DNA from: Hanstruepera neustonica
GTDB lineage: Bacteria > Bacteroidota > Bacteroidia > Flavobacteriales > Flavobacteriaceae
Length of the DNA stretch: 64,000 nt
Assembly (NCBI RefSeq): GCF_002895005.1
Contig: NZ_POWF01000001.1
Span: 186,001 to 250,000, forward strand
Direction: 5' to 3'
The position numbers and the translations under genes were made by a program. Under the pieces are notes generated by a model. That model was not told where the DNA came from. It ran no database searches and saw only the letters and a program-made list of their open reading frames with translations. Positions 1 to 64,000 of this stretch are shown one piece after another (position 1 is the stretch's first letter; each line of letters begins with the position of its first letter).

Positions 1-675
1 GGCTGCCAATGCCAATGGTTTAGTTCCGCCGTGATAGTTTGTATATTCGCCAGTAGCGGAAACAGCCAATCGATAGGTTCTTAAAATAGAATCATCGGCG
101 TTGTTTCTAAATCCATTGTTGGAGTCATTTAACAGTCTATTAGCGCTTTCAACAACCGAGCACTCAAACGCATCATTATAATTTAGTTTATCTTTTCTTT
201 TGAAAACGACATACTGTGATAAATCATCAGAAAACACTTCTATAAATGTTGCTGGTTTATTAGCAGAAATAATCATTCCTTGAAAGCCAAGAGGTGATAT
301 GCTAAATCTCAAAACCGCTGAAGGATCTTCAATTCCTTGACCTGCATAGGATCTGATTTCAGGGTATCTTGCTTGTAGTTCTGGACTAAAAACAGAAGCT
401 TCTATTATTCGAAAATTTTCCAATTTCCCTTCAGAATTAGGGAATGTAAGAACAATATTTGAATTAAGACGATTACTCCCTCTTTTAGGAACATTCGTTA
501 AACTTGCTTTTAAGCCTTCAACATCCAAAGTGAATATATTTGGATTTTGAATTTGTAGTTTTTCTGTATTAATTAATGCCGGTTTTGAAGTAACTGTTTC
601 ATTCCATAATTGCCGCTTTTGAGAATAGGCAATCGTCATGTTAACCAATACTAGTAATAGGAAAATTCTTTTCAT
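1..675 (-). CDS. Secreted reprolysin-like (M12B-type) metalloprotease, N-terminal part only
   Basis: The first 225 codons are in the window; the gene runs off the left edge with no stop. It starts with a clear signal peptide (MKRIFLLLVLVNMTIAYSQ), so the product is exported. Residues 20-200 resemble the propeptide-like region of secreted Bacteroidota reprolysin-type proteases. The last residues (TGEYTNYHGG) look like the first strand of the catalytic domain. The zinc motif HExxHxxGxxH expected downstream lies outside the window, so the catalytic assignment is inferred from family resemblance. Homologues usually end in a T9SS sorting domain, which cannot be checked here. The gene points the same way as the M14 protease at 788-4678, with a 112-nt AT-rich gap upstream of its start, so both may be secreted protein-degrading enzymes of one nutritional function. 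Confidence 0.7.
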   Translation of the reverse strand, partial: MKRIFLLLVLVNMTIAYSQKRQLWNETVTSKPALINTEKLQIQNPNIFTLDVEGLKASLTNVPKRGSNRLNSNIVLTFPNSEGKLENFRIIEASVFSPELQARYPEIRSYAGQGIEDPSAVLRFSISPLGFQGMIISANKPATFIEVFSDDLSQYVVFKRKDKLNYNDAFECSVVESANRLLNDSNNGFRNNADDSILRTYRLAVSATGEYTNYHGGTKPLALAA

Positions 676-787
676 ATCTAATGCTTAAGGTATATTTTGG
701 TGCAATAAATTTTAACTGCTAAAATAACTATTATTTTAATATATAAAATATTGATTTTAAATCTTTAGCGTAGAAATCTATTAGCAC

Positions 788-3700
788 TTATTGTTTTATG
801 AATTTTTTAATTGATAAATATTTTCCATTATTCAATTCAATAAAATATAATCCAGAACTCAATAATGATACATCAATACTACCTGTTGAATTTCCTGAAA
901 TCAGAACCTCCCCAGAAATATTTCTAATATGATAATTGAAAGCATCTACTTCTCCTATTTTCACTGTCAATATATTTGCAGTAACTGGATTTGGATATAG
1001 CTTCACATTTTCAAAATGGCTTGTATCTGTTCCTCTTGATTGTTGCACTTTTAAACTAGACTCATTCCTTCCTGTAATAGTAATTTGATCAACATAAATC
1101 TGTTCATTTTTTTTGGATGCCGCAGATTGGAATCTAAATCCAGCATTAGAAGCAAAATTGTATTGAGTTGATGAAATAACAACTGTCGCATTATTAAATG
1201 AATTGTTATTGTATCCAGAACCTACTATAAAATTAGCAGCTACTACCCAAGTGGATCCATCAAAATAGCTAAAAATTAAACTTTCGCCGTTATTAAGACC
1301 GTTGACATAAAAATAAAGATCTATCTCTATCTCCGAAAAAGGTGAGGTATCAATATTTGACAGCGTCATTGCCGAAGAAATCCCAGAATTATCTCGCAAT
1401 CTCATGGAGTAACTGCCTTCGTAAGAATAGCTCGAAGATACCCTAGAACAATCATTTCCGCCTTCAACCCAACCGTCAAGGCCTGTTTCAAAATAACCTT
1501 GATTTAATATAACGTCACTTGGAGGACATATTGGGCAATAAGAACCTCCACAATCAACTCCTGTTTCATCACCGTTTTGAATACCGTCATTACATGTTGG
1601 CGCCGCTAATGTTGTTTCATTAACTGAATTACTAGCAGAGGAAGAATTCCCTGCTGCATCTCTAGCTACAACATAAAATGAGTAGGTGGTATTTTCACTC
1701 AAACCAGTAGCTAAATAAAAAGTTCCCCAAACGCTATCAATAAAAATTCCATCTTGATAAATATCGTAGCCATCAACTCCAATATTATCTGTGGATGCAT
1801 TCCAAGATAAATCAGTAGTCGTTTCTGTAGTATTAGAAGCCGAAAGTCCAGTCGGTGTACTTGGTGCTACAGTATCTACAAATGCTTCTGTAGTTACATT
1901 CACTGTATTGCTAGCATTAGAAGCGTTCCCTGCTGCATCTCTGGCAATAACATAAAATGTGTAAGCAGTACTTGGACTTAATCCTGCAACCTGATATGTA
2001 GTACCACTTACATTTGCAATAAAACTTCCATCTTGATAAATATCGTAACCTGAAACTCCAACATTATCGGTGGCAACATCCCAACTCAAATCTGTTGTAA
2101 AGGAAGTAGTATTATTTGCTGTTAAATTTGTTGGTGCTGAAGGTGCTTGCGTATCTGGCGGGTCCAAGGTTGTGATATTCTCTGAATTACTTGCAGAGGA
2201 AGCGTTACCTGCTGTATCTCTAGCAATGACATAAAATGAATAACCCGTGCTTGGTGTTAACCCAGTAACCTGATACGACGTCCCTGATACGTTAGTGACA
2301 AAACCTCCATTTTGATACACATCATATCCAGTAACCCCAATATTATCGGTGGAAGCATTCCAAGTTAAATCGGTGCTCGTTTGAGTGGTGTTTGAAGCCG
2401 TTAAATTAGATGGCACACTAGGTGGTGTCACATCGGGTCCTGACAACATTCCCAAGATAATAACTTGGTCTATGTAAACCTGATCATTCTTTCTTTGAGC
2501 ATCACACTGAATTCTAAATTGTGCGTTAGCCGGTAAATTGTATTGTGATGCATCCAATGTAAATGACGCCGAATAGAATGAGTTATTACTAAAATCAACT
2601 CCAGAAGTATATGTCGCCAATGTTGACCATGATGACCCATTATAGTATCGTAACCAAAAATCTTTGCCATTCTCCATACCGCTGGCATAATAATAGAAAC
2701 TAATAGTCACCTCATCATAGGAACTTAAGTCAAAAGTTTGTGAAGTCATTGCTGAAGAAACTCCAGAACCATCTCTTAATCTAACCGAATAACTGCCTTC
2801 ATAAGAATAAGACGTGGCTGTTCTCGAGCAATCATTTCCACCTTCTACCCAATCATCCATTCCCGTTTCAAAATAGCTAGCGCTAACTGTAACATCATTT
2901 GTTGTGGTGAAATAAATGGAATTGCTATAAGGTGACGAGCTAGAATTACAATTACTTCTTACCTGAACTTCATATTCGGTAGCTGTCACTAATCCTGATA
3001 GATTTACGGAATTAGTATTGGTGTTGATTGTATTCCAATTTGAAGATCCAACTGTTCGGTATCGGCAATCATAATTTGAGCTACTTGGGCTATCCCAACT
3101 TACGGTGGCTGAATCAGATTGGACATTGGATGCATTTAATCCTGATGGGGCTGTTGAAGCTAACGGATTCAACAATATATCACTAATAGTAACTGTTTGA
3201 TAATTTGAAATACTTTGATTTGCTAACGTAAAGGATTGATAACAATCAGCTTCAAATAAGATATCATATGTTCCTGCAATGGTTGGTCTATAAAAATCCC
3301 CATAAGGTAATTCTGTTATTGTATGTGAATTGACTGCATCATGCCCTACCAGCGTAATTTTAGCCTCAATGGGATTATTGGTTGCGGCATCTCTCACAAC
3401 ACCTCGAAAACCATAAGTGCCTTGTTCTAAATAATCCAATAAAGCTTCACGGTTATAATTCCAATGATCATTTAATTGAGATGCTGGAATTGTTTTTGTA
3501 TTGGATAATTCAATGGTTGTCTCTTTACATTGTTGATAGTAATTCATATAATCTTGTCTTCCCCCTTCAACGCGATACCAATCCGCACCGTTGGTTACGC
3601 CTGGAAAAACATAGTTGGTATACATGGCATCCATATAGCCATTAGGGCTGTTATTTTGACAATTTTCAGCATATTCTTGACTTATCAAAAAGAACCAGGC

Positions 3701-4678
3701 GTCATCTGGATGTCGTGTATATGTATTATCCCATGGATAATTGACAACTTCTGTACCACCGTGAAAATTGGCGGACAACACAAAATGATAATTATCTGCC
3801 AAAGCCATAAAATGTTGCGTCTCTAGTTCATAATTTGAATTTCCATCAGGATGCGCACCGCCAATATTATCTGGATAATTTCGGTTTAGATCCCATCCAT
3901 TGTCATTAGCGCGTCTCGCATTAGCAACCGATGTGTTTGTAGGATCTCCATAATAAGTACCATCGGGATTGGCGCTTGGATTAATCCAAATTTCTGTAGT
4001 ATCCAATAAATTCTTTACTCTTAAATGGTCAGGATGTCCGGTATCATTATAAACTGTCAATAAATAATTGATTAGCTCTAACATCATTGGGTATCCTGCA
4101 ATTTCATCACCATGCATAGATGAGGTGTACATCATCCTAGGCTCTTGTTCATTCGTAGAAACATTGGCAGAAATCTTGGCAAATAACAATCTTTTGTTTC
4201 CACCTCCAACACCTTCTGTTGTTCCACCAATATCAACTATCTGACATAAACTTGGGTAAGTCGTTTCAAAATCCTGCATTTGTTGTGCATAATCTGAATA
4301 GGTGGGGTAAGCAGTTAATGGAAATACCAGGGTGGATACCAATCTTTGATTGGGAGGTACTACAACTTGATTAGACATGAGTTGTGGGCCAATGATGTTA
4401 TCAGCATCTTCTACAAAATATTCAATACCACTTTCTTGAAAACGTCTAAACTGCTGGGTATTTGCCCAAGCATAAACTGTTTTAGATCTGGGATCATAAT
4501 TCAAAATTGACAATTGGTTCGTCCAATTCTCAATTTCAGAGACATCATTAATTTTAAAACTAAAGTTAACTTCGCCTTTTTGACTTAAAAATTCTTCGGC
4601 TTTTGCTCTGGAGTTATTTTGTGAGAACACAAAAGACATACTAAACAAAAGAACAATAAGGGTAATTTTTGCTTTCAT
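788..4678 (-). CDS. Secreted M14 zinc carboxypeptidase with FN3 repeats and T9SS sorting domain
   Basis: A 1296-residue multidomain protease. I start it at the ATG at 4678 because a signal peptide (MKAKITLIVLLFSMSFVFSQ) follows; a longer frame to 4720 lacks one. The M14 domain is at about 100-420: HGDE (H189, E192) and NFHGG (H306) supply the zinc ligands and TTIELS (E390) the catalytic Glu. Next come a carboxypeptidase-regulatory-like domain (about 420-500), one FN3 domain, a jelly-roll-like module with the motif EGGNDCSR, three near-identical FN3 repeats, a Cys-rich NGDETGVDCGG stretch, and a second EGGNDCSR module. The C-terminus (YPNPV, then ISGEVL, ending IKKFIKQ) is a typical type-A T9SS sorting domain, so the protein is probably exported by T9SS and surface-bound or released. 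The exact peptidase specificity is not readable from sequence. Confidence 0.9.
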   Translation of the reverse strand: MKAKITLIVLLFSMSFVFSQNNSRAKAEEFLSQKGEVNFSFKINDVSEIENWTNQLSILNYDPRSKTVYAWANTQQFRRFQESGIEYFVEDADNIIGPQLMSNQVVVPPNQRLVSTLVFPLTAYPTYSDYAQQMQDFETTYPSLCQIVDIGGTTEGVGGGNKRLLFAKISANVSTNEQEPRMMYTSSMHGDEIAGYPMMLELINYLLTVYNDTGHPDHLRVKNLLDTTEIWINPSANPDGTYYGDPTNTSVANARRANDNGWDLNRNYPDNIGGAHPDGNSNYELETQHFMALADNYHFVLSANFHGGTEVVNYPWDNTYTRHPDDAWFFLISQEYAENCQNNSPNGYMDAMYTNYVFPGVTNGADWYRVEGGRQDYMNYYQQCKETTIELSNTKTIPASQLNDHWNYNREALLDYLEQGTYGFRGVVRDAATNNPIEAKITLVGHDAVNSHTITELPYGDFYRPTIAGTYDILFEADCYQSFTLANQSISNYQTVTISDILLNPLASTAPSGLNASNVQSDSATVSWDSPSSSNYDCRYRTVGSSNWNTINTNTNSVNLSGLVTATEYEVQVRSNCNSSSSPYSNSIYFTTTNDVTVSASYFETGMDDWVEGGNDCSRTATSYSYEGSYSVRLRDGSGVSSAMTSQTFDLSSYDEVTISFYYYASGMENGKDFWLRYYNGSSWSTLATYTSGVDFSNNSFYSASFTLDASQYNLPANAQFRIQCDAQRKNDQVYIDQVIILGMLSGPDVTPPSVPSNLTASNTTQTSTDLTWNASTDNIGVTGYDVYQNGGFVTNVSGTSYQVTGLTPSTGYSFYVIARDTAGNASSASNSENITTLDPPDTQAPSAPTNLTANNTTSFTTDLSWDVATDNVGVSGYDIYQDGSFIANVSGTTYQVAGLSPSTAYTFYVIARDAAGNASNASNTVNVTTEAFVDTVAPSTPTGLSASNTTETTTDLSWNASTDNIGVDGYDIYQDGIFIDSVWGTFYLATGLSENTTYSFYVVARDAAGNSSSASNSVNETTLAAPTCNDGIQNGDETGVDCGGSYCPICPPSDVILNQGYFETGLDGWVEGGNDCSRVSSSYSYEGSYSMRLRDNSGISSAMTLSNIDTSPFSEIEIDLYFYVNGLNNGESLIFSYFDGSTWVVAANFIVGSGYNNNSFNNATVVISSTQYNFASNAGFRFQSAASKKNEQIYVDQITITGRNESSLKVQQSRGTDTSHFENVKLYPNPVTANILTVKIGEVDAFNYHIRNISGEVLISGNSTGSIDVSLLSSGLYFIELNNGKYLSIKKFIKQ

Positions 4679-4818
4679 TATTTGGTTGGATTTATTCACT
4701 AAAATTAATGTTTTTATCAAAAAAAATTTTAACCCTCACAATGACTTGTTAACATGTTATGAAAAAAATATAGAAATGATTAATGCTTGCCGTCATTTGA
4801 ATTTTATATATTTAAAAT

Positions 4819-6510
4819 ATGCCTATAACACCAATTTTAACCGTATCCGATTTATCAATTTCTTTCTTTAGCAATGGTATTGGAAAAGAAATTATCCACA
4901 ATATTTCCTTTGACCTAAGCCCCAATGAAATTCTTGGAATTGTGGGAGAGTCAGGATCTGGAAAATCGGTATCATCACTGGCAATTCTTGGTTTACTTCC
5001 CAAAAAAATATCAAAAATTACTTCAGGAACAATTAATTTCAACGCTACAGACTTAACGAAATTAGCATCAAAAGAGCTTCAAGTAATTCGTGGGAATAAC
5101 ATCGCCATGATATTTCAGGAACCTATGAGTTCCCTTAACCCTTCTATGAGATGCGGAAAACAAGTAGCTGAAATTCTACTACAACATACCTCATTAAGCA
5201 AGGAAGATGTAAAAAACGAAACGCTACAACTATTTGAAAAAGTAAAACTTCCAGATCCAGCGCGTGTTTTTAAAGCGTATCCTCATGAAATATCAGGTGG
5301 ACAAAAACAGCGTGTCATGATTGCCATGGCCATAGCCTGTAAGCCAAAAATTTTAATTGCAGATGAACCAACCACGGCATTGGATGTGACAGTTCAGAAA
5401 GAAATTATCTTGTTATTAAAGCAGCTTCAAAAAGATGAGGGCATGAGTATTATTTTTATTAGTCACGATTTGGCTCTTATCTCTGAAATTTCTGATAGGG
5501 TCTTGGTCATGTACCAAGGTAACATTGTCGAGCAAGGATTGGTTATTGAAATTTTTAAATCTCCAAACCATACTTATACAAAAGCATTGATTAATTCTAG
5601 ACCAAACCTACAGGTCAGGTATAAAAGGCTTGCTACCATCAATGATTATATGAACGACACTGTTAACCATGACGTAATTACTACCAAAGAACGTCAAGAA
5701 ACACATAAAAAATTATACTCCAAGCCGCCTCTTTTGGAGGTTATAAATCTTGAAAAGGAGTATATTTCAAAATCGGATTGGTTTTCGAGTCCTCATAGCT
5801 TTAAGGCTGTAAACAATGTTAATTTTAAACTTTACGAAGGTGAAACTCTGGGGCTTGTTGGTGAGTCTGGTTGTGGTAAATCAACTCTGTCTAATGCTAT
5901 TTTACTTTTAGACAAAGCCACAAAAGGGCGTATTTTATATAAAGGAAATGACATTAGCAATCTATCAAAAGCCGCTACTCGTGAATTGCGAAAAGACATT
6001 CAAATTATTTTTCAAGATCCCTTTGCATCATTAAATCCCAGAATCCCTGTTGGAAAAGCGATTATGGAACCCATGATGGTTCATGGTATAGGCAAAAGCA
6101 CATCTGAAAGAGAAACTCTGGTTTATGATTTACTCGACAAAGTAGGATTGGATTCTTCTGTTTTCAATAGATATCCGCATGAGTTTTCAGGGGGTCAAAG
6201 GCAGCGTATTGGAATTGCCAGAGCTATAGCACTTGAACCAAAATTAATTATTTGTGACGAATCCGTTTCGGCTTTGGATATTTCAGTTCAGGCTCAAGTT
6301 TTAAATTTACTCAGCGATTTGAAGGATAATTTTGGTTTTACCTATATTTTCATTTCTCATGATCTGGCAGTTGTAAAATACATGTCAGATAATTTAATTG
6401 TAATGAATAGTGGCAAGATAGAAGAAATGGATGATGCTGATATTATTTACGCTAACCCACAGAAAGATTATACCAAAAAACTCATTCATGCCATCCCAAA
6501 AGGTTTATAG
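4819..6510 (+). CDS. Oligopeptide-type ABC transporter, fused double ATP-binding protein
   Basis: 563 residues containing two ABC ATPase domains in one chain, like the YejF/GsiA type in which the DppD and DppF halves are fused. Domain 1 (about 5-255) has Walker A GESGSGKS, signature ISGGQKQR and Walker [13 protein letters not shown]. Domain 2 (about 305-560) has Walker A GESGCGKS, signature FSGGQRQR and [12 protein letters not shown], where Ser replaces the usual Pro after the catalytic Glu. Both sites therefore look competent. It would power uptake of peptides or similar solutes together with permease subunits, but no permease or binding protein lies nearby; these must be encoded elsewhere. 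It is divergent from the M14 protease, which would release peptides, so a functional link is plausible but only inferred. Confidence 0.92.
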
Positions 6511-6861
6511 CATAAACAACTTTTTAGTTAAATAAATTAAGCTTTTAAGGAATTGTTTGGTTCTATGAATTTTTGCACTCAAACCCATTTTATAAGTAGG
6601 TTGTTCAGGTAGATTTGAGGCAAAATTCATAACGTAGGTTTTATGGTAGATTTGGGTTTTTCTTCAAACTTAAATTATAATAGATTTGGGGAAATTATAA
6701 TTCAAATTTTAAAAAAGTTGGTTAATCAGTTCATTAAATTTGGGACTGCTAATATGTAACTTATTTTTAATAAATACGCTTAAATACATAATTAATCGAT
6801 AAAATGCATTAAATTTTAACATTTAACTTGTTTTAAAGTCTTTTTTCTTACATTTTTATAA
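6511..6861. other. AT-rich non-coding stretch
   Basis: Over 350 bases with no convincing gene. It holds the three degenerate copies listed separately at 6590-6691 and, on the minus strand, a 41-codon open frame (6505-6630) that has no recognisable product. The frame runs into the 3' end of the ABC gene. Nothing else is recognised. Confidence 0.5.
6590..6691. repeat. Three degenerate direct repeats, about 35-nt period
   Basis: Three imperfect copies of a unit ending in the plus-strand core TAGATTTGRGG, with the AGATTTG core at 6611, 6648 and 6682 (spacings 37 and 34). The first two copies also share GTAGGTT about 10 nt upstream of the core. The copies are diverged and I cannot assign them to a known repeat family. 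They may be remnants of a decayed gene or repeat element. Confidence 0.4.
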
Positions 6862-6891
6862 TAAAAAAAGCCGTGTTAAATGCACGGCTTT
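6862..6891 (-). terminator. Rho-independent terminator of the CoA-transferase operon
   Basis: Perfect 9-bp inverted repeat AAAGCCGTG / CACGGCTTT with a 7-nt loop (6867-6891), followed on the minus strand by a T-tract. It sits about 30 nt past the stop codon of the CoA-transferase subunit B gene. Confidence 0.85.
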
Positions 6892-6922
6892 CCATTATAT
6901 TATATAAATATGTTAATTGATA

Positions 6923-7585
6923 CTAATTTTTAATAACCATTACAGGAATATCACCTTCAACAATTAAAGTCCCTTCTGTGGCTTTTTGGATGTCTTCAAC
7001 AGAAACACCTGGTGCACGTTCCAATAATTTAAAACCTGAATTAGTAACTTCAAGAACTGCCAAATTGGTTACTATTTTTTTTACACAGCCAACACCAGTC
7101 AATGGTAAGGTGCATCTCTTCAATAATTTAGATTCACCAGCTTTGTTGGTATGCATCATAGCCACAATAATATTTTCGGCACTGGCTACCAAATCCATAG
7201 CGCCACCCATACCCTTCACCATGCGTCCTGGTATTTTCCAATTAGCAATATCACCATTTTCAGCAACTTCCATAGCACCTAAAATAGTTAGGTGAACATG
7301 CTGTCCGCGAATCATTGAAAAACTCATAGCCGAATCAAAAAAACTGGCTCCGGGCAAGGTAGTAATGGTTTGTTTTCCCGCATTGATAATATCAGCATCT
7401 TCTTCGCCTTCAAAAGGGAAAGGCCCCATTCCCAAAACACCATTTTCACTTTGAAACTCAACTTCTATATCATCTCGCACATAATTGGCAACTAACGTAG
7501 GAATACCGATTCCTAAATTTACATAATAACCGTCTTGAACCTCTTTTGCTATACGTTTAGCAATTCCATTTTTATCTAAAGCCAT
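6923..7585 (-). CDS. scoB: 3-oxoacid CoA-transferase (SCOT-type), subunit B
   Basis: 220 residues, the usual length for the beta subunit of succinyl-CoA:3-ketoacid / acetoacetate CoA-transferases. It moves CoA from succinyl-CoA (or acetyl-CoA) to acetoacetate or a related 3-oxoacid in the cytoplasm. The active-site motif SENGVLGMGP supplies the catalytic Glu that forms the glutamyl-CoA thioester; NLGIGIPTLVANY and KGMGGAMDLV are also family-typical. The start is 2 nt after the stop of subunit A, so the two are translated from one message. A strong terminator follows. Substrate preference (ketone-body versus other oxoacid) cannot be told from sequence. Confidence 0.93.
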   Translation of the reverse strand: MALDKNGIAKRIAKEVQDGYYVNLGIGIPTLVANYVRDDIEVEFQSENGVLGMGPFPFEGEEDADIINAGKQTITTLPGASFFDSAMSFSMIRGQHVHLTILGAMEVAENGDIANWKIPGRMVKGMGGAMDLVASAENIIVAMMHTNKAGESKLLKRCTLPLTGVGCVKKIVTNLAVLEVTNSGFKLLERAPGVSVEDIQKATEGTLIVEGDIPVMVIKN

Positions 7586-7587
7586 AA

Positions 7588-8289
7588 TTAATCTCTTTTT
7601 CTTACTGTACGTTGCTCAATACGTTTCTCATACTTTTCGCCTTGGAAAATACGTTGCACAAAAATTCCTGGAATATGGATTTGATTAGGATCTAACTCGC
7701 CAACAGGCACCAACTCTTCAACTTCAGCAACCGTAATCTTTGCAGCACCACACATATTAGGGTTAAAGTTTCTGGCTGTTCCCTTAAAAATCAGGTTTCC
7801 TGCTGCATCTCCTTTCCAAGCTTTTACAAAGGCAAAGTCCGCTTTAAAAGCATGTTCCAAAACATACATCTTGCCATCAAATTCACGAGTTTCTTTCCCC
7901 TCAGCGACTTCTGTTCCAAAACCTGCTGGTGTATAAACAGCCGGAAATCCAGCTTGAGCTGCGCGACAGCGCTCGGCTAAAGTACCTTGTGGAATGAGTT
8001 CTACATCCAATTCACCACTTAACATTTGACGTTCAAATTCATCATTTTCACCCACATAAGATGATACCATTTTTTTTATTTGATGCTGGTGTAGCAGTAA
8101 GCCTAAACCAAAATCATCAACACCAGCATTGTTAGATATACAGGTCAATCCTTTAACACCCAATTTCACTAATGCTGCTATAGCATTTTCAGGAATACCG
8201 CTCAACCCAAAACCACCAAACATGCAGGTCATATCATTAGCTACTCCAGCTATGGCTTCTTGCACACCTGATACTTGTTTATTAATCAT
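7588..8289 (-). CDS. scoA: 3-oxoacid CoA-transferase (SCOT-type), subunit A
   Basis: 233 residues, the alpha subunit that pairs with the downstream beta subunit. The glycine-rich CoA-binding motif [13 protein letters not shown] is near the N-terminus, and the family-typical [21 protein letters not shown]-like region is present (seen here as [15 protein letters not shown]). The gene is first in a two-gene operon. A terminator for the upstream PBP gene lies only about 35 nt before its ATG, so its own promoter must be inside roughly 8290-8325, although no clear consensus was found there. Confidence 0.93.
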
Positions 8290-8324
8290 TTTTATTCATA
8301 TTTTGAAGTCGAAAAATACAAAAT

Positions 8325-8350
8325 AAAAAAGCCATTCGAAAGTGAATGGC
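8325..8350 (-). terminator. Rho-independent terminator after the PBP1A gene
   Basis: 7-bp stem GCCATTC / GAATGGC with a 6-nt loop, followed on the minus strand by six T. It lies 28 nt past the penicillin-binding protein stop codon and separates that operon from the CoA-transferase pair. Confidence 0.8.
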
Positions 8351-8377
8351 ATTAGATTTTTGAAATGTGAAATAACC

Positions 8378-10705
8378 TTAAAAATCTAGCTCATCAGGGA
8401 CTTCTTCACTTGGCAAGTTGTCGCTTGCTTCTTGTTCATAAGTTTCACAATCTACCTCAATAGCAAGCTCTTTTGGTCTTTCAAATTCTGCTTTAGAAAT
8501 ATTAAGTGTATCATCTTCATAACAAGCCTTCATATATACTGCCCAGATAGGTAATGCCATGGCTGCACCTTGACCATAGGTTATAGATGAAAAGTGTGCA
8601 GCACGATCTTCTGCTCCCACCCAAACACCAGTAACTAAATTTGGTACCATACCCATGAACCAACCATCACTTTGGTTTTGCGTCGTTCCCGTTTTACCTG
8701 CAATTGGGTTTTTAAACTCATAAGGATAACCCGTGACTATTTCGCGGTAATCTGCTCGATAGGAATCGGCTCCTTTGGTGCGCAATCGCACACCAGAACC
8801 ACCTTCTGTAACACCTTCCATCAACTTCACAGTTACATAGGCCGTTTCTTCACTAATAACATCACGAGATTCTGGAGTAAATTGATACAAAATAGTGCCA
8901 TTTTTATCCTCAATATGGGTTACCATTACGGGTTTAGTGTAAACCCCTTTATTTGCGAACGTTGCATAAGCTGCAACCATTTCATAAACGTTTAAATCGG
9001 CAGTTCCCAAGGCAATAGAAGGTACTGGTGGAATATTGGATTCTACTCCTAACTTTTCTACCAAATCGATAACCGGTTGTGGACCTACCTTATCAATAAG
9101 CCTTGCCGTAATTGTGTTCACTGAATTGGCCAAGGCTGCTTTAAGAGTTAACTCGCCACCATAAACACCATCAGAATTTTTAGGTGTCCAAGGTTCCAAG
9201 GTTCCATGACGACCCGCTTCTATAGTAATTTGGGAACGCGGCATTTTATAACACGGTGATAAATGTAACTGATCAATAGCGGTTGCATAAACAAATGGCT
9301 TGAAAGTTGAACCCACTTGTCGCTTTCCTTGATTGACATGATCATACTGAAAATGCTTATAATTCATACCACCAACCCAAGCTTTTACATGGCCTGTTTT
9401 AGGGTCCATTGACATCATTCCTGGGTGTAGAAATGATTTATAATATCGCATGGAATCCATAGGCTTCATGATAGTGTCTATTTCACCCTTCCATGAAAAA
9501 ACAGTCATATTAGTTGGTTTATCAAACGAAGCAATAATTTCCTCTTCAGATTTACCTTCTGTTTTCATGACTCGCCACCGCTCCGATTGACGCATTCCGC
9601 GTTTCATCAAGGCATCTATTTCACTATTGCTTAATTCCAGAAATGGTGCTGTTGGATTTCGGTCTGGTGTATTTTGATGATCAAATTCTGCTTGCAGTCG
9701 CGGCATGTGTTGTTGTACAGCATCTTCAGCATATTGCTGCATACGGGAGTCAATAGTTGTATAAACTTTTAAACCATCTCCATACAAGTTGTATTTTTCG
9801 CCATCAGGTTTTGGATTGTTTTTAATCCAGTCCTTCATGAATCCATCTAAATATGCCCGAAAGTAAGTTGCAATTCCGTCTCTATGAGATTGTGGTGAAT
9901 AGCGCAAGCCCAGATCCAAAGCTTGAAGAGAATCTTTAGTTTCTTCAGAAATATAATCATACTTCTCCATCTGATAGAGCACTACATTTCTTCTATTTCG
10001 AGTACCAACTGGATTACGATGTTCTCTTGGATTATAAAGTGATGAATTTTTAAACATCCCTACCAACATAGCCGATTCTTTAATATCCAATTCATTAGGC
10101 TCTTTATCAAAATAAATACTAGCTGCCGAACGAATACCATCAGCATTATTGCCAAAATCATAAATATTAAAATACATAGCTATGATTTCCTCTTTGGTAT
10201 ATTGACGTTCCAAACGTATGGCAATAATCCACTCTTTAGCTTTTTGTAATACCCTTTCAATAATATTTGAAGAGCCTTCACCGTGAAATAACTGTTTGGC
10301 CAATTGTTGTGAAATAGTACTGGCTCCTCCTCCACTACCCAATTTGACTACTGCCCTCAAAGTTCCACGTGCATCAATTCCAGAGTGTTCAAAAAATCGT
10401 GCATCTTCAGTTGCGACCAAAGCATCAACTAAATGTTTTGGTAGTTCATCATACCCTACTGGTGTTCGGTTATCATTAAAATAAAACTTACCCAGCGTTT
10501 TTCCATCAGAAGATATAATTTCTGTAGCTAAATTTGTTTTGGGGTTTTCTAAAACCGTATGGTCAGGCATTTCGCCAAAAACGCCCCAAGATGCCAATAA
10601 AAAAATTAGCACAACAAATAAAATGCCACCTAAAAACAATTTCCAAAACCATCTTACATACCTCTGGAAATCTTGTGTTTGATTTGTTTGTTTCTTTTTA
10701 GCCAT
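8378..10705 (-). CDS. Class A penicillin-binding protein (PBP1A-type transglycosylase/transpeptidase)
   Basis: 775 residues. A cytoplasmic N-terminus is followed by one membrane helix (about 24-45). The GT51 glycosyltransferase domain carries EDARFFEH (catalytic E100), GGASTISQQLAKQLF, and ERQYTKEEIIAMYFN. The transpeptidase domain has all three motifs: S466-TFK469, S528-VN530 and K671-TG673. It polymerises lipid II and cross-links peptidoglycan in the periplasm. It is the third gene of a minus-strand group ricT-like, gldH, PBP; gldH ends 6 nt upstream. This order is familiar from other flavobacteria. The acidic C-terminal tail (about 740-775) is not catalytic. No odd features; all key residues are intact. 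Confidence 0.95.
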   Translation of the reverse strand: MAKKKQTNQTQDFQRYVRWFWKLFLGGILFVVLIFLLASWGVFGEMPDHTVLENPKTNLATEIISSDGKTLGKFYFNDNRTPVGYDELPKHLVDALVATEDARFFEHSGIDARGTLRAVVKLGSGGGASTISQQLAKQLFHGEGSSNIIERVLQKAKEWIIAIRLERQYTKEEIIAMYFNIYDFGNNADGIRSAASIYFDKEPNELDIKESAMLVGMFKNSSLYNPREHRNPVGTRNRRNVVLYQMEKYDYISEETKDSLQALDLGLRYSPQSHRDGIATYFRAYLDGFMKDWIKNNPKPDGEKYNLYGDGLKVYTTIDSRMQQYAEDAVQQHMPRLQAEFDHQNTPDRNPTAPFLELSNSEIDALMKRGMRQSERWRVMKTEGKSEEEIIASFDKPTNMTVFSWKGEIDTIMKPMDSMRYYKSFLHPGMMSMDPKTGHVKAWVGGMNYKHFQYDHVNQGKRQVGSTFKPFVYATAIDQLHLSPCYKMPRSQITIEAGRHGTLEPWTPKNSDGVYGGELTLKAALANSVNTITARLIDKVGPQPVIDLVEKLGVESNIPPVPSIALGTADLNVYEMVAAYATFANKGVYTKPVMVTHIEDKNGTILYQFTPESRDVISEETAYVTVKLMEGVTEGGSGVRLRTKGADSYRADYREIVTGYPYEFKNPIAGKTGTTQNQSDGWFMGMVPNLVTGVWVGAEDRAAHFSSITYGQGAAMALPIWAVYMKACYEDDTLNISKAEFERPKELAIEVDCETYEQEASDNLPSEEVPDELDF

Positions 10706-10711
10706 GAATTA

Positions 10712-11197
10712 TTACTCTAATGGTTTTTCAATTCTAAAACCAACATCCGTTATGCCTTGCAAATTATCCATGCCATCTACCTTACCATTTTCGCGCATAG
10801 CCTGTTGGATTTTAATAGTGTACTGACCTGCTTCATTAAAAACAACACCTTCCTTATACCAGAGTTTATTTTCTTTTACATCGGTAAAACCTGTTCCTAG
10901 CAACTCACCATTTGGTTCTGCCATTTTATATTGCAGGGTATCCTTGATTGTTCTACCATGAGGAAAATTCATCTCGACAATCAAATATAAATTACTAAAC
11001 TGGTAATCGTTATTGTTTCTTAAATTAACAAATAAATTATATGGATTTATGGTGTCTGGAGGGTTGATTTTAAAACTAACAACAGAATCTTTGTGCCATT
11101 CATTTGGCAATGATTTATAAACATCATAAACCCGATTAGAGTCACAAGAAAAGACCACCAAAAGGCATAACACAACAAATATTATATTATTTCGCAT
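10712..11197 (-). CDS. gldH: Gliding motility lipoprotein GldH
   Basis: 161 residues. I choose the ATG at 11197 because it directly precedes a lipoprotein signal (MRNNIIFVVLCLLVVFSC, lipid-bearing C18); an in-frame extension to 11278 would bury it. The mature part matches GldH: YKSLPNEWHKDSVVSF, MNFPHGRTIKDTL and GITDVGFRIEKP. GldH is one of the lipoproteins required for gliding motility and function of the type IX secretion machinery in Flavobacterium; its biochemical role is unknown. The start lies 11 nt inside the end of the RicT-like gene, implying translational coupling, and the PBP gene follows 6 nt later. Confidence 0.9.
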   Translation of the reverse strand: MRNNIIFVVLCLLVVFSCDSNRVYDVYKSLPNEWHKDSVVSFKINPPDTINPYNLFVNLRNNNDYQFSNLYLIVEMNFPHGRTIKDTLQYKMAEPNGELLGTGFTDVKENKLWYKEGVVFNEAGQYTIKIQQAMRENGKVDGMDNLQGITDVGFRIEKPLE

Positions 11198-12359
11198 TAT
11201 TTTTTTTGCTTTGAGGTTTGCGTCTTCTTTTGTTGCTTCTTTTATTTTTACGTTTATTTTTGTGTTTTGGACTATCAAAACGTGTTAAACTATCTTGACC
11301 AACAACGTTTTCAAATTCTGTTTTAGTATTTTCTATTAAGTCTGAAGCATATTCCTCGAGGCTAGTTACTTTCTTTTTTTGCTTGTTAAGGGCTATTATT
11401 TCATTGGCTTGATCGGTTGTGATTTTATGCCAATTCATCCACTCGCCCTCATAAGCATACCACATATGTCCTTTGAAAATATCTGTTTTTTGACAAACAG
11501 CAACTCCTTTTTCAGTTTGAAGTTTAATTTCTGTTTTAGGAAAATCTTTAAGCGCATCTAAATAGGTGTCCAACTCGTAGTTTAAACAACATTTTAGTTT
11601 GCCACATTGGCCAGCCAATTTTAATGGATTTAATGACAGCTGCTGGTATCTTGCGGCCGAAGTGCTAACCGAACGAAAATCAGTTAGCCAAGTTGAACAA
11701 CATAATTCACGTCCACAGGAACCAATACCTCCCAGCCTGGATGCCTCCTGACGAAAACCAACCTGACGCATTTCAATTCTGGTCTTAAACTCTTTCGCAA
11801 AAAGTTTGATTAGTTCTCTGAAATCCACACGATCTTCAGCCGTATAATAGAATGTAGCCTTGCTGGCATCACCTTGAAATTCAATGTCCGATATCTTCAT
11901 TTGAAGTTTTAGGTCAATAGCAAATTGTCTGGCTTTGACTTTCATAGGCTCCTCTCTATCCCTTGCATCGGACCAAATATTAATGTCCTTTTGCGAGGCC
12001 TTACGATAAATTTTAAATGCTTCAGGGTCATCTTCAGACAATTTTTTACGCTTCATTTGAACACGTACCAATTCACCCGTAAGTGTTACCATGCCAACGT
12101 CATGTCCATATTCGGCTTGCGTTGCTACGACATCGCCAATGCTTAATGTGAGGTTCTCGGTATTTTTATAGTATTGTTTTCTACCATTCTTAAAACGAAC
12201 CTCCACCCAATTGAAAGGTTCAATTCCATCTGGTAGCGACATATTAGCCAACCAATCAAAAACCGTTAGTTTATTACAACTGTCCGTTCCGCATGTTCCA
12301 TTGTTCTTACATCCTTTGGGTTGACCATCTTTCCCCGTTGCACACGTTCCACAAGCCAT
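11187..12359 (-). CDS. PSP1/RicT-like regulatory iron-sulfur family protein
   Basis: 390 residues from the ATG at 12359, chosen because flavobacterial homologues begin MACGTC; a frame extending ten residues further lacks support. The PSP1 domain includes the conserved Cys set in IGSCGRELCCSTWL and GQCGKLKCCLNYE. In Bacillus RicT (YaaT) the corresponding cysteines help bind Fe-S clusters in the Ric complex that affects RNA maturation and development. The extra N-terminal Cys-rich patch (MACGTC, GCKNNGTCGTDSC) is a feature of this branch. The tail (about 365-390) is strongly basic (KHKNKRKNKRSNKRRRK), which suggests nucleic-acid or ribosome contact; that is inference. First gene of the operon with gldH and the PBP. 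Confidence 0.85.
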   Translation of the reverse strand: MACGTCATGKDGQPKGCKNNGTCGTDSCNKLTVFDWLANMSLPDGIEPFNWVEVRFKNGRKQYYKNTENLTLSIGDVVATQAEYGHDVGMVTLTGELVRVQMKRKKLSEDDPEAFKIYRKASQKDINIWSDARDREEPMKVKARQFAIDLKLQMKISDIEFQGDASKATFYYTAEDRVDFRELIKLFAKEFKTRIEMRQVGFRQEASRLGGIGSCGRELCCSTWLTDFRSVSTSAARYQQLSLNPLKLAGQCGKLKCCLNYELDTYLDALKDFPKTEIKLQTEKGVAVCQKTDIFKGHMWYAYEGEWMNWHKITTDQANEIIALNKQKKKVTSLEEYASDLIENTKTEFENVVGQDSLTRFDSPKHKNKRKNKRSNKRRRKPQSKKNNAK

Positions 12360-12380
12360 ACATTTTTGGTATATATAGAT

Positions 12381-12400
12381 TCTGAACACTAAAGTTCAGA
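12381..12400. promoter_or_regulatory. Short inverted repeat in the ricT-like leader
   Basis: Perfect 7-bp inverted repeat TCTGAAC / GTTCAGA around a 6-nt loop, 22 nt upstream of the ATG at 12359. It could be a leader hairpin or an operator. There is no T-tract, so it is not a terminator. Confidence 0.35.
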
Positions 12401-12467
12401 AGATAATTAATATTGAAATTTAAAACGTAAAGATAAGATTATTCTAAAGACTTTAAAACGCAAAAGT

Positions 12468-13472
12468 TTAATTGAATTCTATTTCATAATTCAGTCTATT
12501 GGACAAGGTCTTTAGGGTGTCTTTTGATTTAAAAATATTTGAAAAAAGTGTGTTGCTCCAACCTATTTTCTTTGAAAAATCATTGAAAGTTTCCTGTTTC
12601 CAATTAAATCCTTCTTTCCAAAATTTTTGAGGAGAAACGTAACAAAAGGTATAGTCAAATATTAAGCTAGAATCGTTTAGGGCTTTTTTATCAGGAATAT
12701 GATCTGGTGCCAAAAGCGTGATATTATTCTTTTTGCAGTTTTCTCTAATACAATTGATTAAGTCAGGATAGTCTTCTCGAAGGGAATCTAGGTCAAAATC
12801 ATTGTACTCTGTATTTCCAATTTTTTGAATGGGCCTTATCTGAAGAATGTCAAAGCTTTCACCATTAAAATGCTTAAAGAAATCCTTCAGCTCATAGAAA
12901 TTGTCCTTATTAAACGTATAATTGATACGAACCCTAAAGTTGTATTGAGCTTTTAGCTTTTGAAACGCCTTGAATGCGTTGTGGAACTTTTCATAACTCG
13001 CCTTTTTCATGAAGCTTTCATAGCTTTCTTTTGTCACACCATGAAGGGAAATAGTGAACTCATTTAAACCTGCTTTTAGCAAGCTTTCTATTTTTTCTTC
13101 ATCCAACAAATTGGCATTAGTGGTCAATGATATGTAAGGAACTTTAAACGTCTTACCCAAAGTAACAATGTGTTCCAAGTTTTTGTATAACGTAGGCTCT
13201 GTACCACAACCTATTTGAAGTTTTAATGCTCTCTTAAAAATGGCATTGGCCACTTGATCAAGCTCTTCTTCTTTAAATTGACCTTTTAAAGTTTTAACAT
13301 AATCTGCATCCGTAAAGTAACACATTTTGCAACGTAAGTTACAGGCCATAACGGGGTCAAGGTTTACAGCTAAATATCGCCTATTAAATTTATGTAACAG
13401 AAAAAGCCCCAGAAACTTAATTCTGTGGCTTTTTATTTTTCTATTTAACTGTAGCAGCTTGTAAATATCCAT
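12468..13472 (-). CDS. Radical SAM protein of unknown substrate
   Basis: 334 residues. The radical-SAM cluster motif C44-NLR-C48-KM-C51 is intact, preceded by LAVNLDPVMA; GCGTEPTLY occupies the place of the usual GGEP SAM-binding motif and is altered. Further barrel features (SLTTNANLL, FTISLHG) are readable. There is no clear C-terminal SPASM cysteine cluster: the distal half has only isolated Cys residues. The ATG follows the trhO stop codon with no intervening base (TAG then ATG on the minus strand), so the two are surely co-transcribed and probably translationally coupled. That suggests, without proving, a link to tRNA modification. The 3' gap before the RicT-like gene is about 108 nt. 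Confidence 0.85.
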   Translation of the reverse strand: MDIYKLLQLNRKIKSHRIKFLGLFLLHKFNRRYLAVNLDPVMACNLRCKMCYFTDADYVKTLKGQFKEEELDQVANAIFKRALKLQIGCGTEPTLYKNLEHIVTLGKTFKVPYISLTTNANLLDEEKIESLLKAGLNEFTISLHGVTKESYESFMKKASYEKFHNAFKAFQKLKAQYNFRVRINYTFNKDNFYELKDFFKHFNGESFDILQIRPIQKIGNTEYNDFDLDSLREDYPDLINCIRENCKKNNITLLAPDHIPDKKALNDSSLIFDYTFCYVSPQKFWKEGFNWKQETFNDFSKKIGWSNTLFSNIFKSKDTLKTLSNRLNYEIEFN

Positions 13473-14543
13473 CTAGCTCTTTTTGTCCAATACCTCAAAG
13501 ATGTTTCGTAAATCTTTTTTAAAAGGTAAATGATCTGCACGACCTTTTTTGAAAATATCATTGCTATTCCCTTGGCCTTTGCGTAAAGCTTTTTGCTCTT
13601 CATAAGGCAATCTGTTTATTTCCATACAGTTGGTTGAGCAACAATTCTCCATTTTTTCTTTACAACTATCACATTGAATGAATAACAAATGGCAGGCCTC
13701 ATTGGCGCAATTGGTATGTAAATCCGCTGGCTCGCCACATTGATGGCACTGGGCAATGATATCATCAGAAATGCGTTCTGAACGCCTTTGATCAAAAACA
13801 AAATTTTTCCCAATGAATTTGTTCTCCAGTCCTTGTTCCTCAACTTGACGAGCATAATTGATGATGCCTCCTTCCAATTGAAAAACATTTTTAAAACCTT
13901 TATGCTTGTAATAGGCACTTGCTTTTTCACAACGGATGCCTCCTGTACAATACATAACCAACTTTTTATCCTCTTTGTGTTCTCGTAAATCTTCTTCAAT
14001 AATATCCAATGATTCTCTAAAAGTATCCACATCAGGTGTAACCGCATTCTTAAAGTGTCCTATTTCACTTTCGTAGTGGTTTCGCATATCAACCAACACA
14101 ACATCAGGATCTTCAATGAGCTCATTAAATTGTTCTGCTCCAACATGTATCCCTTTGTTGGTCACATCAAATGTTTCGTCATTCAATCCATCAGCGACAA
14201 TCTTGTCGCGAACCTTTACTTTCAGTTTTAAAAAGGCAAAATTATCATGCTCAATAGCGACATTCAATCTCACATTTTCTAGAAATGAAATGGTGTCTAA
14301 ATGTTCTTTGAAATCATTGAAGTTTTCTGCCGGAACTGATAATTGTGCATTGATACCTTCGGTAGCGATGTAAATTCTACCGAGCACATCCATTTTGTCC
14401 CAAGCAAGGAACATGTGATTTCTAAAAAGTTCAGGGTTTTTAATTTTGGCGTATTTATAGAAAGAGATCGTCAAGCGGTCTTTTCCCGCTTGCTCAATTA
14501 AGGCTGCTCTTTCTTTAGCGCTTAAGTTATTGTACAGTTGCAT
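13473..14543 (-). CDS. trhO: tRNA uridine(34) 5-hydroxylase TrhO, rhodanese family
   Basis: 356 residues, the usual size of the long TrhO (YceA) form. It has an N-terminal ferredoxin-like domain (about 20-120), then a rhodanese domain with VLVDMRNHYESEIGHFKNA and the active-site loop YCTGGIRCEKA (catalytic C199). A C-terminal Cys-rich segment (CHQCGEP, then CANEACHLLFIQCDSC) may bind zinc. TrhO uses oxygen to make 5-hydroxyuridine at wobble position 34 of certain tRNAs. A perfect -7 box (TACTTTTG, minus strand 14588-14581) is 38 nt upstream of the ATG, though no good -33 box is seen. First gene of a two-gene unit with the radical-SAM gene. Confidence 0.93.
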   Translation of the reverse strand: MQLYNNLSAKERAALIEQAGKDRLTISFYKYAKIKNPELFRNHMFLAWDKMDVLGRIYIATEGINAQLSVPAENFNDFKEHLDTISFLENVRLNVAIEHDNFAFLKLKVKVRDKIVADGLNDETFDVTNKGIHVGAEQFNELIEDPDVVLVDMRNHYESEIGHFKNAVTPDVDTFRESLDIIEEDLREHKEDKKLVMYCTGGIRCEKASAYYKHKGFKNVFQLEGGIINYARQVEEQGLENKFIGKNFVFDQRRSERISDDIIAQCHQCGEPADLHTNCANEACHLLFIQCDSCKEKMENCCSTNCMEINRLPYEEQKALRKGQGNSNDIFKKGRADHLPFKKDLRNIFEVLDKKS

Positions 14544-14626
14544 GCTATACGAATTTTTAAGGTTAAAGATTTATTTGCTGCAAAAGTACATATTTAATAT
14601 GAATTCTGATTTTAATGACAGTCCAT

Positions 14627-14657
14627 AAAAAAAGCGCTCTGATTTCAGAACGCTTTT
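14627..14657 (-). terminator. Rho-independent terminator of the 30-residue peptide gene
   Basis: A 13-bp stem with one mismatch (arms 14630-14642 and 14645-14657, GC-containing core AGCG / CGCT) runs into seven T on the minus strand. It lies 60 nt past the stop of the small gene at 14718-14810 and before the trhO promoter region. Its presence independently supports a short transcription unit there. Confidence 0.75.
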
Positions 14658-14717
14658 AGTAGACTAACTCGTTATTAATATTTTTTCATTCTTCTAAATC
14701 AAAAAACATAATAAGAG

Positions 14718-14810
14718 CTAACCTCCATCGGCTTTACAGCTACTGTTTATAAATACAACAACTGAAACGCCTAATGCCTTGTTAATTAAAGTTTTCTTAA
14801 TAAATTTCAT
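14718..14810 (-). CDS. Small lipoprotein-like peptide (30 residues), candidate ECF-regulon member
   Basis: Thirty codons from ATG at 14810 to TAG at 14718. The product has a basic start (MKFIKKTLINK), a short hydrophobic run (ALGVSVVVFI) and ends NSSCKADGG, i.e. a signal-peptide-like segment followed by a possible lipidated Cys nine residues... from the hydrophobic core, with a loose lipobox (INSSC). It is too small for most gene finders. Support for it being real: a terminator on the same strand 60 nt downstream, and about 93 nt upstream a 29-bp element identical to the one preceding the ECF sigma cassette at 16043-16071, in the matching orientation. A second possible -7 box (TAATTTTG, minus strand 14851-14844) lies 34 nt upstream. 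Function is unknown. It superficially recalls the tiny 'smalltalk' peptides of Bacteroides, but no homology can be claimed. Confidence 0.55.
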   Translation of the reverse strand: MKFIKKTLINKALGVSVVVFINSSCKADGG

Positions 14811-14902
14811 CTGTACAATTTTTTAAATGTTAAAAAGAGCAGACAAAATTAATCGCACAAAATACGATTGATTTCATAGCAAAAGTTCCCCACTTTATAT
14901 AG

Positions 14903-14931
14903 TAGATGCAAAAAGTGCAAAAAGGTTGCGT
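14903..14931 (-). promoter_or_regulatory. ECF-type promoter, copy 1 (toward the 30-residue peptide)
   Basis: 29 nt identical to 16043-16071 but on the opposite strand. Reading on the minus strand, a GCAACC -35-like box, a 15-nt spacer and a CATCTA -10-like box give the spacing typical of ECF sigma promoters. Transcription would start near 14896 and enter the small gene whose ATG is at 14810. Sequence identity with copy 2 is seen directly; recognition by the local ECF sigma is inference. Confidence 0.6.
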
Positions 14932-14938
14932 AAGATTA

Positions 14939-14968
14939 TTGAAAAAATTAAAACTTATCGTAATTTAG
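14939..14968 (+). promoter_or_regulatory. Probable recA promoter (Bacteroidota type)
   Basis: TTG at 14939-14941, a 19-nt spacer and TAATTTAG at 14961-14968, close to the consensus TTG-N19-TAnnTTTG. The ATG of recA is 31 nt downstream of the -7 box. It lies back-to-back with the ECF-type element at 14903-14931. Confidence 0.45.
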
Positions 14969-14999
14969 CTGACCTATCTAATTAAAAATACAACAACAA

Positions 15000-16001
15000 A
15001 TGAGCAGTGAAAAAGATGCAAAACTAAAAGCGTTAAAGCTAACTTTAGACAAGCTAGATAAGGCCTATGGCAAAGGAACAGTAATGAAAATGAGTGATCA
15101 GGCGGTGGTTGATGTTGATGCCATACCTTCTGGTTCTTTAGGTTTAGATATTGCACTGGGTGTAGGCGGTTATCCAAGGGGACGCGTTATAGAAATTTAT
15201 GGTCCGGAATCTTCTGGTAAAACCACATTAACACTTCATGCCATTGCTGAAGCTCAAAAAGGCGGTGGTATTGCAGCTTTTATTGATGCCGAACACGCAT
15301 TCGATAGGTTTTATGCTGAAAAATTAGGTGTTGATATAGACAACCTAATTATTTCGCAACCTGATAACGGTGAACAAGCATTGGAAATTGCTGATAATTT
15401 AATTCGCTCGGGAGCAATTGACATTGTCGTCATTGATTCTGTGGCAGCCCTAACCCCTAAAAGCGAAATTGAAGGTGAAATGGGTGATTCCAAAATGGGA
15501 TTACATGCCAGATTAATGTCACAAGCCTTAAGAAAGTTAACTGCCTCCATTAGTAAAACAAATTGTACGGTTATTTTTATAAACCAATTGCGAGAAAAAA
15601 TTGGGGTCATGTTTGGCAATCCTGAAACAACAACTGGTGGGAACGCCCTTAAATTTTATGCCTCTGTTAGAATAGACATTAGACGTTCTACCCAAATAAA
15701 AGAAACTGATGGGAATGTAACTGGTAATAAAACTCGTGTAAAAATTGTAAAAAACAAAGTAGCTCCACCATTCAAGACTGCGGAATTTGATATTATGTAC
15801 GGCGAAGGTGTTTCCAAAGTTGGAGAAATATTGGATATTGCTGTTGATCTTGAAATTGTTAAAAAGAGTGGTTCTTGGTTTAGTTATGACGAAACAAAGT
15901 TGGGTCAAGGGCGAGATGCCGTAAAAGCCCTCATAAAAGACAATCCGGAGCTTATGGATGAGCTTGAAAGCAAAATTAGGGAGGCGCTAAAGTCCTCATA
16001 A
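15000..16001 (+). CDS. recA: Recombinase RecA
   Basis: 333 residues, full length. RecA forms the ATP-dependent filament on single-stranded DNA that drives strand exchange and triggers SOS-type responses. Walker [10 protein letters not shown], Walker B region [21 protein letters not shown], loop L2 region [23 protein letters not shown] and the C-terminal domain are all present. It is a single-gene unit with its own promoter and a strong terminator at 16004-16034. No LexA-like box was recognised upstream. What is unusual is the setting: the gene sits between two outward-facing copies of an ECF-type promoter (14903-14931 and 16043-16071). Confidence 0.98.
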
Positions 16002-16003
16002 TC

Positions 16004-16034
16004 AAAAAAATCCCAAAAATTTGGGATTTTTTTT
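16004..16034 (+). terminator. recA terminator
   Basis: Stem TCCCAAA / TTTGGGA (16011-16026), preceded by an A-run and followed by eight T, starting 3 nt past the recA stop. It insulates recA from the ECF cassette promoter that begins 9 nt later. Confidence 0.85.
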
Positions 16035-16042
16035 ATTTTTTG

Positions 16043-16071
16043 ACGCAACCTTTTTGCACTTTTTGCATCTA
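16043..16071 (+). promoter_or_regulatory. ECF-type promoter, copy 2 (sigma cassette autopromoter)
   Basis: GCAACC (16045-16050), a 15-nt spacer and CATCTA (16066-16071), a layout typical of ECF sigma promoters. Start of transcription is predicted near 16078, giving a leader of about 30 nt before the ATG at 16108. All 29 nt are repeated on the other strand at 14903-14931. ECF sigma genes are often autoregulated, so recognition by the sigma encoded at 16545 is the simplest reading, but it is inferred. Confidence 0.6.
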
Positions 16072-16107
16072 TAGAGTGAACATGTGATTTAAACATTTAA
16101 TAATACC

Positions 16108-16515
16108 ATGAAAAAAATAGTTGTTTGTTTGTTGTTTTTATTGGCACTATCCTGTAGTATTGACGATGGAATGCAGGAAGTTTCATTTGTGATTTTGCCT
16201 GTTGAAAATGCCATTCTTCCAACAGAGTTTGAGCGTAATGAAACTTATGATATTTATCTTGAGTATTTACGACCCACATCATGCCACGGATTCAATGATA
16301 TTTACTATATGAGTGAATCCAATGAAAGAACAGTTGCTATTGTGGCAAATTATTTTCAGGGGAATTATACTTGTACAGATATCGATGCCCTAACAGAAGC
16401 CTCATTTAGATTTAAGGCCACAACCGAAGATTCCTATGTCTTTAAATTTTGGCAAGGTGAAGATGAAAACGGAGAAGATCAATATTTGATTGTTGAGGTT
16501 CCTGTTATAGATTAA
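16108..16515 (+). CDS. Small lipoprotein, first gene of the ECF sigma cassette
   Basis: 135 residues. The start MKKIVVCLLFLLALSCSIDDG is a lipoprotein signal with lipobox LALSC, so the mature protein is probably anchored in the periplasm or outer membrane. The remainder is about 118 residues, rich in beta-forming and acidic segments (FVILPVENAILPTEF, YDIYLEYLRPTSCHGF, YFQGNYTCTD) with two further Cys residues that could form a disulphide. I recognise no named domain. It lies directly behind the ECF-type promoter and 29 nt before the sigma gene, so a role in sensing or signalling for the sigma/anti-sigma pair is plausible. A simple target-gene role is the alternative. Confidence 0.85.
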   Translation: MKKIVVCLLFLLALSCSIDDGMQEVSFVILPVENAILPTEFERNETYDIYLEYLRPTSCHGFNDIYYMSESNERTVAIVANYFQGNYTCTDIDALTEASFRFKATTEDSYVFKFWQGEDENGEDQYLIVEVPVID

Positions 16516-16544
16516 AGTTAGTGTTTAATTAATATTCATGTCAT

Positions 16545-17087
16545 GTGAGTTTAAAACAACTCATAATTAATTGTAGTAAAAATGATACTAAAGCGCAAAG
16601 TGAACTATATCAACTCTTTTCGAGTAAATTGTTTTCGATATGCTTAAAGTACTCAAAAAACTATGCGGAGGCAGAGGACAATCTGCAAGATGCTTTTTTG
16701 ACTATTTTCAATAAAATAAGTCAATATGATAACAAAGGTTCTTTTGAAGGTTGGTTAAAACGGATTACTATAAACACTGCTCTGCAGCGTTATAGAAATC
16801 AAGGTGTTTTTGAAATAATTAATGAAGAGTTAATTGAAGATGTTGAATTGGACATTGAAGATGATGATTTGACTATAGACTTTTTGTTAAACATTATTCA
16901 AGAGTTACCAGACCGTTATAGATTGGTGTTCAATTTATATGCACTTGATGGTTATTCACATAGTGAAATAGCCGAAATGTTGAATATTTCGTTGGGAACA
17001 TCAAAATCAAATTTAGCAAGAGCTAGAAAGTTGTTAATAGAAAAAATTGAAATTTTTAAAGCGAGTTTAAATTCGCAATCATTGTAA
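16545..17087 (+). CDS. ECF-family RNA polymerase sigma factor
   Basis: 180 residues, start GTG (no in-frame ATG gives the family-typical beginning MSLKQLI). Region 2 (about 25-90) reads LYQLFSSKLFSICLKYSKN, then EAEDNLQDAFLTIF and GSFEGWLKRI. Region 4 (about 120-170) reads LPDRYRLVFNLYALDGYSHSEIAEML with the helix-turn-helix. Regions 1.2 and 3 are absent, as in ECF sigmas. It should direct RNA polymerase to a small envelope-related regulon and be held by the product of the next gene. The stop codon shares its last base with the ATG of that gene (TAATG), so the two proteins are made in a coupled fashion. Confidence 0.95.
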   Translation: MSLKQLIINCSKNDTKAQSELYQLFSSKLFSICLKYSKNYAEAEDNLQDAFLTIFNKISQYDNKGSFEGWLKRITINTALQRYRNQGVFEIINEELIEDVELDIEDDDLTIDFLLNIIQELPDRYRLVFNLYALDGYSHSEIAEMLNISLGTSKSNLARARKLLIEKIEIFKASLNSQSL

Positions 17088-18865
17088 TGAGTGATAAAAA
17101 ACATATCGATAGGATTTTTCAAGAAAAATTGAAAGATTTTGAAGTGTCTCCTAAACCAGAACTTTGGGATAACATTCAAAGCAAGTTAAATTTAGAGAAA
17201 GACGAGCCTAAAAAAATTATTCCAATATGGATGCGTATTGTTGGAATTGCTGCGCTATTGGCATTATTGTTTACTATAGGTTCATTTGTGTTCAACAGTG
17301 CTGATCTTATTTCAAGTGAGCCCAATCAAAATACTGTTGATACCAATTCACAAGAGCCCTTTAATGAGAATTCTCAAAACAGTCAAACTGATAAAGACAA
17401 TCAATCAACAAAAAGTGGCAACGAAAACGACCATTCAGTTGAAGATAATTTAGATTCTCAATTAGCGCCTTCATTTTCTACAGACAAGGAATCTATTGCT
17501 AATTCTTCAAAAGAGTCTGTAGCTTCTGATATGGTTGATTATGAGGATGAGATAACAAATGATAGCCCAAGCACCAATTCAAACCAAAATGGTTCTAGTT
17601 TGAATTCGTTTTCTAAATCTGATGTTGCTGTTTCAAAATCTGAAGCGGGTAAAAACAATATTGAAAACTCATCAAATTCAACAGTCAATAATCATTCTGT
17701 GGAAATATCTCAATTAGAAAAATCATCCAAAAATGCTGTTGTTTCTAATTCAACCAACGCTACTGATAATTATCTTGACAAAGGAACTCAAGAAGCAACA
17801 GACAATAACCAGAAAAACAAAACCACATCTAATAATCTTGAAATATTAAATTCTAAAAATAACCCCCAAGTTTCTTCTAGTGTTAATAAAGCCAATTCGG
17901 CTGTAGCTCAATCTAATTCAAACCCTGAATTGGATAAAAATGCTGTTGAAAATGCTTTAGAATTGGAAAAAACTCAAGAAGCTGTCGTTTTTAACGCTAT
18001 GGAAAATGACACACCTCATAATGAAAAAGAAAAAGAGGACAATCAAAAAGTTGGTGATTCGCTTGCAGCAAGCGAATTGCCATCTATTGAGGAAGAAATT
18101 GCTCAACTAGACAACATTAGTGAAAAAGAAGAAGAAAAAGAAGAATTGGTAAACAGGTGGCAAGTTGCTGCTAATATTGCTCCTGTTTACTATAATTCTC
18201 TAGGTAAAGGATCGCACATTGATGAGCAATTTGTATCAAATTCTAAAAGCGGTGAAGTAAATACTAGTTATGGCGTAAATGTCAGTTATGCCTTAAGTAA
18301 GAAACTGTCTGTAAGATCTGGCGTTAATTCACTTAATTTAAGTTATGATACTGACAATGTTATTTTATATGAAACTCCAAATAGCAACACCAATAATCCT
18401 AATACTAATCCATTAAGAAATATCAATTTAGCGCCTCAAAGTCAGTCTTTAAATGCCTTTAGTGCCGACAATTTAGGCGTTCAACAGGTGTTTGATGAAT
18501 TATACAATGCTGCCATAAGCCAAAGATTGAGTTATTATGAAGTTCCTGTTGAATTGGAATATAAACTAGTCAATAATCGTTTTGGATTTAATATCATTGG
18601 CGGTGTTAGTACGTTCTTTTTAGATGGCAATGAAGTCTATTCAGAATTTGAAGAATACAAGACCTATATTGGTGAAGCCAATAATGTGAACAACGTGAGT
18701 TTTAGTACCAATTTAGGTATTGGTATCAACTATAAATTTTCTGAAACATTTAAATTTAATTTGGAGCCTACCTTCAAATATCAATTGAATGGATTTGAAA
18801 ATACCTCTGGTAATTTTAGACCCTACATAATAGGTGTTTATACTGGATTTAGTTATAAATTTTAG
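17087..18865 (+). CDS. Putative dual-membrane-spanning anti-sigma factor with C-terminal beta-barrel (Dma-like)
   Basis: 592 residues in three parts. Residues 1-45 (IDRIFQEKLKDFEVSP, LWDNIQSKL) look like the short cytoplasmic anti-sigma segment common in Bacteroidota. One hydrophobic helix follows at about 46-68. Residues 70-355 are a low-complexity Ser/Asn/Glu-rich linker, long enough when extended to cross the periplasm. Residues 356-592 start RWQVAANIAPVYYN and alternate beta strands (YGVNVSYALSKKLSVRSGV, YEVPVELEYKL, SFSTNLGIGINYKF), ending in an aromatic (YTGFSYKF), as expected of an outer-membrane barrel. There is no cleavable signal peptide, so one chain would link cytoplasm, inner membrane and outer membrane. 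This is the architecture reported for Dma proteins of Bacteroides. It overlaps the sigma gene by one base. Topology is inferred from sequence only. Confidence 0.8.
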   Translation: MSDKKHIDRIFQEKLKDFEVSPKPELWDNIQSKLNLEKDEPKKIIPIWMRIVGIAALLALLFTIGSFVFNSADLISSEPNQNTVDTNSQEPFNENSQNSQTDKDNQSTKSGNENDHSVEDNLDSQLAPSFSTDKESIANSSKESVASDMVDYEDEITNDSPSTNSNQNGSSLNSFSKSDVAVSKSEAGKNNIENSSNSTVNNHSVEISQLEKSSKNAVVSNSTNATDNYLDKGTQEATDNNQKNKTTSNNLEILNSKNNPQVSSSVNKANSAVAQSNSNPELDKNAVENALELEKTQEAVVFNAMENDTPHNEKEKEDNQKVGDSLAASELPSIEEEIAQLDNISEKEEEKEELVNRWQVAANIAPVYYNSLGKGSHIDEQFVSNSKSGEVNTSYGVNVSYALSKKLSVRSGVNSLNLSYDTDNVILYETPNSNTNNPNTNPLRNINLAPQSQSLNAFSADNLGVQQVFDELYNAAISQRLSYYEVPVELEYKLVNNRFGFNIIGGVSTFFLDGNEVYSEFEEYKTYIGEANNVNNVSFSTNLGIGINYKFSETFKFNLEPTFKYQLNGFENTSGNFRPYIIGVYTGFSYKF

Positions 18866-18924
18866 TTTTTTAGTTGGTTAGATTGGTTGTTTTTTCAACG
18901 CTCTTTGAAAAAGCAATGATGAAC

Positions 18925-18956
18925 AAAAAACCGCTCTGTGCCAAGAGCGGTTTTTT
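18925..18956. terminator. Bidirectional terminator between the sigma cassette and the acyltransferase gene
   Basis: 7-bp stem CCGCTCT / AGAGCGG, 6-nt loop, A6 on the left and T6 on the right, so it can act for both converging units. Its right edge overlaps the stop codon of the acyltransferase gene. Confidence 0.88.
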
Positions 18957-19692
18957 ATTTTTGGCCATTTTGCAATGTGTTAAGTATAATCGTTCGCACT
19001 TGAGAATTCAACTTTTTGGTGTCTTCAATTTTAAAGCCTTTAGTTTCAATGAACTCTTTCCCAATAACGCGCATTTTACCGGGTCCTCCGCTAAAGAAAG
19101 TATAAGAAAAGCGTTGTTTGTTATCCAAAAAAATAAAAGGTGCTATAGGAATTTGATGATTAATGGCTAACCTAAAAGCACCATCTTTAAAATCATCTAA
19201 AATAATGGATTCATCTGGCACACCACCTTCTGGAAAAATACAGATACTTAAACCTTGTTTTAAACGTCTTTGAGCTCTCAAAAAAACGGCTTTTCTGCTT
19301 TTTTCTGAACTTCTATCAACTAAAATACAAGTGCGTTTGTAAAAAAACCCAAATAGTGGAATCTTGGCCAATTCTTTTTTACCAACAAAAACAAAAGGGT
19401 TTTTGGTAACCACAAGCATCAACATGATATCGGCCATAGAAGTATGATTGGCAACAAACATATAACTTGCATTCTTTTGTGTTTTTTGCTCTTGCTTGAT
19501 ACTGATTTTGAATCCCATTCCTATTAAAATAAAATAAGCCCAAAATCGCGCAAGTTTGAAGAAGAATGGATACCATGACTCTTTAAGTATCGAAATGAAC
19601 AATAAAGGAAACAAAATAATTATGGGTAACGCCACCAAAATATAGAACCAAATACGATATAAAATCCAGAATAGATACTTGAATACAATCAT
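18955..19692 (-). CDS. 1-acyl-sn-glycerol-3-phosphate acyltransferase (PlsC family)
   Basis: 245 residues from the ATG at 19692; a TTG three codons earlier is possible but unnecessary. An N-terminal hydrophobic region (about 8-35) anchors it to the inner membrane. The acyltransferase motifs are NHTSMAD (NHx4D, catalytic His), FVGKKELAKIPLFG, and FPEGG (phosphate binding). It would add the second acyl chain to lysophosphatidic acid in phospholipid synthesis, but relatives also acylate other lipids, including ornithine lipids, so the exact acceptor is uncertain. Single-gene unit, divergent from trpS. Confidence 0.88.
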   Translation of the reverse strand: MIVFKYLFWILYRIWFYILVALPIIILFPLLFISILKESWYPFFFKLARFWAYFILIGMGFKISIKQEQKTQKNASYMFVANHTSMADIMLMLVVTKNPFVFVGKKELAKIPLFGFFYKRTCILVDRSSEKSRKAVFLRAQRRLKQGLSICIFPEGGVPDESIILDDFKDGAFRLAINHQIPIAPFIFLDNKQRFSYTFFSGGPGKMRVIGKEFIETKGFKIEDTKKLNSQVRTIILNTLQNGQK

Positions 19693-19716
19693 AAGGTTCA
19701 AAACTACTTAAATAAA

Positions 19717-19747
19717 TTGAGCTATTATACTAAAAAAATTACCTTTG
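19717..19747 (+). promoter_or_regulatory. trpS promoter (Bacteroidota type)
   Basis: TTG at 19717-19719, a 20-nt spacer and a perfect -7 box TACCTTTG at 19740-19747, 49 nt before the trpS ATG. Confidence 0.55.
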
Positions 19748-19796
19748 CTTTAGGTTTAATCAATAACAAGACATGCTGCTGTGGCATTAAATATCT

Positions 19797-20765
19797 ATGG
19801 CTAGAATTTTAACAGGAATACAAAGTACAGGCACTCCACATTTAGGTAATATTTTAGGGGCTATTATGCCCGCAATTGAAATGGCGAATAATCCTGAAAA
19901 TGATTCGTTTTTGTTTATTGCTAATTTGCACACACTCACGCAAATTAAAAATGCCGAAGAATTACGACACAATACCTATTCGGTTGCCGCTACCTGGTTA
20001 GCTTTTGGTTTAGACATTGATAAAACCGTGTTTTACAGACAAAGTGATATACCTCAAGTTACTGAATTGGCCTGGTATTTAAGTTGTTTTTTTCCATATC
20101 AACGGTTAACACTGGCACATAGTTTTAAGGATAAAGCGGATAGATTGGAAGATGTAAATTCGGGTTTATTTAATTACCCGATGTTAATGGCCGCAGATAT
20201 TTTATTGTACGATGCCAATATTATTCCGGTAGGTAAAGACCAATTACAGCATATTGAAATGACTCGTGATGTTGCATCCCGTTTTCATGCCAAAATGGGT
20301 GAAACTTTCGTATTGCCTGAAGGCAAAATACAGGAAAACACCATGCTTATTCCAGGTACCGATGGTGAAAAGATGAGTAAAAGTCGTGGAAACATCATCA
20401 ATATCTTTTTAGACGACAAGAAACTGCGCAAGCAAATCATGTCTATAATGACAGATAGTACCCCTTTAGAAGATCCTAAAGATTGGAAAACCTGTAATTG
20501 TTTTGCTTTATACAGCATTCTAGCTTCTGTTGAAGATGTTGCAAAAATGAAAGCCAATTACGAAGCTGGTGGTTATGGTTACGGTCATGCTAAACAGGCG
20601 CTTTTTGAATTAATTGTTGAAAAATTTGCTGAACCTCGCGAACGCTATAATCATTATATGGCAAACCTAAACGAAATAGATAAGGCCTTACATGTTGGGG
20701 CTCAAAAAGCAAAGCTTGTGGCTGATGATGTTCTAAACCGTGTTCGTGAAAAAGTTGGGTATTAA
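19797..20765 (+). CDS. trpS: Tryptophanyl-tRNA synthetase
   Basis: 322 residues, the standard class Ic enzyme that charges tRNA-Trp. The ATP-binding HIGH-type motif appears as TPHLGNILGA near the N-terminus (residues 12-21), and the KMSKS motif is intact in EKMSKSRGN. The substrate-binding LTLAHSFKDK and the PVGKDQLQHIEMTRDVA segment match the family. Own promoter at 19717-19747. It is followed by a short gap with no clear terminator and a converging membrane-protein gene. Confidence 0.97.
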   Translation: MARILTGIQSTGTPHLGNILGAIMPAIEMANNPENDSFLFIANLHTLTQIKNAEELRHNTYSVAATWLAFGLDIDKTVFYRQSDIPQVTELAWYLSCFFPYQRLTLAHSFKDKADRLEDVNSGLFNYPMLMAADILLYDANIIPVGKDQLQHIEMTRDVASRFHAKMGETFVLPEGKIQENTMLIPGTDGEKMSKSRGNIINIFLDDKKLRKQIMSIMTDSTPLEDPKDWKTCNCFALYSILASVEDVAKMKANYEAGGYGYGHAKQALFELIVEKFAEPRERYNHYMANLNEIDKALHVGAQKAKLVADDVLNRVREKVGY

Positions 20766-20795
20766 ATAGCGTAAATAAAAGAGCTTTTTTACCTT

Positions 20796-21332
20796 TCAGA
20801 ACCATTGTCTATTTCGCTTCGGTGTTCTTTTACCTAAAACAATATGTATTACGAAAGACATCGTTATTTGCCAAATAGAAAAGATAACAATATTCTTCTC
20901 GAAAACTTTAAAGTATGGAATTAAATATCCGACTACTAACAATAATATAATTGAAAGAGTTATATAAACCTTTTTAGTTTTAAAGTTACCATAATTAAAT
21001 ATAAAAGAATAAAGTATAAGAAGAGAAACTGGAGCTATAATATATGCTGAAATTAAAAGTGATAAAACATTGGCTAAATCCTGATTAATTAAACTCATAT
21101 CACTTGAAAACAAGCCAAAACTCAAAAAAGCTATTAGAAAAGAGAGAAATGAAAAAAGAACACACAAAACAACCCCAAGAACTTTATTTATTTTGATAGT
21201 TTGAAAATTTGACAAACCCATAATTAACCCAAACGTAATAGTTGTGTATTCTAAATTTGACTTTAGTAAGAACACGCAACCTACGCAAATGAGTGACGAT
21301 AATATTATTCGATATTCTGTTTTATTAATCAT
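20796..21332 (-). CDS. Uncharacterised integral membrane protein
   Basis: 178 residues with about five hydrophobic segments (about 8-20, 28-40, 50-75, 90-112, 123-140 and a possible sixth at 147-165) and a basic C-terminus (KRTPKRNRQWF). I recognise no family, motif or catalytic residue. It lies 33 nt downstream of dprA on the same strand and could be co-transcribed with it. The low GC content and skewed hydrophobic composition are typical for such genes here; no sign of decay is seen. It may be a lineage-specific protein. Confidence 0.7.
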   Translation of the reverse strand: MINKTEYRIILSSLICVGCVFLLKSNLEYTTITFGLIMGLSNFQTIKINKVLGVVLCVLFSFLSFLIAFLSFGLFSSDMSLINQDLANVLSLLISAYIIAPVSLLILYSFIFNYGNFKTKKVYITLSIILLLVVGYLIPYFKVFEKNIVIFSIWQITMSFVIHIVLGKRTPKRNRQWF

Positions 21333-21365
21333 ATTGAAAATGCCAAAGAAATTAATAATCAGCGT

Positions 21366-22466
21366 TTAAATAACCTCAAAATATTTACCTGGTAAGGGTC
21401 TAACAACACCGTTTAGTTCCATATTTAATAATAAACTGGCTACCTTAAAAATGGGCAATCTACATTCGAGTGCAATGATGTCCAGTTGTTGTTTGTCAGC
21501 TTTTAAATAATTATAAATGATTTTTTCTTCATCGGTTAATTCAACGAACAATTGCTTTTGAACAGTAGGTTTCTCTTTATTATCCAACTCCCAGTTCAAC
21601 ATATATGGAATATCCAATGGACTTGATAATAAGTGTGCCTTTTGAAACTTAATCAGATTATTACACCCTACGCTTTGCTTGTCAGTTGTACGCCCAGGAA
21701 CAGCAAACACATCACGATTGTAAGAATTGGCAATATCAGCAGTAACCAAACTACCTCCTTTTTCTGCTGATTCGATTACGATGGTTGCTTCACTTAAGCC
21801 AGCAATGATGCGGTTACGTTTTAAAAAATTATTCCTGTCAAAGGCATCACTGCTCCAAAAATCGGTAAAAAAACCTCCATGCTTTTTAATATCAGCAACG
21901 TATTTTTTATGAACTTTGGGATATATCTGATTCAATCCATGTGCAAGACAGCCAATAGTTTGCAAATTATGTTTTAGAGCTGCTTTTTGAGCTGTAATAT
22001 CTGTTCCATAGGCAAAACCAGAAACTATAACTGGATTAAAAACAGACAAATCTTCAACCAGCGTGTTACAAAAATCAATTCCAGAAGTGGTGATTTTCCG
22101 TGTACCAACAATACTAATTATGTGTTGGTTTTTTAGTTTTATATTTCCAGATTGAAACATTAAAATAGGACTATCTATACAATGCTTTAATCGCTCTGGA
22201 TATTCAGAGTCCGTGAAATAAAGACAAGTGATGTCATTGTCTTTAATAAACAATAACTCATCTTCAGCTGCAGTAAAATGCTCCTTGTTAAATAAATCGC
22301 TTATAACAATGGTTCCAATACCGTCAATTTTTAATAGGTTTTGCTTTTTTTCTTTAAAAACAGCTTCAACCGAACCGCAGTGATTAATCAGTTTTTTAGC
22401 CGTTATATCACCAATGTTCGGGACATGTTGTAAAGCCAGAATGTGAATGAGTTCGTTGTCCGTCAT
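21366..22466 (-). CDS. dprA: DNA-processing protein DprA (Smf)
   Basis: 366 residues. An N-terminal SAM/HhH-like region (about 10-70, with GDITAKKLINHCG) precedes the Rossmann-like DprA domain (about 95-300): IVGTRKITTSG, VSGFAYGTDITAQKAAL, LAHGLNQIYPKVH, RNRIIAGLSEATIVIESAEKGGSLVTA and FAVPGR. A winged-helix-like C-terminal domain follows (about 305-366). DprA binds incoming single-stranded DNA and loads RecA during natural transformation. It is universal enough that its presence alone does not show competence. The gene is divergent from the HU-SPOR gene. Confidence 0.95.
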   Translation of the reverse strand: MTDNELIHILALQHVPNIGDITAKKLINHCGSVEAVFKEKKQNLLKIDGIGTIVISDLFNKEHFTAAEDELLFIKDNDITCLYFTDSEYPERLKHCIDSPILMFQSGNIKLKNQHIISIVGTRKITTSGIDFCNTLVEDLSVFNPVIVSGFAYGTDITAQKAALKHNLQTIGCLAHGLNQIYPKVHKKYVADIKKHGGFFTDFWSSDAFDRNNFLKRNRIIAGLSEATIVIESAEKGGSLVTADIANSYNRDVFAVPGRTTDKQSVGCNNLIKFQKAHLLSSPLDIPYMLNWELDNKEKPTVQKQLFVELTDEEKIIYNYLKADKQQLDIIALECRLPIFKVASLLLNMELNGVVRPLPGKYFEVI

Positions 22467-22536
22467 TATTAAACAGTTGATTTAGAAAATACAAGAAAAG
22501 AAATTTTAAGATGTTAATAAATAGTCTGAACCTAAT

Positions 22537-22566
22537 TTTGTCCGCCTTCAAAATTTTTTAACTTTG
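22537..22566 (+). promoter_or_regulatory. Promoter predicting a leaderless or near-leaderless mRNA
   Basis: TTTG at 22537-22540, an 18-nt spacer and a perfect -7 box TAACTTTG at 22559-22566. The ATG of the HU-SPOR gene starts only 6 nt after the box, so transcription should begin at or within a few bases of the start codon. Confidence 0.55.
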
Positions 22567-22571
22567 TTTTA

Positions 22572-23528
22572 ATGCAATTAGAGCCTTACATAAGCGATTT
22601 ACTGTACCGATACGAATGTGTGACTATTCCTGATTTCGGATCGTTTTTAACCCGTAGAGTTTCAGCAACAATTCACGAATCTACACATACGTTCTATCCG
22701 CCAAAAAAAATCCTATCGTTTAATGAACAAATTCAAAAAAACGATGGCCTTTTGGCGCATTATATTGCTGATGTTGAAAAAATACCATACGAAGAAGCAA
22801 CCAAAAAAGTTCAAAAGCGTGTTAAGTATTTAAAATCCTTTTTAATTGAAGGCGAAACGGTCGATTTTCACAATATTGGCAGTCTCTCATTAAACCAAGA
22901 AGGCAAAATACTTTTTGAACCGTCATATCATTTAAACTATTTAACGGATGCTTTTGGTTTATCTCAATTTGTATCTGAAGATGTCAAGCGTGAAAGTTAC
23001 AAAGAAACCGTTGAAGAAATCGAAAAAGTTGTTCCAATTGCTGTAACTCCTGAACGACGTCATTCTTCAAGCTTAAATACCAAGCGTCCTTACTTAAAAT
23101 ATGCTGCGGTAGCACTCATTGCCTTAACCATTGGCGGTCTAGGAGCATCAAAATTTTATGTAGATAATATCAATGAGCACAATCAATTGGCTCAAGAACA
23201 TGCCAATGAGCAATTAGAACATAAAATCCAAGAAGCTACCTTTGTTATTGATAATCCACTACCTGCTGTTACACTCAACGTTACGAAACAATCAGGCAAT
23301 TACCACATTATTGCTGGGGCCTTTAGAATTGAAGAAAACAGTGATAAGAAAGTAAGCCAATTAAAGGAACAAGGTTTTAAGGCTCGAAAAATAGGCGTCA
23401 ATAAATATGGCCTTCATGAAGTGGTTTATGCCAGTTATGAAGACCGCTTGGAAGCTTTAGAGGCCTTGCGAACTATTAAACGTACGCACAATTCAGATGC
23501 TTGGCTTTTAGTTAAGGAACTTGACTAG
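22572..23528 (+). CDS. HU-CCDC81 and SPOR domain protein
   Basis: 318 residues. The N-terminal half (about 1-130) is an HU/IHF-like CCDC81-type domain: ISDLLYRYECVTIPDFGSFLTRR, then VDFHNIGSLSLNQEGKILFEP. A single membrane helix lies at about 176-195 (YAAVALIALTIGGLGASKF). The C-terminal SPOR domain (about 243-318, GNYHIIAGAFRIEENS) binds denuded peptidoglycan at division sites. The protein therefore has a DNA-binding-like domain in the cytoplasm and a peptidoglycan-binding domain in the periplasm, which suggests a link between nucleoid and septum; that role is inferred. The start is fixed by the conserved beginning and by a promoter ending 6 nt upstream. Confidence 0.9.
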   Translation: MQLEPYISDLLYRYECVTIPDFGSFLTRRVSATIHESTHTFYPPKKILSFNEQIQKNDGLLAHYIADVEKIPYEEATKKVQKRVKYLKSFLIEGETVDFHNIGSLSLNQEGKILFEPSYHLNYLTDAFGLSQFVSEDVKRESYKETVEEIEKVVPIAVTPERRHSSSLNTKRPYLKYAAVALIALTIGGLGASKFYVDNINEHNQLAQEHANEQLEHKIQEATFVIDNPLPAVTLNVTKQSGNYHIIAGAFRIEENSDKKVSQLKEQGFKARKIGVNKYGLHEVVYASYEDRLEALEALRTIKRTHNSDAWLLVKELD

Positions 23529-23610
23529 CCTTTAAATAGCATTATTATAACATTATTGCTATAATCATATCCCTTTTTCAACGTACCTTTGCACTTCATT
23601 AAAACAGTGG

Positions 23611-24123
23611 ATGATGACAGCAAAAACACCCGAGCAAACAAAAACTATTATGACTGACTTGGTTTTACCAAGTGAGACCAACCCTTTGAATAATTTATTT
23701 GGAGGTGAGCTTTTGGCTAGAATGGATCGTTGTGCCAGTATTGCTGCAAGGCGTCATAGTCGTCGTATTGTGGTCACAGCTTCTGTAAACCATGTGGCAT
23801 TTAATCGTTCTGTGCCTCTAGGAAGTGTTGTAACGGTTGAAGCGAAAGTATCCCGAGCTTTTAAAACTTCTATGGAAGTCTTTTTGGATGTTTGGATTGA
23901 GGACCGCGAATCTGGATTGCGCACTAAAGCTAATGAGGCCATCTACACATTTGTAGCTGTGGATGAAACGGGACGACCTGTTGAAATTCCTGAAATTACT
24001 CCTGAAACCGATTTGGAAAAAGAACGCTATGCAGCGGCTTTAAGACGCAAACAATTAAGTTTGGTTCTTGCTGGTAAAATGAAGCCTAAAGATGCCACGG
24101 AGTTAAAGGCACTGTTTGAGTAA
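23611..24123 (+). CDS. Acyl-CoA thioesterase, hotdog fold (YciA/ACOT family)
   Basis: 170 residues. The hotdog domain has LPSETNPLNNLFGGELLARMDRC, with the Asn/Asp active-site region, and VTASVNHVAFNRSVPLG. It hydrolyses acyl-CoA to free acid and CoA in the cytoplasm; chain-length preference cannot be told. Two adjacent ATG codons at 23611 and 23614 could start it. A perfect -7 box (TACCTTTG, 23584-23591) lies 19 nt upstream, without a well-placed -33 box. It follows the HU-SPOR gene on the same strand with an 82-nt gap. Confidence 0.9.
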   Translation: MMTAKTPEQTKTIMTDLVLPSETNPLNNLFGGELLARMDRCASIAARRHSRRIVVTASVNHVAFNRSVPLGSVVTVEAKVSRAFKTSMEVFLDVWIEDRESGLRTKANEAIYTFVAVDETGRPVEIPEITPETDLEKERYAAALRRKQLSLVLAGKMKPKDATELKALFE

Positions 24124-24131
24124 TATAATAT

Positions 24132-24848
24132 TTAAGCACAGCCTAAATTTTGAATATCGTCAATGACCCATTTTTTGTTAATTTTTTTTACAAAAACTCG
24201 ATAACTGCATCCACAAAGTTTACCACAATAAAAACCTACATGCAAAAAACCATAGGTTTTTTCTTTATTAAAATAAATTTGATACAAGTTAAGTTCACCT
24301 GAAAATTTATGTAAATGCCTTTGCTCTTTATTAGGATATTTTTCCCAATCAGCATTTTTTAGTCCCTCTAAAGATTCTCTGAAATCGGACTTATATTTCA
24401 AATCATATCCAACTGGCATTTCAATGTTTGAAACATCAATTTTAAATGATGATTTAATACATTGCGTATCAAAATTTATATTATTATGCCTAGATATAAG
24501 TTTGTCTTTTTTAGAATATTTAGCAACAGTATCAGAAACAATAACTGTTAATGGAGCAAAATCTGTAGTATCTAGATAAACTTTATGGTTTTCAACAGCT
24601 TGACGAAACGCTTCATCCATTTCTTCCTTATCTTTATACTTCCTTGTATGTTCATTGTTAGCGGCTCCTTGTATGTAAGGAGGTGGCGGCGGAACAAACA
24701 TTTTCCTATGATCCTTAAAAGTTTTATCAACCAATTTAGGAAAAATATCTTGATAGACTTGTTGTTCTAGTATAGACCCTTCTTCAAATTTGTTTGAGCA
24801 TGATAAAAGAATAAATAGAACAAAAAAACATGATAAATAGTCCTTCAT
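24132..24848 (-). CDS. Uncharacterised lipoprotein
   Basis: 238 residues with a lipoprotein signal (MKDYLSCFFVLFILLSCSNK). The mature protein has a proline run (VPPPPPY) near residue 52 and a C-terminal domain with several cysteines (FYCGKLCGCSYRVFVKK and a final LGCA). That domain resembles the short beta-rich 'KKINKKWVIDDIQNLG' type seen in small secreted proteins, but no named family is assigned. It is the last gene of the long minus-strand operon, 16 nt after the EnvC-like gene, so it may act at the envelope. No terminator was recognised downstream. Confidence 0.75.
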   Translation of the reverse strand: MKDYLSCFFVLFILLSCSNKFEEGSILEQQVYQDIFPKLVDKTFKDHRKMFVPPPPPYIQGAANNEHTRKYKDKEEMDEAFRQAVENHKVYLDTTDFAPLTVIVSDTVAKYSKKDKLISRHNNINFDTQCIKSSFKIDVSNIEMPVGYDLKYKSDFRESLEGLKNADWEKYPNKEQRHLHKFSGELNLYQIYFNKEKTYGFLHVGFYCGKLCGCSYRVFVKKINKKWVIDDIQNLGCA

Positions 24849-24864
24849 AGATTTGGTTCTATTA

Positions 24865-26091
24865 TTACATCCTATAAATCCATTCTGCGGGATTTACGGT
24901 TTTGGTTTCTTTGAAAATAGAGAAGTTTAAAATGGTTTCGCCACTGGACGGATTTGTAAATACTTGCCCAATGGTTTCTTTGGTAGAAACTTTATCGCCT
25001 TTTTTGACATAAATTTTAGCCATATTGGAATAGGCCGTGATATAGTTACCATGCTGAATTAAAACTGTTGGATTCCCATTTTTTGAGGTAATGATTCGCA
25101 TAACCTCACCATTAAAAATGGCGCGAACATCTGCATTTTTTTCAGTGGCAATACGCACGCCATTACTTTGAATAGTCACATTTTTTACAACTGGATGCGG
25201 TTGTTTTCCATACCGAACCTTGACCACACCTTTTTCAACGGGCCAAAGTAATTTGCCTTTATTGGACACAAAGTCTTTAGCCAATGCTTTGGCTTCGGGT
25301 GTTAATGCAAAACCACTTGAAGCGGTTGTTGCTTTACCCGCTTTTTTGTTTGAAGCTGCAATGGCTTCACGGATAATTTTCTCTATTTCACGATCAATTT
25401 TTTCTGCTTCGCGTTGTTTAGCACGTATTTGTGCTGTGTAGTTACTTAAATTCTTATTTATGGCAGCCATCAATTCACGTTGTTGCCCCAGCTCTTTCTC
25501 CAGCTCCCGCTGTGCCACACGATTCTCCTCAATAAGTTTTTGCTTATCGGCTTTTTGTCGTAATAAATCGGTGTTGATTTCTTGCAATTCAGCTGTTTTA
25601 ATCTTTATCGCTTCGCCTTGTTCTTTTTGGTAATTAGCATACTGATTTAAATACTGAATGCGTTTATAAGCTTGCTTGAAATTGGTGGAAGACAATAAGA
25701 ACATGACCCGACTTTGTTCACTTTTACTCTTATAGGATTTGACAATCATTTTAGCATAATTATCCTTGAGTGTTGCCAATTCATCACGCAATTCTGTTAT
25801 TTTATTTTGATTGTCGTTTATTTCACGTGTTAATAAATTCGCCTGCTGATTAGTAACTAATATTAAATTCTTTCGCACACTTACTCGGTAGTTTAAGTCC
25901 TCTATAAGCGTGGTTTGAGACTTTTTCTTGTTCTTATCTTTAAAAAGCAATTCATTGATCTGCTTGATCTCGTTTCGCAACTCATTGCGCCTTTCTTCCA
26001 GTTCCAACTGCTTTTTGCTTTGTGAAAAACAAAGTGAGGTCATTAGACTAAAAATGACCAAAAAAAGAATATGTGTTTTAGATGTGCGCAT
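24865..26091 (-). CDS. EnvC-like murein hydrolase activator (degenerate M23/LytM)
   Basis: 408 residues: signal peptide (MRTSKTHILFLVIFSLMTSLCFSQ), then a long coiled coil (about 25-245, with repeated E/K/Q heptads), then a LytM/M23 domain (about 280-408). The catalytic ligands are missing: the HxGxD motif reads QSNGVRIA and the HLHFE motif reads ILNFSIF. This is the pattern of EnvC-type activators, which bind and switch on amidases at the division site rather than cut the wall themselves. It starts 3 nt after the DUF4292 gene ends. An amidase partner is not in the window. Confidence 0.9.
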   Translation of the reverse strand: MRTSKTHILFLVIFSLMTSLCFSQSKKQLELEERRNELRNEIKQINELLFKDKNKKKSQTTLIEDLNYRVSVRKNLILVTNQQANLLTREINDNQNKITELRDELATLKDNYAKMIVKSYKSKSEQSRVMFLLSSTNFKQAYKRIQYLNQYANYQKEQGEAIKIKTAELQEINTDLLRQKADKQKLIEENRVAQRELEKELGQQRELMAAINKNLSNYTAQIRAKQREAEKIDREIEKIIREAIAASNKKAGKATTASSGFALTPEAKALAKDFVSNKGKLLWPVEKGVVKVRYGKQPHPVVKNVTIQSNGVRIATEKNADVRAIFNGEVMRIITSKNGNPTVLIQHGNYITAYSNMAKIYVKKGDKVSTKETIGQVFTNPSSGETILNFSIFKETKTVNPAEWIYRM

Positions 26092-26094
26092 AAA

Positions 26095-26871
26095 TTACTT
26101 AAGAATTATTTCATCAAAACCAGAAGGGATTTTAAAGGGATAACGTAAATCTTCATTTAAACTTACCGATTTAAATGCCATTTCTATAATAGTTTCTTGA
26201 TCTCCTTCTAAAGCAATTATTTTCATGTTTTCAGGTAAGCTTTGTTTATTGACTTCTTGATAGTTTAAATAATCTATTTCTAAAAAACGAGATTCTGTAG
26301 CTTGTGACAATTGTTGAGAATCCATTTTGAAATGAGACGGGTTGATGATGTAAAACAATTCGAATAAACTTAATTGATTTTTTGGTTGAAACAAATAGGC
26401 ATCATTATGGATGGACATATCATAAGTAGCCTTGTCCAAGTCAAATATAGCATTCCCAAGCAACAAGTTTTGTAATTTTTTAAAATCTAATTCTGTGCCC
26501 AATATATCACTTAAATAACTGTAGTCTCCATCAAAATAAGTATTGTCCAATTTGTTATAAAAACTAACTTTATTGGGTGTGATTTTAGCTCGAATTAAAT
26601 TTAATGCCGAATTTATCCAAATTACCTCATCTTTCAGCATTCTTAAGGTTACGGTATGTGATTGTGATTTGTTCTCTTGCGTGTAAACCACTTTTACTTT
26701 GGACTGAAGTGTCTTAAAATTAGCCGATTTTTTAGCATTGGCCTTAATAACTTCTTTTGATGATAATCCGAGGTTTTTTTCACCACTAGTCAATCCTTTA
26801 GAAGACTTGCATCCTACTAAAACAATAAAAAAGGCTAAAAAAACAGCAGCAATATTAATACGCATGTTCAT
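26095..26871 (-). CDS. DUF4292 family lipoprotein
   Basis: 258 residues with a lipoprotein signal (MNMRINIAAVFLAFFIVLVGC); the ATG two codons in (MRIN) is an alternative. The mature part has the DUF4292 look: FKTLQSKVKVVYTQENKSQ, LRMLKDEVIWINSAL, then a LolA/LppX-like run of amphipathic strands (YFDGDYSYLSDILG, KDEIIL end). The family is common in Bacteroidota and is suspected of outer-membrane lipid or lipoprotein handling because of its LolA-like fold; function is not established. It overlaps the TPR gene stop by one base and precedes the EnvC-like gene by 3 nt. Confidence 0.88.
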   Translation of the reverse strand: MNMRINIAAVFLAFFIVLVGCKSSKGLTSGEKNLGLSSKEVIKANAKKSANFKTLQSKVKVVYTQENKSQSHTVTLRMLKDEVIWINSALNLIRAKITPNKVSFYNKLDNTYFDGDYSYLSDILGTELDFKKLQNLLLGNAIFDLDKATYDMSIHNDAYLFQPKNQLSLFELFYIINPSHFKMDSQQLSQATESRFLEIDYLNYQEVNKQSLPENMKIIALEGDQETIIEMAFKSVSLNEDLRYPFKIPSGFDEIILK

Positions 26872-28232
26872 TAATTTGAGGATTCTAATTGTTTTGCTTT
26901 ATCACTAAACGTTTTTGCTTTAACAGTATTGTTAAGTTGCGTATATGCTATACTGATTTGTTGGTAAAAGTCCGCTTCCATTTCTGGGTCTTCGATAATA
27001 TAATCTAATCCTGTTTCTAAAGCTTCCAAAGCTTCTTTTGGTTTTTTTAATTCATTTAATGCAACACCATGAATCAAATAGAACAATGGCTGCGACGGGA
27101 ATTTTTCCAATGTTTCACGGCTCATGGATTCTGCTTCTGTATAGTTCTTCAAATCTAAATGAAGTAGCAGCACATTTCGTAAAATACCAAAGTTATCACC
27201 ATCCAATTTAAGGGCTTTTTGATAATAATTAAGGGCTTTATCCTTTTCTTCTTTTTTGAGGAAATATTGTGCTAATTCCAAATAGGATGTTCCATTATTG
27301 TCATCTGTTATAATGGTAGTCGTTTCTACAAGATCATCTTCGTATTCGGGGTTTTCTGAAACAAATTTTACAAAATCAGCCAATACCATCATTTTTGCAT
27401 CCGGTCTGATTCGTGTACTCTTAAGTACTATCTTCATAGATTCAATGGCTTTTTCTGCATCCTGATCATCTAAATAAAACTTATAAAGTGCTAAATGAAC
27501 TAATTGGGAGTTTGGCTTTATTTCCAATAATTTTTTGGCAGTTTCAAAGGCCTTTTCCTTTTCATTGTTTTCGCTGTACCTATAAATTAGAGCCAAATAG
27601 TTTGATTCTTCATCGGGATTATCCTCTACTCGATCCTCCAGATTTTCAATTTGTTCTTTTTTTCTACCGGTAGCTTCATAAATTTGGTTTCTTATAATAT
27701 CCCTTGTCATTGAAAGGCCTAATTCTGCATCCATTTCATCTAAAACCTCTAACGCTTCATCATACTTTTTTGTTTTCACATACAAGGTCGCCAAGTCTTC
27801 TTTGTAGTCCGGATGGTACTTAACTAGTTGTTTTACCGTTTTTATGGCATTATCATAATCATCTTGTTGGGCATATACATCGTACAACTCATCCAGATAC
27901 CATTCATTGTCTGGCTCTATTTTAACTGCCTTCTTCAGGGCGTCTTCAGCTTCGCCAAAATTTTTGAGTTTGTTATAATTTTTACCCAATTCATAATAGA
28001 AAACCGACTGTGAATCGTCTATCTCAATACACTTTAACAAGGCTGTTACAGCTCGGTCATAATTTTCAATACCTTTTTGTTTCAATGCTTCAAAAAAATA
28101 CTCCTGCTCTCGGTCTTCTACTTCACCTAGGTCATCATCAGGTGTTTTGTTGTAATCTATTTGGGCAAAGTGGATTTGTGGGACCAATAAAAGTCCTATA
28201 AAAAAGATAAAAATGTAGGTTTTACGTTTCAT
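26871..28232 (-). CDS. Periplasmic tetratricopeptide-repeat protein
   Basis: 453 residues. A signal peptide (MKRKTYIFIFFIGLLLVPQIHFAQ) is followed by at least nine TPR units (for example YYELGKNYNKLKNFGEAEDA and YLELAQYFLKKEEKDKALNY). It should be a scaffold for protein-protein contact in the periplasm. The position between a nucleotidyltransferase and the DUF4292/EnvC genes is a gene order I recognise from other flavobacteria, so it is probably part of the envelope-assembly function of the operon. No enzyme motif is present. Confidence 0.88.
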   Translation of the reverse strand: MKRKTYIFIFFIGLLLVPQIHFAQIDYNKTPDDDLGEVEDREQEYFFEALKQKGIENYDRAVTALLKCIEIDDSQSVFYYELGKNYNKLKNFGEAEDALKKAVKIEPDNEWYLDELYDVYAQQDDYDNAIKTVKQLVKYHPDYKEDLATLYVKTKKYDEALEVLDEMDAELGLSMTRDIIRNQIYEATGRKKEQIENLEDRVEDNPDEESNYLALIYRYSENNEKEKAFETAKKLLEIKPNSQLVHLALYKFYLDDQDAEKAIESMKIVLKSTRIRPDAKMMVLADFVKFVSENPEYEDDLVETTTIITDDNNGTSYLELAQYFLKKEEKDKALNYYQKALKLDGDNFGILRNVLLLHLDLKNYTEAESMSRETLEKFPSQPLFYLIHGVALNELKKPKEALEALETGLDYIIEDPEMEADFYQQISIAYTQLNNTVKAKTFSDKAKQLESSN

Positions 28233-28274
28233 ATATGAGGTTATTCTTCATAATCAAGAACAACAATTCAAAAT

Positions 28275-29291
28275 TTATTCCAAAACAGAATAATCACCAA
28301 TACTAACTTTCGAAAAGTTACCATCAAATTGTACGTGATTTCCAATCATGGCTTCGTCTAAATTAGCATTTTTAATTGTTGTGTGGCTTTGAATTAAGCT
28401 ATTTTTAACGGTTGAAGACTCAACAATTGTGTCATCACCTATTGATACATATGGCCCAACGGTTGAATCCTTTAAAACAACATTCTTGCCAATATAGCAA
28501 GGCTGTACAATTTTAGAATTTTCAATTCTTAAGCTAGCATCTATTAACGCTTCACTATCCTCTTGAAGAAATCCAAGCATTCTGGCATTGGTCTCAATAG
28601 TAACTGCTTTGTTTCCGCAATCCATCCATTCATCTACTTGACCTGTTTTAAAAATCTTCCCTTTTGCCATCATGCCTTTAATACCGTCATTGATTTGATA
28701 TTCGCCACCATTGACAATATTGTTGTCTAAAACATGTTGTAATTCATTCTTTAAAACGCCAACATCCTTAAAGTAGTATATCCCTATAACTGCCAAATCA
28801 CTGACGAAGAATTTTGGTTTTTCGACCAATTCGGTTATTTCATTTTTATCATTTAGATTAACAACACCGTAAGCTTCTGGCTTATCAACTTGTTTAACCC
28901 AAATTACGGCATCGGCATCTTCATCAAGATTAAAATCCGCTCTTATCAACGTATCGGCATACGCAATAACTGCAGGGCCTGACAACGACTCTTTAGCGCA
29001 CATAATGGCATGACCTGTACCTAAAGGTTGATCTTGTCTATAAATTGTAGGCTTTGCGCCAAGTGAATTGGCCAAATTGTTGAGACTTTCCACAACATCA
29101 TCGCCAAAAAAAGCGGGATCCCCTAAAACAAAGGCAATCTCTTCAATGGGTTGATTAATAACTTTAGCTATGTCTTTTACCAATCTGTGAACAATTGGTT
29201 CACCTGCAACAGGAATTAACGGTTTTGGAACGGTTAAACTATGAGGTCTTAATCTAGATCCTCGTCCTGCCATGGGTACTATAATTTTCAT
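28275..29291 (-). CDS. Sugar-1-phosphate nucleotidyltransferase with left-handed beta-helix tail
   Basis: 338 residues from the ATG at 29291; the in-frame extension to 29399 overlaps dut and lacks the family start. The N-terminal domain begins KIIVPMAGRGSRLRPHS and has LTVPKPLIPVAGEPIV, the nucleotide-binding signature of the glucose-1-phosphate thymidylyl/uridylyl and mannose-1-phosphate guanylyltransferase families. LGTGHAIMCAK and a metal-binding DTL in AYADTLI follow. The C-terminal third is a hexapeptide beta-helix (CYIGKNVVLKDSTVGPYVSIG). It would activate a sugar for envelope polysaccharide synthesis; the exact sugar and nucleotide are not readable. It begins 13 nt after dut. Confidence 0.9.
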   Translation of the reverse strand: MKIIVPMAGRGSRLRPHSLTVPKPLIPVAGEPIVHRLVKDIAKVINQPIEEIAFVLGDPAFFGDDVVESLNNLANSLGAKPTIYRQDQPLGTGHAIMCAKESLSGPAVIAYADTLIRADFNLDEDADAVIWVKQVDKPEAYGVVNLNDKNEITELVEKPKFFVSDLAVIGIYYFKDVGVLKNELQHVLDNNIVNGGEYQINDGIKGMMAKGKIFKTGQVDEWMDCGNKAVTIETNARMLGFLQEDSEALIDASLRIENSKIVQPCYIGKNVVLKDSTVGPYVSIGDDTIVESSTVKNSLIQSHTTIKNANLDEAMIGNHVQFDGNFSKVSIGDYSVLE

Positions 29292-29304
29292 AATTTTGTT
29301 TATT

Positions 29305-29739
29305 TTATTTTGTTCCTGTACTACCAAAACCGCCTTCTCCTCGCGCTGTTTCGGATAAATTCTCAACTTCTTGCCATTCTGCTCGTTCGTGTTTGGCAAT
29401 TACCAATTGGGCAATGCGCTCACCATTATTTATGACAAAATCTTCATTAGATAAATTAACCAGTATAACACCTACTTCACCTCTATAATCAGCATCTATA
29501 GTGCCTAGTGCATTTAAAACTGTGATTCCCTTTTTTGCCGCCAATCCGCTACGCGGTCTAACTTGTGCCTCAATACCAACTGGTAATTCTATAAACAGAC
29601 CTGTGCCAACAATGCTTCTCTCTAATGGTTTCAGGATTCTGGGTTCTGAAAGGTTGGCGCGCAAATCCATTCCTGCAGATGCTATAGTCTCATAATGCGG
29701 TAACTCGTGATTAGATTTATTAATGATTTTAATTTTCAT
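29305..29739 (-). CDS. dut: dUTP diphosphatase
   Basis: 144 residues, trimeric dUTPase type. It cleaves dUTP to dUMP and pyrophosphate. All five motifs are readable, including AGMDLRA (I), RPRSGLAAK (II), [11 protein letters not shown] (III), RIAQLVI (IV) and the C-terminal [10 protein letters not shown] (V). Its ATG lies 11 nt inside the DUF6090 gene, so translation is coupled. Confidence 0.97.
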
Positions 29740-30487
29740 GGTTTTCTATTTCTGATTGTAATAAATTGATAATTGACCCCATTTCTTCTTGTAAAGCTGG
29801 ACCTTCTGTAAAGATATCTCTCATATAGCTGTAAATATATACCACTAAATTTTCATATTTATCTGACTCAATTAATTGAATCATTTCCTGCTTGTATTCC
29901 ATTTGTTCAATTTTGGAACTTTTGTCAATATTATGAGCAATTGAAAAATTGATTTTTGAATTATCGATTTGAAAAGGATAAAGATTTCTTTGAGTAAACG
30001 ACATAACATTTGTTTCTTCTTCCCTATAATCATTTAATAAATCTTGAAATCTGGCAATTTTAAGTTTTAATGAATCATTGGAAATCAGTTCAATTTTCCC
30101 CGAATTAATAACCGAATTATAAATGCCTTGAAACGGATTAAAGGTGTAATTAGTGCCAATGCTACGATTCAGGCTTCTTAAGCTGTCCAAAGATAATTCT
30201 CTTAGATTAGAAGCCAACATGGTTTCAATTCCCTTTTTTCGGTTTAAATGAAATTTATAGGCTCTATCAAAATTATTAAGGTTTTCATTAAACTCTTTAA
30301 GAAGGCTTTTAAGTACTTTTAATTCCTCTTTTTTCAATTCACGGTTGTTGTTCCAGTTACTCACTTGAAGTGCCAACAGAATACCAATCATCACTAAAAT
30401 AATCTCGCCAACAGCATACTTTAAATAACGACCTGTCTGGTTCTCATTGATAAGTTCTTTGCGTATTTTATTGAAGAATTTAATCAC
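29729..30487 (-). CDS. DUF6090 family membrane protein
   Basis: 252 residues, start GTG at 30487 because an in-frame stop lies three codons upstream and the first residues ([19 protein letters not shown]) match the family. One membrane helix (about 25-45, [22 protein letters not shown]) is followed by an extracytoplasmic, mostly helical domain. The family is abundant in marine flavobacteria, often in multiple copies, with no known function. It sits between the flippase (9 nt) and dut (11-nt overlap). Its presence in a housekeeping operon looks like a later insertion, since the flanking genes are a familiar pair. Confidence 0.85.
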
Positions 30488-30496
30488 GTGTTTCTA

Positions 30497-31957
30497 TTAT
30501 CTAGTTAAGAGTTGTTTGATTTGATTCTTTTCAGAAAAACCTACAATAATCAAAAATACAATTAAGAGTGAAATGCCCACAGTGTAATTGTATCTAAATT
30601 GATAAAAACTAACAAATGAAAACACCGTGGAAACTAAAAGGTATAGGCTTATTTTCTTGAGATTATATGGAATAGGATAATATTTTTTTCCGAAATAATA
30701 AGATAAAAGCATCATGCTTGCATAAGCTGACAAGGTTGCAATTGCAGAAGCTTTGAAACTCAAAGTTTTTATAAAAAGTATGTTTATTGCTAAAGTTATA
30801 AGTGCTCCAACTACAGAAATATAAGCTCCGAATTTTGTTCTATCAGTGATTTTATACCATACTGATAAATTGTGATATATCCCTAAACAGAAGTTGGCTA
30901 ACAGAATTATTGGGACTACCCACATGGCTTCCCAATAGGCTTCACTTCTAACAATAAAAGGTTTAATTAAATCGGCAAAAACAACTACGCTCAAGAAAAT
31001 GACAGAACCTGCAGCCACAAAAAACTCTAAAATTCGAGCATAGTTTTTTTGAGGGTTTTCTGAATTGGCATGGCTGAAAAAAAATGGTTCTATACCCAGT
31101 CGATAAGCTGTAGCAAAAAGTGTCATAAACAACGCTAATTTGTAACAGGCTGAATACATCCCGATGTGGGTATCCGCAATATTATTTGGCAACAGTTCTT
31201 TTAATAAAATACGATCAAATGTTTCATTTATTGAAAAAGCTACGCCTGCAATAAGTACTGGGTAAGCATAACGCATCATACTTTTCCAAAGCTTGCTGTC
31301 AAAGGTAAATTTGACCTTAACATAAAAAGAAGCCATTAATAGCAACGTTAATGCGCTGGCTATTAAGTTTGCAATGAAAATGTAACTTATTTCAAAATTT
31401 GGCTTGTAAATATTTCCGAAAATATTGCTTTCGCTAGCTAAATCTTGTAATGCCAATAAAAAGAACAGATTGAGTCCAAGATTTACAGCTACATTAAGAA
31501 TTTTAATGACCGCATAACGCATGGGTTGTTGCGTGGCTCGCAACCAAGCAAATGGAATAATAACCAAGGCATCCAACAAAAGAATCCAAATAACAAGTTT
31601 GATATATTTCACATGAATATCAATAAAATTAGCTATCTGATTTTGAAACATCATAGCCACTATAAAGAAGCCTAAAGAGGAAATTATCAATGATACGGTA
31701 GACGTTCCAACAACCCTTTCCTTGTCTTGCTCTTTATTATAATAACGGAAAAAAGCTGTTTCCATTCCATAGGCTAAAATAACGTTGAATAAAACAAACC
31801 ATGAAAAAATGACGTTTACTTGACCATATTCTGCTACAGATGATAGCACTCCTTGAGTGGTGTATAAAGGCACCAACAAAAAGCTCAACATTCTTGGTAG
31901 TACAGTTGCCAAACCGTAAATAAATGTTTGCTTAAAAAGTCTTTTTAATGCGGCCAA
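30497..31957 (-). CDS. Polysaccharide flippase (Wzx-like, MOP superfamily)
   Basis: 486 residues with about 12-14 membrane helices along its whole length. The first residues (MAALKRLFKQTFIYGLATV) match lipopolysaccharide-type exporters of Bacteroidota; the start codon is TTG at 31957, with no in-frame ATG upstream before a stop. It is expected to flip lipid-linked oligosaccharide across the inner membrane. It is the most upstream gene of the dut operon unless the 32017-32526 lipoprotein (59-nt gap) is included. The polysaccharide locus at 51.5-64 kb has no flippase of its own in this window, so this one could serve it. Confidence 0.88.
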   Translation of the reverse strand: MAALKRLFKQTFIYGLATVLPRMLSFLLVPLYTTQGVLSSVAEYGQVNVIFSWFVLFNVILAYGMETAFFRYYNKEQDKERVVGTSTVSLIISSLGFFIVAMMFQNQIANFIDIHVKYIKLVIWILLLDALVIIPFAWLRATQQPMRYAVIKILNVAVNLGLNLFFLLALQDLASESNIFGNIYKPNFEISYIFIANLIASALTLLLMASFYVKVKFTFDSKLWKSMMRYAYPVLIAGVAFSINETFDRILLKELLPNNIADTHIGMYSACYKLALFMTLFATAYRLGIEPFFFSHANSENPQKNYARILEFFVAAGSVIFLSVVVFADLIKPFIVRSEAYWEAMWVVPIILLANFCLGIYHNLSVWYKITDRTKFGAYISVVGALITLAINILFIKTLSFKASAIATLSAYASMMLLSYYFGKKYYPIPYNLKKISLYLLVSTVFSFVSFYQFRYNYTVGISLLIVFLIIVGFSEKNQIKQLLTR

Positions 31958-32016
31958 AAGCTATTGTTTATTCTGCTAAAAGTACGTTTTTAGTTAACGT
32001 AAACCAAAGAGATTGG

Positions 32017-32526
32017 TTATTCTTCATTAGGTGGAACTCGAGGATAGTATTCTGCTTGTTTTTCAATCAGATTTTTAACCTTGAAATACTTGACCTCATT
32101 TTTTTCAATATAACTCAAAACACATTCCGTTAACTCCAGTTTATAGGGAAATATATTTCCGTATTCATCAAGTTTGTTACCACTCATATTGAGGTCGGGC
32201 TTTCTATTCAATGCTGTTTCAAATGATGCTATATAACCCATTTTTCCTTGTTCCAGTTTAGCCTTTAATCCTCTAAAAAAAGCACTGTCAAAAACTACAT
32301 GCTTTTTGTTTTCCTTTACTGGCAAATACAAGTGATATCCTGATCCACCTCCTTGAACACCAGCTACCCATTTTTGAAAGAAGACATCGCCCAAAACAAA
32401 GGACGGTTTGTCTTCTAATTTGACTATTCCTTGTTGCGCTTTAGCTTTAGAACTCGAACATTGAGTGATGGTAATTGTCGCAAAAACTAAACTGAACGAA
32501 TAGAGTATGACGTACTTGATTTTCAT
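32017..32526 (-). CDS. Small lipoprotein of unknown function
   Basis: 169 residues. The lipoprotein signal ends in ITITQCSSS. The mature domain has conserved-looking stretches FVLGDVFFQKWVAGVQGGGSG, VVFDSAFFRGLKAKLE and a C-terminal LTECVLSYIEKNEVKYFKV. It looks like a family I have seen in Flavobacteriaceae but cannot name. The 59-nt gap to the flippase start would allow co-transcription with the operon at 24132-31957. Confidence 0.75.
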   Translation of the reverse strand: MKIKYVILYSFSLVFATITITQCSSSKAKAQQGIVKLEDKPSFVLGDVFFQKWVAGVQGGGSGYHLYLPVKENKKHVVFDSAFFRGLKAKLEQGKMGYIASFETALNRKPDLNMSGNKLDEYGNIFPYKLELTECVLSYIEKNEVKYFKVKNLIEKQAEYYPRVPPNEE

Positions 32527-32585
32527 GGTGTTACATAATAGAATTATAAATATACAATTTCAAAATTAATGTTAGAAAAATCTAA

Positions 32586-32618
32586 TTTGTTATAAAGTCA
32601 GATAAAGTAATATATTTG
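32586..32618 (+). promoter_or_regulatory. Promoter of the sulfotransferase gene (Bacteroidota type)
   Basis: TTTG at 32586-32589, a 21-nt spacer, and a perfect -7 box TATATTTG at 32611-32618. The ATG at 32691 is 72 nt downstream, so a leader of about 65 nt is expected. Confidence 0.5.
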
Positions 32619-32690
32619 TTAAGATTCATTATTGAATAGATCAAAGCCTGAATTTACCGTTTCCTGTTTTATTCACCCGAAATTTTATAA

Positions 32691-33398
32691 ATGATTTCTC
32701 ATAAACATAAATGTATTTTTATTCATATTGCAAAATGTGCAGGATCAACTGTTGAAAATGCTTTTGGTGTTGATATTGCCGATCAAAGCCAAAACAATCA
32801 TAAGAATTTTTTTGGTTGGGATGACAAAAACAAACTTTACTTGCAACATGCTACTCCACAAGAACTATTATCTTATGGCTTAATTGATGAAAATACATGG
32901 AATAACTACTATAAATTTGTTATTGTTCGTAATTCTTGGGATAAATCTATTTCTGACTATTTCTGGATGTTAAGAAAAGAGTTTTTAAAAGGAAGCTTTA
33001 TTAAATATTTAAATCGATCAGGGAAATTCAAAAAAAAACTAACCGACAATTCCAACAGTGAGTATCGTGGAGATCACTTAACTAAACAAATTGATTACTT
33101 TAAATTAAATGGCAAATTTATTAAATACGATAAAGTTCTGTTTTTTGATCAATTAAAAACAGGGTTACCCGAAGTTGCTAAAGATTTAAGTTTGCCTATA
33201 GATTTTTTTGACAAAAAAATAAACGCTAATCCTGAAAAAAAACACTACTCAAAATATTATTCTTACAGAATGATAAAGAAAGTAAAGAAAATTTACGGGC
33301 AAGATATCAAGTTTTTTGGATTTAAATTTGATGATAAAAGAAGCTTCAAAGAAAAAGTTCTCCTCTTTTTAAAACTAAAAAACCCCACAAACATGTGA
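32691..33398 (+). CDS. Sulfotransferase family 2 protein
   Basis: 235 residues. The PAPS 5'-phosphosulfate-binding loop HIAKCAGST (residues 12-20) and the 3'-phosphate-binding segment FVIVRNSWDKSISDYF (about 82-97) are both readable. The enzyme would transfer sulfate from PAPS to a carbohydrate, as for sulfated polysaccharides. It is a single-gene unit inserted between an operon end and the ATP synthase genes, with its own promoter and terminator, and is a likely accessory gene. No sulfate-activation genes (cysD, cysN, cysC) are in the window. Acceptor unknown. Confidence 0.85.
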   Translation: MISHKHKCIFIHIAKCAGSTVENAFGVDIADQSQNNHKNFFGWDDKNKLYLQHATPQELLSYGLIDENTWNNYYKFVIVRNSWDKSISDYFWMLRKEFLKGSFIKYLNRSGKFKKKLTDNSNSEYRGDHLTKQIDYFKLNGKFIKYDKVLFFDQLKTGLPEVAKDLSLPIDFFDKKINANPEKKHYSKYYSYRMIKKVKKIYGQDIKFFGFKFDDKRSFKEKVLLFLKLKNPTNM

Positions 33399-33406
33399 GG
33401 TTTTTT
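33377..33406. terminator. Bidirectional terminator between the sulfotransferase gene and atpG
   Basis: A6, stem CCCCAC / GTGAGG with one C-A mismatch, 6-nt loop, and T6. It overlaps the sulfotransferase stop codon and can also end the atp transcript from the other side. Confidence 0.75.
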
Positions 33407-33426
33407 AAAGTCTTTTGTTTTATGCC

Positions 33427-34287
33427 CTAATTGTTCAAGGCTTCGGCACCACCAACGATTTCAAGAATTTCATTAGTAATGGCTGCCTGACGTGCTTTGT
33501 TATAAGTTAATTTCAATTGATCTCTCAATTCTGTTGCATTATCGGTTGCTTTGTGCATAGCTGTCATACGTGCACCGTGCTCACTGGCAAATGAATCTCT
33601 GATAGCTTTAAATAATTGTGTCTTTAAAGATTTAGGAATTAATTGCTCCACAATCTCCAATTTTGAAGGTTCAAAGATGTAATCTAAATTAACATTAGCA
33701 TCGCTTTCAATTGGCACAATTGGTAAAAATTGTTCAGTGATAACTTCTTGAGTGGCTGCATTTTTGAACTTGTTGTAAACCACTTCAATTTTATCAAACT
33801 CTCCTGCAACAAATTTATCCATCAACATTTCAGCAATTTCGGCAACATTATCAAAACTCAAATCATCAAAAACAGCACTATTGTTAGAGATAACCTTGTT
33901 AGTCTTTTTAAATGCATCATTGGCTTTTTTACCAATAGTTACATAAGAAACCTCTTGGTTGGCATACTTGTTTGATGACAACCTACTAACTTCTTTAATA
34001 ATATTGGAGTTAAAAGCACCTGCCAAACCTCTATTTGACGTAATCGCAACAATTAAAACCTTGTTGACCTCACGTTGTTCAGAAAATTTGCTTCCAGAGT
34101 CTGCATCTAAAGTAGCACTCAAACTTTGTAAAAGCTCGGTTAACTTATCTGCATAAGGACGCATGGCAGTGATAGCATCTTGTGCCTTTTTCAATTTAGC
34201 AGCTGATACCATTTTCATGGCACTGGTAATCTGCATGGTTGAAGACACCGATGATATTCTGTTACGTATTTCTTTTAAATTTGCCAT
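33427..34287 (-). CDS. atpG: ATP synthase F1 gamma subunit
   Basis: 286 residues, the central rotor shaft. The N-terminal coiled coil (MANLKEIRNRISSVSSTMQI) and the C-terminal helix (NKARQAAITNEILEIVGGAEAL) are typical. It is the last gene of the atp operon, 61 nt after atpA across a repeat-like spacer. The terminator at 33377-33406 follows. Confidence 0.97.
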   Translation of the reverse strand: MANLKEIRNRISSVSSTMQITSAMKMVSAAKLKKAQDAITAMRPYADKLTELLQSLSATLDADSGSKFSEQREVNKVLIVAITSNRGLAGAFNSNIIKEVSRLSSNKYANQEVSYVTIGKKANDAFKKTNKVISNNSAVFDDLSFDNVAEIAEMLMDKFVAGEFDKIEVVYNKFKNAATQEVITEQFLPIVPIESDANVNLDYIFEPSKLEIVEQLIPKSLKTQLFKAIRDSFASEHGARMTAMHKATDNATELRDQLKLTYNKARQAAITNEILEIVGGAEALNN

Positions 34288-34290
34288 ATT

Positions 34291-34347
34291 TAGTCTTTAG
34301 TTATTAGTGGTTAGTCTATAGTCTTGTTGACTAACGACTAAAGTCTA
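34291..34347. repeat. Imperfect inverted repeat in the atpA-atpG spacer
   Basis: Left arm about 34291-34316 (inner TTAGTC, outer CTTTAGT) and right arm 34329-34347 (GACTAAC, ACTAAAG) pair with internal bulges. The spacer is built from variants of TTAGT/TTAGTC. It is one of two repeat-like spacers that flank atpA. Confidence 0.5.
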
Positions 34348-34348
34348 G

Positions 34349-35929
34349 TTATGCTCTATATTTTGCTGATAATTCTTTAGCTACAGTCATTAAAGTATCT
34401 GTAACTTCATCAGTTAATTTACCTGCTTTAAGAGTTGCTAAAGCGTCACTGTGCTTCGCCTTTAAAAACTCAATAAAATCACGCTCAAATTCCTTTACTT
34501 TCTCAACAGGAACGTCTCTTAACAAGTTTTTAGAACCTGCATAAATAATCGCAATTTGATCTTCAACTGTATATGGATCGTTTTGAGCTTGTTTTAAAAT
34601 CTCAACGTTACGCTTACCTTTTTCAATAACATTTAAAGTAGCTGAATCTAAATCAGAACCAAACTTCGCAAATGCTTCCAATTCACGGAATTGAGCTTGA
34701 TCTAATTTTAATGTACCCGCAACTTTTTTCATGGATTTAATTTGAGCGTTACCACCAACACGAGATACAGAAATACCTACGTTAATTGCTGGACGAACAC
34801 CCGAGTTAAACAAATCACCATCCAAGAAAATCTGACCATCCGTAATAGAAATTACGTTTGTTGGGATATACGCTGATACGTCACCCGCTTGCGTTTCAAT
34901 GATTGGTAAAGCTGTTAACGAACCACCACCTTTAACCATTGGCTTTAAGGTTTCTGGTAAATCGTTCATTTCTTTTGCAATAGCATCGTCATTAATAACC
35001 TTTGCAGAACGCTCTAATAAACGTGAATGTAAGTAGAAAACGTCTCCAGGATACGCCTCACGTCCTGGTGGACGACGTAATAATAAGGATACCTCACGAT
35101 ATGCAACCGCTTGCTTTGATAAATCATCATAAATGATTAACGCTGGACGACCAGTATCTCTAAAATACTCCCCAATTGCAGCACCTGCCATAGGCGCATA
35201 TACTTGCATTGGGGCTGGATCAGAAGCATTGGCTGCTACAATAGTTGTATAAGCTAAAGCACCTTTTTCTTCCAATGTTTTGGCGATGTTAGCCACTGTA
35301 GATGCTTTTTGTCCTACAGCAACATATATACAATATACAGGTTCACCTGCATCATAAAATTCTTTTTGATTTAAGATGGTATCAATACAAACTGTTGTCT
35401 TACCAGTTTGACGGTCACCAATTACCAACTCACGCTGACCTCTACCTACAGGAATCATCGCGTCGATTGACTTAATACCTGTTTGTAGTGGTTCAGTTAC
35501 AGGCTCACGATAGATAACACCAGGTGCTTTACGCTCTAATGGCATTTCATAAGTTTCACCAGAGATAGGTCCTTTACCATCAATTGGGTTTCCAAGTGTA
35601 TCAACCACACGACCAACAATACCTTCACCTACATTGATAGATGCAATAAGATTGGTTCGCTTAACAGTAGATCCTTCTTTAACGCCTTTAGAATCCCCTA
35701 ATAATACAATACCAACATTGTCTTCTTCAAGGTTCAATACAATTCCTTCTAAACCGCCTTCAAACTCTACTAACTCACCGTATTGAGCATTTGATAGTCC
35801 GTAAGCACGTACAATACCATCACCAACAGTTAATACTGTTCCTACTTCGTCTAATGAAGCCCCTGCTTCAAAACCTGAAAGTTGTTGTTTTAAGATTGCT
35901 GATATTTCAGCTGGTTTTACTTCTGCCAT
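34349..35929 (-). CDS. atpA: ATP synthase F1 alpha subunit
   Basis: 526 residues. Walker A GDRQTGKT, the arginine-finger region ([35 protein letters not shown]) and the [23 protein letters not shown] segment are typical. It forms the hexamer with the beta subunit, which is not encoded here; Bacteroidota commonly carry atpD-atpC elsewhere. A heptamer repeat and an unrelated gene separate it from atpH. Confidence 0.98.
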
Positions 35930-35938
35930 CTTTATTTA

Positions 35939-35969
35939 GATATTAGATGTTAGATGTTAGATGTTAGAC
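35939..35969. repeat. Heptamer tandem repeat upstream of atpA
   Basis: Three perfect tandem copies of GATGTTA (35946-35966) with partial copies at both ends. It fills the spacer between the inserted gene at 35992-36498 and the atpA ATG. Confidence 0.7.
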
Positions 35970-35991
35970 ACCTATTCTAACAATTTTTAAT

Positions 35992-36498
35992 TTAATTTCC
36001 TATTTTAATATTTACTCCAGAGCCACTATTATTGTCGCTCTCCTTAATAATAATTGTTGAATTATTTAATCTATCAGAATAAGGTGTTCCAAGCTTTTCA
36101 ATCAGCCTATCTATTCTTTCATCATTCAAAGAACCATCTTCATTTACTACTTTAGCATTGAATAAGTCTGAAATAATACCTTTATAAGTTCTTCCCCTTA
36201 TTTCATATTTCAAATCTTTTCCTAAAAAAATCACTTCATTATATGTTAGGTTTCCATCTGGATTAGATTGGGTTCTAGCTTCTTCTCCGGGAACTTTCAC
36301 TAATTTTATAAAAATAATTTCTTCTTCACTAGAATTATACAGTGAACAAATACCATCAAACATACCACAATCTTGGTAGGTCAACCATTGTTCTCCATCA
36401 ACTAAAACATTACCTTTTTTAAGCTTAACTTTTTGCGCCAACACATTAGTTGAAGACGTTAAAATAAGCATTACGATAACAGCTTTAATTAACTTCAT
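35992..36498 (-). CDS. Unknown secreted protein inserted inside the atp operon
   Basis: 168 residues with a signal peptide (MKLIKAVIVMLILTSSTNVLA). The mature part has GEQWLTYQDCGMFDGICSLYNS, with two Cys that may form a disulphide, and a C-terminal Ser/Asn/Gly tail (NNSGSGVNIKIGN). I recognise no family. It lies between atpH (5 nt) and atpA (62 nt, filled by the heptamer repeat), so it is read on the atp message. It has no evident tie to ATP synthesis; a later insertion is the likely reason. Codon usage looks as AT-rich as its surroundings. Confidence 0.75.
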   Translation of the reverse strand: MKLIKAVIVMLILTSSTNVLAQKVKLKKGNVLVDGEQWLTYQDCGMFDGICSLYNSSEEEIIFIKLVKVPGEEARTQSNPDGNLTYNEVIFLGKDLKYEIRGRTYKGIISDLFNAKVVNEDGSLNDERIDRLIEKLGTPYSDRLNNSTIIIKESDNNSGSGVNIKIGN

Positions 36499-36503
36499 AA
36501 TAA

Positions 36504-37040
36504 TTAGTTTAACGCAAATTCTCTTTTTAACTTATTCAATTTATTGGCAATACTTGCGTTGTACTGAATATCACCAACACGTAAAATGAAACCACCTAAA
36601 ATGCTTTCATCTATTATGTTTTTTACTTCAACCTGTTTGCCTGTAAGCTCTTTAACTTTAGCAAGTACCTTAACCTTTAAATCATCGGTCAATGGAACTG
36701 CAGTTGTTACTGTGGCTATTTGAGTTCCTTGCAATTCGTCGAATAGGCGATTGTAATTCACTGCTACAGCTTCTAATAAGGAAATTCGCTTATTAGCAAT
36801 TAAGGTATCTATTAACTTTCCTGTAAGCGCATTAGTATTATTAAACACTTGCATCAACACCGATTTCTTAACAGAAGACCTCACAACAGGACTTTGAAGC
36901 ATGTCACGTAAGTCTTTATTTTCTGCAACAGTCAATGCAACCGCTTTCATATCCGCGTTTACAGCTTCGGCATTATTCTGCTCCGATGCCAAACTCAATA
37001 TTGCCTTTGCATAACGTATTGCTGCTCTTGTACCTGCCAT
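36504..37040 (-). CDS. atpH: ATP synthase F1 delta subunit (OSCP)
   Basis: 178 residues. The N-terminal helical bundle (AIRYAKAILSLASEQN) and the C-terminal IIDESILGGFILRVGDIQYNASI match the OSCP/delta family. Links F1 to the b stator. It starts 6 nt after atpF. Confidence 0.95.
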   Translation of the reverse strand: MAGTRAAIRYAKAILSLASEQNNAEAVNADMKAVALTVAENKDLRDMLQSPVVRSSVKKSVLMQVFNNTNALTGKLIDTLIANKRISLLEAVAVNYNRLFDELQGTQIATVTTAVPLTDDLKVKVLAKVKELTGKQVEVKNIIDESILGGFILRVGDIQYNASIANKLNKLKREFALN

Positions 37041-37046
37041 TTGGTA

Positions 37047-37541
37047 TTAGTTTAAAATTGCTTCACCCAACATGGATTCAACTAACTGAATTTGTTTGTC
37101 TTTGTTAGACAACTCTTCACGAACAACCTTTTCAGCAATCTCTAAAGATAATGTTGCTACGTGGTTCTTTAATTCAGACATGGCTGCTTTTTTCTCACTT
37201 TCAATAGCTGCCTGGGCTTGTTCAATGATTTTATTTGCTTGAGACTGCGCCTCGTCTTTGGCATCCGCTATCATTTTAGTCTTGATATCTCTAGCTTCTT
37301 TTAACAACGCTTCACGTTCTGCACGTGCTTCGTTAAGTATACGCTCGTTGTCAGCATGTAAGTTTTCCATTTCCTTGCGAGCGTTTTCAGCTGAAGCTAA
37401 AGCTTTTTTAATACCTTCTTCTCTGTCTTCAACAGCGCCAAGAATAGGTTTCCATGCAAATTTTCTTAAAATGAAAAGCAAACACAAAAATGTTATTGCT
37501 GTCCAAAATACCAATCCGAATCCAGGTGTAATTAAATCCAT
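37047..37541 (-). CDS. atpF: ATP synthase F0 b subunit
   Basis: 164 residues. One N-terminal membrane helix (about 8-25, FGLVFWTAITFLCLLFIL) and a long charged coiled coil that forms the peripheral stalk. It is separated from atpE by 75 nt that hold a strong hairpin (37573-37607). Confidence 0.95.
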   Translation of the reverse strand: MDLITPGFGLVFWTAITFLCLLFILRKFAWKPILGAVEDREEGIKKALASAENARKEMENLHADNERILNEARAEREALLKEARDIKTKMIADAKDEAQSQANKIIEQAQAAIESEKKAAMSELKNHVATLSLEIAEKVVREELSNKDKQIQLVESMLGEAILN

Positions 37542-37572
37542 TTCTTTTTTGTTTTAAATAACTTAAATTTTA

Positions 37573-37607
37573 AAATATTGAGGCAACCAACCGTTACCTC
37601 AATATTT
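37573..37607 (-). promoter_or_regulatory. Strong hairpin in the atpE-atpF intercistronic region
   Basis: Perfect 11-bp arms AAATATTGAGG / CCTCAATATTT; with one mismatch the stem extends inward to about 17 bp with a 5-nt loop. It begins 10 nt past the atpE stop in the transcribed direction. No long T-tract follows, so it is more likely an mRNA-stabilising or attenuating element than a full terminator. Confidence 0.6.
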
Positions 37608-37616
37608 AAGTAATCA

Positions 37617-38944
<1,328 letters not shown>

Positions 38945-38982
38945 TATATTTTGCTTAAAAATACCTTGCTTTAAATTCCGTG

Positions 38983-39013
38983 CAAATGTACGTACATTAT
39001 ATTAATTGTCAAA
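38983..39013 (-). promoter_or_regulatory. atpB operon promoter (Bacteroidota type)
   Basis: On the minus strand TTTG (39013-39010), a 19-nt spacer and a perfect -7 box TACATTTG (38990-38983), 38 nt before the atpB ATG. It lies in the 122-nt gap after the DUF6168 gene. Confidence 0.6.
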
Positions 39014-39066
39014 CAATAATTTCATGATTATTTTTTGAGCAAATTTCAGCAAAAAAGAACGTCTTA

Positions 39067-39468
39067 TTAAGGGCGTTTGTTCAGGAATTTGGTGAGCGAA
39101 AAAACTTCAAAAAACAAATACAAAAAGTATGGGATAAAAAAGTTGAACACATCGGGTTGTTTATTATCCATTTCGGACAATAATAAAGGCAATAAAAACA
39201 AAATAGCTAAAACCATTTTTAAAAAAGTACTCATCATAAAGGTGTTAAAAATATCTGTTTTCCCTTTTGAGTATTTATAATTGATGATGGTATAAAGTGC
39301 AGTCGTAATGATAAAATGAAAAACATAAACTTGCCAAATTGGGAAGAAAAATGTTATGCCCTCAGCAAAATGAGATAGTAAATAAGTATGCGCGCCATAC
39401 AAAATGAGTGTAAAAATCACATTTTGTATTAAAAAAGACATTTGTCTGCTATTGAATGATTGTGCCAT
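39067..39468 (-). CDS. DUF6168 family membrane protein
   Basis: 133 residues with four hydrophobic segments (about 10-28, 40-62, 78-98, 108-126), a size and layout similar to AtpI/Atp1 proteins that assist assembly of the c ring. It starts at the last base of the AtpZ-like gene's stop codon and precedes the atpB promoter. Given the place in front of atpB, a role in ATP synthase assembly is plausible but inferred. Confidence 0.75.
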   Translation of the reverse strand: MAQSFNSRQMSFLIQNVIFTLILYGAHTYLLSHFAEGITFFFPIWQVYVFHFIITTALYTIINYKYSKGKTDIFNTFMMSTFLKMVLAILFLLPLLLSEMDNKQPDVFNFFIPYFLYLFFEVFSLTKFLNKRP

Positions 39469-39713
39469 TAATTGTCGTCTTTTGAGTTTGCAATAATACG
39501 TCTTATTACAAAAACAATAGCCAATATTACTGAAGATAATGATAGAATTATAGCGTAGAGATTGTGTTCGTTGGGAAATTTATCGTCCAATTTAACGCCT
39601 ATAAAACTGCCAATCCCAATAATAGCAAACATTTGAATGGCTATGCTGGAATATTTAGCATAGGTGTTAAGCTGTTTGCCCTTGTTGTTTTGGCTTTGAT
39701 TCTTGGAGTTCAC
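39468..39713 (-). CDS. AtpZ/AtpI-like small membrane protein
   Basis: 81 residues with two membrane helices (about 22-40 and 52-72) and the motif FIGVKLDDKFP, typical of AtpZ/AtpI proteins linked to ATP synthase assembly or magnesium handling. The start must be GTG at 39713, because the only in-frame ATG would remove the first helix. This places the first 16 codons inside the 3' end of the bactofilin gene (47-nt overlap in another frame). Confidence 0.8.
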   Translation of the reverse strand: MNSKNQSQNNKGKQLNTYAKYSSIAIQMFAIIGIGSFIGVKLDDKFPNEHNLYAIILSLSSVILAIVFVIRRIIANSKDDN

Positions 39714-40092
39714 CTTTATTAAACTCTTTTACGGCACCCTTCATGGTGCAATTAACATTAAATGTGGCACCAGGTTCAACCGCTAACTTGCCCAGAACCA
39801 CTTCACCTTCAATGTGGGCTGTAGATTTTAAAGTCAACGTTCCTGAAAGTGTTAACTTGCCAGAAAACTTTCCCTCAAAATAAGCATCGGTTCCAACAAG
39901 AGTTCCTTTTACAAAACCTGATTTTCCTACAACTATTTTTCCTGGTGAACGTAGGTTGCCTTCTACATTTCCATCAATTCTAAAATCGCCATCACTCACC
40001 AAATCACCAATTACTTTAGTTCCTTGCGCAATAATATTCTGGTTAGAAGTGCTTTCCGTAGGTAGTCTATCTTTTTTGTTTTCTGAAAACAT
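39667..40092 (-). CDS. Bactofilin (polymer-forming cytoskeletal protein)
   Basis: 141 residues. The DUF583/bactofilin core (about 20-120) shows the repeating beta-helix pattern: GTKVIGDLVSDGDFRIDGNVEG, GKIVVGKSGFVKGTL, GKLTLSGTLTLKSTAHIEGEV. The flexible tail (KGELQESKPKQQGQTA) is encoded in the region that also starts AtpZ. Bactofilins polymerise without nucleotide and scaffold cell-shape or envelope proteins. It lies 19 nt after sprE, so it may be co-expressed with that T9SS gene. Confidence 0.93.
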   Translation of the reverse strand: MFSENKKDRLPTESTSNQNIIAQGTKVIGDLVSDGDFRIDGNVEGNLRSPGKIVVGKSGFVKGTLVGTDAYFEGKFSGKLTLSGTLTLKSTAHIEGEVVLGKLAVEPGATFNVNCTMKGAVKEFNKGELQESKPKQQGQTA

Positions 40093-40111
40093 AACTTTTG
40101 GTTTAAAATAA

Positions 40112-42736
40112 TTATTCTATACTCAAGTACTCATCCATATTCTTATGAACCTGAATGATTTTGTAGTTGGTTGATGAAGCTGCAAAATGCTGATGAATTA
40201 TTTTATTCTTTTTCCGTTCTTCTAATGCACTAGCATAGCCCATTGCACCTTCTTTGCTTGTGAGTCCATGCACAACAACAAATGTTGTGTTTGGATTATA
40301 AACATCTACAGACAACGATAAATCAAAGACATTAACGGTTTCTATTTCCTTTTGAAGTTTTTCGGTAAAGTCTTTTATTTCATCTTCGGATGGTTCATTG
40401 AAATAATACACGATTTTAAAATTCTGTTCATCAGGATTGTCCACAAACTCTTTAGGGCTTAATTTTGGAAATAGCTCGTCAGTAATTACTTTAGCTTGAG
40501 CACCCTCCGGTGTATTGGCATAAGTGTAGGCAATGTACCCAATAGCTTTACTGTATTCCTCAAATCCATACAAGCGCCCCATAGCGTTTGCCTTCAGGAG
40601 TTCTAATTTAGGGACTATTTTTTCACCTTCAAAAATTGTTATGAATTTGTTGGTTTCATCAACAACAACTTGATATTCCTGATCTTCCAGTTTTTTGTAC
40701 AGGCGGTTATAAACATGTTCAGGATTGCTATCGTCTTGAGCCAAAGCTGACTCTGGATTTAAGAGTATAGCCGCATACCGTGAATCTGGATAGTTTGTAA
40801 TAATATCATTTTTGATGTTTGCTGCTTGATTGTCATATCCTTGTAAATCGTATATTTTATATAAATTATACTTAGATGGAAGAATTAATTTCTCATCAGG
40901 CTCCATACCTAAAAGCGTTTGGAATTTATCTTTTGACAAATCGTACTCCTTGAATTTCTCTTTATAGATTAGCCCTAACTGATAATAAGCTAAATTTCTT
41001 TCGGCTTTGATACTATCTATTTTCACTTGTTCGCTTGGAATTTGAGCCATATAAAATTCTGGATCAAAAAGCTCACTATCTTCTTCTGTTTTGGCTAATT
41101 CCAATGCTTGATTTCCTTTGGAAGATTTCATTAAACTACCCCATCGCCAATTGTCTTGAAGCTCTCTATCGCCCCAAATCTTTCTAAATTGATTTTTTCC
41201 GTAGGAAATAGTGGATGTATTATAAAAATAAAAAGTCGGCACGCCTCCAGGATTTGGCCCGCCAACTGGTCTAACGCCTCCAGAAGATCTGCTATCCGTA
41301 TTACCAAAAGACTTACCATTTGCTTGTGCTCCTTTTTGAGAATCTGTTTTAACACCAAATGAATTACTGGTTTTGGCAGTAATTAAACCCTGATTTCGTT
41401 CAGCCAATTCCTGTCTTTCCTTCTCTTCTTCTGCTGCTTTCTTTAAAGCTTCTGTATATTCTGAAAAATAAGCATTTCTCTCTGTTTCAGACATGGCGGC
41501 CAATCTCAAAATACTATCGTTTCTGAAAGCCATATCTTCATAAAGAATTACATCATCAAGATTGTCTCTTTTACGTTTAATAACACGATAGGGCTTGCTA
41601 TTTTCCACCATATTGAACATGGTACTGTCGTAATATGCTCCAGCTATTCTATATTCTGTATAATCAAAAAAGATATCCCCTAAAATTTCATAATTTTTAG
41701 AAACCAGTATCTGATCTGATGAGTTCGTTCTCAATGATTTGTTGTAGTATTCAACGGCCAAAGAATCAGATGCGTTTTTTAAATGATATTCACCAATTTG
41801 ATGATAAATTTTGCCCAAAAACGGCCTGTTTTCTCGGTTCTCTTCTAACTCATGAAGTAACTCGAGCAGTGCAACTTTATCCTCATTGTCAAAGTCGAAG
41901 TTTTTAGCTTTTCCAACATATGCGGCAATCAAATAAGCTCTTGGTGTTTTTCTGTTTAATTCAATGACCTTGTCGAAAGCTAAATTAGCGCTGTCTTTAT
42001 GGTTCAATCTATTGTATAATTGCCCTTGAATAAATCTATAACGCCCTCTTTCATCATGACTTTTGGTTGCCTTCGCCGCAGTTTCCAGTCGCCAAACAGC
42101 ACTGTCTAACGCTTTGATATTGATATAGGCTTGAGCCATCATGGAAGTGGCGTCTGCTAAATCCTGACCCTCCAGTTCTTCCTGAAACATCAAGGTTTTA
42201 AGGTTTTTGATTGCCAATTCATTATTGTCCAATCGAATGTTTGTTTTTTCACGCCAAATTCTAGCATGATTTATATTATCACTGGCTGGATATTTATATA
42301 AAATATAGTTAAATGCTTGTAATGCTGGCACGAAACGTTGATCGAAATAACGTGCTTTGCCCAACAGCAAATAAGCCTCGTCAATTTGTGGGTTTTTTTC
42401 CTTCCCGTTGATGTTCATGCCATGCTTTTGAACAGCCTTAATAGCTTTCTCCTCAGCACGTTCAAAATTTTCATTTCTAGATTGACCGGGCAGCATGACC
42501 TCTTCAGAAATCTGCATGCGCTCTATTGGTAAAATCTCCCAATAGTTATCATCATAAGATTCATTGACTGTTCTTCTTCCTTCCTCTAATGCCAGATAAC
42601 CATTATAAAGCGTGTTGTATTCCGCTGTTACTGCATGGTAATTTCGACTTAAAAAACTGTCTTTTTTACGTGAGCAACTTACGAATACAAGAGTGGAAAG
42701 TACTATTCCTGCAATAATTTTGAAAGATGTTTTCAA
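40112..42736 (-). CDS. sprE: T9SS/gliding lipoprotein SprE (PorW-type)
   Basis: 874 residues; start codon TTG at 42736, since no in-frame ATG lies upstream before a stop. A lipoprotein signal (LSTLVFVSC) is followed by TPR-like helices across about 25-430, a low-complexity Gly/Ser/Asn hinge (about 455-500), and a second TPR-containing half. RNYHAVTAEYNTLYNGYLALEEG is characteristic of SprE/PorW. SprE is needed for gliding and for type IX secretion, probably acting in the periplasm with the motor and the PorK/N ring. It is the first gene of a run with bactofilin, AtpZ and DUF6168. Confidence 0.92.
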   Translation of the reverse strand: MKTSFKIIAGIVLSTLVFVSCSRKKDSFLSRNYHAVTAEYNTLYNGYLALEEGRRTVNESYDDNYWEILPIERMQISEEVMLPGQSRNENFERAEEKAIKAVQKHGMNINGKEKNPQIDEAYLLLGKARYFDQRFVPALQAFNYILYKYPASDNINHARIWREKTNIRLDNNELAIKNLKTLMFQEELEGQDLADATSMMAQAYINIKALDSAVWRLETAAKATKSHDERGRYRFIQGQLYNRLNHKDSANLAFDKVIELNRKTPRAYLIAAYVGKAKNFDFDNEDKVALLELLHELEENRENRPFLGKIYHQIGEYHLKNASDSLAVEYYNKSLRTNSSDQILVSKNYEILGDIFFDYTEYRIAGAYYDSTMFNMVENSKPYRVIKRKRDNLDDVILYEDMAFRNDSILRLAAMSETERNAYFSEYTEALKKAAEEEKERQELAERNQGLITAKTSNSFGVKTDSQKGAQANGKSFGNTDSRSSGGVRPVGGPNPGGVPTFYFYNTSTISYGKNQFRKIWGDRELQDNWRWGSLMKSSKGNQALELAKTEEDSELFDPEFYMAQIPSEQVKIDSIKAERNLAYYQLGLIYKEKFKEYDLSKDKFQTLLGMEPDEKLILPSKYNLYKIYDLQGYDNQAANIKNDIITNYPDSRYAAILLNPESALAQDDSNPEHVYNRLYKKLEDQEYQVVVDETNKFITIFEGEKIVPKLELLKANAMGRLYGFEEYSKAIGYIAYTYANTPEGAQAKVITDELFPKLSPKEFVDNPDEQNFKIVYYFNEPSEDEIKDFTEKLQKEIETVNVFDLSLSVDVYNPNTTFVVVHGLTSKEGAMGYASALEERKKNKIIHQHFAASSTNYKIIQVHKNMDEYLSIE

Positions 42737-42894
42737 CGTTGGCGTGTTTAACCTTATTAACTATAAACTGCTATTATTATTATGCAGAAAGGTAAAAATA
42801 AGCATCTTTTTGAATTATAGCATATTTTTAAAGGACTTTTACTTGATATTAAGGATAACACCGTTAAACAGCAAAAAGGTTCCGGTAGAAAGGT

Positions 42895-43602
42895 TTATTG
42901 AACGGCTTCACCAGAAAAGTGGGCTTCCAACTCTTTTAATGTTTCTGCGCTCGTTCTTAAATCTTTGACGATTTCGCCTTTTTCCAAAACTACAATGCGC
43001 TCACAAACATCGGTTACATGCAGCAAGTCATGGCTGGATATTAAAACCGTGATTCCTTTTGTTTCTGCTAAATTTTTGATAATACCTTTTAGTCTAATTT
43101 GAGTTGTTGGATCCAGATTTGCAAAGGGTTCGTCCAAAATAATGACTTCAGGATTTCCAATTAAAGCAGCCACAATACCGGCTTTTTTCTGATTTCCTTT
43201 GCTTAAATCACGAAGGTATTTTTTCTGACCTAGAATTTCACCATGGAAAAAGTCCTGAAATTGACTAACAAGTTTATCAACATCCGCCTTATTCTGTCCG
43301 CGTAATTCGCCTATGAAGTAAAAATACTCTTCGGCAGTTAGGTAGCCGATTAAAAAGCTTTCATCAATAAAAGCTGAAGTAAATGGCTTCCAGTCTTCAC
43401 TTTCATGCACCAAAACGTTATTGTTTTTTATATGTCCCGTAGTTGGTTGAATGAGGTCCAGCAACAAACTAAAATAAGTTGTTTTGCCCGCGCCATTATT
43501 GCCAACCAAACCGAAACTTTGGCCTTTGGGTATATCTAAATGATCAATATTTAAAACAAGATTGTTATTGTATTTTTTTGAGAGGTTCGAGGTTATTATC
43601 AT
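42895..43602 (-). CDS. ABC transporter ATP-binding protein, DUF5687 partner
   Basis: 235 residues. Walker A GNNGAGKTT, signature LSKGNQKK (a variant of LSGGQ) and Walker B VIILDEPFANLD are readable. It begins 3 nt after the DUF5687 permease gene, so the two form an exporter. Homology suggests a transporter of lipid, drug or unknown metabolite. Confidence 0.9.
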   Translation of the reverse strand: MIITSNLSKKYNNNLVLNIDHLDIPKGQSFGLVGNNGAGKTTYFSLLLDLIQPTTGHIKNNNVLVHESEDWKPFTSAFIDESFLIGYLTAEEYFYFIGELRGQNKADVDKLVSQFQDFFHGEILGQKKYLRDLSKGNQKKAGIVAALIGNPEVIILDEPFANLDPTTQIRLKGIIKNLAETKGITVLISSHDLLHVTDVCERIVVLEKGEIVKDLRTSAETLKELEAHFSGEAVQ

Positions 43603-43605
43603 AAT

Positions 43606-45078
43606 TTAATTTTTTTCTTTATAAGCTGCTAAAGTTTTATACTTTTCGGATTTGTAGATTTTTTCTATTATTTGAAATACTTTATTTTTAAATAAAAAGC
43701 CAAGTAATCCAAATATTGCAACCAACAGAAATCCTAAAACTTCGCCATGCAAAAAATGCCCTAAAGCATATATGACCATTGGTAACAATAATTTTGGAAT
43801 TGTAAGAAGAAGTGTCTTAACATTAAAGGCTTTTTTGTCTCCAAATGCTTTTTTGTTTGATGTTAGATCTATAGGTGTTTTTATGTAGGCTCCACCCCAA
43901 AGAACAATATGGGAATTAACTCCCAAATTGTAAATAGCGCCAACGACTACAGCTGCATAAGCCTGCCATCCAAAATATAAGTAAAATGATGCTAAAATGG
44001 TGGTAACAATAGTAGCAATTACCATCAGAAACCATTTAGATTCTAAATATTCACGATATCTGATATTTTGACTCATCATTAATGGATAATAAGCACTATC
44101 CCAACTTGGAACAAATTGACCAAAACTGAACAGAAAGCCTCCCGACACAAATATTCCAGCGAATATCCTCCAAAAAGGACCGTCGTATGCTTCAATAGAT
44201 CCCGTGAAAAACAAAAGACCATAAAAAATAAAAATAACACTCATCAGGACGGTTGTTTTAGATCGCTTGTTTCTTTTTATTAGCCTAATATCATTTTTGA
44301 GAAAGGTCGAAACACTTCCAAAACGGTCTAACCAAATCATGTTGTCCGTTTCGGCTATAGCTACTTTTTTGGCCAACCCAGCATCCAGATAGAAATTTTT
44401 TCTGAAATATCTGAAAGCCATCTTATAAAGAATGAATGCAAAAACTAAAGTAATTATTGACAAATAAGGCGTGTCATAAAACTCCTGAAAAATAGGAGCT
44501 GAATAAATTGTTATATCAAAAACATTGTAATAAATAGATGCTCCTAGAGCAATTAAAATAATAGCTACTGAATAGAAAACTGCATCTTTGTTGTTTACAA
44601 AAATATTTATGAAGTTATTACAATAAAAGAGGCCTAAAATTGCCAAATGCCAACCAAGAACATTTATAAAAGGGTGGCCTTCAAATATCAAGACAATTGA
44701 AAAAGGAATAAAAAAGAAGGCATGTACAACGTTAAAAAATGAAATCATAGTTTTATTGATTCCAAAGGATACAACCTGATTTTTCGTAAGAGGTAAATAT
44801 AATAATGGCTTAATATTTAGTATGGGCATTTTTTGTAAAAAATAGCGCATAACCAAATCAGCTAGCAGATAAAAAATCAAACCCCTGTTTATGACCTTTA
44901 ACGGATTAACCTTTATTTTTTCTTCTATAATATAATAGGCAAAAACTCCTAATGCCAAAAAGTATAATATCGCAAAAAACGCCCCTACAAACATTAAGAT
45001 TTTTAGAATGAGATTCGTTTTAAATGATGCGGAACATATAAAGGATTTCCACTCTAAGTTTATAAACTGTTTTACCAT
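43606..45078 (-). CDS. DUF5687 family ABC-2-type permease
   Basis: 490 residues from the ATG at 45078. The in-frame extension to 45180 looks non-coding and overlaps the promoter region of the divergent reductase gene. There are about 11-12 membrane helices, arranged as two sets of six around a cytoplasmic segment (about 235-285). This matches the Bacteroidota family found next to an ATPase. Together with the ATPase at 42895-43602 it forms a complete ABC exporter; substrate unknown. Confidence 0.85.
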   Translation of the reverse strand: MVKQFINLEWKSFICSASFKTNLILKILMFVGAFFAILYFLALGVFAYYIIEEKIKVNPLKVINRGLIFYLLADLVMRYFLQKMPILNIKPLLYLPLTKNQVVSFGINKTMISFFNVVHAFFFIPFSIVLIFEGHPFINVLGWHLAILGLFYCNNFINIFVNNKDAVFYSVAIILIALGASIYYNVFDITIYSAPIFQEFYDTPYLSIITLVFAFILYKMAFRYFRKNFYLDAGLAKKVAIAETDNMIWLDRFGSVSTFLKNDIRLIKRNKRSKTTVLMSVIFIFYGLLFFTGSIEAYDGPFWRIFAGIFVSGGFLFSFGQFVPSWDSAYYPLMMSQNIRYREYLESKWFLMVIATIVTTILASFYLYFGWQAYAAVVVGAIYNLGVNSHIVLWGGAYIKTPIDLTSNKKAFGDKKAFNVKTLLLTIPKLLLPMVIYALGHFLHGEVLGFLLVAIFGLLGFLFKNKVFQIIEKIYKSEKYKTLAAYKEKN

Positions 45079-45184
45079 AGTTTTAAGTTGGGATTTATTT
45101 ATTAGTAATATTAAAGCACTTTTTGTTACAATCCAAACTACATTGCTAGTACTATTTCTTATTTTTGTCCAAAATAACATTTAG

Positions 45185-46243
45185 ATGTCTCAATTCCATA
45201 CACTCAAAATAAAAGAAATTCAAAGAGAAACCGAAAAAGCCGTTACCATCAGCTTTGAGGTACCCGAAAATTTAAAAGAAACTTTCCGTTTTAAAGCGGG
45301 TCAATATATCACTCTTAAAACATTTATTGACGGTCATGAGGTAAGGCGTGATTATTCTTTATGTGTCCCACCTAAAAGCAACGAACTAAAAGTTGCTGTA
45401 AAGGAAGTTACAGATGGTACTTTTTCCTCCTATGCCAACAAGGAATTAAAAGCTGGGGATTCATTGGACGTAGCGCCACCAAAAGGGCGTTTTATTTTTG
45501 AGCCTAACGATAAAAAAACCAAGAATATAGCCCTTTTTGCAGCTGGCAGTGGTATTACACCTATTTTAAGTATCGTTAGATGCGCTCTAGAGGAAGAGGT
45601 GCAAAGCAAAATTATTTTGGTCTATGGTAATAAATCTACCAAAGACACGATGTTTCTTAAAGAGCTTTTGGAATTACAACATCAATTTAAAGACCGATTT
45701 GCCATTCAGTTTGTGTTCAGTCAAGCCGATGAGGATGAAGCCATTTTTGGAAGAATCGAAAAAAGCACCGTCAATTTTGTGATGAAAAACAAGTACAAGC
45801 ATATAGATGTTGATGCCTATTATTTGTGTGGGCCTGAAGGCATGATTCATGCTGTTAAAGATGTACTAACCGAACACCAAGTGGCTCAAGACCGTATTTA
45901 TTACGAATTGTTTAAAGCTGCAAAATCTGATGAAACGACCTCAACAAATGGCGTTGCTGATGGAAATACTAAAATTACGGTAATTGTAGATGACGAAGAA
46001 ACTTCATTTGAAATGTCACAAAAACAAACGATTCTTGAAGCGGCTTTGGACGAGGATTTAGACGCGCCTTATTCCTGTCAAGGAGGCATTTGTAGCAGTT
46101 GCTTGGCTAGAATAAAAGAAGGCGAAGCGACTATGAGACAAAATAACATTCTGACTGATAACGAAGTGGCCGAAGGTTTGATTTTAACATGCCAAGCTCA
46201 TCCTACAACCCCAACTATTGTGGTGGATTATGACGATATTTAA
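45185..46243 (+). CDS. PaaE-like flavin/2Fe-2S oxidoreductase
   Basis: 352 residues. A ferredoxin-NADP reductase module (about 1-235) holds the FAD motif RRDYSLC and the nucleotide-binding region FAAGSGITPILSI. It is followed by a plant-type ferredoxin domain (about 260-352) with the 2Fe-2S cysteines CQGGICSSC and the distal C in LTCQAHP. It passes electrons from NAD(P)H to an oxygenase or other acceptor; PaaE is the reductase of phenylacetyl-CoA epoxidase. No other paa gene lies nearby, so the partner is unknown. The -7 box TATTTTTG at 45160-45167 is a likely promoter element. Confidence 0.9.
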   Translation: MSQFHTLKIKEIQRETEKAVTISFEVPENLKETFRFKAGQYITLKTFIDGHEVRRDYSLCVPPKSNELKVAVKEVTDGTFSSYANKELKAGDSLDVAPPKGRFIFEPNDKKTKNIALFAAGSGITPILSIVRCALEEEVQSKIILVYGNKSTKDTMFLKELLELQHQFKDRFAIQFVFSQADEDEAIFGRIEKSTVNFVMKNKYKHIDVDAYYLCGPEGMIHAVKDVLTEHQVAQDRIYYELFKAAKSDETTSTNGVADGNTKITVIVDDEETSFEMSQKQTILEAALDEDLDAPYSCQGGICSSCLARIKEGEATMRQNNILTDNEVAEGLILTCQAHPTTPTIVVDYDDI

Positions 46244-46246
46244 ACA

Positions 46247-46426
46247 CTAAAGTAAATTAAATTCTTCTAGTATGAGGGCTAATCCGATTATAATAAGCCC
46301 AATGCCAGTAGTTCTAATTTTAAATGTAAGACCTCCTTGTTCTGATAGTTTTTCTTGATAATATTTAATCACAAAAAAACCTAAAGCAATTAATAATAGT
46401 CCTAAAACAATGTTCAAATAATCCAT
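46247..46426 (-). CDS. Small two-helix membrane protein
   Basis: 59 residues from the ATG at 46426 (a TTG codon directly before is less likely). Two hydrophobic helices (about 5-20 and 38-55) flank a short polar loop YYQEKLSEQGGLTFKIRTTG. It converges with the reductase gene with a 3-nt gap and follows the GT9 gene by 19 nt on the same strand. No family recognised. Confidence 0.6.
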   Translation of the reverse strand: MDYLNIVLGLLLIALGFFVIKYYQEKLSEQGGLTFKIRTTGIGLIIIGLALILEEFNLL

Positions 46427-46445
46427 CAAACTTTAATAAATTTAT

Positions 46446-47462
46446 TTAAATCAAACTCCTTACTTTTTCAACTATCGTTTCTACCGAAATGCTTCCTGCC
46501 GGTTGTTTGTAGTCTTCAGGGAATTTATTGCCGTAGATGGATGTGGGAATCTTTGGATATTGGTTTCTATCGGCCAACAAACAATACGATTCTGGTTGGT
46601 TAAAAGGTGCGAAACCCGCATATGGATGCGTAACACCCCAAATGGTAATGGTCTTTACACCCATCATGGCGGCCAAATGTGCATTGCCAGAATCCATGGA
46701 CAACATAACATCTAAATTGGAAATCACGTCCAACTCTTCATCTAAAGTTAGTTGACCAGATAAATTAACAATGCCTTTTTCTTTGGATTCAAAATAGCTT
46801 AAAATCTGTGTTTCCTTTTTGCCTCCACCGAACAGCAAAACATGATACTCTAAAGATAATTTTTCAATGACTTGCTGCATTTGTTCCAAAGGGTACATTT
46901 TACTTTCGTGAGCTGCAAATGGCGCAATGCCAATACGTTTTTTATTCGGAGTCCCAATAAGTTTTAAACAGTTTTCACTTAAGGGCGCTGGTTTGGGAAG
47001 CGTAGGATTACTTAAATCAATAGGATATCCAAACGCTTTAAAAACATCCGCATAGCGTTGATGCGTAGTTTTCAGCTGTTCGAATATTTTACCTTTCACT
47101 AGCGCTTTTTTTTCTTTCCGCCCTTTGTGAATTGTAACTACTTTTCGGATTCCTAACATGGGTTTTAGAACTTTACTTCGCAATACTTTGTGTAAATCGG
47201 CAACAGCATCAAATTGTTGTTTTTTAAGTGCCTTAGCTAATTTGTAGAGTCCAAATAATCCTTTGTGATTGCCTTTTACATCGGCTGGAAAAACCGTGAC
47301 ATTTTCTAAATCTCTAAAAAAGGGAGCAAAGAATTTTCTAGTTAGAATGGTAATTTTTAAATGAGGATATTGATTTGTTAGCGCCCTTAAAACAGGAACT
47401 GTCATGGCAACGTCACCCATAGCTGATAACCTAATGACCAATATGTGGGTGGGTTTTGACAT
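46446..47462 (-). CDS. Glycosyltransferase family 9 (heptosyltransferase-like)
   Basis: 338 residues, two Rossmann domains. ILVIRLSAMGDVAMTVPVLRAL at the start is the GT9 acceptor-domain motif; the donor domain shows MDSGNAHLAAMMGVKTITIWGVTHPYAG. It transfers a sugar (heptose or other) to a lipid core or similar acceptor on the cytoplasmic side of the inner membrane. It follows the DUF4254 gene by 39 nt. A link between the two is a familiar gene order in Bacteroidota. Confidence 0.9.
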   Translation of the reverse strand: MSKPTHILVIRLSAMGDVAMTVPVLRALTNQYPHLKITILTRKFFAPFFRDLENVTVFPADVKGNHKGLFGLYKLAKALKKQQFDAVADLHKVLRSKVLKPMLGIRKVVTIHKGRKEKKALVKGKIFEQLKTTHQRYADVFKAFGYPIDLSNPTLPKPAPLSENCLKLIGTPNKKRIGIAPFAAHESKMYPLEQMQQVIEKLSLEYHVLLFGGGKKETQILSYFESKEKGIVNLSGQLTLDEELDVISNLDVMLSMDSGNAHLAAMMGVKTITIWGVTHPYAGFAPFNQPESYCLLADRNQYPKIPTSIYGNKFPEDYKQPAGSISVETIVEKVRSLI

Positions 47463-47501
47463 AGTATTTCAAAAAAGGATTCCTGCGACTAGTAGGAGGT
47501 A

Positions 47502-48110
47502 TTACTTCTGCGAACGTAAAACAGGATTCAATTCGTCGTCATTGTACATTTTCATTTGCTTGTAAACTTTCATGTACTTATCGCCATTTTCAATATCGTC
47601 TAATAAAGTATCAATAGCAGTAGATAAATCAACTCGTTGTTCCAACAAAACATCCAATTTTTTTTGACAAGCTTCTCTATGAGATTCTGAAGCATCCTCT
47701 CGAGTCGCCTCTTCATTCATGTGATAGATCTTCAAAGCTAAAATAGATAGCCTATCTATTCCCCAAGCTGGACTTTCAGTATTAATAGTCGCATTGACTT
47801 TAGGAGTGACATCTTTATATTTTTCCAAAAAATAACTGTCAATGTATTCTACCATATCCGTACGGTCTTGATTAGAAGCATCTATTTGACGCTTTAATTT
47901 TAAGGCAGCAACAGGATCTATTTGCGGATCACGAATAATATCTTCATAATGCCATTGTACCGTATCAATCCAGCACTTTCTATATAACAAATGCTCCAGT
48001 AAATTGGAATCTTTGTCATATGGGTTTGTAAATGCTTGGTCTACAGTATTTATAATATGGTATTTCTCAATTACCTCCTGAAAAATTTTATTAGCCTTTT
48101 CTGTGAACAT
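47502..48110 (-). CDS. DUF4254 family protein
   Basis: 202 residues, highly helical and soluble, without signal peptide. Characteristic segments are LLEHLLYRKCWIDTVQWHYED and SPAWGIDRLSILALKIYHM. Function unknown. It is upstream of the GT9 gene in the same unit and divergent from upp. A -7 box (TATATTTG, minus strand 48137-48130) lies 19 nt before the ATG. Confidence 0.9.
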   Translation of the reverse strand: MFTEKANKIFQEVIEKYHIINTVDQAFTNPYDKDSNLLEHLLYRKCWIDTVQWHYEDIIRDPQIDPVAALKLKRQIDASNQDRTDMVEYIDSYFLEKYKDVTPKVNATINTESPAWGIDRLSILALKIYHMNEEATREDASESHREACQKKLDVLLEQRVDLSTAIDTLLDDIENGDKYMKVYKQMKMYNDDELNPVLRSQK

Positions 48111-48182
48111 GATATCGTAATTTAAAACGCAAATATAAACCTATTTATTAACTTTACCTCTCACATAAAAACCAAAACAATC

Positions 48183-48842
48183 ATGCATGTTCATAATCTT
48201 TCGGAGCAAAATTCTATTCTAAACACCTTCATTGCCGAAATGAGAAACATTAGTGTACAAAAGGATAGTATGCGATTTAGAAGAAATATAGAACGTGCTG
48301 GTGAAATATTGGGTTACGAATTAAGCAAGACACTCGATTATCAATCTTCTGAAATAACGACACCTTTGGGAACGGCAAAAGAAAACCTTCCCAACAATGA
48401 TATTGTTTTATGTTCGGTTTTGAGAGCGGGAGTGCCAATACACAATGGTCTGCTCAATTATTTTGATAAAGCTGAAAATGCCTTTATTTCAGCTTACAGA
48501 CATCATAAGCATAACCCTGAAAGTTTTGAAATTATTGTTGAGTATTTAGCTTGCCCAAACCTAGAAGGCAAAACATTAATTCTAGCAGATCCAATGTTGG
48601 CAACAGGACAATCAATGGTAGCGACTTTTGAGGCATTAAAGCCATTCGGTACTCCAAAAAATATTCATTTGGTTAGTGTTATTGGCGCCAAAGCAGGTGT
48701 TGATTATTTATCAAAACACTTTACAAAAGACACCCATTTATGGATAGCTGCTATTGATGACACATTAAATGATAGGGGATACATTGTCCCTGGTTTGGGT
48801 GATGCAGGTGATTTGGCTTTTGGCGAAAAACTACAGCATTAA
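48183..48842 (+). CDS. upp: Uracil phosphoribosyltransferase
   Basis: 219 residues. The PRPP-binding loop is ILADPMLATGQSM; the uracil-binding C-terminus includes IAAIDDTLNDRGYIVPGLGDAGD. It salvages uracil to UMP. The last 12 nt overlap the converging DUF6427 gene. Confidence 0.95.
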   Translation: MHVHNLSEQNSILNTFIAEMRNISVQKDSMRFRRNIERAGEILGYELSKTLDYQSSEITTPLGTAKENLPNNDIVLCSVLRAGVPIHNGLLNYFDKAENAFISAYRHHKHNPESFEIIVEYLACPNLEGKTLILADPMLATGQSMVATFEALKPFGTPKNIHLVSVIGAKAGVDYLSKHFTKDTHLWIAAIDDTLNDRGYIVPGLGDAGDLAFGEKLQH

Positions 48843-49754
48843 CGATACAAAGGGAGCTATAATTAAAATCCAAATTAGTACTTCTCGAAACCATTTCTCC
48901 TTGATCAACTCAATATAATTGGCCACAATAATAGATAATGGAGCAATTAAAAATAAAAAGTCTGCGCCTGATTTATTGGGTTTTAAAATAATTATTGCTA
49001 AAGCAATAAACGCTGCAATAAGTATTAAAATATAAGAGGCTTTATAGTTTTTGGATTTAGATTTTAGATTTTTCAAATAGAATAACAGTGACCACAAGAA
49101 ATAAGTAAAATAAACAGTGGCTGCAATTATTATTTGGTTAGAGTTTAAAGTGCTAAAATCAAAACTAATCTCTGGCACGTAATAACCTATGGGCATAATG
49201 GGCTGATTCAATACAAGTGCCAAAGAAAACCCTATTATGAATACTGTTAATATCCCCAAAAATGGAACTATCCAGTTTTTAACATCCGAAATCTTATAAA
49301 TAAACAATGCAGCAAAAATTAAAATATAGAACAACGAAGCCCAAAAACTCAAGAGGGTTGCCAACGTTATCCAAAAAGCTGCATCAAACAATTTCTTTTT
49401 TAAATATTTTTTAGATCTAATACTGATTATTCTGCGCAATGCAAACAATATAAAAAGATTCGCAATTAACACTTGATATTCCAAAAAAGCTTGGGGAATC
49501 TGAATAATTAACAAACAAAAGAGTAATAAATGGTAACTGTTCTTCTTTGTTAGGTTATTCTTACCAATCAAAAAATCAAAAATAAATAATGAGAAAAAGC
49601 ACACAACAAACAATAACATTTGCTTTAGAAAGCCTGAAAGGCTAACTTCATAACCAGAAGATAAAATAACCGTTGACACAAAAACAATGAGTAATGCCAA
49701 CACAATTATTACAAAGTGAATAGGTTTTGCTTTACTAAAAAACTTGGCAATCAT
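48831..49754 (-). CDS. DUF6427 family membrane protein
   Basis: 307 residues with about nine to ten membrane helices spread evenly. No catalytic motif. The position between upp and DUF6341/purD is a gene order I recognise in flavobacteria, but its role is unknown. Its 3' end overlaps upp by 12 nt in antisense. Confidence 0.8.
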   Translation of the reverse strand: MIAKFFSKAKPIHFVIIVLALLIVFVSTVILSSGYEVSLSGFLKQMLLFVVCFFSLFIFDFLIGKNNLTKKNSYHLLLFCLLIIQIPQAFLEYQVLIANLFILFALRRIISIRSKKYLKKKLFDAAFWITLATLLSFWASLFYILIFAALFIYKISDVKNWIVPFLGILTVFIIGFSLALVLNQPIMPIGYYVPEISFDFSTLNSNQIIIAATVYFTYFLWSLLFYLKNLKSKSKNYKASYILILIAAFIALAIIILKPNKSGADFLFLIAPLSIIVANYIELIKEKWFREVLIWILIIAPFVSLML

Positions 49755-49917
49755 CTATTTTGTTGAAACTTAATTTAGCAATAACCCTTCCTGATTCAAA
49801 GATTAAATACTAATATTCTGTTTGAATTATAAAATTTAAAATGAAAATATGTAATTTTGTGCAATAAATATATTGATAATACTTTGTTTGCTCAATTAGA
49901 GCCCTAAAATTTTATAT

Positions 49918-50145
49918 ATGAAAGATTTCTTTTACGCTATTCAAGACTTGTTCGTTAATGTATTATTTGCACCTTTTGATGCCTTAAGAGCGTTAGAACT
50001 TGATAATTGGTTTGCTGCAAATATCATGTCTTGGATGTTTATGTTGATAGGTTTTGTTGCTTTTACTTATTGGATGATCCAATTAAAAAAGTTTAACGAT
50101 AACAATGAAGAAGATAAGAGTATTACTTCTCACTCATATCTATAG
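49918..50145 (+). CDS. DUF6341 family small membrane protein
   Basis: 75 residues. MKDFFYAIQDLFVNVLFAPF, an amphipathic/hydrophobic start, and one membrane helix (about 35-52, NIMSWMFMLIGFVAFTYW) match the family. Function unknown. The last 6 nt overlap the converging purD gene. A -7 box (TAATTTTG, 49852-49859) lies 59 nt upstream, without a well-placed -33 box. Confidence 0.8.
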   Translation: MKDFFYAIQDLFVNVLFAPFDALRALELDNWFAANIMSWMFMLIGFVAFTYWMIQLKKFNDNNEEDKSITSHSYL

Positions 50146-51414
50146 ATCAAAACCAATATCTTTACGATAATACATCTTATCAAAATGTAGTTTCTCAATA
50201 TTTTGATAAGATTTTTTTATAGCCTCTTGATAGGTTTTACCATAACTGGTTATAGCCATAACGCGTCCGCCTGATGTGACTATTTTATTATCATCACTTA
50301 ATGTGGCTCCGGCGTGAAAGACTATAGAATCTTGCACTTGATCTAAACCAGTAATTTCCTTCCCCTTTTCGTAAGCCTCTGGATAACCTCCTGAAACCAT
50401 CATGATAGTTGTAGCTGCACGTTCATCAATTTCAATATCAATTTCGTGTAGTGTTTGGTTTGATATGGCGTTAAAAATTTCAACCAAATCATTTTTAAGT
50501 CTTGGTAACACGACTTCCGTTTCTGGATCTCCCATTCTCACATTATACTCAATGACTTTTGGCTCGTTGCCAACTTTTATTAGGCCAATGAAAATAAATC
50601 CTTTATACGGTAAATTATCTTTCTTTAATCCATCAATAGTAGGTTTTACAATACGTTCCTCAATTTTATTTAAAAATTCTGGAGTTGCAAATGGCACAGG
50701 AGAAATAGCTCCCATACCACCAGTGTTCAATCCCGTATCACCTTCTCCAATGCGCTTATAATCTTTAGCTGTTGGTAAAATTTTATAGCTCTTACCATCA
50801 GTTAAAACAAAACAACTTAACTCAATGCCATTCAAAAACTCCTCAATCACAACACGACTACTAGCAGCTCCAAATTTTGAATCTACCAACATATTTCGTA
50901 ATTCAGTTTTGGCTTCTTCCAAATCATTCAAAATTAAAACCCCTTTTCCTGCTGCCAAGCCATCTGCTTTTAAAACATAAGGTGGGTTTAAAGATTCTAA
51001 AAAGGCACATCCATTCTCAACCATATCTTTATCAAATGCTTGATAAGCCGCGGTTGGAATACTATGGCGCATCATAAATTCTTTGGCAAACTGCTTGCTT
51101 CCCTCTAATTCGGCTGCGGCTTTTTGAGGTCCTATAACCGGAATGTGTTTTAATTCAAAATCATTTAAAAAGAAATCATGAATACCAAGTACTAGTGGGT
51201 CTTCAGGGCCAACAACGACCATGTTTATTTCGTTGGATAGAACTGTCGATTTTATAGCTGGAAAATCCGTTACCTTTAGGTCGATATTAGTCGCTATTTT
51301 AGCGGTTCCAGAATTACCAGGAGCAACAAATAGATTTTTACAAATTGTACTTTGGGCTATTTTCCAAGCAAAAGTATGTTCCCTTCCACCGGAACCAAGT
51401 ATTAGAATATTCAT
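50140..51414 (-). CDS. purD: Phosphoribosylamine-glycine ligase
   Basis: 424 residues from the ATG at 51414; the 30-residue in-frame extension upstream is not family-like. The sequence begins MNILILGSGGREHTFAWK. The ATP-grasp domain shows GLAAGKGVL and GEGDTGLNTGGMGAISPVP. It makes GAR in purine synthesis. A TATTTTTG -7-like box lies on the minus strand close upstream. Confidence 0.96.
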   Translation of the reverse strand: MNILILGSGGREHTFAWKIAQSTICKNLFVAPGNSGTAKIATNIDLKVTDFPAIKSTVLSNEINMVVVGPEDPLVLGIHDFFLNDFELKHIPVIGPQKAAAELEGSKQFAKEFMMRHSIPTAAYQAFDKDMVENGCAFLESLNPPYVLKADGLAAGKGVLILNDLEEAKTELRNMLVDSKFGAASSRVVIEEFLNGIELSCFVLTDGKSYKILPTAKDYKRIGEGDTGLNTGGMGAISPVPFATPEFLNKIEERIVKPTIDGLKKDNLPYKGFIFIGLIKVGNEPKVIEYNVRMGDPETEVVLPRLKNDLVEIFNAISNQTLHEIDIEIDERAATTIMMVSGGYPEAYEKGKEITGLDQVQDSIVFHAGATLSDDNKIVTSGGRVMAITSYGKTYQEAIKKSYQNIEKLHFDKMYYRKDIGFDL

Positions 51415-51440
51415 GTTGTTGTTGTTTGGCGCAAAAATAA

Positions 51441-51472
51441 TTGCTTTTGCGGTTAAAAAATAATTAGTTTTG
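51441..51472 (+). promoter_or_regulatory. Promoter of the first polysaccharide-locus genes (Bacteroidota type)
   Basis: TTG at 51441-51443, a 21-nt spacer, and TAGTTTTG at 51465-51472, 13 nt before the ATG at 51486, so a very short leader is expected. Confidence 0.45.
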
Positions 51473-51485
51473 AAAAAAGTATTTG

Positions 51486-52808
51486 ATGTCCATATATAAA
51501 TCATTTTTAAACAGTATTCTATTGCCTTTCGGTGATATGCTAACAGGTGGATACTATTTAAAATATCTTAACGAATGGAAAAAATACGATACACTTTCCG
51601 AAGAAGAATTAATTGCTTTACAAAGTGACCGTTTGAAAGAAATCCTGCATTACGCTCAAGAGCACGTACCATATTATAAAAATATTCATGGTTCAATAAT
51701 TTCCGATTTTCCAATTTTAACAAAATCAATCTTAAGAGATCAATCTTCGAATCTAGTGTCTGATGAATTCAATATTCAGACTTTAGACAAGCATCATAGT
51801 AGTGGTAGTTCAGGCTTACAGTCTTTTACCTATATGTCCAAAGAACATACCTTTTACTTACGAGCATTACAAACGCATTGGTGGACTTGGAGTGGATATC
51901 AGGTCGGAGACAATTTGTTGCAATTTGGAATTTCTCAAAAACGAACACTATTAAAAAAACTAAAGGACATATTTTATAGATGCACTTATGTTAAAGCTTT
52001 TGGTTTATCCGAAACCGAACTAAAAACCATTCTATTTAAAATGTCCAAAAAGAAACGGGTTTTTGTTGCTGGCTATCCATCCGTAATTAATCAATTGGCT
52101 AAAACTGCAATAAAAAATCAGGTAAAATCCAATATTGTTGGTGTCATTTGTTTTGGAGATAAGCTCTTTGATAATTATTATGATAATATAATTGAAGCCT
52201 TTGGTTCAAGTTGTAAAATTATAGACACTTATGGTTGTGCTGAAGGACTGCTTATGGCGTGCAAAAGTGATTTAGATTATTACTATACCATGTCTCCACA
52301 TGTTTATTTGGAAATTGTAGATGATAATGGTAAAGACGTTCCAGATGGAACTATGGGTCATGTTTTAGTTACTTCGCTCACAAACAAAGCCATGCCTTTG
52401 ATACGCTATAAACTTGGAGATTTAGCTATCAAGATGGAAAACAATAAATACCCCAGCAATAGGCCTTTTAAGTATCCTCTTTTAAAAAAAGTGGTTGGAA
52501 GAGAGACCGATATTGTTAAAACTACGAAAGGAATTACCCTCAACATTCACAGTTTTACTGGTGTTTTAGAATATTTCCAAGAAATTAAACAATATAGGAT
52601 AATTCAAAACAATTTAGAAAGTATTGAAATTGAATATATTGTTGATAAGAACTACAATTTTAATGTTGGCATTTTGGAGAAAATCAAAAACAAACTCAAT
52701 GCTCTAACAAAAAATTGTCTTACCATAAATTTTGTCGAAGTCACTGAAATACCCTCCACAAAATCAGGAAAACCTCAAATCATAGAATCCAATTTGAAAT
52801 CTATATAA
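51486..52808 (+). CDS. CapK/PaaK-like adenylate-forming protein
   Basis: 440 residues from the ATG at 51486. It belongs to the phenylacetate-CoA-ligase-like branch found in capsule and polysaccharide loci (CapK). The Ser/Gly-rich nucleotide-binding loop is HHSSGSSGLQ, followed by YGCAEG and RYKLGDLA, the motifs of the adenylate fold. Predicted to activate an acid as an acyl-adenylate, possibly for modification of a sugar. The substrate is unknown. The next gene starts immediately after its stop (TAAATG). Confidence 0.85.
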   Translation: MSIYKSFLNSILLPFGDMLTGGYYLKYLNEWKKYDTLSEEELIALQSDRLKEILHYAQEHVPYYKNIHGSIISDFPILTKSILRDQSSNLVSDEFNIQTLDKHHSSGSSGLQSFTYMSKEHTFYLRALQTHWWTWSGYQVGDNLLQFGISQKRTLLKKLKDIFYRCTYVKAFGLSETELKTILFKMSKKKRVFVAGYPSVINQLAKTAIKNQVKSNIVGVICFGDKLFDNYYDNIIEAFGSSCKIIDTYGCAEGLLMACKSDLDYYYTMSPHVYLEIVDDNGKDVPDGTMGHVLVTSLTNKAMPLIRYKLGDLAIKMENNKYPSNRPFKYPLLKKVVGRETDIVKTTKGITLNIHSFTGVLEYFQEIKQYRIIQNNLESIEIEYIVDKNYNFNVGILEKIKNKLNALTKNCLTINFVEVTEIPSTKSGKPQIIESNLKSI

Positions 52809-53972
52809 ATGAAAGATCTTCTGATTATAACAAATTATTTTCCTCCAGAAACAGGTGCTGCTTCCAATAGGATATTTCATTTAGCTTCAGGTTTGAAAAA
52901 GAACAACTTTAATGTTTCAGTTTTAACGCCTTTACCCAATTACCCAAATGGTAGAATCTTCGAAGATTTTCGTGGAAAATTTAGCTCATCATCCAATGAA
53001 AATGGTATTATAGTAAAGCGTCTTTGGATTTTTGCCAGTAACTCAAAGAACCCATTACTGCGTTTATTAGCCATGCTTTCTTATAGTTTTAGCTTGGTTT
53101 GGTATTTTCTTTGGAATAAGATTCCAAAAACGGTTATTGTTCAGTCTCCGCCTTTATTAGTAGCGTTCACTTGTGTGTTGTTTTTAAAATCAAAAAATAG
53201 AAAATTAATTCTCAATGTCAGCGATCTTTGGCCACTTGCAGGATATGAATTAGGGGTTTTTAAAAAGAATTATGGTTATAAATTACTTGAGAAAATTGAA
53301 AGACATAATTATAAAAAAGCCGATTTAATTTTAGGGCAAAGTGAAGAAATATTAAGTCATGTAACCGCTCTTATTCCCGACAAACAAACCTTTTTATATA
53401 GGAATTATCCAGATTTTGAAACTCCTCCAAATCTTTTTAAGGTGTCTGAAGGCCAAAAAATCAAACTTGTTTATGCAGGATTGCTAGGTATCGCTCAAGG
53501 AATTTATAAACTTTGTCAAGAATTAAACTATGATTCTATTGAATTTCATATTTATGGTGCTGGTGCAGAAAAGGAAAAAATAGAATTGTTCGTTAACGAA
53601 AATAAAAGCCTCCCTATTTTCTATCATGGAGAAGTAACCCGAAAACAGCTACATAAAGAGTTATTGGATTATGATCTCGTTATAATTCCATTGCTAAACA
53701 GAATTTATGGTTCTGTGCCTTCAAAGATTTTTGAATATGCCAAATTGGGAATGCCTATGTTGTATTTTGGTGGCGGCGAAGGTGAAGATATTATTAAGAA
53801 ATATCAATTGGGTTGGATTGCTGAATCTGGAAATTATTCAGAGCTTAACAAGCAATTGGGAAGTATTACGAAAAAAGATTTATCTATTGATTTGAGAAAA
53901 CGTATACTTGAAACTTCATCCGAAATTTTTAATTTTGAAAATCAGTTGAATAAGTTAAAAGAAGTCATTTAA
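52809..53972 (+). CDS. Glycosyltransferase family 4 (WbuB-like)
   Basis: 387 residues. The GT-B start is TNYFPPETGAASNRIFHLASGL, and the donor-site region is VPSKIFEYAKLGMPMLYFGGGEGEDII with the usual E-x7-E-like spacing. It adds a sugar to a lipid-linked intermediate at the inner membrane. It abuts the CapK-like gene and overlaps the converging sugar transferase gene by 4 nt. Confidence 0.92.
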   Translation: MKDLLIITNYFPPETGAASNRIFHLASGLKKNNFNVSVLTPLPNYPNGRIFEDFRGKFSSSSNENGIIVKRLWIFASNSKNPLLRLLAMLSYSFSLVWYFLWNKIPKTVIVQSPPLLVAFTCVLFLKSKNRKLILNVSDLWPLAGYELGVFKKNYGYKLLEKIERHNYKKADLILGQSEEILSHVTALIPDKQTFLYRNYPDFETPPNLFKVSEGQKIKLVYAGLLGIAQGIYKLCQELNYDSIEFHIYGAGAEKEKIELFVNENKSLPIFYHGEVTRKQLHKELLDYDLVIIPLLNRIYGSVPSKIFEYAKLGMPMLYFGGGEGEDIIKKYQLGWIAESGNYSELNKQLGSITKKDLSIDLRKRILETSSEIFNFENQLNKLKEVI

Positions 53973-55327
53973 TAAGCTTTTTCTTCTCCTTTTATTGTGT
54001 TTATAAAAGTTTGTATTATTATTTTTAAATCTAATAAAAGCGACCAGTTTTCAATATAAAAAATGTCGTATTTGACTCTTCCGATAATATCCTTATCTGT
54101 TTCAACCTCACCCCTAAAGCCACTTATTTGAGCTAATCCAGTAATGCCTGGCTTCACAAAATGTCTAACCATAAACTTATCTATTTTTTTTGCATACATA
54201 TTGGTGTGACTGACCATATGAGGTCTCGGGCCCACTACTGACATATCGCCAAATAAGACATTGTAAAATTGAGGTAATTCATCAATACTAGTTTTTCTAA
54301 TAAACTTACCAATTTTTGTCACTCGCTGGTCACCTCTTGTAGCTTGATATAAGTGCGCATCTTTGTTAGGAGTCATTGATCTAAATTTATAGCAGTCAAA
54401 TTCCTTATAATTAAATCCGTTTCTGGATTGTTTAAAAAACACAGGGCCTTTGGATTCTAGTTTAATGAAAATTGCCACAATAGGCGTCAACCAAGAAAGA
54501 ATAAAAATGATAACAAAAGAGGAGAATAAAATATCAAATGCCCTTTTAAAAAACTGATTTACCGAATCCTCTAGAGGAATATCCCTTAATGATAGAATAG
54601 GTATATAGTCATAATATTCATATTTCAATTTTTTAGAGTATATATCCTTATTATCAGGTAAAAACTTCAGAATTTTGAGATTATTGTCTGCAAAACTAAT
54701 TACCTTATCCATTTGACTATTTGATAATTCTGAAATTGAACAATATATCTCATCGATTCTTTCTTTTAGGATGAATTGAAAACATTCATTCAAATCAAAT
54801 GAATTCTTGTCCTTTAAATTGAATGTTTTTTTGTGTTTGTAACCATATTCTGGATTTTGGTTAAAAAAATTCTCCAAAGCAGTTGTTTGCTTGTTTCTTC
54901 CCAATATTACTGTTACTCGGTAGTTGCCTCCTAAAGCGGTTCTATATTTTTGAAGAAGATAATAGAGGGAAAACTTAAATAAACTAATAAACGTAAAAGC
55001 TGTTAGTACGTATTTCAGAACAGTGTAGGGGTGAATATTTAATTCATGATTTAGTCCAGAAAAGGCAAACACAAACATTCCAAACAACGCCATCTGCCTA
55101 AAAATCAATGCTACAATAGTGATTTCTCGCGTATATCTATATACTTCATAAAAATTTGAGAAAAGAGATAATATAATCCAAGAAATGATTGTTATAGGTA
55201 CAAATATGATTGGGTCAACTGCTTTTAAGAAAAATAATATTGCCAATGTGTTTAGAATGCTCAAATCAATTAAATACGAAATGAGCCTTAAATAACCCGA
55301 ATAACCTCCTTGGCCAAATCTATGCAT
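53969..55327 (-). CDS. Initiating polyprenyl-phosphate glycosylphosphotransferase (WcaJ/WbaP type)
   Basis: 452 residues. Four N-terminal membrane helices (about 15-125) and a Rossmann-like middle domain precede a fifth helix (about 262-285). The catalytic sugar-transferase domain follows, with KRAFDILFSS, FKQSRNGFNYKEFDCYKFRSM, SIDELPQFYNVLFGDMSVVGPRPH and KPGITGLAQISGFRGE. It transfers a sugar-1-phosphate to undecaprenyl phosphate and so starts the repeat unit. Upstream genes for UDP-sugar synthesis abut it with 0 nt spacing. Confidence 0.95.
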   Translation of the reverse strand: MHRFGQGGYSGYLRLISYLIDLSILNTLAILFFLKAVDPIIFVPITIISWIILSLFSNFYEVYRYTREITIVALIFRQMALFGMFVFAFSGLNHELNIHPYTVLKYVLTAFTFISLFKFSLYYLLQKYRTALGGNYRVTVILGRNKQTTALENFFNQNPEYGYKHKKTFNLKDKNSFDLNECFQFILKERIDEIYCSISELSNSQMDKVISFADNNLKILKFLPDNKDIYSKKLKYEYYDYIPILSLRDIPLEDSVNQFFKRAFDILFSSFVIIFILSWLTPIVAIFIKLESKGPVFFKQSRNGFNYKEFDCYKFRSMTPNKDAHLYQATRGDQRVTKIGKFIRKTSIDELPQFYNVLFGDMSVVGPRPHMVSHTNMYAKKIDKFMVRHFVKPGITGLAQISGFRGEVETDKDIIGRVKYDIFYIENWSLLLDLKIIIQTFINTIKGEEKAY

Positions 55328-56314
55328 TTATCTCTTAATGTGGTTTGAAAAGTCTTTGTGTTCACTTTTTCTCAACTCTTCCTCTGACAGCCCTTTAAAA
55401 TAATCAAAGGTTTTTTTCATGCCTTCTTCCCGATCAACTTTAGGTGACCAATCCAAAAGCTTTTTTGCAAGCGATATATCAGGTTGGCGCTGCATAGGAT
55501 CGTCTTTAGGCAAATCTTTAAATACAACTTTTTGGTCGGTGCCAGTAAGTTTAATTATTTCAAAAGCAAAATCCTTAATCGATATTTCATTTGGATTACC
55601 AATATTTACAGGATAAGAATAATCGCTAAACATCAATCTAAAAATTCCTTCAACTTGATCATCTACATAACAAAAAGAACGTGTTTGGGATCCATCTCCA
55701 AAAATGGTTAAATCCTCTCCACGCAAAGCTTGTCCCATAAAAGCAGGAATAACCCTGCCGTCATTGAGCCGCATTCTAGGGCCATAAGTATTGAATATTC
55801 TAACGATTCTTGTTTCTAAACCATGAAACCTATGATAAGCCATGGTGATAGACTCCTGAAAACGTTTGGCTTCATCATAAACGCCTCTTGGACCAATGGT
55901 ATTAACATTGCCATAATAGCTTTCGCTTTGAGGATGAACTAATGGGTCTCCATAAACTTCAGAAGTTGAAGCAATTAGTATTCTAGCATTTTTAGCTTTA
56001 GCTAAACCCAATAAATTGTGCGTACCCAACGAACCTACTTTTAAAGTTTGTATTGGGATTTTCAAATAGTCTATGGGGCTTGCCGGCGAAGCAAAATGTA
56101 ATATGTAATCTAGTTCACCATCGATTGAAACAAAGTTTGTTACATCATGATTAATGAACTCGAAATTAGGGTTTTCTAACAAATGATCGATGTTTTTATG
56201 ATCCCCTGTTATAAAATTATCCATTCCTATTACATAAAATCCTTCAGCTATAAATCTATCGCATAAATGTGATCCTAAAAATCCTGCTGCTCCTGTAATT
56301 AAAACTCTTTTCAT
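55328..56314 (-). CDS. UDP-glucuronate decarboxylase (UDP-xylose synthase type) SDR protein
   Basis: 328 residues. The NAD-binding Rossmann motif [10 protein letters not shown], the catalytic STSEVYGDP and YDEAKR (Tyr-x3-Lys) and the [10 protein letters not shown] motif fit UDP-xylose synthase. It would decarboxylate UDP-glucuronate to UDP-xylose. It is 1 nt after ugd, which makes UDP-glucuronate; this fits the assignment. A related UDP-sugar epimerase activity is the alternative. Confidence 0.9.
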
Positions 56315-56315
56315 A

Positions 56316-57617
56316 TTAAGGTCTTCCTATTGAATAATAATCCAATCCATATTCTGCTGGATCTTTAGAATCATAAAGATTCCTGCCATCAAAAATCACT
56401 TTATGATTTAGTTTTTCTTTTATTTTATCAAATCTTGGCGTCCTAAATATACTCCATTCTGTACAGATTATTAGTGCATCTGCGTCTTCAAGTGCCTTGT
56501 ACATATCTGTTGAAAATTCAATTTTATCTCCTAGTTTTCTTTTCACATTTGGCATAGCTTCTGGGTCGAAAGCTTTAATCTTGGCACCTGCATCAAGCAA
56601 TTCATTGATTATATATAAAGAAGGTGCTTCCCTGATATCGTCAGTTTCCGGTTTAAACGCCAATCCCCAGACTGCAAATGTTTTGTCTTTAACATCATTA
56701 TTAAAAAATGCATTAATTCTAGGTACCAAAATGGTTTTTTGATTTTGGTTTACATTAATTACCGCATCTAATATCTTAAAATCATAGTTCGAGTCCTTTC
56801 CTGATTTATGCAAGGCCTTAACATCTTTTGGAAAACAGGAACCGCCATATCCAATACCTGGAAACAAGAATCTTTTCCCTATTCTGGAATCGGTTCCCAT
56901 ACCAATTCTTACTTTATCTACATCGGCTCCTACTTTATCACAGAAGTTAGCTATTTCGTTCATGAAAGTAATTTTTGTGGCCAAAAATGCATTGGCCGCA
57001 TATTTTGTGAGCTCCGCAGACCTTTCATCCATGATAATTATCGGATTTCCGGACCTAACAAAAGGCTTATATAGCGTCTGCATAATATCTATTGCTCTTT
57101 GAGATGAGGCTCCAACAACAATACGTTCAGGTTTTAAGAAATCATCAACCGCAAATCCTTCTCTTAAAAATTCAGGATTAGAAACAACATCAAAGTCAAC
57201 CGAGCTATTTTCGGCAATTGCTTCCTTTACTTTATCAGATGTTCCAACTGGAACGGTGCTTTTATCAACTATAACCTTATACTCGGTCATTAATTTTCCT
57301 ATGTCTTTAGCAACACCAAGAATATATTTAAGATCGGCAGATCCATCTTCGTCTTCTGGTGTAGGAAGAGCCAAAAAAATAACCTCACCATGGTCAAGAC
57401 CCTCTTGAAGTGATGTGGTAAACTTTAGCCTATTGGCCTTAATGTTTCTTTCAAACAAAACATCCAAATGTGGCTCATAAATTGGAACCTCTCCGTTTTG
57501 CATTTTTTTTACCTTCTGTTCGTCAATGTCAACACAAAGTACTTCATTGCCAGTTTCGGCCAAACATGTACCAGTAACCAAGCCTACATAGCCTGTTCCT
57601 ATAACAGATATTTTCAT
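56316..57617 (-). CDS. ugd: UDP-glucose 6-dehydrogenase
   Basis: 433 residues. The N-terminal NAD-binding motif is [15 protein letters not shown]; the catalytic Cys is in [14 protein letters not shown]; the C-terminal [17 protein letters not shown] binds UDP-sugar. It oxidises UDP-glucose to UDP-glucuronate. First gene of the ugd-UXS-sugar transferase operon, divergent from the acyltransferase gene. Confidence 0.96.
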
Positions 57618-57745
57618 ATTATGAATTTAATTTTTTGTAAAAATAGAAAACCATTTCAAGATTATGTCGTAAATATAATACTTGTTACAATGTATTTTGA
57701 ATAATTAAGCCTAACTTTGTCATAAATCAGGTATCGAGTAAATGA

Positions 57746-58462
57746 ATGAAAACATATAAGATTATAGAGTTTTTCTTGTCAAAAATTAAAAAAGAAAAAC
57801 ACACTTTATCTTACCCCTTTTCATTACGGGAGTTCTTAACGATTATGTCATCAAAAGGCACCTCTGCCATTCGAGGGGTTTTTCTAATTAAGCCATTTTT
57901 AAAAAAGTCTAAAGGAATTGTTTTTGCCGAAAGTGGTGCAAGAATACAATTTGGGCATAAGATTAAAGCTGGTAGTGGTCTAAATTTAATGAAAAACTCT
58001 TTGATTAATGCATTAAGTTATGACGGTGTTACAATTGGTGATAATTTCACGTTAGGTAAGTACGCTGTTATAGAATGTACTGGTGTATTAAGAAACGTTG
58101 GAAGTTCTTTAAAAATTGGAAACAATGTTGGTATCAATCATTATTGTTTTATTGGTGTAAGAGGTGATATTGAAATTGGTGATAATGTTATTTTTGGTCC
58201 TAGAGTCAATATTTTTTCAGAAAATCATAATTTTGAAGACATTGATGTACCCATAAAAAACCAAGGCGTTACAAAAGGAAAAACCATAGTTGGTAATGAT
58301 GTTTGGATTGGAGCCAATGTATCCATTATGTCTGGAGTAAAAATTGGAGATGGCTGTGTTATAGCTGCTGGAGCAGTTGTTACCAAGGACATCCCTGCGT
58401 TTTCAATCATTGGGGGTGTACCTGCAAAAATTATAAAAAATAGAAAAGAAAATTATGAGTAA
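57746..58462 (+). CDS. Hexapeptide-repeat acyltransferase
   Basis: 238 residues. The left-handed beta-helix is readable as hexapeptides at about 75-225 ([72 protein letters not shown]). The catalytic His is probably in ENHNF. It most likely O-acetylates a sugar of the polysaccharide. A perfect -7 box TAACTTTG (57712-57719) lies 26 nt upstream. It overlaps the radical-SAM gene by 8 nt. Confidence 0.88.
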
Positions 58463-59531
58463 AGCTAAATTACCTACGGATGTTTCCATTATTACAACTT
58501 ACAGATGCAATATGGCCTGTAAGATGTGTGATATTTGGAGAAACCCAACAGATAAAAACAAGGAAATTACTGCCGAAGATTTAGAACGCTTACCTAATTT
58601 TAAATTCACTAACATTACTGGTGGTGAGCCCTTTATGCGTAAAGATATAGAGGATATCATTGAAGTTATGTACCGCAAAAGTGATCGTGTGGTTATTTCT
58701 ACCGCAGGTTGGCATACCAACAAAATTGTGAAAATGGCAGAACGCTTTCCAAATATTGGTGTCCGTGTGAGTTTGGAAGGGATGCAAGAAATTAACAACG
58801 ACCTTCGTGGACGCGAAACAGGCTTTCAACGTGGACTTAAAACTCTCAAGGATTTGCGTGCCATGGGTATTAAGGATGTTGGTTTTGGAATGACGGTTTC
58901 TAACTATAATTCACATGATTTATTGAATCTTTATGATTTAAGTAACGAACTTAAAATGGAGTTTGCTACGGCAACATTTCACAACTCTTTTTACTTTCAT
59001 AAAGACGACAACTTTGTAACCAACAAAGATGTGGTTATTGAAAACTTTGAAAAGCTTATTGATAAGCTGCTACAATCTAACAATCCGAAAAGCTGGTACA
59101 GAGCCTTCTTTAATTTAGGTCTTATTAACTACATAAAAGGCGGTAAACGTATGTTGCCTTGTGAAGCAGGAACAGTAAATTTCTTTATAGAACCTTATGG
59201 TGATGTTTACCCTTGTAATGGACTAGAAGAAAAATACTGGAAAGAAAGTATGGGTAATATTCGAGACTTTGATTCTTTTGAAGACTTATGGTACAGTGAA
59301 CAGGCCGAAAAAGTACGTGGATTGGTAAGAACCTGCCCTAAAAACTGTTGGATGGTGGGTACTGCAGCTCCTGTAATGAAAAAATACATACAACACCCAA
59401 CCAAATGGGTGGTAAAAAACAAAATTAAAAGCATGCTAGGCAAACCTGTTTGCAAGGACCACATACCACATTACGATGTTGGTCAAGATCCTCTGCAAGG
59501 TGATTTGAGGGTTCCTGAAAAATCCAAATAA
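58455..59531 (+). CDS. Radical SAM/SPASM protein in the polysaccharide locus
   Basis: 358 residues. The radical-SAM motif is C18-NMA-C22-KM-C25, with [12 protein letters not shown] and a VSLEGMQE segment. The C-terminal part has auxiliary-cluster cysteines ([20 protein letters not shown]), as in SPASM-type enzymes. It is translationally coupled to the acyltransferase gene (8-nt overlap) and followed 41 nt later by a GT4. The substrate is unknown. Codons are visibly richer in G and C (CGT, CGC) in the middle part than its neighbours. Confidence 0.9.
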
Positions 59532-59572
59532 AACATTGTTGCTTTTAATTTTTTAGAAATTATTGAATTAAC

Positions 59573-60664
59573 ATGAGGATAACTGTCCTTGGCACACGTG
59601 GTATTCCCAGTATATTGGGTGGTGTTGAAACACATTGCGAACACTTGTACCCACGCATTGTTGAAGAGGGACATCGGGTAACCATTATCACCCGAAAACC
59701 TTATGTGGCTGACTCATCCATAACAACTTACAAAGGGATAAAGCTTAAACATTTATATGCTCCCAAGCTAAAATCTGTTGAAGCTATTACCCACACCTTG
59801 CTAGGCGTTTTTTACGCAGCTATAAAAAGACCTGATATTCTACATATTCATGCTGTAGGTCCAATGATTTTAACTCCTGTAGCTAGATTATTTGGGTTAA
59901 AAGTTGTTGTGACCAACCATGGTCCTGACTATGACAGACAAAAGTGGGGCAAACTTGCCAAGGCCATGCTTAAAATGGGTGAACGGTTAGGAACAAGATT
60001 TGCAAATCAAGTAATTGTTATTTCTAATGTTATCAAATCCATTTTAAAGGAAAAATACCATCGTAATGATTGTAATCTAATATATAATGGTGTTATCATT
60101 CCCCAGATAACTACCCGAACGAATTATATTTCAAGCCTGGGATTAGAACCTGATAACTATATCATTGCTGTGGGCCGATTTGTTGAAGAAAAAGGATTTC
60201 ACGATCTCATAGATGCCTATATTAGGAGTAACATTCAACAGAAATTGGTTTTAGTTGGTGATGCAGATCATGAAACTAAATACAGCCAATCTCTAAAGGA
60301 AAAGAGCATTGCTAATAATATTGTTCTAACGGGTTTTATAAAAGGAGCGGAACTCAATGAGGTCTTTTCTCATGCCAAACTGTTTGTAATGCCTTCCTAT
60401 CATGAAGGGCTTCCTATAGCCCTACTGGAGGCATTAAGTTATAATTTAAATGTGTTGGTGAGCGATATCCCGGCAAATCTTGAAGTGAATTTACCAAATG
60501 AAAATTATTTCAAAACAGGTGATGTAGAGGAATTGAGCTCCAAACTTCGTTCAAAGCTAAATGACAATCTTATAAAAAGAGATTATTCACAACTTCTTCA
60601 AGCAAAATACAATTGGGATATAATTGCCAAAGATGTTATTAGAGTTTACGAAAAGGTACTCTAA
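59573..60664 (+). CDS. Glycosyltransferase family 4 (DUF1972-like N-terminus)
   Basis: 363 residues. RITVLGTRGIPSILGGVETHCE is the DUF1972-type start seen in rhamnosyl- and fucosyltransferase-like proteins of polysaccharide loci; the donor site is MPSYHEGLPIALLEAL. It follows the radical-SAM gene. Specificity not readable. Confidence 0.9.
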   Translation: MRITVLGTRGIPSILGGVETHCEHLYPRIVEEGHRVTIITRKPYVADSSITTYKGIKLKHLYAPKLKSVEAITHTLLGVFYAAIKRPDILHIHAVGPMILTPVARLFGLKVVVTNHGPDYDRQKWGKLAKAMLKMGERLGTRFANQVIVISNVIKSILKEKYHRNDCNLIYNGVIIPQITTRTNYISSLGLEPDNYIIAVGRFVEEKGFHDLIDAYIRSNIQQKLVLVGDADHETKYSQSLKEKSIANNIVLTGFIKGAELNEVFSHAKLFVMPSYHEGLPIALLEALSYNLNVLVSDIPANLEVNLPNENYFKTGDVEELSSKLRSKLNDNLIKRDYSQLLQAKYNWDIIAKDVIRVYEKVL

Positions 60665-60673
60665 AATAAACTT

Positions 60674-60892
60674 TTACAACTGACCTATAATTGATATCAA
60701 CCGGAATATCAATTCTTCAAAGTCATCATTTAAATCAAAATAGGCCTCTGTATCTTGGTCTTTTTTTAACCTTGCTAAAACTTCATGAGTTTCTTCTTTT
60801 AGGTTTTCTCTTGTTAGAGAATCATCTGAAACAGATTCAAATTTAGCCTCTAGAGCTTCGACTTCTTCAGTATATATGTTAATAATATCCAT
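60674..60892 (-). CDS. Small acidic protein of unknown function
   Basis: 72 residues, strongly acidic, largely helical (MDIINIYTEEVEALEAKFES, EELIFRLISIIGQL). No signal peptide, no membrane helix, no family. It lies between the GT4 gene (9-nt gap, converging) and the esterase gene (44 nt, same strand). Its size and composition suggest a real small cytoplasmic protein, but support is limited. Confidence 0.5.
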   Translation of the reverse strand: MDIINIYTEEVEALEAKFESVSDDSLTRENLKEETHEVLARLKKDQDTEAYFDLNDDFEELIFRLISIIGQL

Positions 60893-60936
60893 GTGTAAAT
60901 TTTTAAACCTTAAACAAAGAACAAAAATAAAATATT

Positions 60937-61890
60937 CTAAAAACTAATCAGGTTCTTTTTTATAAAAGCATGTTCCAGATTATTGGCCTCTTTGGATGAT
61001 GAAGAACATCCATGGCCATCGCATGGATCTATATATATGTTTTTGTTTTTGTTTTTTATTGAATTAAACAGCTTAACAGTAGTCTCTTTTGGAGTAATAG
61101 TATCCGTTTCTTGAGTTCTCATAAATACTGGCACATTAATATTATCAGCAAAATTTAATGCATCAAAATAAGATAATGTTTCGTGGAGCTCTTCCAACTT
61201 CCATTCTTTCATTTTAGCTTCGTGAATCCAAATTTTCATTGGCCATTTGGTTTTATCATAGTTCAACATATCGGTTAGAAAAGGAAAATTAGAAATACAC
61301 ATTGTTACTTTAGGGTTTAATGCTGTTGCCGCAATCGCCAATGCGCCTCCTTGGCTACCTCCTTTAACAATAATATTACCATCTCCTTCAGGAATGGTAT
61401 GAGCATAATCTACAATTTTTACAGCATCCAAATAGGCGCCTTTGTAAATAAAGGTATTCTTATCTTCTAATCCTTTGGTCAAATATCCCTTAAATTTTAT
61501 TTTATCCGTACTTAATCCTTGACCTCTTATATCTACAACAATATTAATATGGTCCTTTTGAGAGAGAAACCATTTTTTTGAAGGTTCATCTTTATTTGGA
61601 TTGCCTTTTCCAAATCCAAAAAAATTAATAAATACAGGATATTTTCCGGGTTTTTTTGGAATAGATACCCAAGCATAAATAGTGATATCTTGATAGGATT
61701 CTATAGCCTTTAATGAAAGTTCCTTGCTGCCTAAAACGGTGTCTTTTATAGTCCTAACTTCTATTTCATTCCCAAGTTCACTTACAGATGTCTTCCAGAA
61801 CTCATCAAAATCCGCAGGTTTTTGTACTGGTTTATAACAAGAAGAAATATTAAATAAAATAAAGAATAGTAAGAGCTTAAATAGTTTCAT
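60937..61890 (-). CDS. Acetyl-xylan-esterase-like (AXE1/CAH) lipoprotein
   Basis: 317 residues. A lipoprotein signal (FNISSCYK) leads into an alpha/beta-hydrolase of the cephalosporin-C deacetylase/acetyl-xylan esterase type: GGSQGG (nucleophile S179), TQETDTITP (D263) and DGHGCS (H293). It would remove acetyl groups from a glycan in the periplasm or at the outer membrane. It overlaps the O-antigen ligase gene by 14 nt, so both are made together. It may trim the acetylation added by the acyltransferase at 57746, or act on imported xylan. Confidence 0.87.
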   Translation of the reverse strand: MKLFKLLLFFILFNISSCYKPVQKPADFDEFWKTSVSELGNEIEVRTIKDTVLGSKELSLKAIESYQDITIYAWVSIPKKPGKYPVFINFFGFGKGNPNKDEPSKKWFLSQKDHINIVVDIRGQGLSTDKIKFKGYLTKGLEDKNTFIYKGAYLDAVKIVDYAHTIPEGDGNIIVKGGSQGGALAIAATALNPKVTMCISNFPFLTDMLNYDKTKWPMKIWIHEAKMKEWKLEELHETLSYFDALNFADNINVPVFMRTQETDTITPKETTVKLFNSIKNKNKNIYIDPCDGHGCSSSSKEANNLEHAFIKKNLISF

Positions 61891-63061
61891 TCGTTTTAAA
61901 GCTTTCGGTTAACAATAAGGGAATTAATACAGCATAGATTTGTACCCCATACTGCCTATCCAAAATACATTCCACCGTAGAAAATAAAAAAATAATTATA
62001 AAAATAACATGAGCAAATTTGCTTTGTAATTTCAGATTTTTTAGATAAATCATAAATGCTATTAAAAGGATTACAATTCCAAAAATGCCGTTTGTAAGAT
62101 AAAACTCTATAGGTTGACTATGCGGATTAAATCCGTAGGTTCCTAAAGCGGCTTCTGAATAATTTTCTGCAAAATAAACATCCTTTTTATCCTTATAAAA
62201 ATCGCCAATCCCTATTCCAAAATAATAACTTTGAGTTTTATCAACCGCTTCAAAAGTATTACTCCAAAGTTTTAATCTTGGCGATTTGTCATAATCCAGA
62301 CTTCTTTGAAATTTGTTCAAAACACTTTTGTTAAATAACAAAAAGGTGGAAGATAATATAGCGATAGCAATAAATGATAAGACAAATTGTTTTCGTGAAA
62401 AATGAGAGTACAAATAAAAACAAGCCGCCAAAAAATAGGAAATGTAAACTATTCGTGATGTGGTTAACACAATTGCAAGAGTAAATAATAATACAACCAA
62501 CCATTTAAATAGCTTGTTAGAAATAATTTGATACTCAAGAACCGATAGGAGAGCAATTAAAACTAATACCCCAAAATAAGGGTGTTGTATGATTGTAATG
62601 AAATGGACAAAATCAGTTTTAAATAAAATATCCTGATCAAAATACTTTACACCATTATAAAATGTCACACCACAAGCAATCAGAGAGGCAACAACCAATA
62701 ATTTAAATCCATTTATAATCTGGGGTTTTTCGATTTTAAGGCTTAATAACATGAAAGGAACTACGATAATAGGTAGTCTTAAATTTAGATATCTTAACCC
62801 ACTGATAATGGCTTCAGAATTAAAAAAGGAAATTACAGTTAACAAATACGGCACTACGCAAACCATGTATAATTTCCAATTAATTGCCTTCAAAGTGATT
62901 TCACCATTAAGATATCCAATTACAAAGAATGCCCCAGCTATACCCAAGAGAATATTCGATAAAGCAAATGAAAAAAATGCCATGCTTAAATAGAGCATCA
63001 AAGTGACAAAAACGGCCTCGTTGAGGTTTATATTTTTTATAGTTTTGCCGACTGCTTTCAC
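61877..63061 (-). CDS. O-antigen ligase/polymerase family membrane protein
   Basis: 394 residues, start GTG at 63061 (GTGA, overlapping the stop of the upstream GT by 4 nt). About 11-12 membrane helices and a large periplasmic loop between helices near residues 270-320, containing GTYGFNPHSQPIEFYLTNGIFG, the Wzy_C/WaaL-type motif. It either polymerises repeat units (Wzy) or joins polysaccharide to a carrier (WaaL); the two cannot be told apart by sequence. Confidence 0.87.
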   Translation of the reverse strand: MKAVGKTIKNINLNEAVFVTLMLYLSMAFFSFALSNILLGIAGAFFVIGYLNGEITLKAINWKLYMVCVVPYLLTVISFFNSEAIISGLRYLNLRLPIIVVPFMLLSLKIEKPQIINGFKLLVVASLIACGVTFYNGVKYFDQDILFKTDFVHFITIIQHPYFGVLVLIALLSVLEYQIISNKLFKWLVVLLFTLAIVLTTSRIVYISYFLAACFYLYSHFSRKQFVLSFIAIAILSSTFLLFNKSVLNKFQRSLDYDKSPRLKLWSNTFEAVDKTQSYYFGIGIGDFYKDKKDVYFAENYSEAALGTYGFNPHSQPIEFYLTNGIFGIVILLIAFMIYLKNLKLQSKFAHVIFIIIFLFSTVECILDRQYGVQIYAVLIPLLLTESFKTNETI

Positions 63062-64000
63062 TTTTCTAACAGTTTTTTATAAACCTTCAAAATTTTCTTT
63101 ATATGTATGTCCTTGGATAAATACTTAGAATAGTATTCCAAAATATTTTTCTTCATTTCTGATGTGGTAATTTTATCTATTTCTAGTAATTTAGTTTTTG
63201 CCTCCTCAAAATTAGAGAAATCTAACAGCCATCCTGTTTTACCATCATCAATTAAATCTTTAAACCCACTATGATTTGAACCTATTACAGGAGTGTTAAG
63301 TGCAAAGGATTCAATAATAGTCATTGGGCAATTTTCGAACCATTTTGAGGGTTGAATCACATATTTTGCCTCCTCTACAAAACCAAAAAGTTCTGAACCA
63401 TATTTCGGACCTACAAATTCAATATTATCAATAGATTTAATTTTCATTGCAACCTCATCCTCTAATGGACCTTTTCCAATTAAAACCAACCTAAATTGAG
63501 TATCCTTAAATAATTCAATAAGTTCGAGAACACCTTTTTCTTCTGAAATCCTGCCAAAGTACAAATAATAATTTTTGCTATTCACACCGCTGTTTGGATC
63601 AACAATATCAGTAAAATTAGGTATTACAGTAATGTCTTTCTTTATGCGTTTTTTAACTAGTTCTGCCAAAAAATTACTTGGGCTAATGTAAAAATCAATA
63701 TGTTTTTCATAATATCCCAAAGAATGATACAACATGCTCTCTGCTGCTCCAATAGTGCTTTTAAGAATAGAGCCATCAAAACACTTATCTTTTATACAGT
63801 TAAAAAAAGAGCCTTCTACACACTTTGTACAAACTTCATTTCTTTGAAAATTGAAAAGCCTGTGATAGGGGCATATCATCTGACTATCATGTATAGTCTG
63901 AACAATTGGGATTCGTCGTTTCTTTATTTCAGGAAGAATACTTGGAGATAGTTGAAAATTATAATTGTGTATATGAACAATATCGGGTTTAAAAGCGTCT
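63058..64000 (-). CDS. Glycosyltransferase family 4, cut by the right edge
   Basis: At least 313 residues; the frame is open to the last base of the window, so the N-terminus is missing. The visible start includes DIVHIHNYNFQLSPSILPE and IPIVQTIHDSQMICPYHR, the acceptor-domain features of GT4 enzymes. A Cys-rich insert (CTKCVEGSFFNCIKDKC) follows; similar inserts occur in GT4s of Bacteroidota capsule loci. The donor site is SKWFENCPMTIIESFALNTPVIGSN. It overlaps the ligase gene by 4 nt. More polysaccharide genes probably lie beyond the edge. Confidence 0.9.
   Translation of the reverse strand, partial: DAFKPDIVHIHNYNFQLSPSILPEIKKRRIPIVQTIHDSQMICPYHRLFNFQRNEVCTKCVEGSFFNCIKDKCFDGSILKSTIGAAESMLYHSLGYYEKHIDFYISPSNFLAELVKKRIKKDITVIPNFTDIVDPNSGVNSKNYYLYFGRISEEKGVLELIELFKDTQFRLVLIGKGPLEDEVAMKIKSIDNIEFVGPKYGSELFGFVEEAKYVIQPSKWFENCPMTIIESFALNTPVIGSNHSGFKDLIDDGKTGWLLDFSNFEEAKTKLLEIDKITTSEMKKNILEYYSKYLSKDIHIKKILKVYKKLLEK

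Follow-up and report, generated by a model that had tools for sequence, protein, structure and literature searches.

Do a lipoprotein, a sigma factor and a membrane protein encoded side by side in Hanstruepera neustonica form a switch between the outer membrane and transcription, and which genes would such a switch control? The operon lies on the + strand at positions 16043–18865 of the window, the 64,000-nucleotide stretch of DNA analysed here, and encodes, in this order, a 135-aa lipoprotein (16108–16515), an ECF sigma factor of 180 aa with a GTG start (16545–17087) and a 592-aa anti-sigma-like protein (17087–18865). The whole is best explained, in our judgement quite probably, as a Dma/Reo-type sigma/anti-sigma switch to which a conserved lipoprotein gene belongs as third member, together with a site-driven lipoprotein regulon.

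Gene organization and the sigma factor

A sequence-only reading had described a cassette of lipoprotein, ECF sigma factor and 592-residue partner, and a base common to the last two genes. The three open reading frames are as described, and the common base is the A of TAATG (17085–17089), in which the sigma factor stop and the partner start overlap. Position 16043, the start of that cassette, is exactly the first base of a conserved promoter-like site, ACGCAACC-N15-CATCT (16043–16070, + strand), upstream of the operon, from which autoregulation is predicted. The sigma factor matched Pfam Sigma70_r2 (E 4e-15) and Sigma70_r4_2 (E 1e-17); among the NCBIfam matches listed (25 of 115 families), only the sigma-70 superfamily TIGR02937 was above cut-off. 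Gene order around the trio is conserved across relatives in the ortholog loci. The ORF list contains no protease gene within the operon, and Rfam gave no match in window positions 12000–20000.

Architecture of the 592-residue protein

Sequence analysis and an AlphaFold2 model with an input of 80 sequences bore out the proposed succession of N-terminal segment, one membrane helix, linker and C-terminal barrel. The anti-sigma-like cytoplasmic segment (residues 1–46; 17087–17224, +) contains two predicted helices, at residues 6–19 and 24–34. A third helix, at residues 47–72 (17225–17302, +), is the predicted inner-membrane crossing and holds the best 19-mer (51–69) of the single strongly hydrophobic segment in the protein, which has no cysteine and ends in Phe. 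The periplasmic linker (residues 73–357; 17303–18157, +) is rich in Ser and Asn and mostly disordered, with pLDDT below 50 at residues 74–282 and 295–330 and two predicted helices at 284–299 and 334–355. Structure prediction, one of the checks named beforehand by the sequence-only reading, placed an eight-stranded outer-membrane beta-barrel at residues 358–592 (18158–18865, +, stop codon included). Taken in ten-residue blocks from residue 361 on, the model reaches a mean pLDDT of at least 90 in 20 of 24, and the whole-model mean of 63 is due to the disordered linker. Structural matches of the barrel were to OmpA, NspA, OprF and OmpW (Z 16–18).

This architecture is not a product of chance, since 125 of 149 same-family genomes, the organism's own included, match the protein at E ≤ 0.001. 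Across 80 sequences the N-terminus and the barrel are conserved while the linker drifts: residues 1–46 are the most conserved segment (0.70 mean column identity; D8, P22 and W27 are among the invariant positions), residues 73–333 average 0.21, and the span 73–356 varies from 189 to 349 residues in length. Pfam returned no anti-sigma match to the N-terminus.

The character of the linker bears on how the sigma factor would be released. Membrane anti-sigmas are usually released by proteolysis, and regulated cutting is a serious possibility here, to which we give slightly less than even weight: outer-membrane damage would expose the linker to a periplasmic protease, the inner-membrane part would be processed and the sigma factor freed. 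A long, disordered and poorly conserved linker is consistent with such a route. The operon, however, carries no protease gene, and the linker is poorly conserved in the alignment, although a short cleavage site could escape an alignment of this kind.

Resemblance of the barrel to OmpA and OmpW could also mean that the protein is a small porin of the ordinary kind, extended at its N-terminus and unrelated to the sigma factor. We consider this highly improbable. A sigma gene adjoins the gene for the 592-aa-type protein in 60 of 60 fetched loci, a sigma match was found in 80 of 80 named loci, the most conserved segment is the cytoplasmic one rather than the barrel, and the protein has published relatives in the Dma proteins, as described in the available part of PMC13088901.

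Distribution of the promoter-like site

The pattern ACGCAACC-N15-CATCT occurred 410 times in 148 same-family genomes and 10 times in the control, the former count being inflated by one sequence repeated eight times in genome G125. The organism's own genome has six sites, against none in the reversed control. The box ACGCAACC stands no more than 400 nt ahead of the operon in 49 of 52 ortholog loci, and slight loosening of the pattern brought this to 50 of 52. With a looser full pattern (51 matches, one of them a second-copy locus), the spacer was 15 in 47 matches and 14 in four. Among named loci the site precedes the operon in 76 of 78, and the other two carry GCGCAACC.

Presence of the site follows presence of the Dma-type protein: it was found in 113 of 124 Dma-positive and in one of 24 Dma-negative genomes (Fisher p 1e-17), and the single exception, G127, encodes a divergent 641-aa Dma-like protein together with sigma factor, lipoprotein and site. 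The strict site was missing from 34 of the 148 genomes, 11 of which have a Dma match; therefore either variants escape the strict pattern or another site serves some of the pairs. In a phylum-wide draw, same-family genome G297 had one site and no Dma profile match among the five of nine candidates scored, and same-family genomes G131 and G203 gave weak Dma matches and no site. Outside the family the site was near control level (62 matches versus 46).

Recognition of the site by this sigma factor is a prediction, and sigma factors can cross-regulate; overlapping ECF regulons are discussed in the available part of a transcription start site study of F. psychrophilum (PMC9723704). The site might accordingly belong to another regulator, with the Das/Dma-type pair merely one of its targets. 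We regard this as improbable, given that site and pair co-occur across the 148 genomes, with the exception resolved, and that nearly every ortholog locus has the site before the operon of the pair, against only one of eight second-copy pairs. The one ECF-like motif of the F. psychrophilum study, as far as the available text shows, has a CGT −10 box and differs from the window site (PMC9723704).

Genes behind the site

Lipoprotein genes predominate downstream of the site. The first ORF carries a lipobox behind 71 of 115 sites, compared with 15 among the 155 remaining ORFs of these loci (p 4e-20), and the first ATG lies within 50 nt of the site in 91 of the 115. Outside the core locus, a lipoprotein signal follows 58 of 95 sites; 14 of the other 37 belong to one micropeptide family. 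Of the remainder, a few are lipoproteins missed by the pattern, and others probably arose by chance or fall in coding sequence. The promoter status of five rmlD sites, each 66 nt ahead of the start, is in doubt because their spacer is conserved as well. These comparisons support the view that ACGCAACC-N15-CATCT marks a putative regulon made up mostly of lipoprotein genes, together with conserved micropeptides.

A micropeptide is also encoded in the window. A second promoter-like site of the same 28 bases, found by pattern search, lies divergently beside recA (14904–14931, − strand), and the switch is predicted to act on a 30-aa micropeptide ORF ending in CKADGG (14718–14810, − strand). Of 141 loci examined, 61 have a site with the micropeptide behind it, and pN/pS was 0.52 for 45 unique sequences. 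Its identity as a mini-lipoprotein was rejected, because positions −1 and −3 relative to its cysteine depart from the lipobox rule.

The operon lipoprotein

The lipoprotein gene was present in 43 of 52 orthologous loci and not detected in the other nine. Three cysteines, Cys16 of the lipobox, Cys59 and Cys89, are invariant in 78 sequences, and the protein is confidently modelled as a beta-sandwich. Nothing above cut-off was returned by Pfam, NCBIfam or a PDB sequence search; of the weaker Pfam and NCBIfam matches that could be placed, most fall in the signal peptide. Its conservation strengthens the suggestion that the lipoprotein may be a third component, as do the second-copy pairs, in seven of eight of which other lipoproteins occupy the same slot.

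We lean slightly towards the operon lipoprotein being an output protein only, with no part in sensing. Most other predicted targets are lipoproteins too, and the gene, apart from being missing in nine ortholog loci, can sit elsewhere under its own control element: in locus L079 it follows the pair and has a ACGCAACC box to itself, and in L070 it lies 2 kb away with its own site. On the other hand, it stays near the pair in eight of ten loci without the recA neighbourhood, and the filling of the slot by other lipoproteins in second-copy pairs also speaks against a mere output. Most likely the lipoprotein serves as a delivered output, with possible feedback on the barrel as well. A wider lipoprotein-homeostasis circuit seems unlikely to us: barrel and operon lipoprotein would together gauge how outer-membrane lipoproteins are supplied or displayed at the surface, the sigma factor would answer through the family-wide regulon with micropeptides as effectors, and lipoprotein–sigma–anti-sigma would be a recurrent Bacteroidota unit whose lipoprotein is exchanged between systems.

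Because the EcfO and Dma1 regulons include NigD lipoproteins, NigD identity was considered. It was rejected: the window protein has no Pfam NigD match up to E 10. NigD_N and NigD_C were absent among the matches listed for the 78 members (25 of 34 Pfam families), eight of these members weakly matched NCBIfam NigD1/NigD2 (best E 0.019), and hhalign alignments with six NigD proteins were confined to the signal peptide. NF051862 searches of 118 genomes yielded five matches, all weak and none over cut-off; PF12667 was found in none of 148 genomes and in five genomes of 395. In fold, the lipoprotein weakly resembles the NigD relatives 3k0y (Z 5.9, rmsd 3.1, 87 residues) and 3k6o (Z 5.1, rmsd 3.7, 95 residues). 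A likeness of Z 5–6 between a model and NigD C-terminal domains appears to lie within the range of a common arrangement, and we keep it as a weak fold resemblance.

Proposed mechanism

Our best reading is a switch that responds to outer-membrane stress, regulates itself and sets the output of lipoproteins. The sigma factor would be held in the cytoplasm, through a binding that we infer, by the predicted N-terminal helices of the 592-aa protein, whose chain would cross the inner membrane once, span the periplasm as a flexible linker and end in a small outer-membrane barrel. Disturbance of the outer membrane would be felt by the barrel and the sigma factor released. Comparative genomics supports recognition of ACGCAACC-N15-CATCT by the sigma factor, which would then drive its own operon, a positive feedback also yielding more anti-sigma, and mostly lipoprotein genes and conserved micropeptides elsewhere. 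A changed lipoprotein coat would be the likely result, perhaps with altered shedding of outer membrane.

In Flavobacterium johnsoniae, TamL depletion raises 31 of 47 outer-membrane lipoproteins, and the authors, in the available part of their report, suggest an unnamed stress response (PMC12045153), for which the window locus is a concrete candidate. The sigma/anti-sigma pair occurs in most sampled genera of the Flavobacteriaceae. With one chain that would extend, by prediction, all the way from cytoplasm to outer membrane, it is a testable candidate for outer-surface adjustment in flavobacteria; the locus offers a predicted lipoprotein regulon and a promoter code that can be read, and regulation of the lipoprotein-rich Bacteroidota surface becomes an experimentally tractable question. 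Lipoprotein control is suggested as a task common to Dma/Reo switches. No description of the near-invariant site, of the lipoprotein as conserved third gene or of the lipoprotein regulon turned up in the open-licence literature searched.

Comparison with known systems

In Escherichia coli the ECF sigma factor Sigma-E is held by the membrane anti-sigma RseA and tuned to outer-membrane trouble; unlike the window protein, RseA has no barrel, and sensing is left to separate proteins and proteases. Closer likeness is found in Bacteroides thetaiotaomicron, whose Dma2 is described, in the available part of PMC13088901, as an N-terminal anti-sigma segment, a transmembrane helix, a disordered tether and a C-terminal barrel, with an adjacent ECF sigma factor. 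Each of these features is present or, as with the anti-sigma role of the N-terminal segment, predicted in the 592-aa protein and its neighbour, in agreement with the Dma-type architecture first proposed for it, and by these described features Dma1/Das1, Dma2/Das2 and the window pair are alike. The definition of Dma also includes a cognate sigma factor of family ECF21, and loss that induces the cognate regulon and vesiculation. Loss of the anti-sigma raises the operon in Dma1/Das1 and Dma2/Das2 (PMC13088901, available part); the vesicle phenotype belongs to Dma of B. thetaiotaomicron. The window operon differs from Dma1/Dma2 in beginning with a lipoprotein gene, and its recA–plsC neighbourhood, family-specific site and lipoprotein regulon find no mention in the available part of PMC13088901.

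EcfO-Reo of Bacteroides fragilis and Phocaeicola vulgatus likewise has an anti-sigma reaching from the cytoplasm to an outer-membrane barrel and answers envelope stress; in P. vulgatus it drives three nigD lipoprotein genes, one of which adjoins the pair by locus tag (nigD 03762, sigma 03761, anti-sigma 03760), according to the available parts of PMC9308784 and PMC13114119. A barrelled anti-sigma and lipoprotein genes in the regulon, both predicted in the window, are common to the two systems. In contrast to EcfO-Reo, the window lipoprotein has no sequence homology to NigD, and outside the family to which the window belongs the site pattern drops to about control level. A loose-pattern search beside nigD in L357–L365 did not find the promoter site. 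Locus L361 was rejected as a nigD–sigma–anti-sigma unit in the window order, and not counted as a Dma pair, because in the longer stretch L365 its partner proves to be just 182 aa long and to lack a barrel; in our view this makes the wider lipoprotein-homeostasis circuit slightly less likely. In L363 and L364 nigD adjoins a Dma-type pair divergently, whereas the window lipoprotein gene lies inside the operon. Two Dma-like proteins encoded next to nigD in a different family of this class were matched by profile over 87 barrel columns (probability 80, E 1.4e-5).

Architecture of the cassette and its partner protein

A sequence-only reading had described a three-gene cassette at window 16043-18865, and its ORFs were confirmed there. 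The first encodes a lipoprotein of 135 aa, the second an ECF sigma factor of 180 aa that starts with GTG, and the third a partner of 592 aa; the sigma stop codon and the partner start overlap by one base. The partner was modelled with AlphaFold2 from 80 sequences. The inner-membrane helix, long linker and C-terminal barrel proposed by that reading were borne out: the model places two N-terminal helices before a single membrane helix (47-72), followed by an extended low-confidence linker and a barrel spanning residues 358-592. Mean pLDDT was 63 over the whole model and at least 90 in 20 of the 24 ten-residue blocks from residue 361 onward. Structural comparison revealed a resemblance of the barrel to OmpA-type proteins, including OprF (4rlc; Z 17.7, rmsd 2.0, 130 residues) and NspA (1p4t; Z 18.1, rmsd 3.3, 153 residues). 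The protein contains a single strongly hydrophobic segment and lacks cysteine, and 57 of 60 relatives end in Phe. Mean column identity was 0.70 at the N-terminus and 0.64 in the barrel but 0.21 in the linker, which varies from 189 to 349 residues among relatives, as expected for a tether.

The predicted topology and barrel match the architecture defined for Dma2, a dual membrane-spanning anti-sigma protein of Bacteroides thetaiotaomicron, in the accessible part of its description (PMC13088901), and the earlier Dma-type assignment stands. The P. vulgatus EcfO-Reo system follows this design too, as far as the available sections describe it (PMC9308784, PMC13114119). The window switch is thus a member of the known Dma/Reo kind. 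According to the same partial sources, loss of Dma2 raises expression of dma2's own operon (PMC13088901), while EcfO-Reo counts three nigD lipoproteins in its regulon, one of which is placed beside the pair by its locus tag, and is switched on by a toxin that is believed to disturb the outer membrane (PMC9308784, PMC13114119). By sequence, the window lipoprotein does not belong to NigD. Six nigD genes scored over the cut-off, in 5 of 395 genomes. Two (L363 and L364) are divergent from an adjoining pair of the barrel type (partners 425 and 409 aa), and one (L365) precedes a sigma gene whose 182-aa partner has no barrel; no sigma gene adjoins nigD in the stretches seen of L357, L360 and L362. 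In the literature searched we found no description of the operon lipoprotein, the promoter code or a family-wide lipoprotein regulon; overlap with the original Dma1/EcfO work is possible, particularly on lipoproteins in those regulons.

The lipoprotein is a conserved third gene

Sixty fetched loci were classed as 52 orthologs and 8 second-copy pairs. A homologue of the lipoprotein, previously suggested as a possible third component, was found in 43 of the 52 ortholog loci, making it a conserved third gene: 35 of the 42 whose stretch includes recA, and 8 of the 10 others. In six of these last eight it lies 5' of the sigma gene; in L070 it is 2 kb off, and in L079 it follows the pair. It was also present in 79 of 80 named loci, a set of best matches and so biased toward near relatives. 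The lipobox cysteine and two further cysteines are invariant in 78 sequences, and the structural model is a confident beta-sandwich. On this comparative evidence the lipoprotein belongs to the unit. In seven of the eight second-copy loci, from other genera, an unrelated lipoprotein gene (named by eye) occupies the same slot upstream of sigma (L071, L073, L074, L075, L076, L086 and L087); in the eighth, L077, pnp is found there, also by eye. In the ortholog locus L078, a 72-aa ORF (~3543-3758) contains a piece resembling the lipoprotein C-terminus (YIFKFWQ-like), which suggests a decaying lipoprotein gene.

When the start closest to the aligned position is taken, 52 of 60 loci (L031-L090) have TTG or GTG as the first codon of the sigma gene, and the window has GTG (16545). 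Such start codons possibly hold sigma below the level of its anti-sigma factor.

A promoter-like site co-occurs with the pair

The partner was matched (E<=0.001) in 125 of 149 genomes of Flavobacteriaceae, one per genus with our own genome counted in. Genomes of <=2.3 Mb account for 18 of the 24 misses, and a profile search of the misses gave weaker matches in five, including G127. In a phylum-wide draw the profile matched 86 of 296 genomes; outside the family, the matches listed mostly span the N-terminal part. The top named relatives are from a Bacteroidia MAG, Hanstruepera, Bizionia and similar Flavobacteriaceae. The own genome contains a second anti-sigma-like ORF (contig C9:307182-307928, minus strand; 264-aa frame) adjoining an ECF sigma gene at C9:308230; its match to the Dma profile is weak (E 1e-6), and it probably lacks the length for a linker plus barrel.

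Upstream of the window lipoprotein lies a site (16043-16070) made up of ACGCAACC, a 15-base spacer and CATCT. Of the 52 ortholog loci, 49 carry ACGCAACC, vs one of eight second-copy loci; the three ortholog exceptions show GCGCAACC (L053 and L078) or AAGCAACC (L066). Of the 51 loci that fit a looser version of the full pattern, 47 have a 15-base spacer and four a 14-base one. The strict pattern gave 410 matches across 148 same-family genomes, compared with 10 for the reversed control, and occurred in 113 of 124 Dma-matched genomes but only one of 24 without a match (p 1e-17). In that one, G127, a trio of the same type occurs whose partner is divergent and 641 aa long; the site precedes the lipoprotein gene. 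In the phylum-wide draw the site was found in 28 of 30 same-family genomes and in 0 of 6 genomes from another family of the order, while the other 260 genomes gave 62 matches vs 46 in the reversed control (table count). Against co-occurrence, one site is present in G297, which has no match to the Dma profile; G131 and G203 match Dma weakly and lack the site. On contig 1 of G125, one identical 28-base match recurs at eight places, apparently within a mobile or repeated element.

The predicted regulon is rich in lipoproteins

Six exact sites were found in the own genome, with no reversed-control matches: before the trio operon, a 30-aa ORF adjoining recA, lipoprotein genes in three loci (L111, L112, L113) and a gene for a secreted DUF11-domain protein (L110). 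Permitting one mismatch added nine sites vs eight control matches, so these are not usable. The first ATG ORF behind each of 115 distinct sites in other genomes of the family was scored; its ATG lies <=50 nt from CATCT at 91 sites. A lipoprotein signal was present in 71 of the 115 first ORFs, compared with 15 of 155 other ORFs (>=60 aa) in the same loci (p 4e-20), and in 58 of 95 once 20 core-locus sites were removed. In a second background, made up of ORFs >=100 aa in the window and in further loci of the own genome, 12 of 122 had the signal, with the window lipoprotein counted twice among these 12. Lipoprotein families recur among the targets, with 9, 8, 6 and 4 members; the 9-member family looks lipocalin-like by eye. 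Acidic residues after the cysteine are a signal type linked to surface export in the available part of PMC9308784; at least two occur at +2 to +8 in 56 of 71 regulon lipoproteins, but also in 11 of 15 controls, and the trait therefore does not distinguish the regulon. In five genes identified by eye as rmlD-like (dTDP-rhamnose synthesis; L142, L145, L168, L194, L197), the site precedes the start by exactly 66 nt; its spacer is conserved too, so the site there may be coding sequence rather than promoter.

Gene order, conservation, the site, its co-occurrence with the pair and the nature of the downstream genes emerge from sequence comparison. In the proposed mechanism, partner residues 1-46 would bind the sigma factor until outer-membrane disturbance activates the switch, either with the chain intact or after the linker is cut. 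Released sigma would recognise the site and positively autoregulate its own operon, and the switch may affect lipoprotein display or vesicles. The conserved third gene and predicted regulon make the function of the pair in Flavobacteriaceae testable at once.

Micropeptides are also found behind the site. The 30-aa ORF adjoining recA (window 14718-14810, minus strand) lies 3' of a divergent site copy. Its peptide, consensus MKFFKKTxLINALGVSVxVxINSxCKADGG, was found in 61 of 141 loci examined (e.g. L031, L123, L131, L135, L156), with a pN/pS of 0.52 over 45 unique sequences; it has no clear lipobox and could be a signalling or modified peptide. The commonest predicted target, at 14 of 95 off-locus sites, is a family of 28-35-aa single-helix peptides (L141, L158, L161, L164, L178, L189, L206 and L212; L125, L147, L148, L167, L185 and L190), with sequences such as MKILLIISILIVINLILLTFSVNKKTEP and MTTFLIVLGALLVTNFLLLQFSCNDATEPETPEEE.
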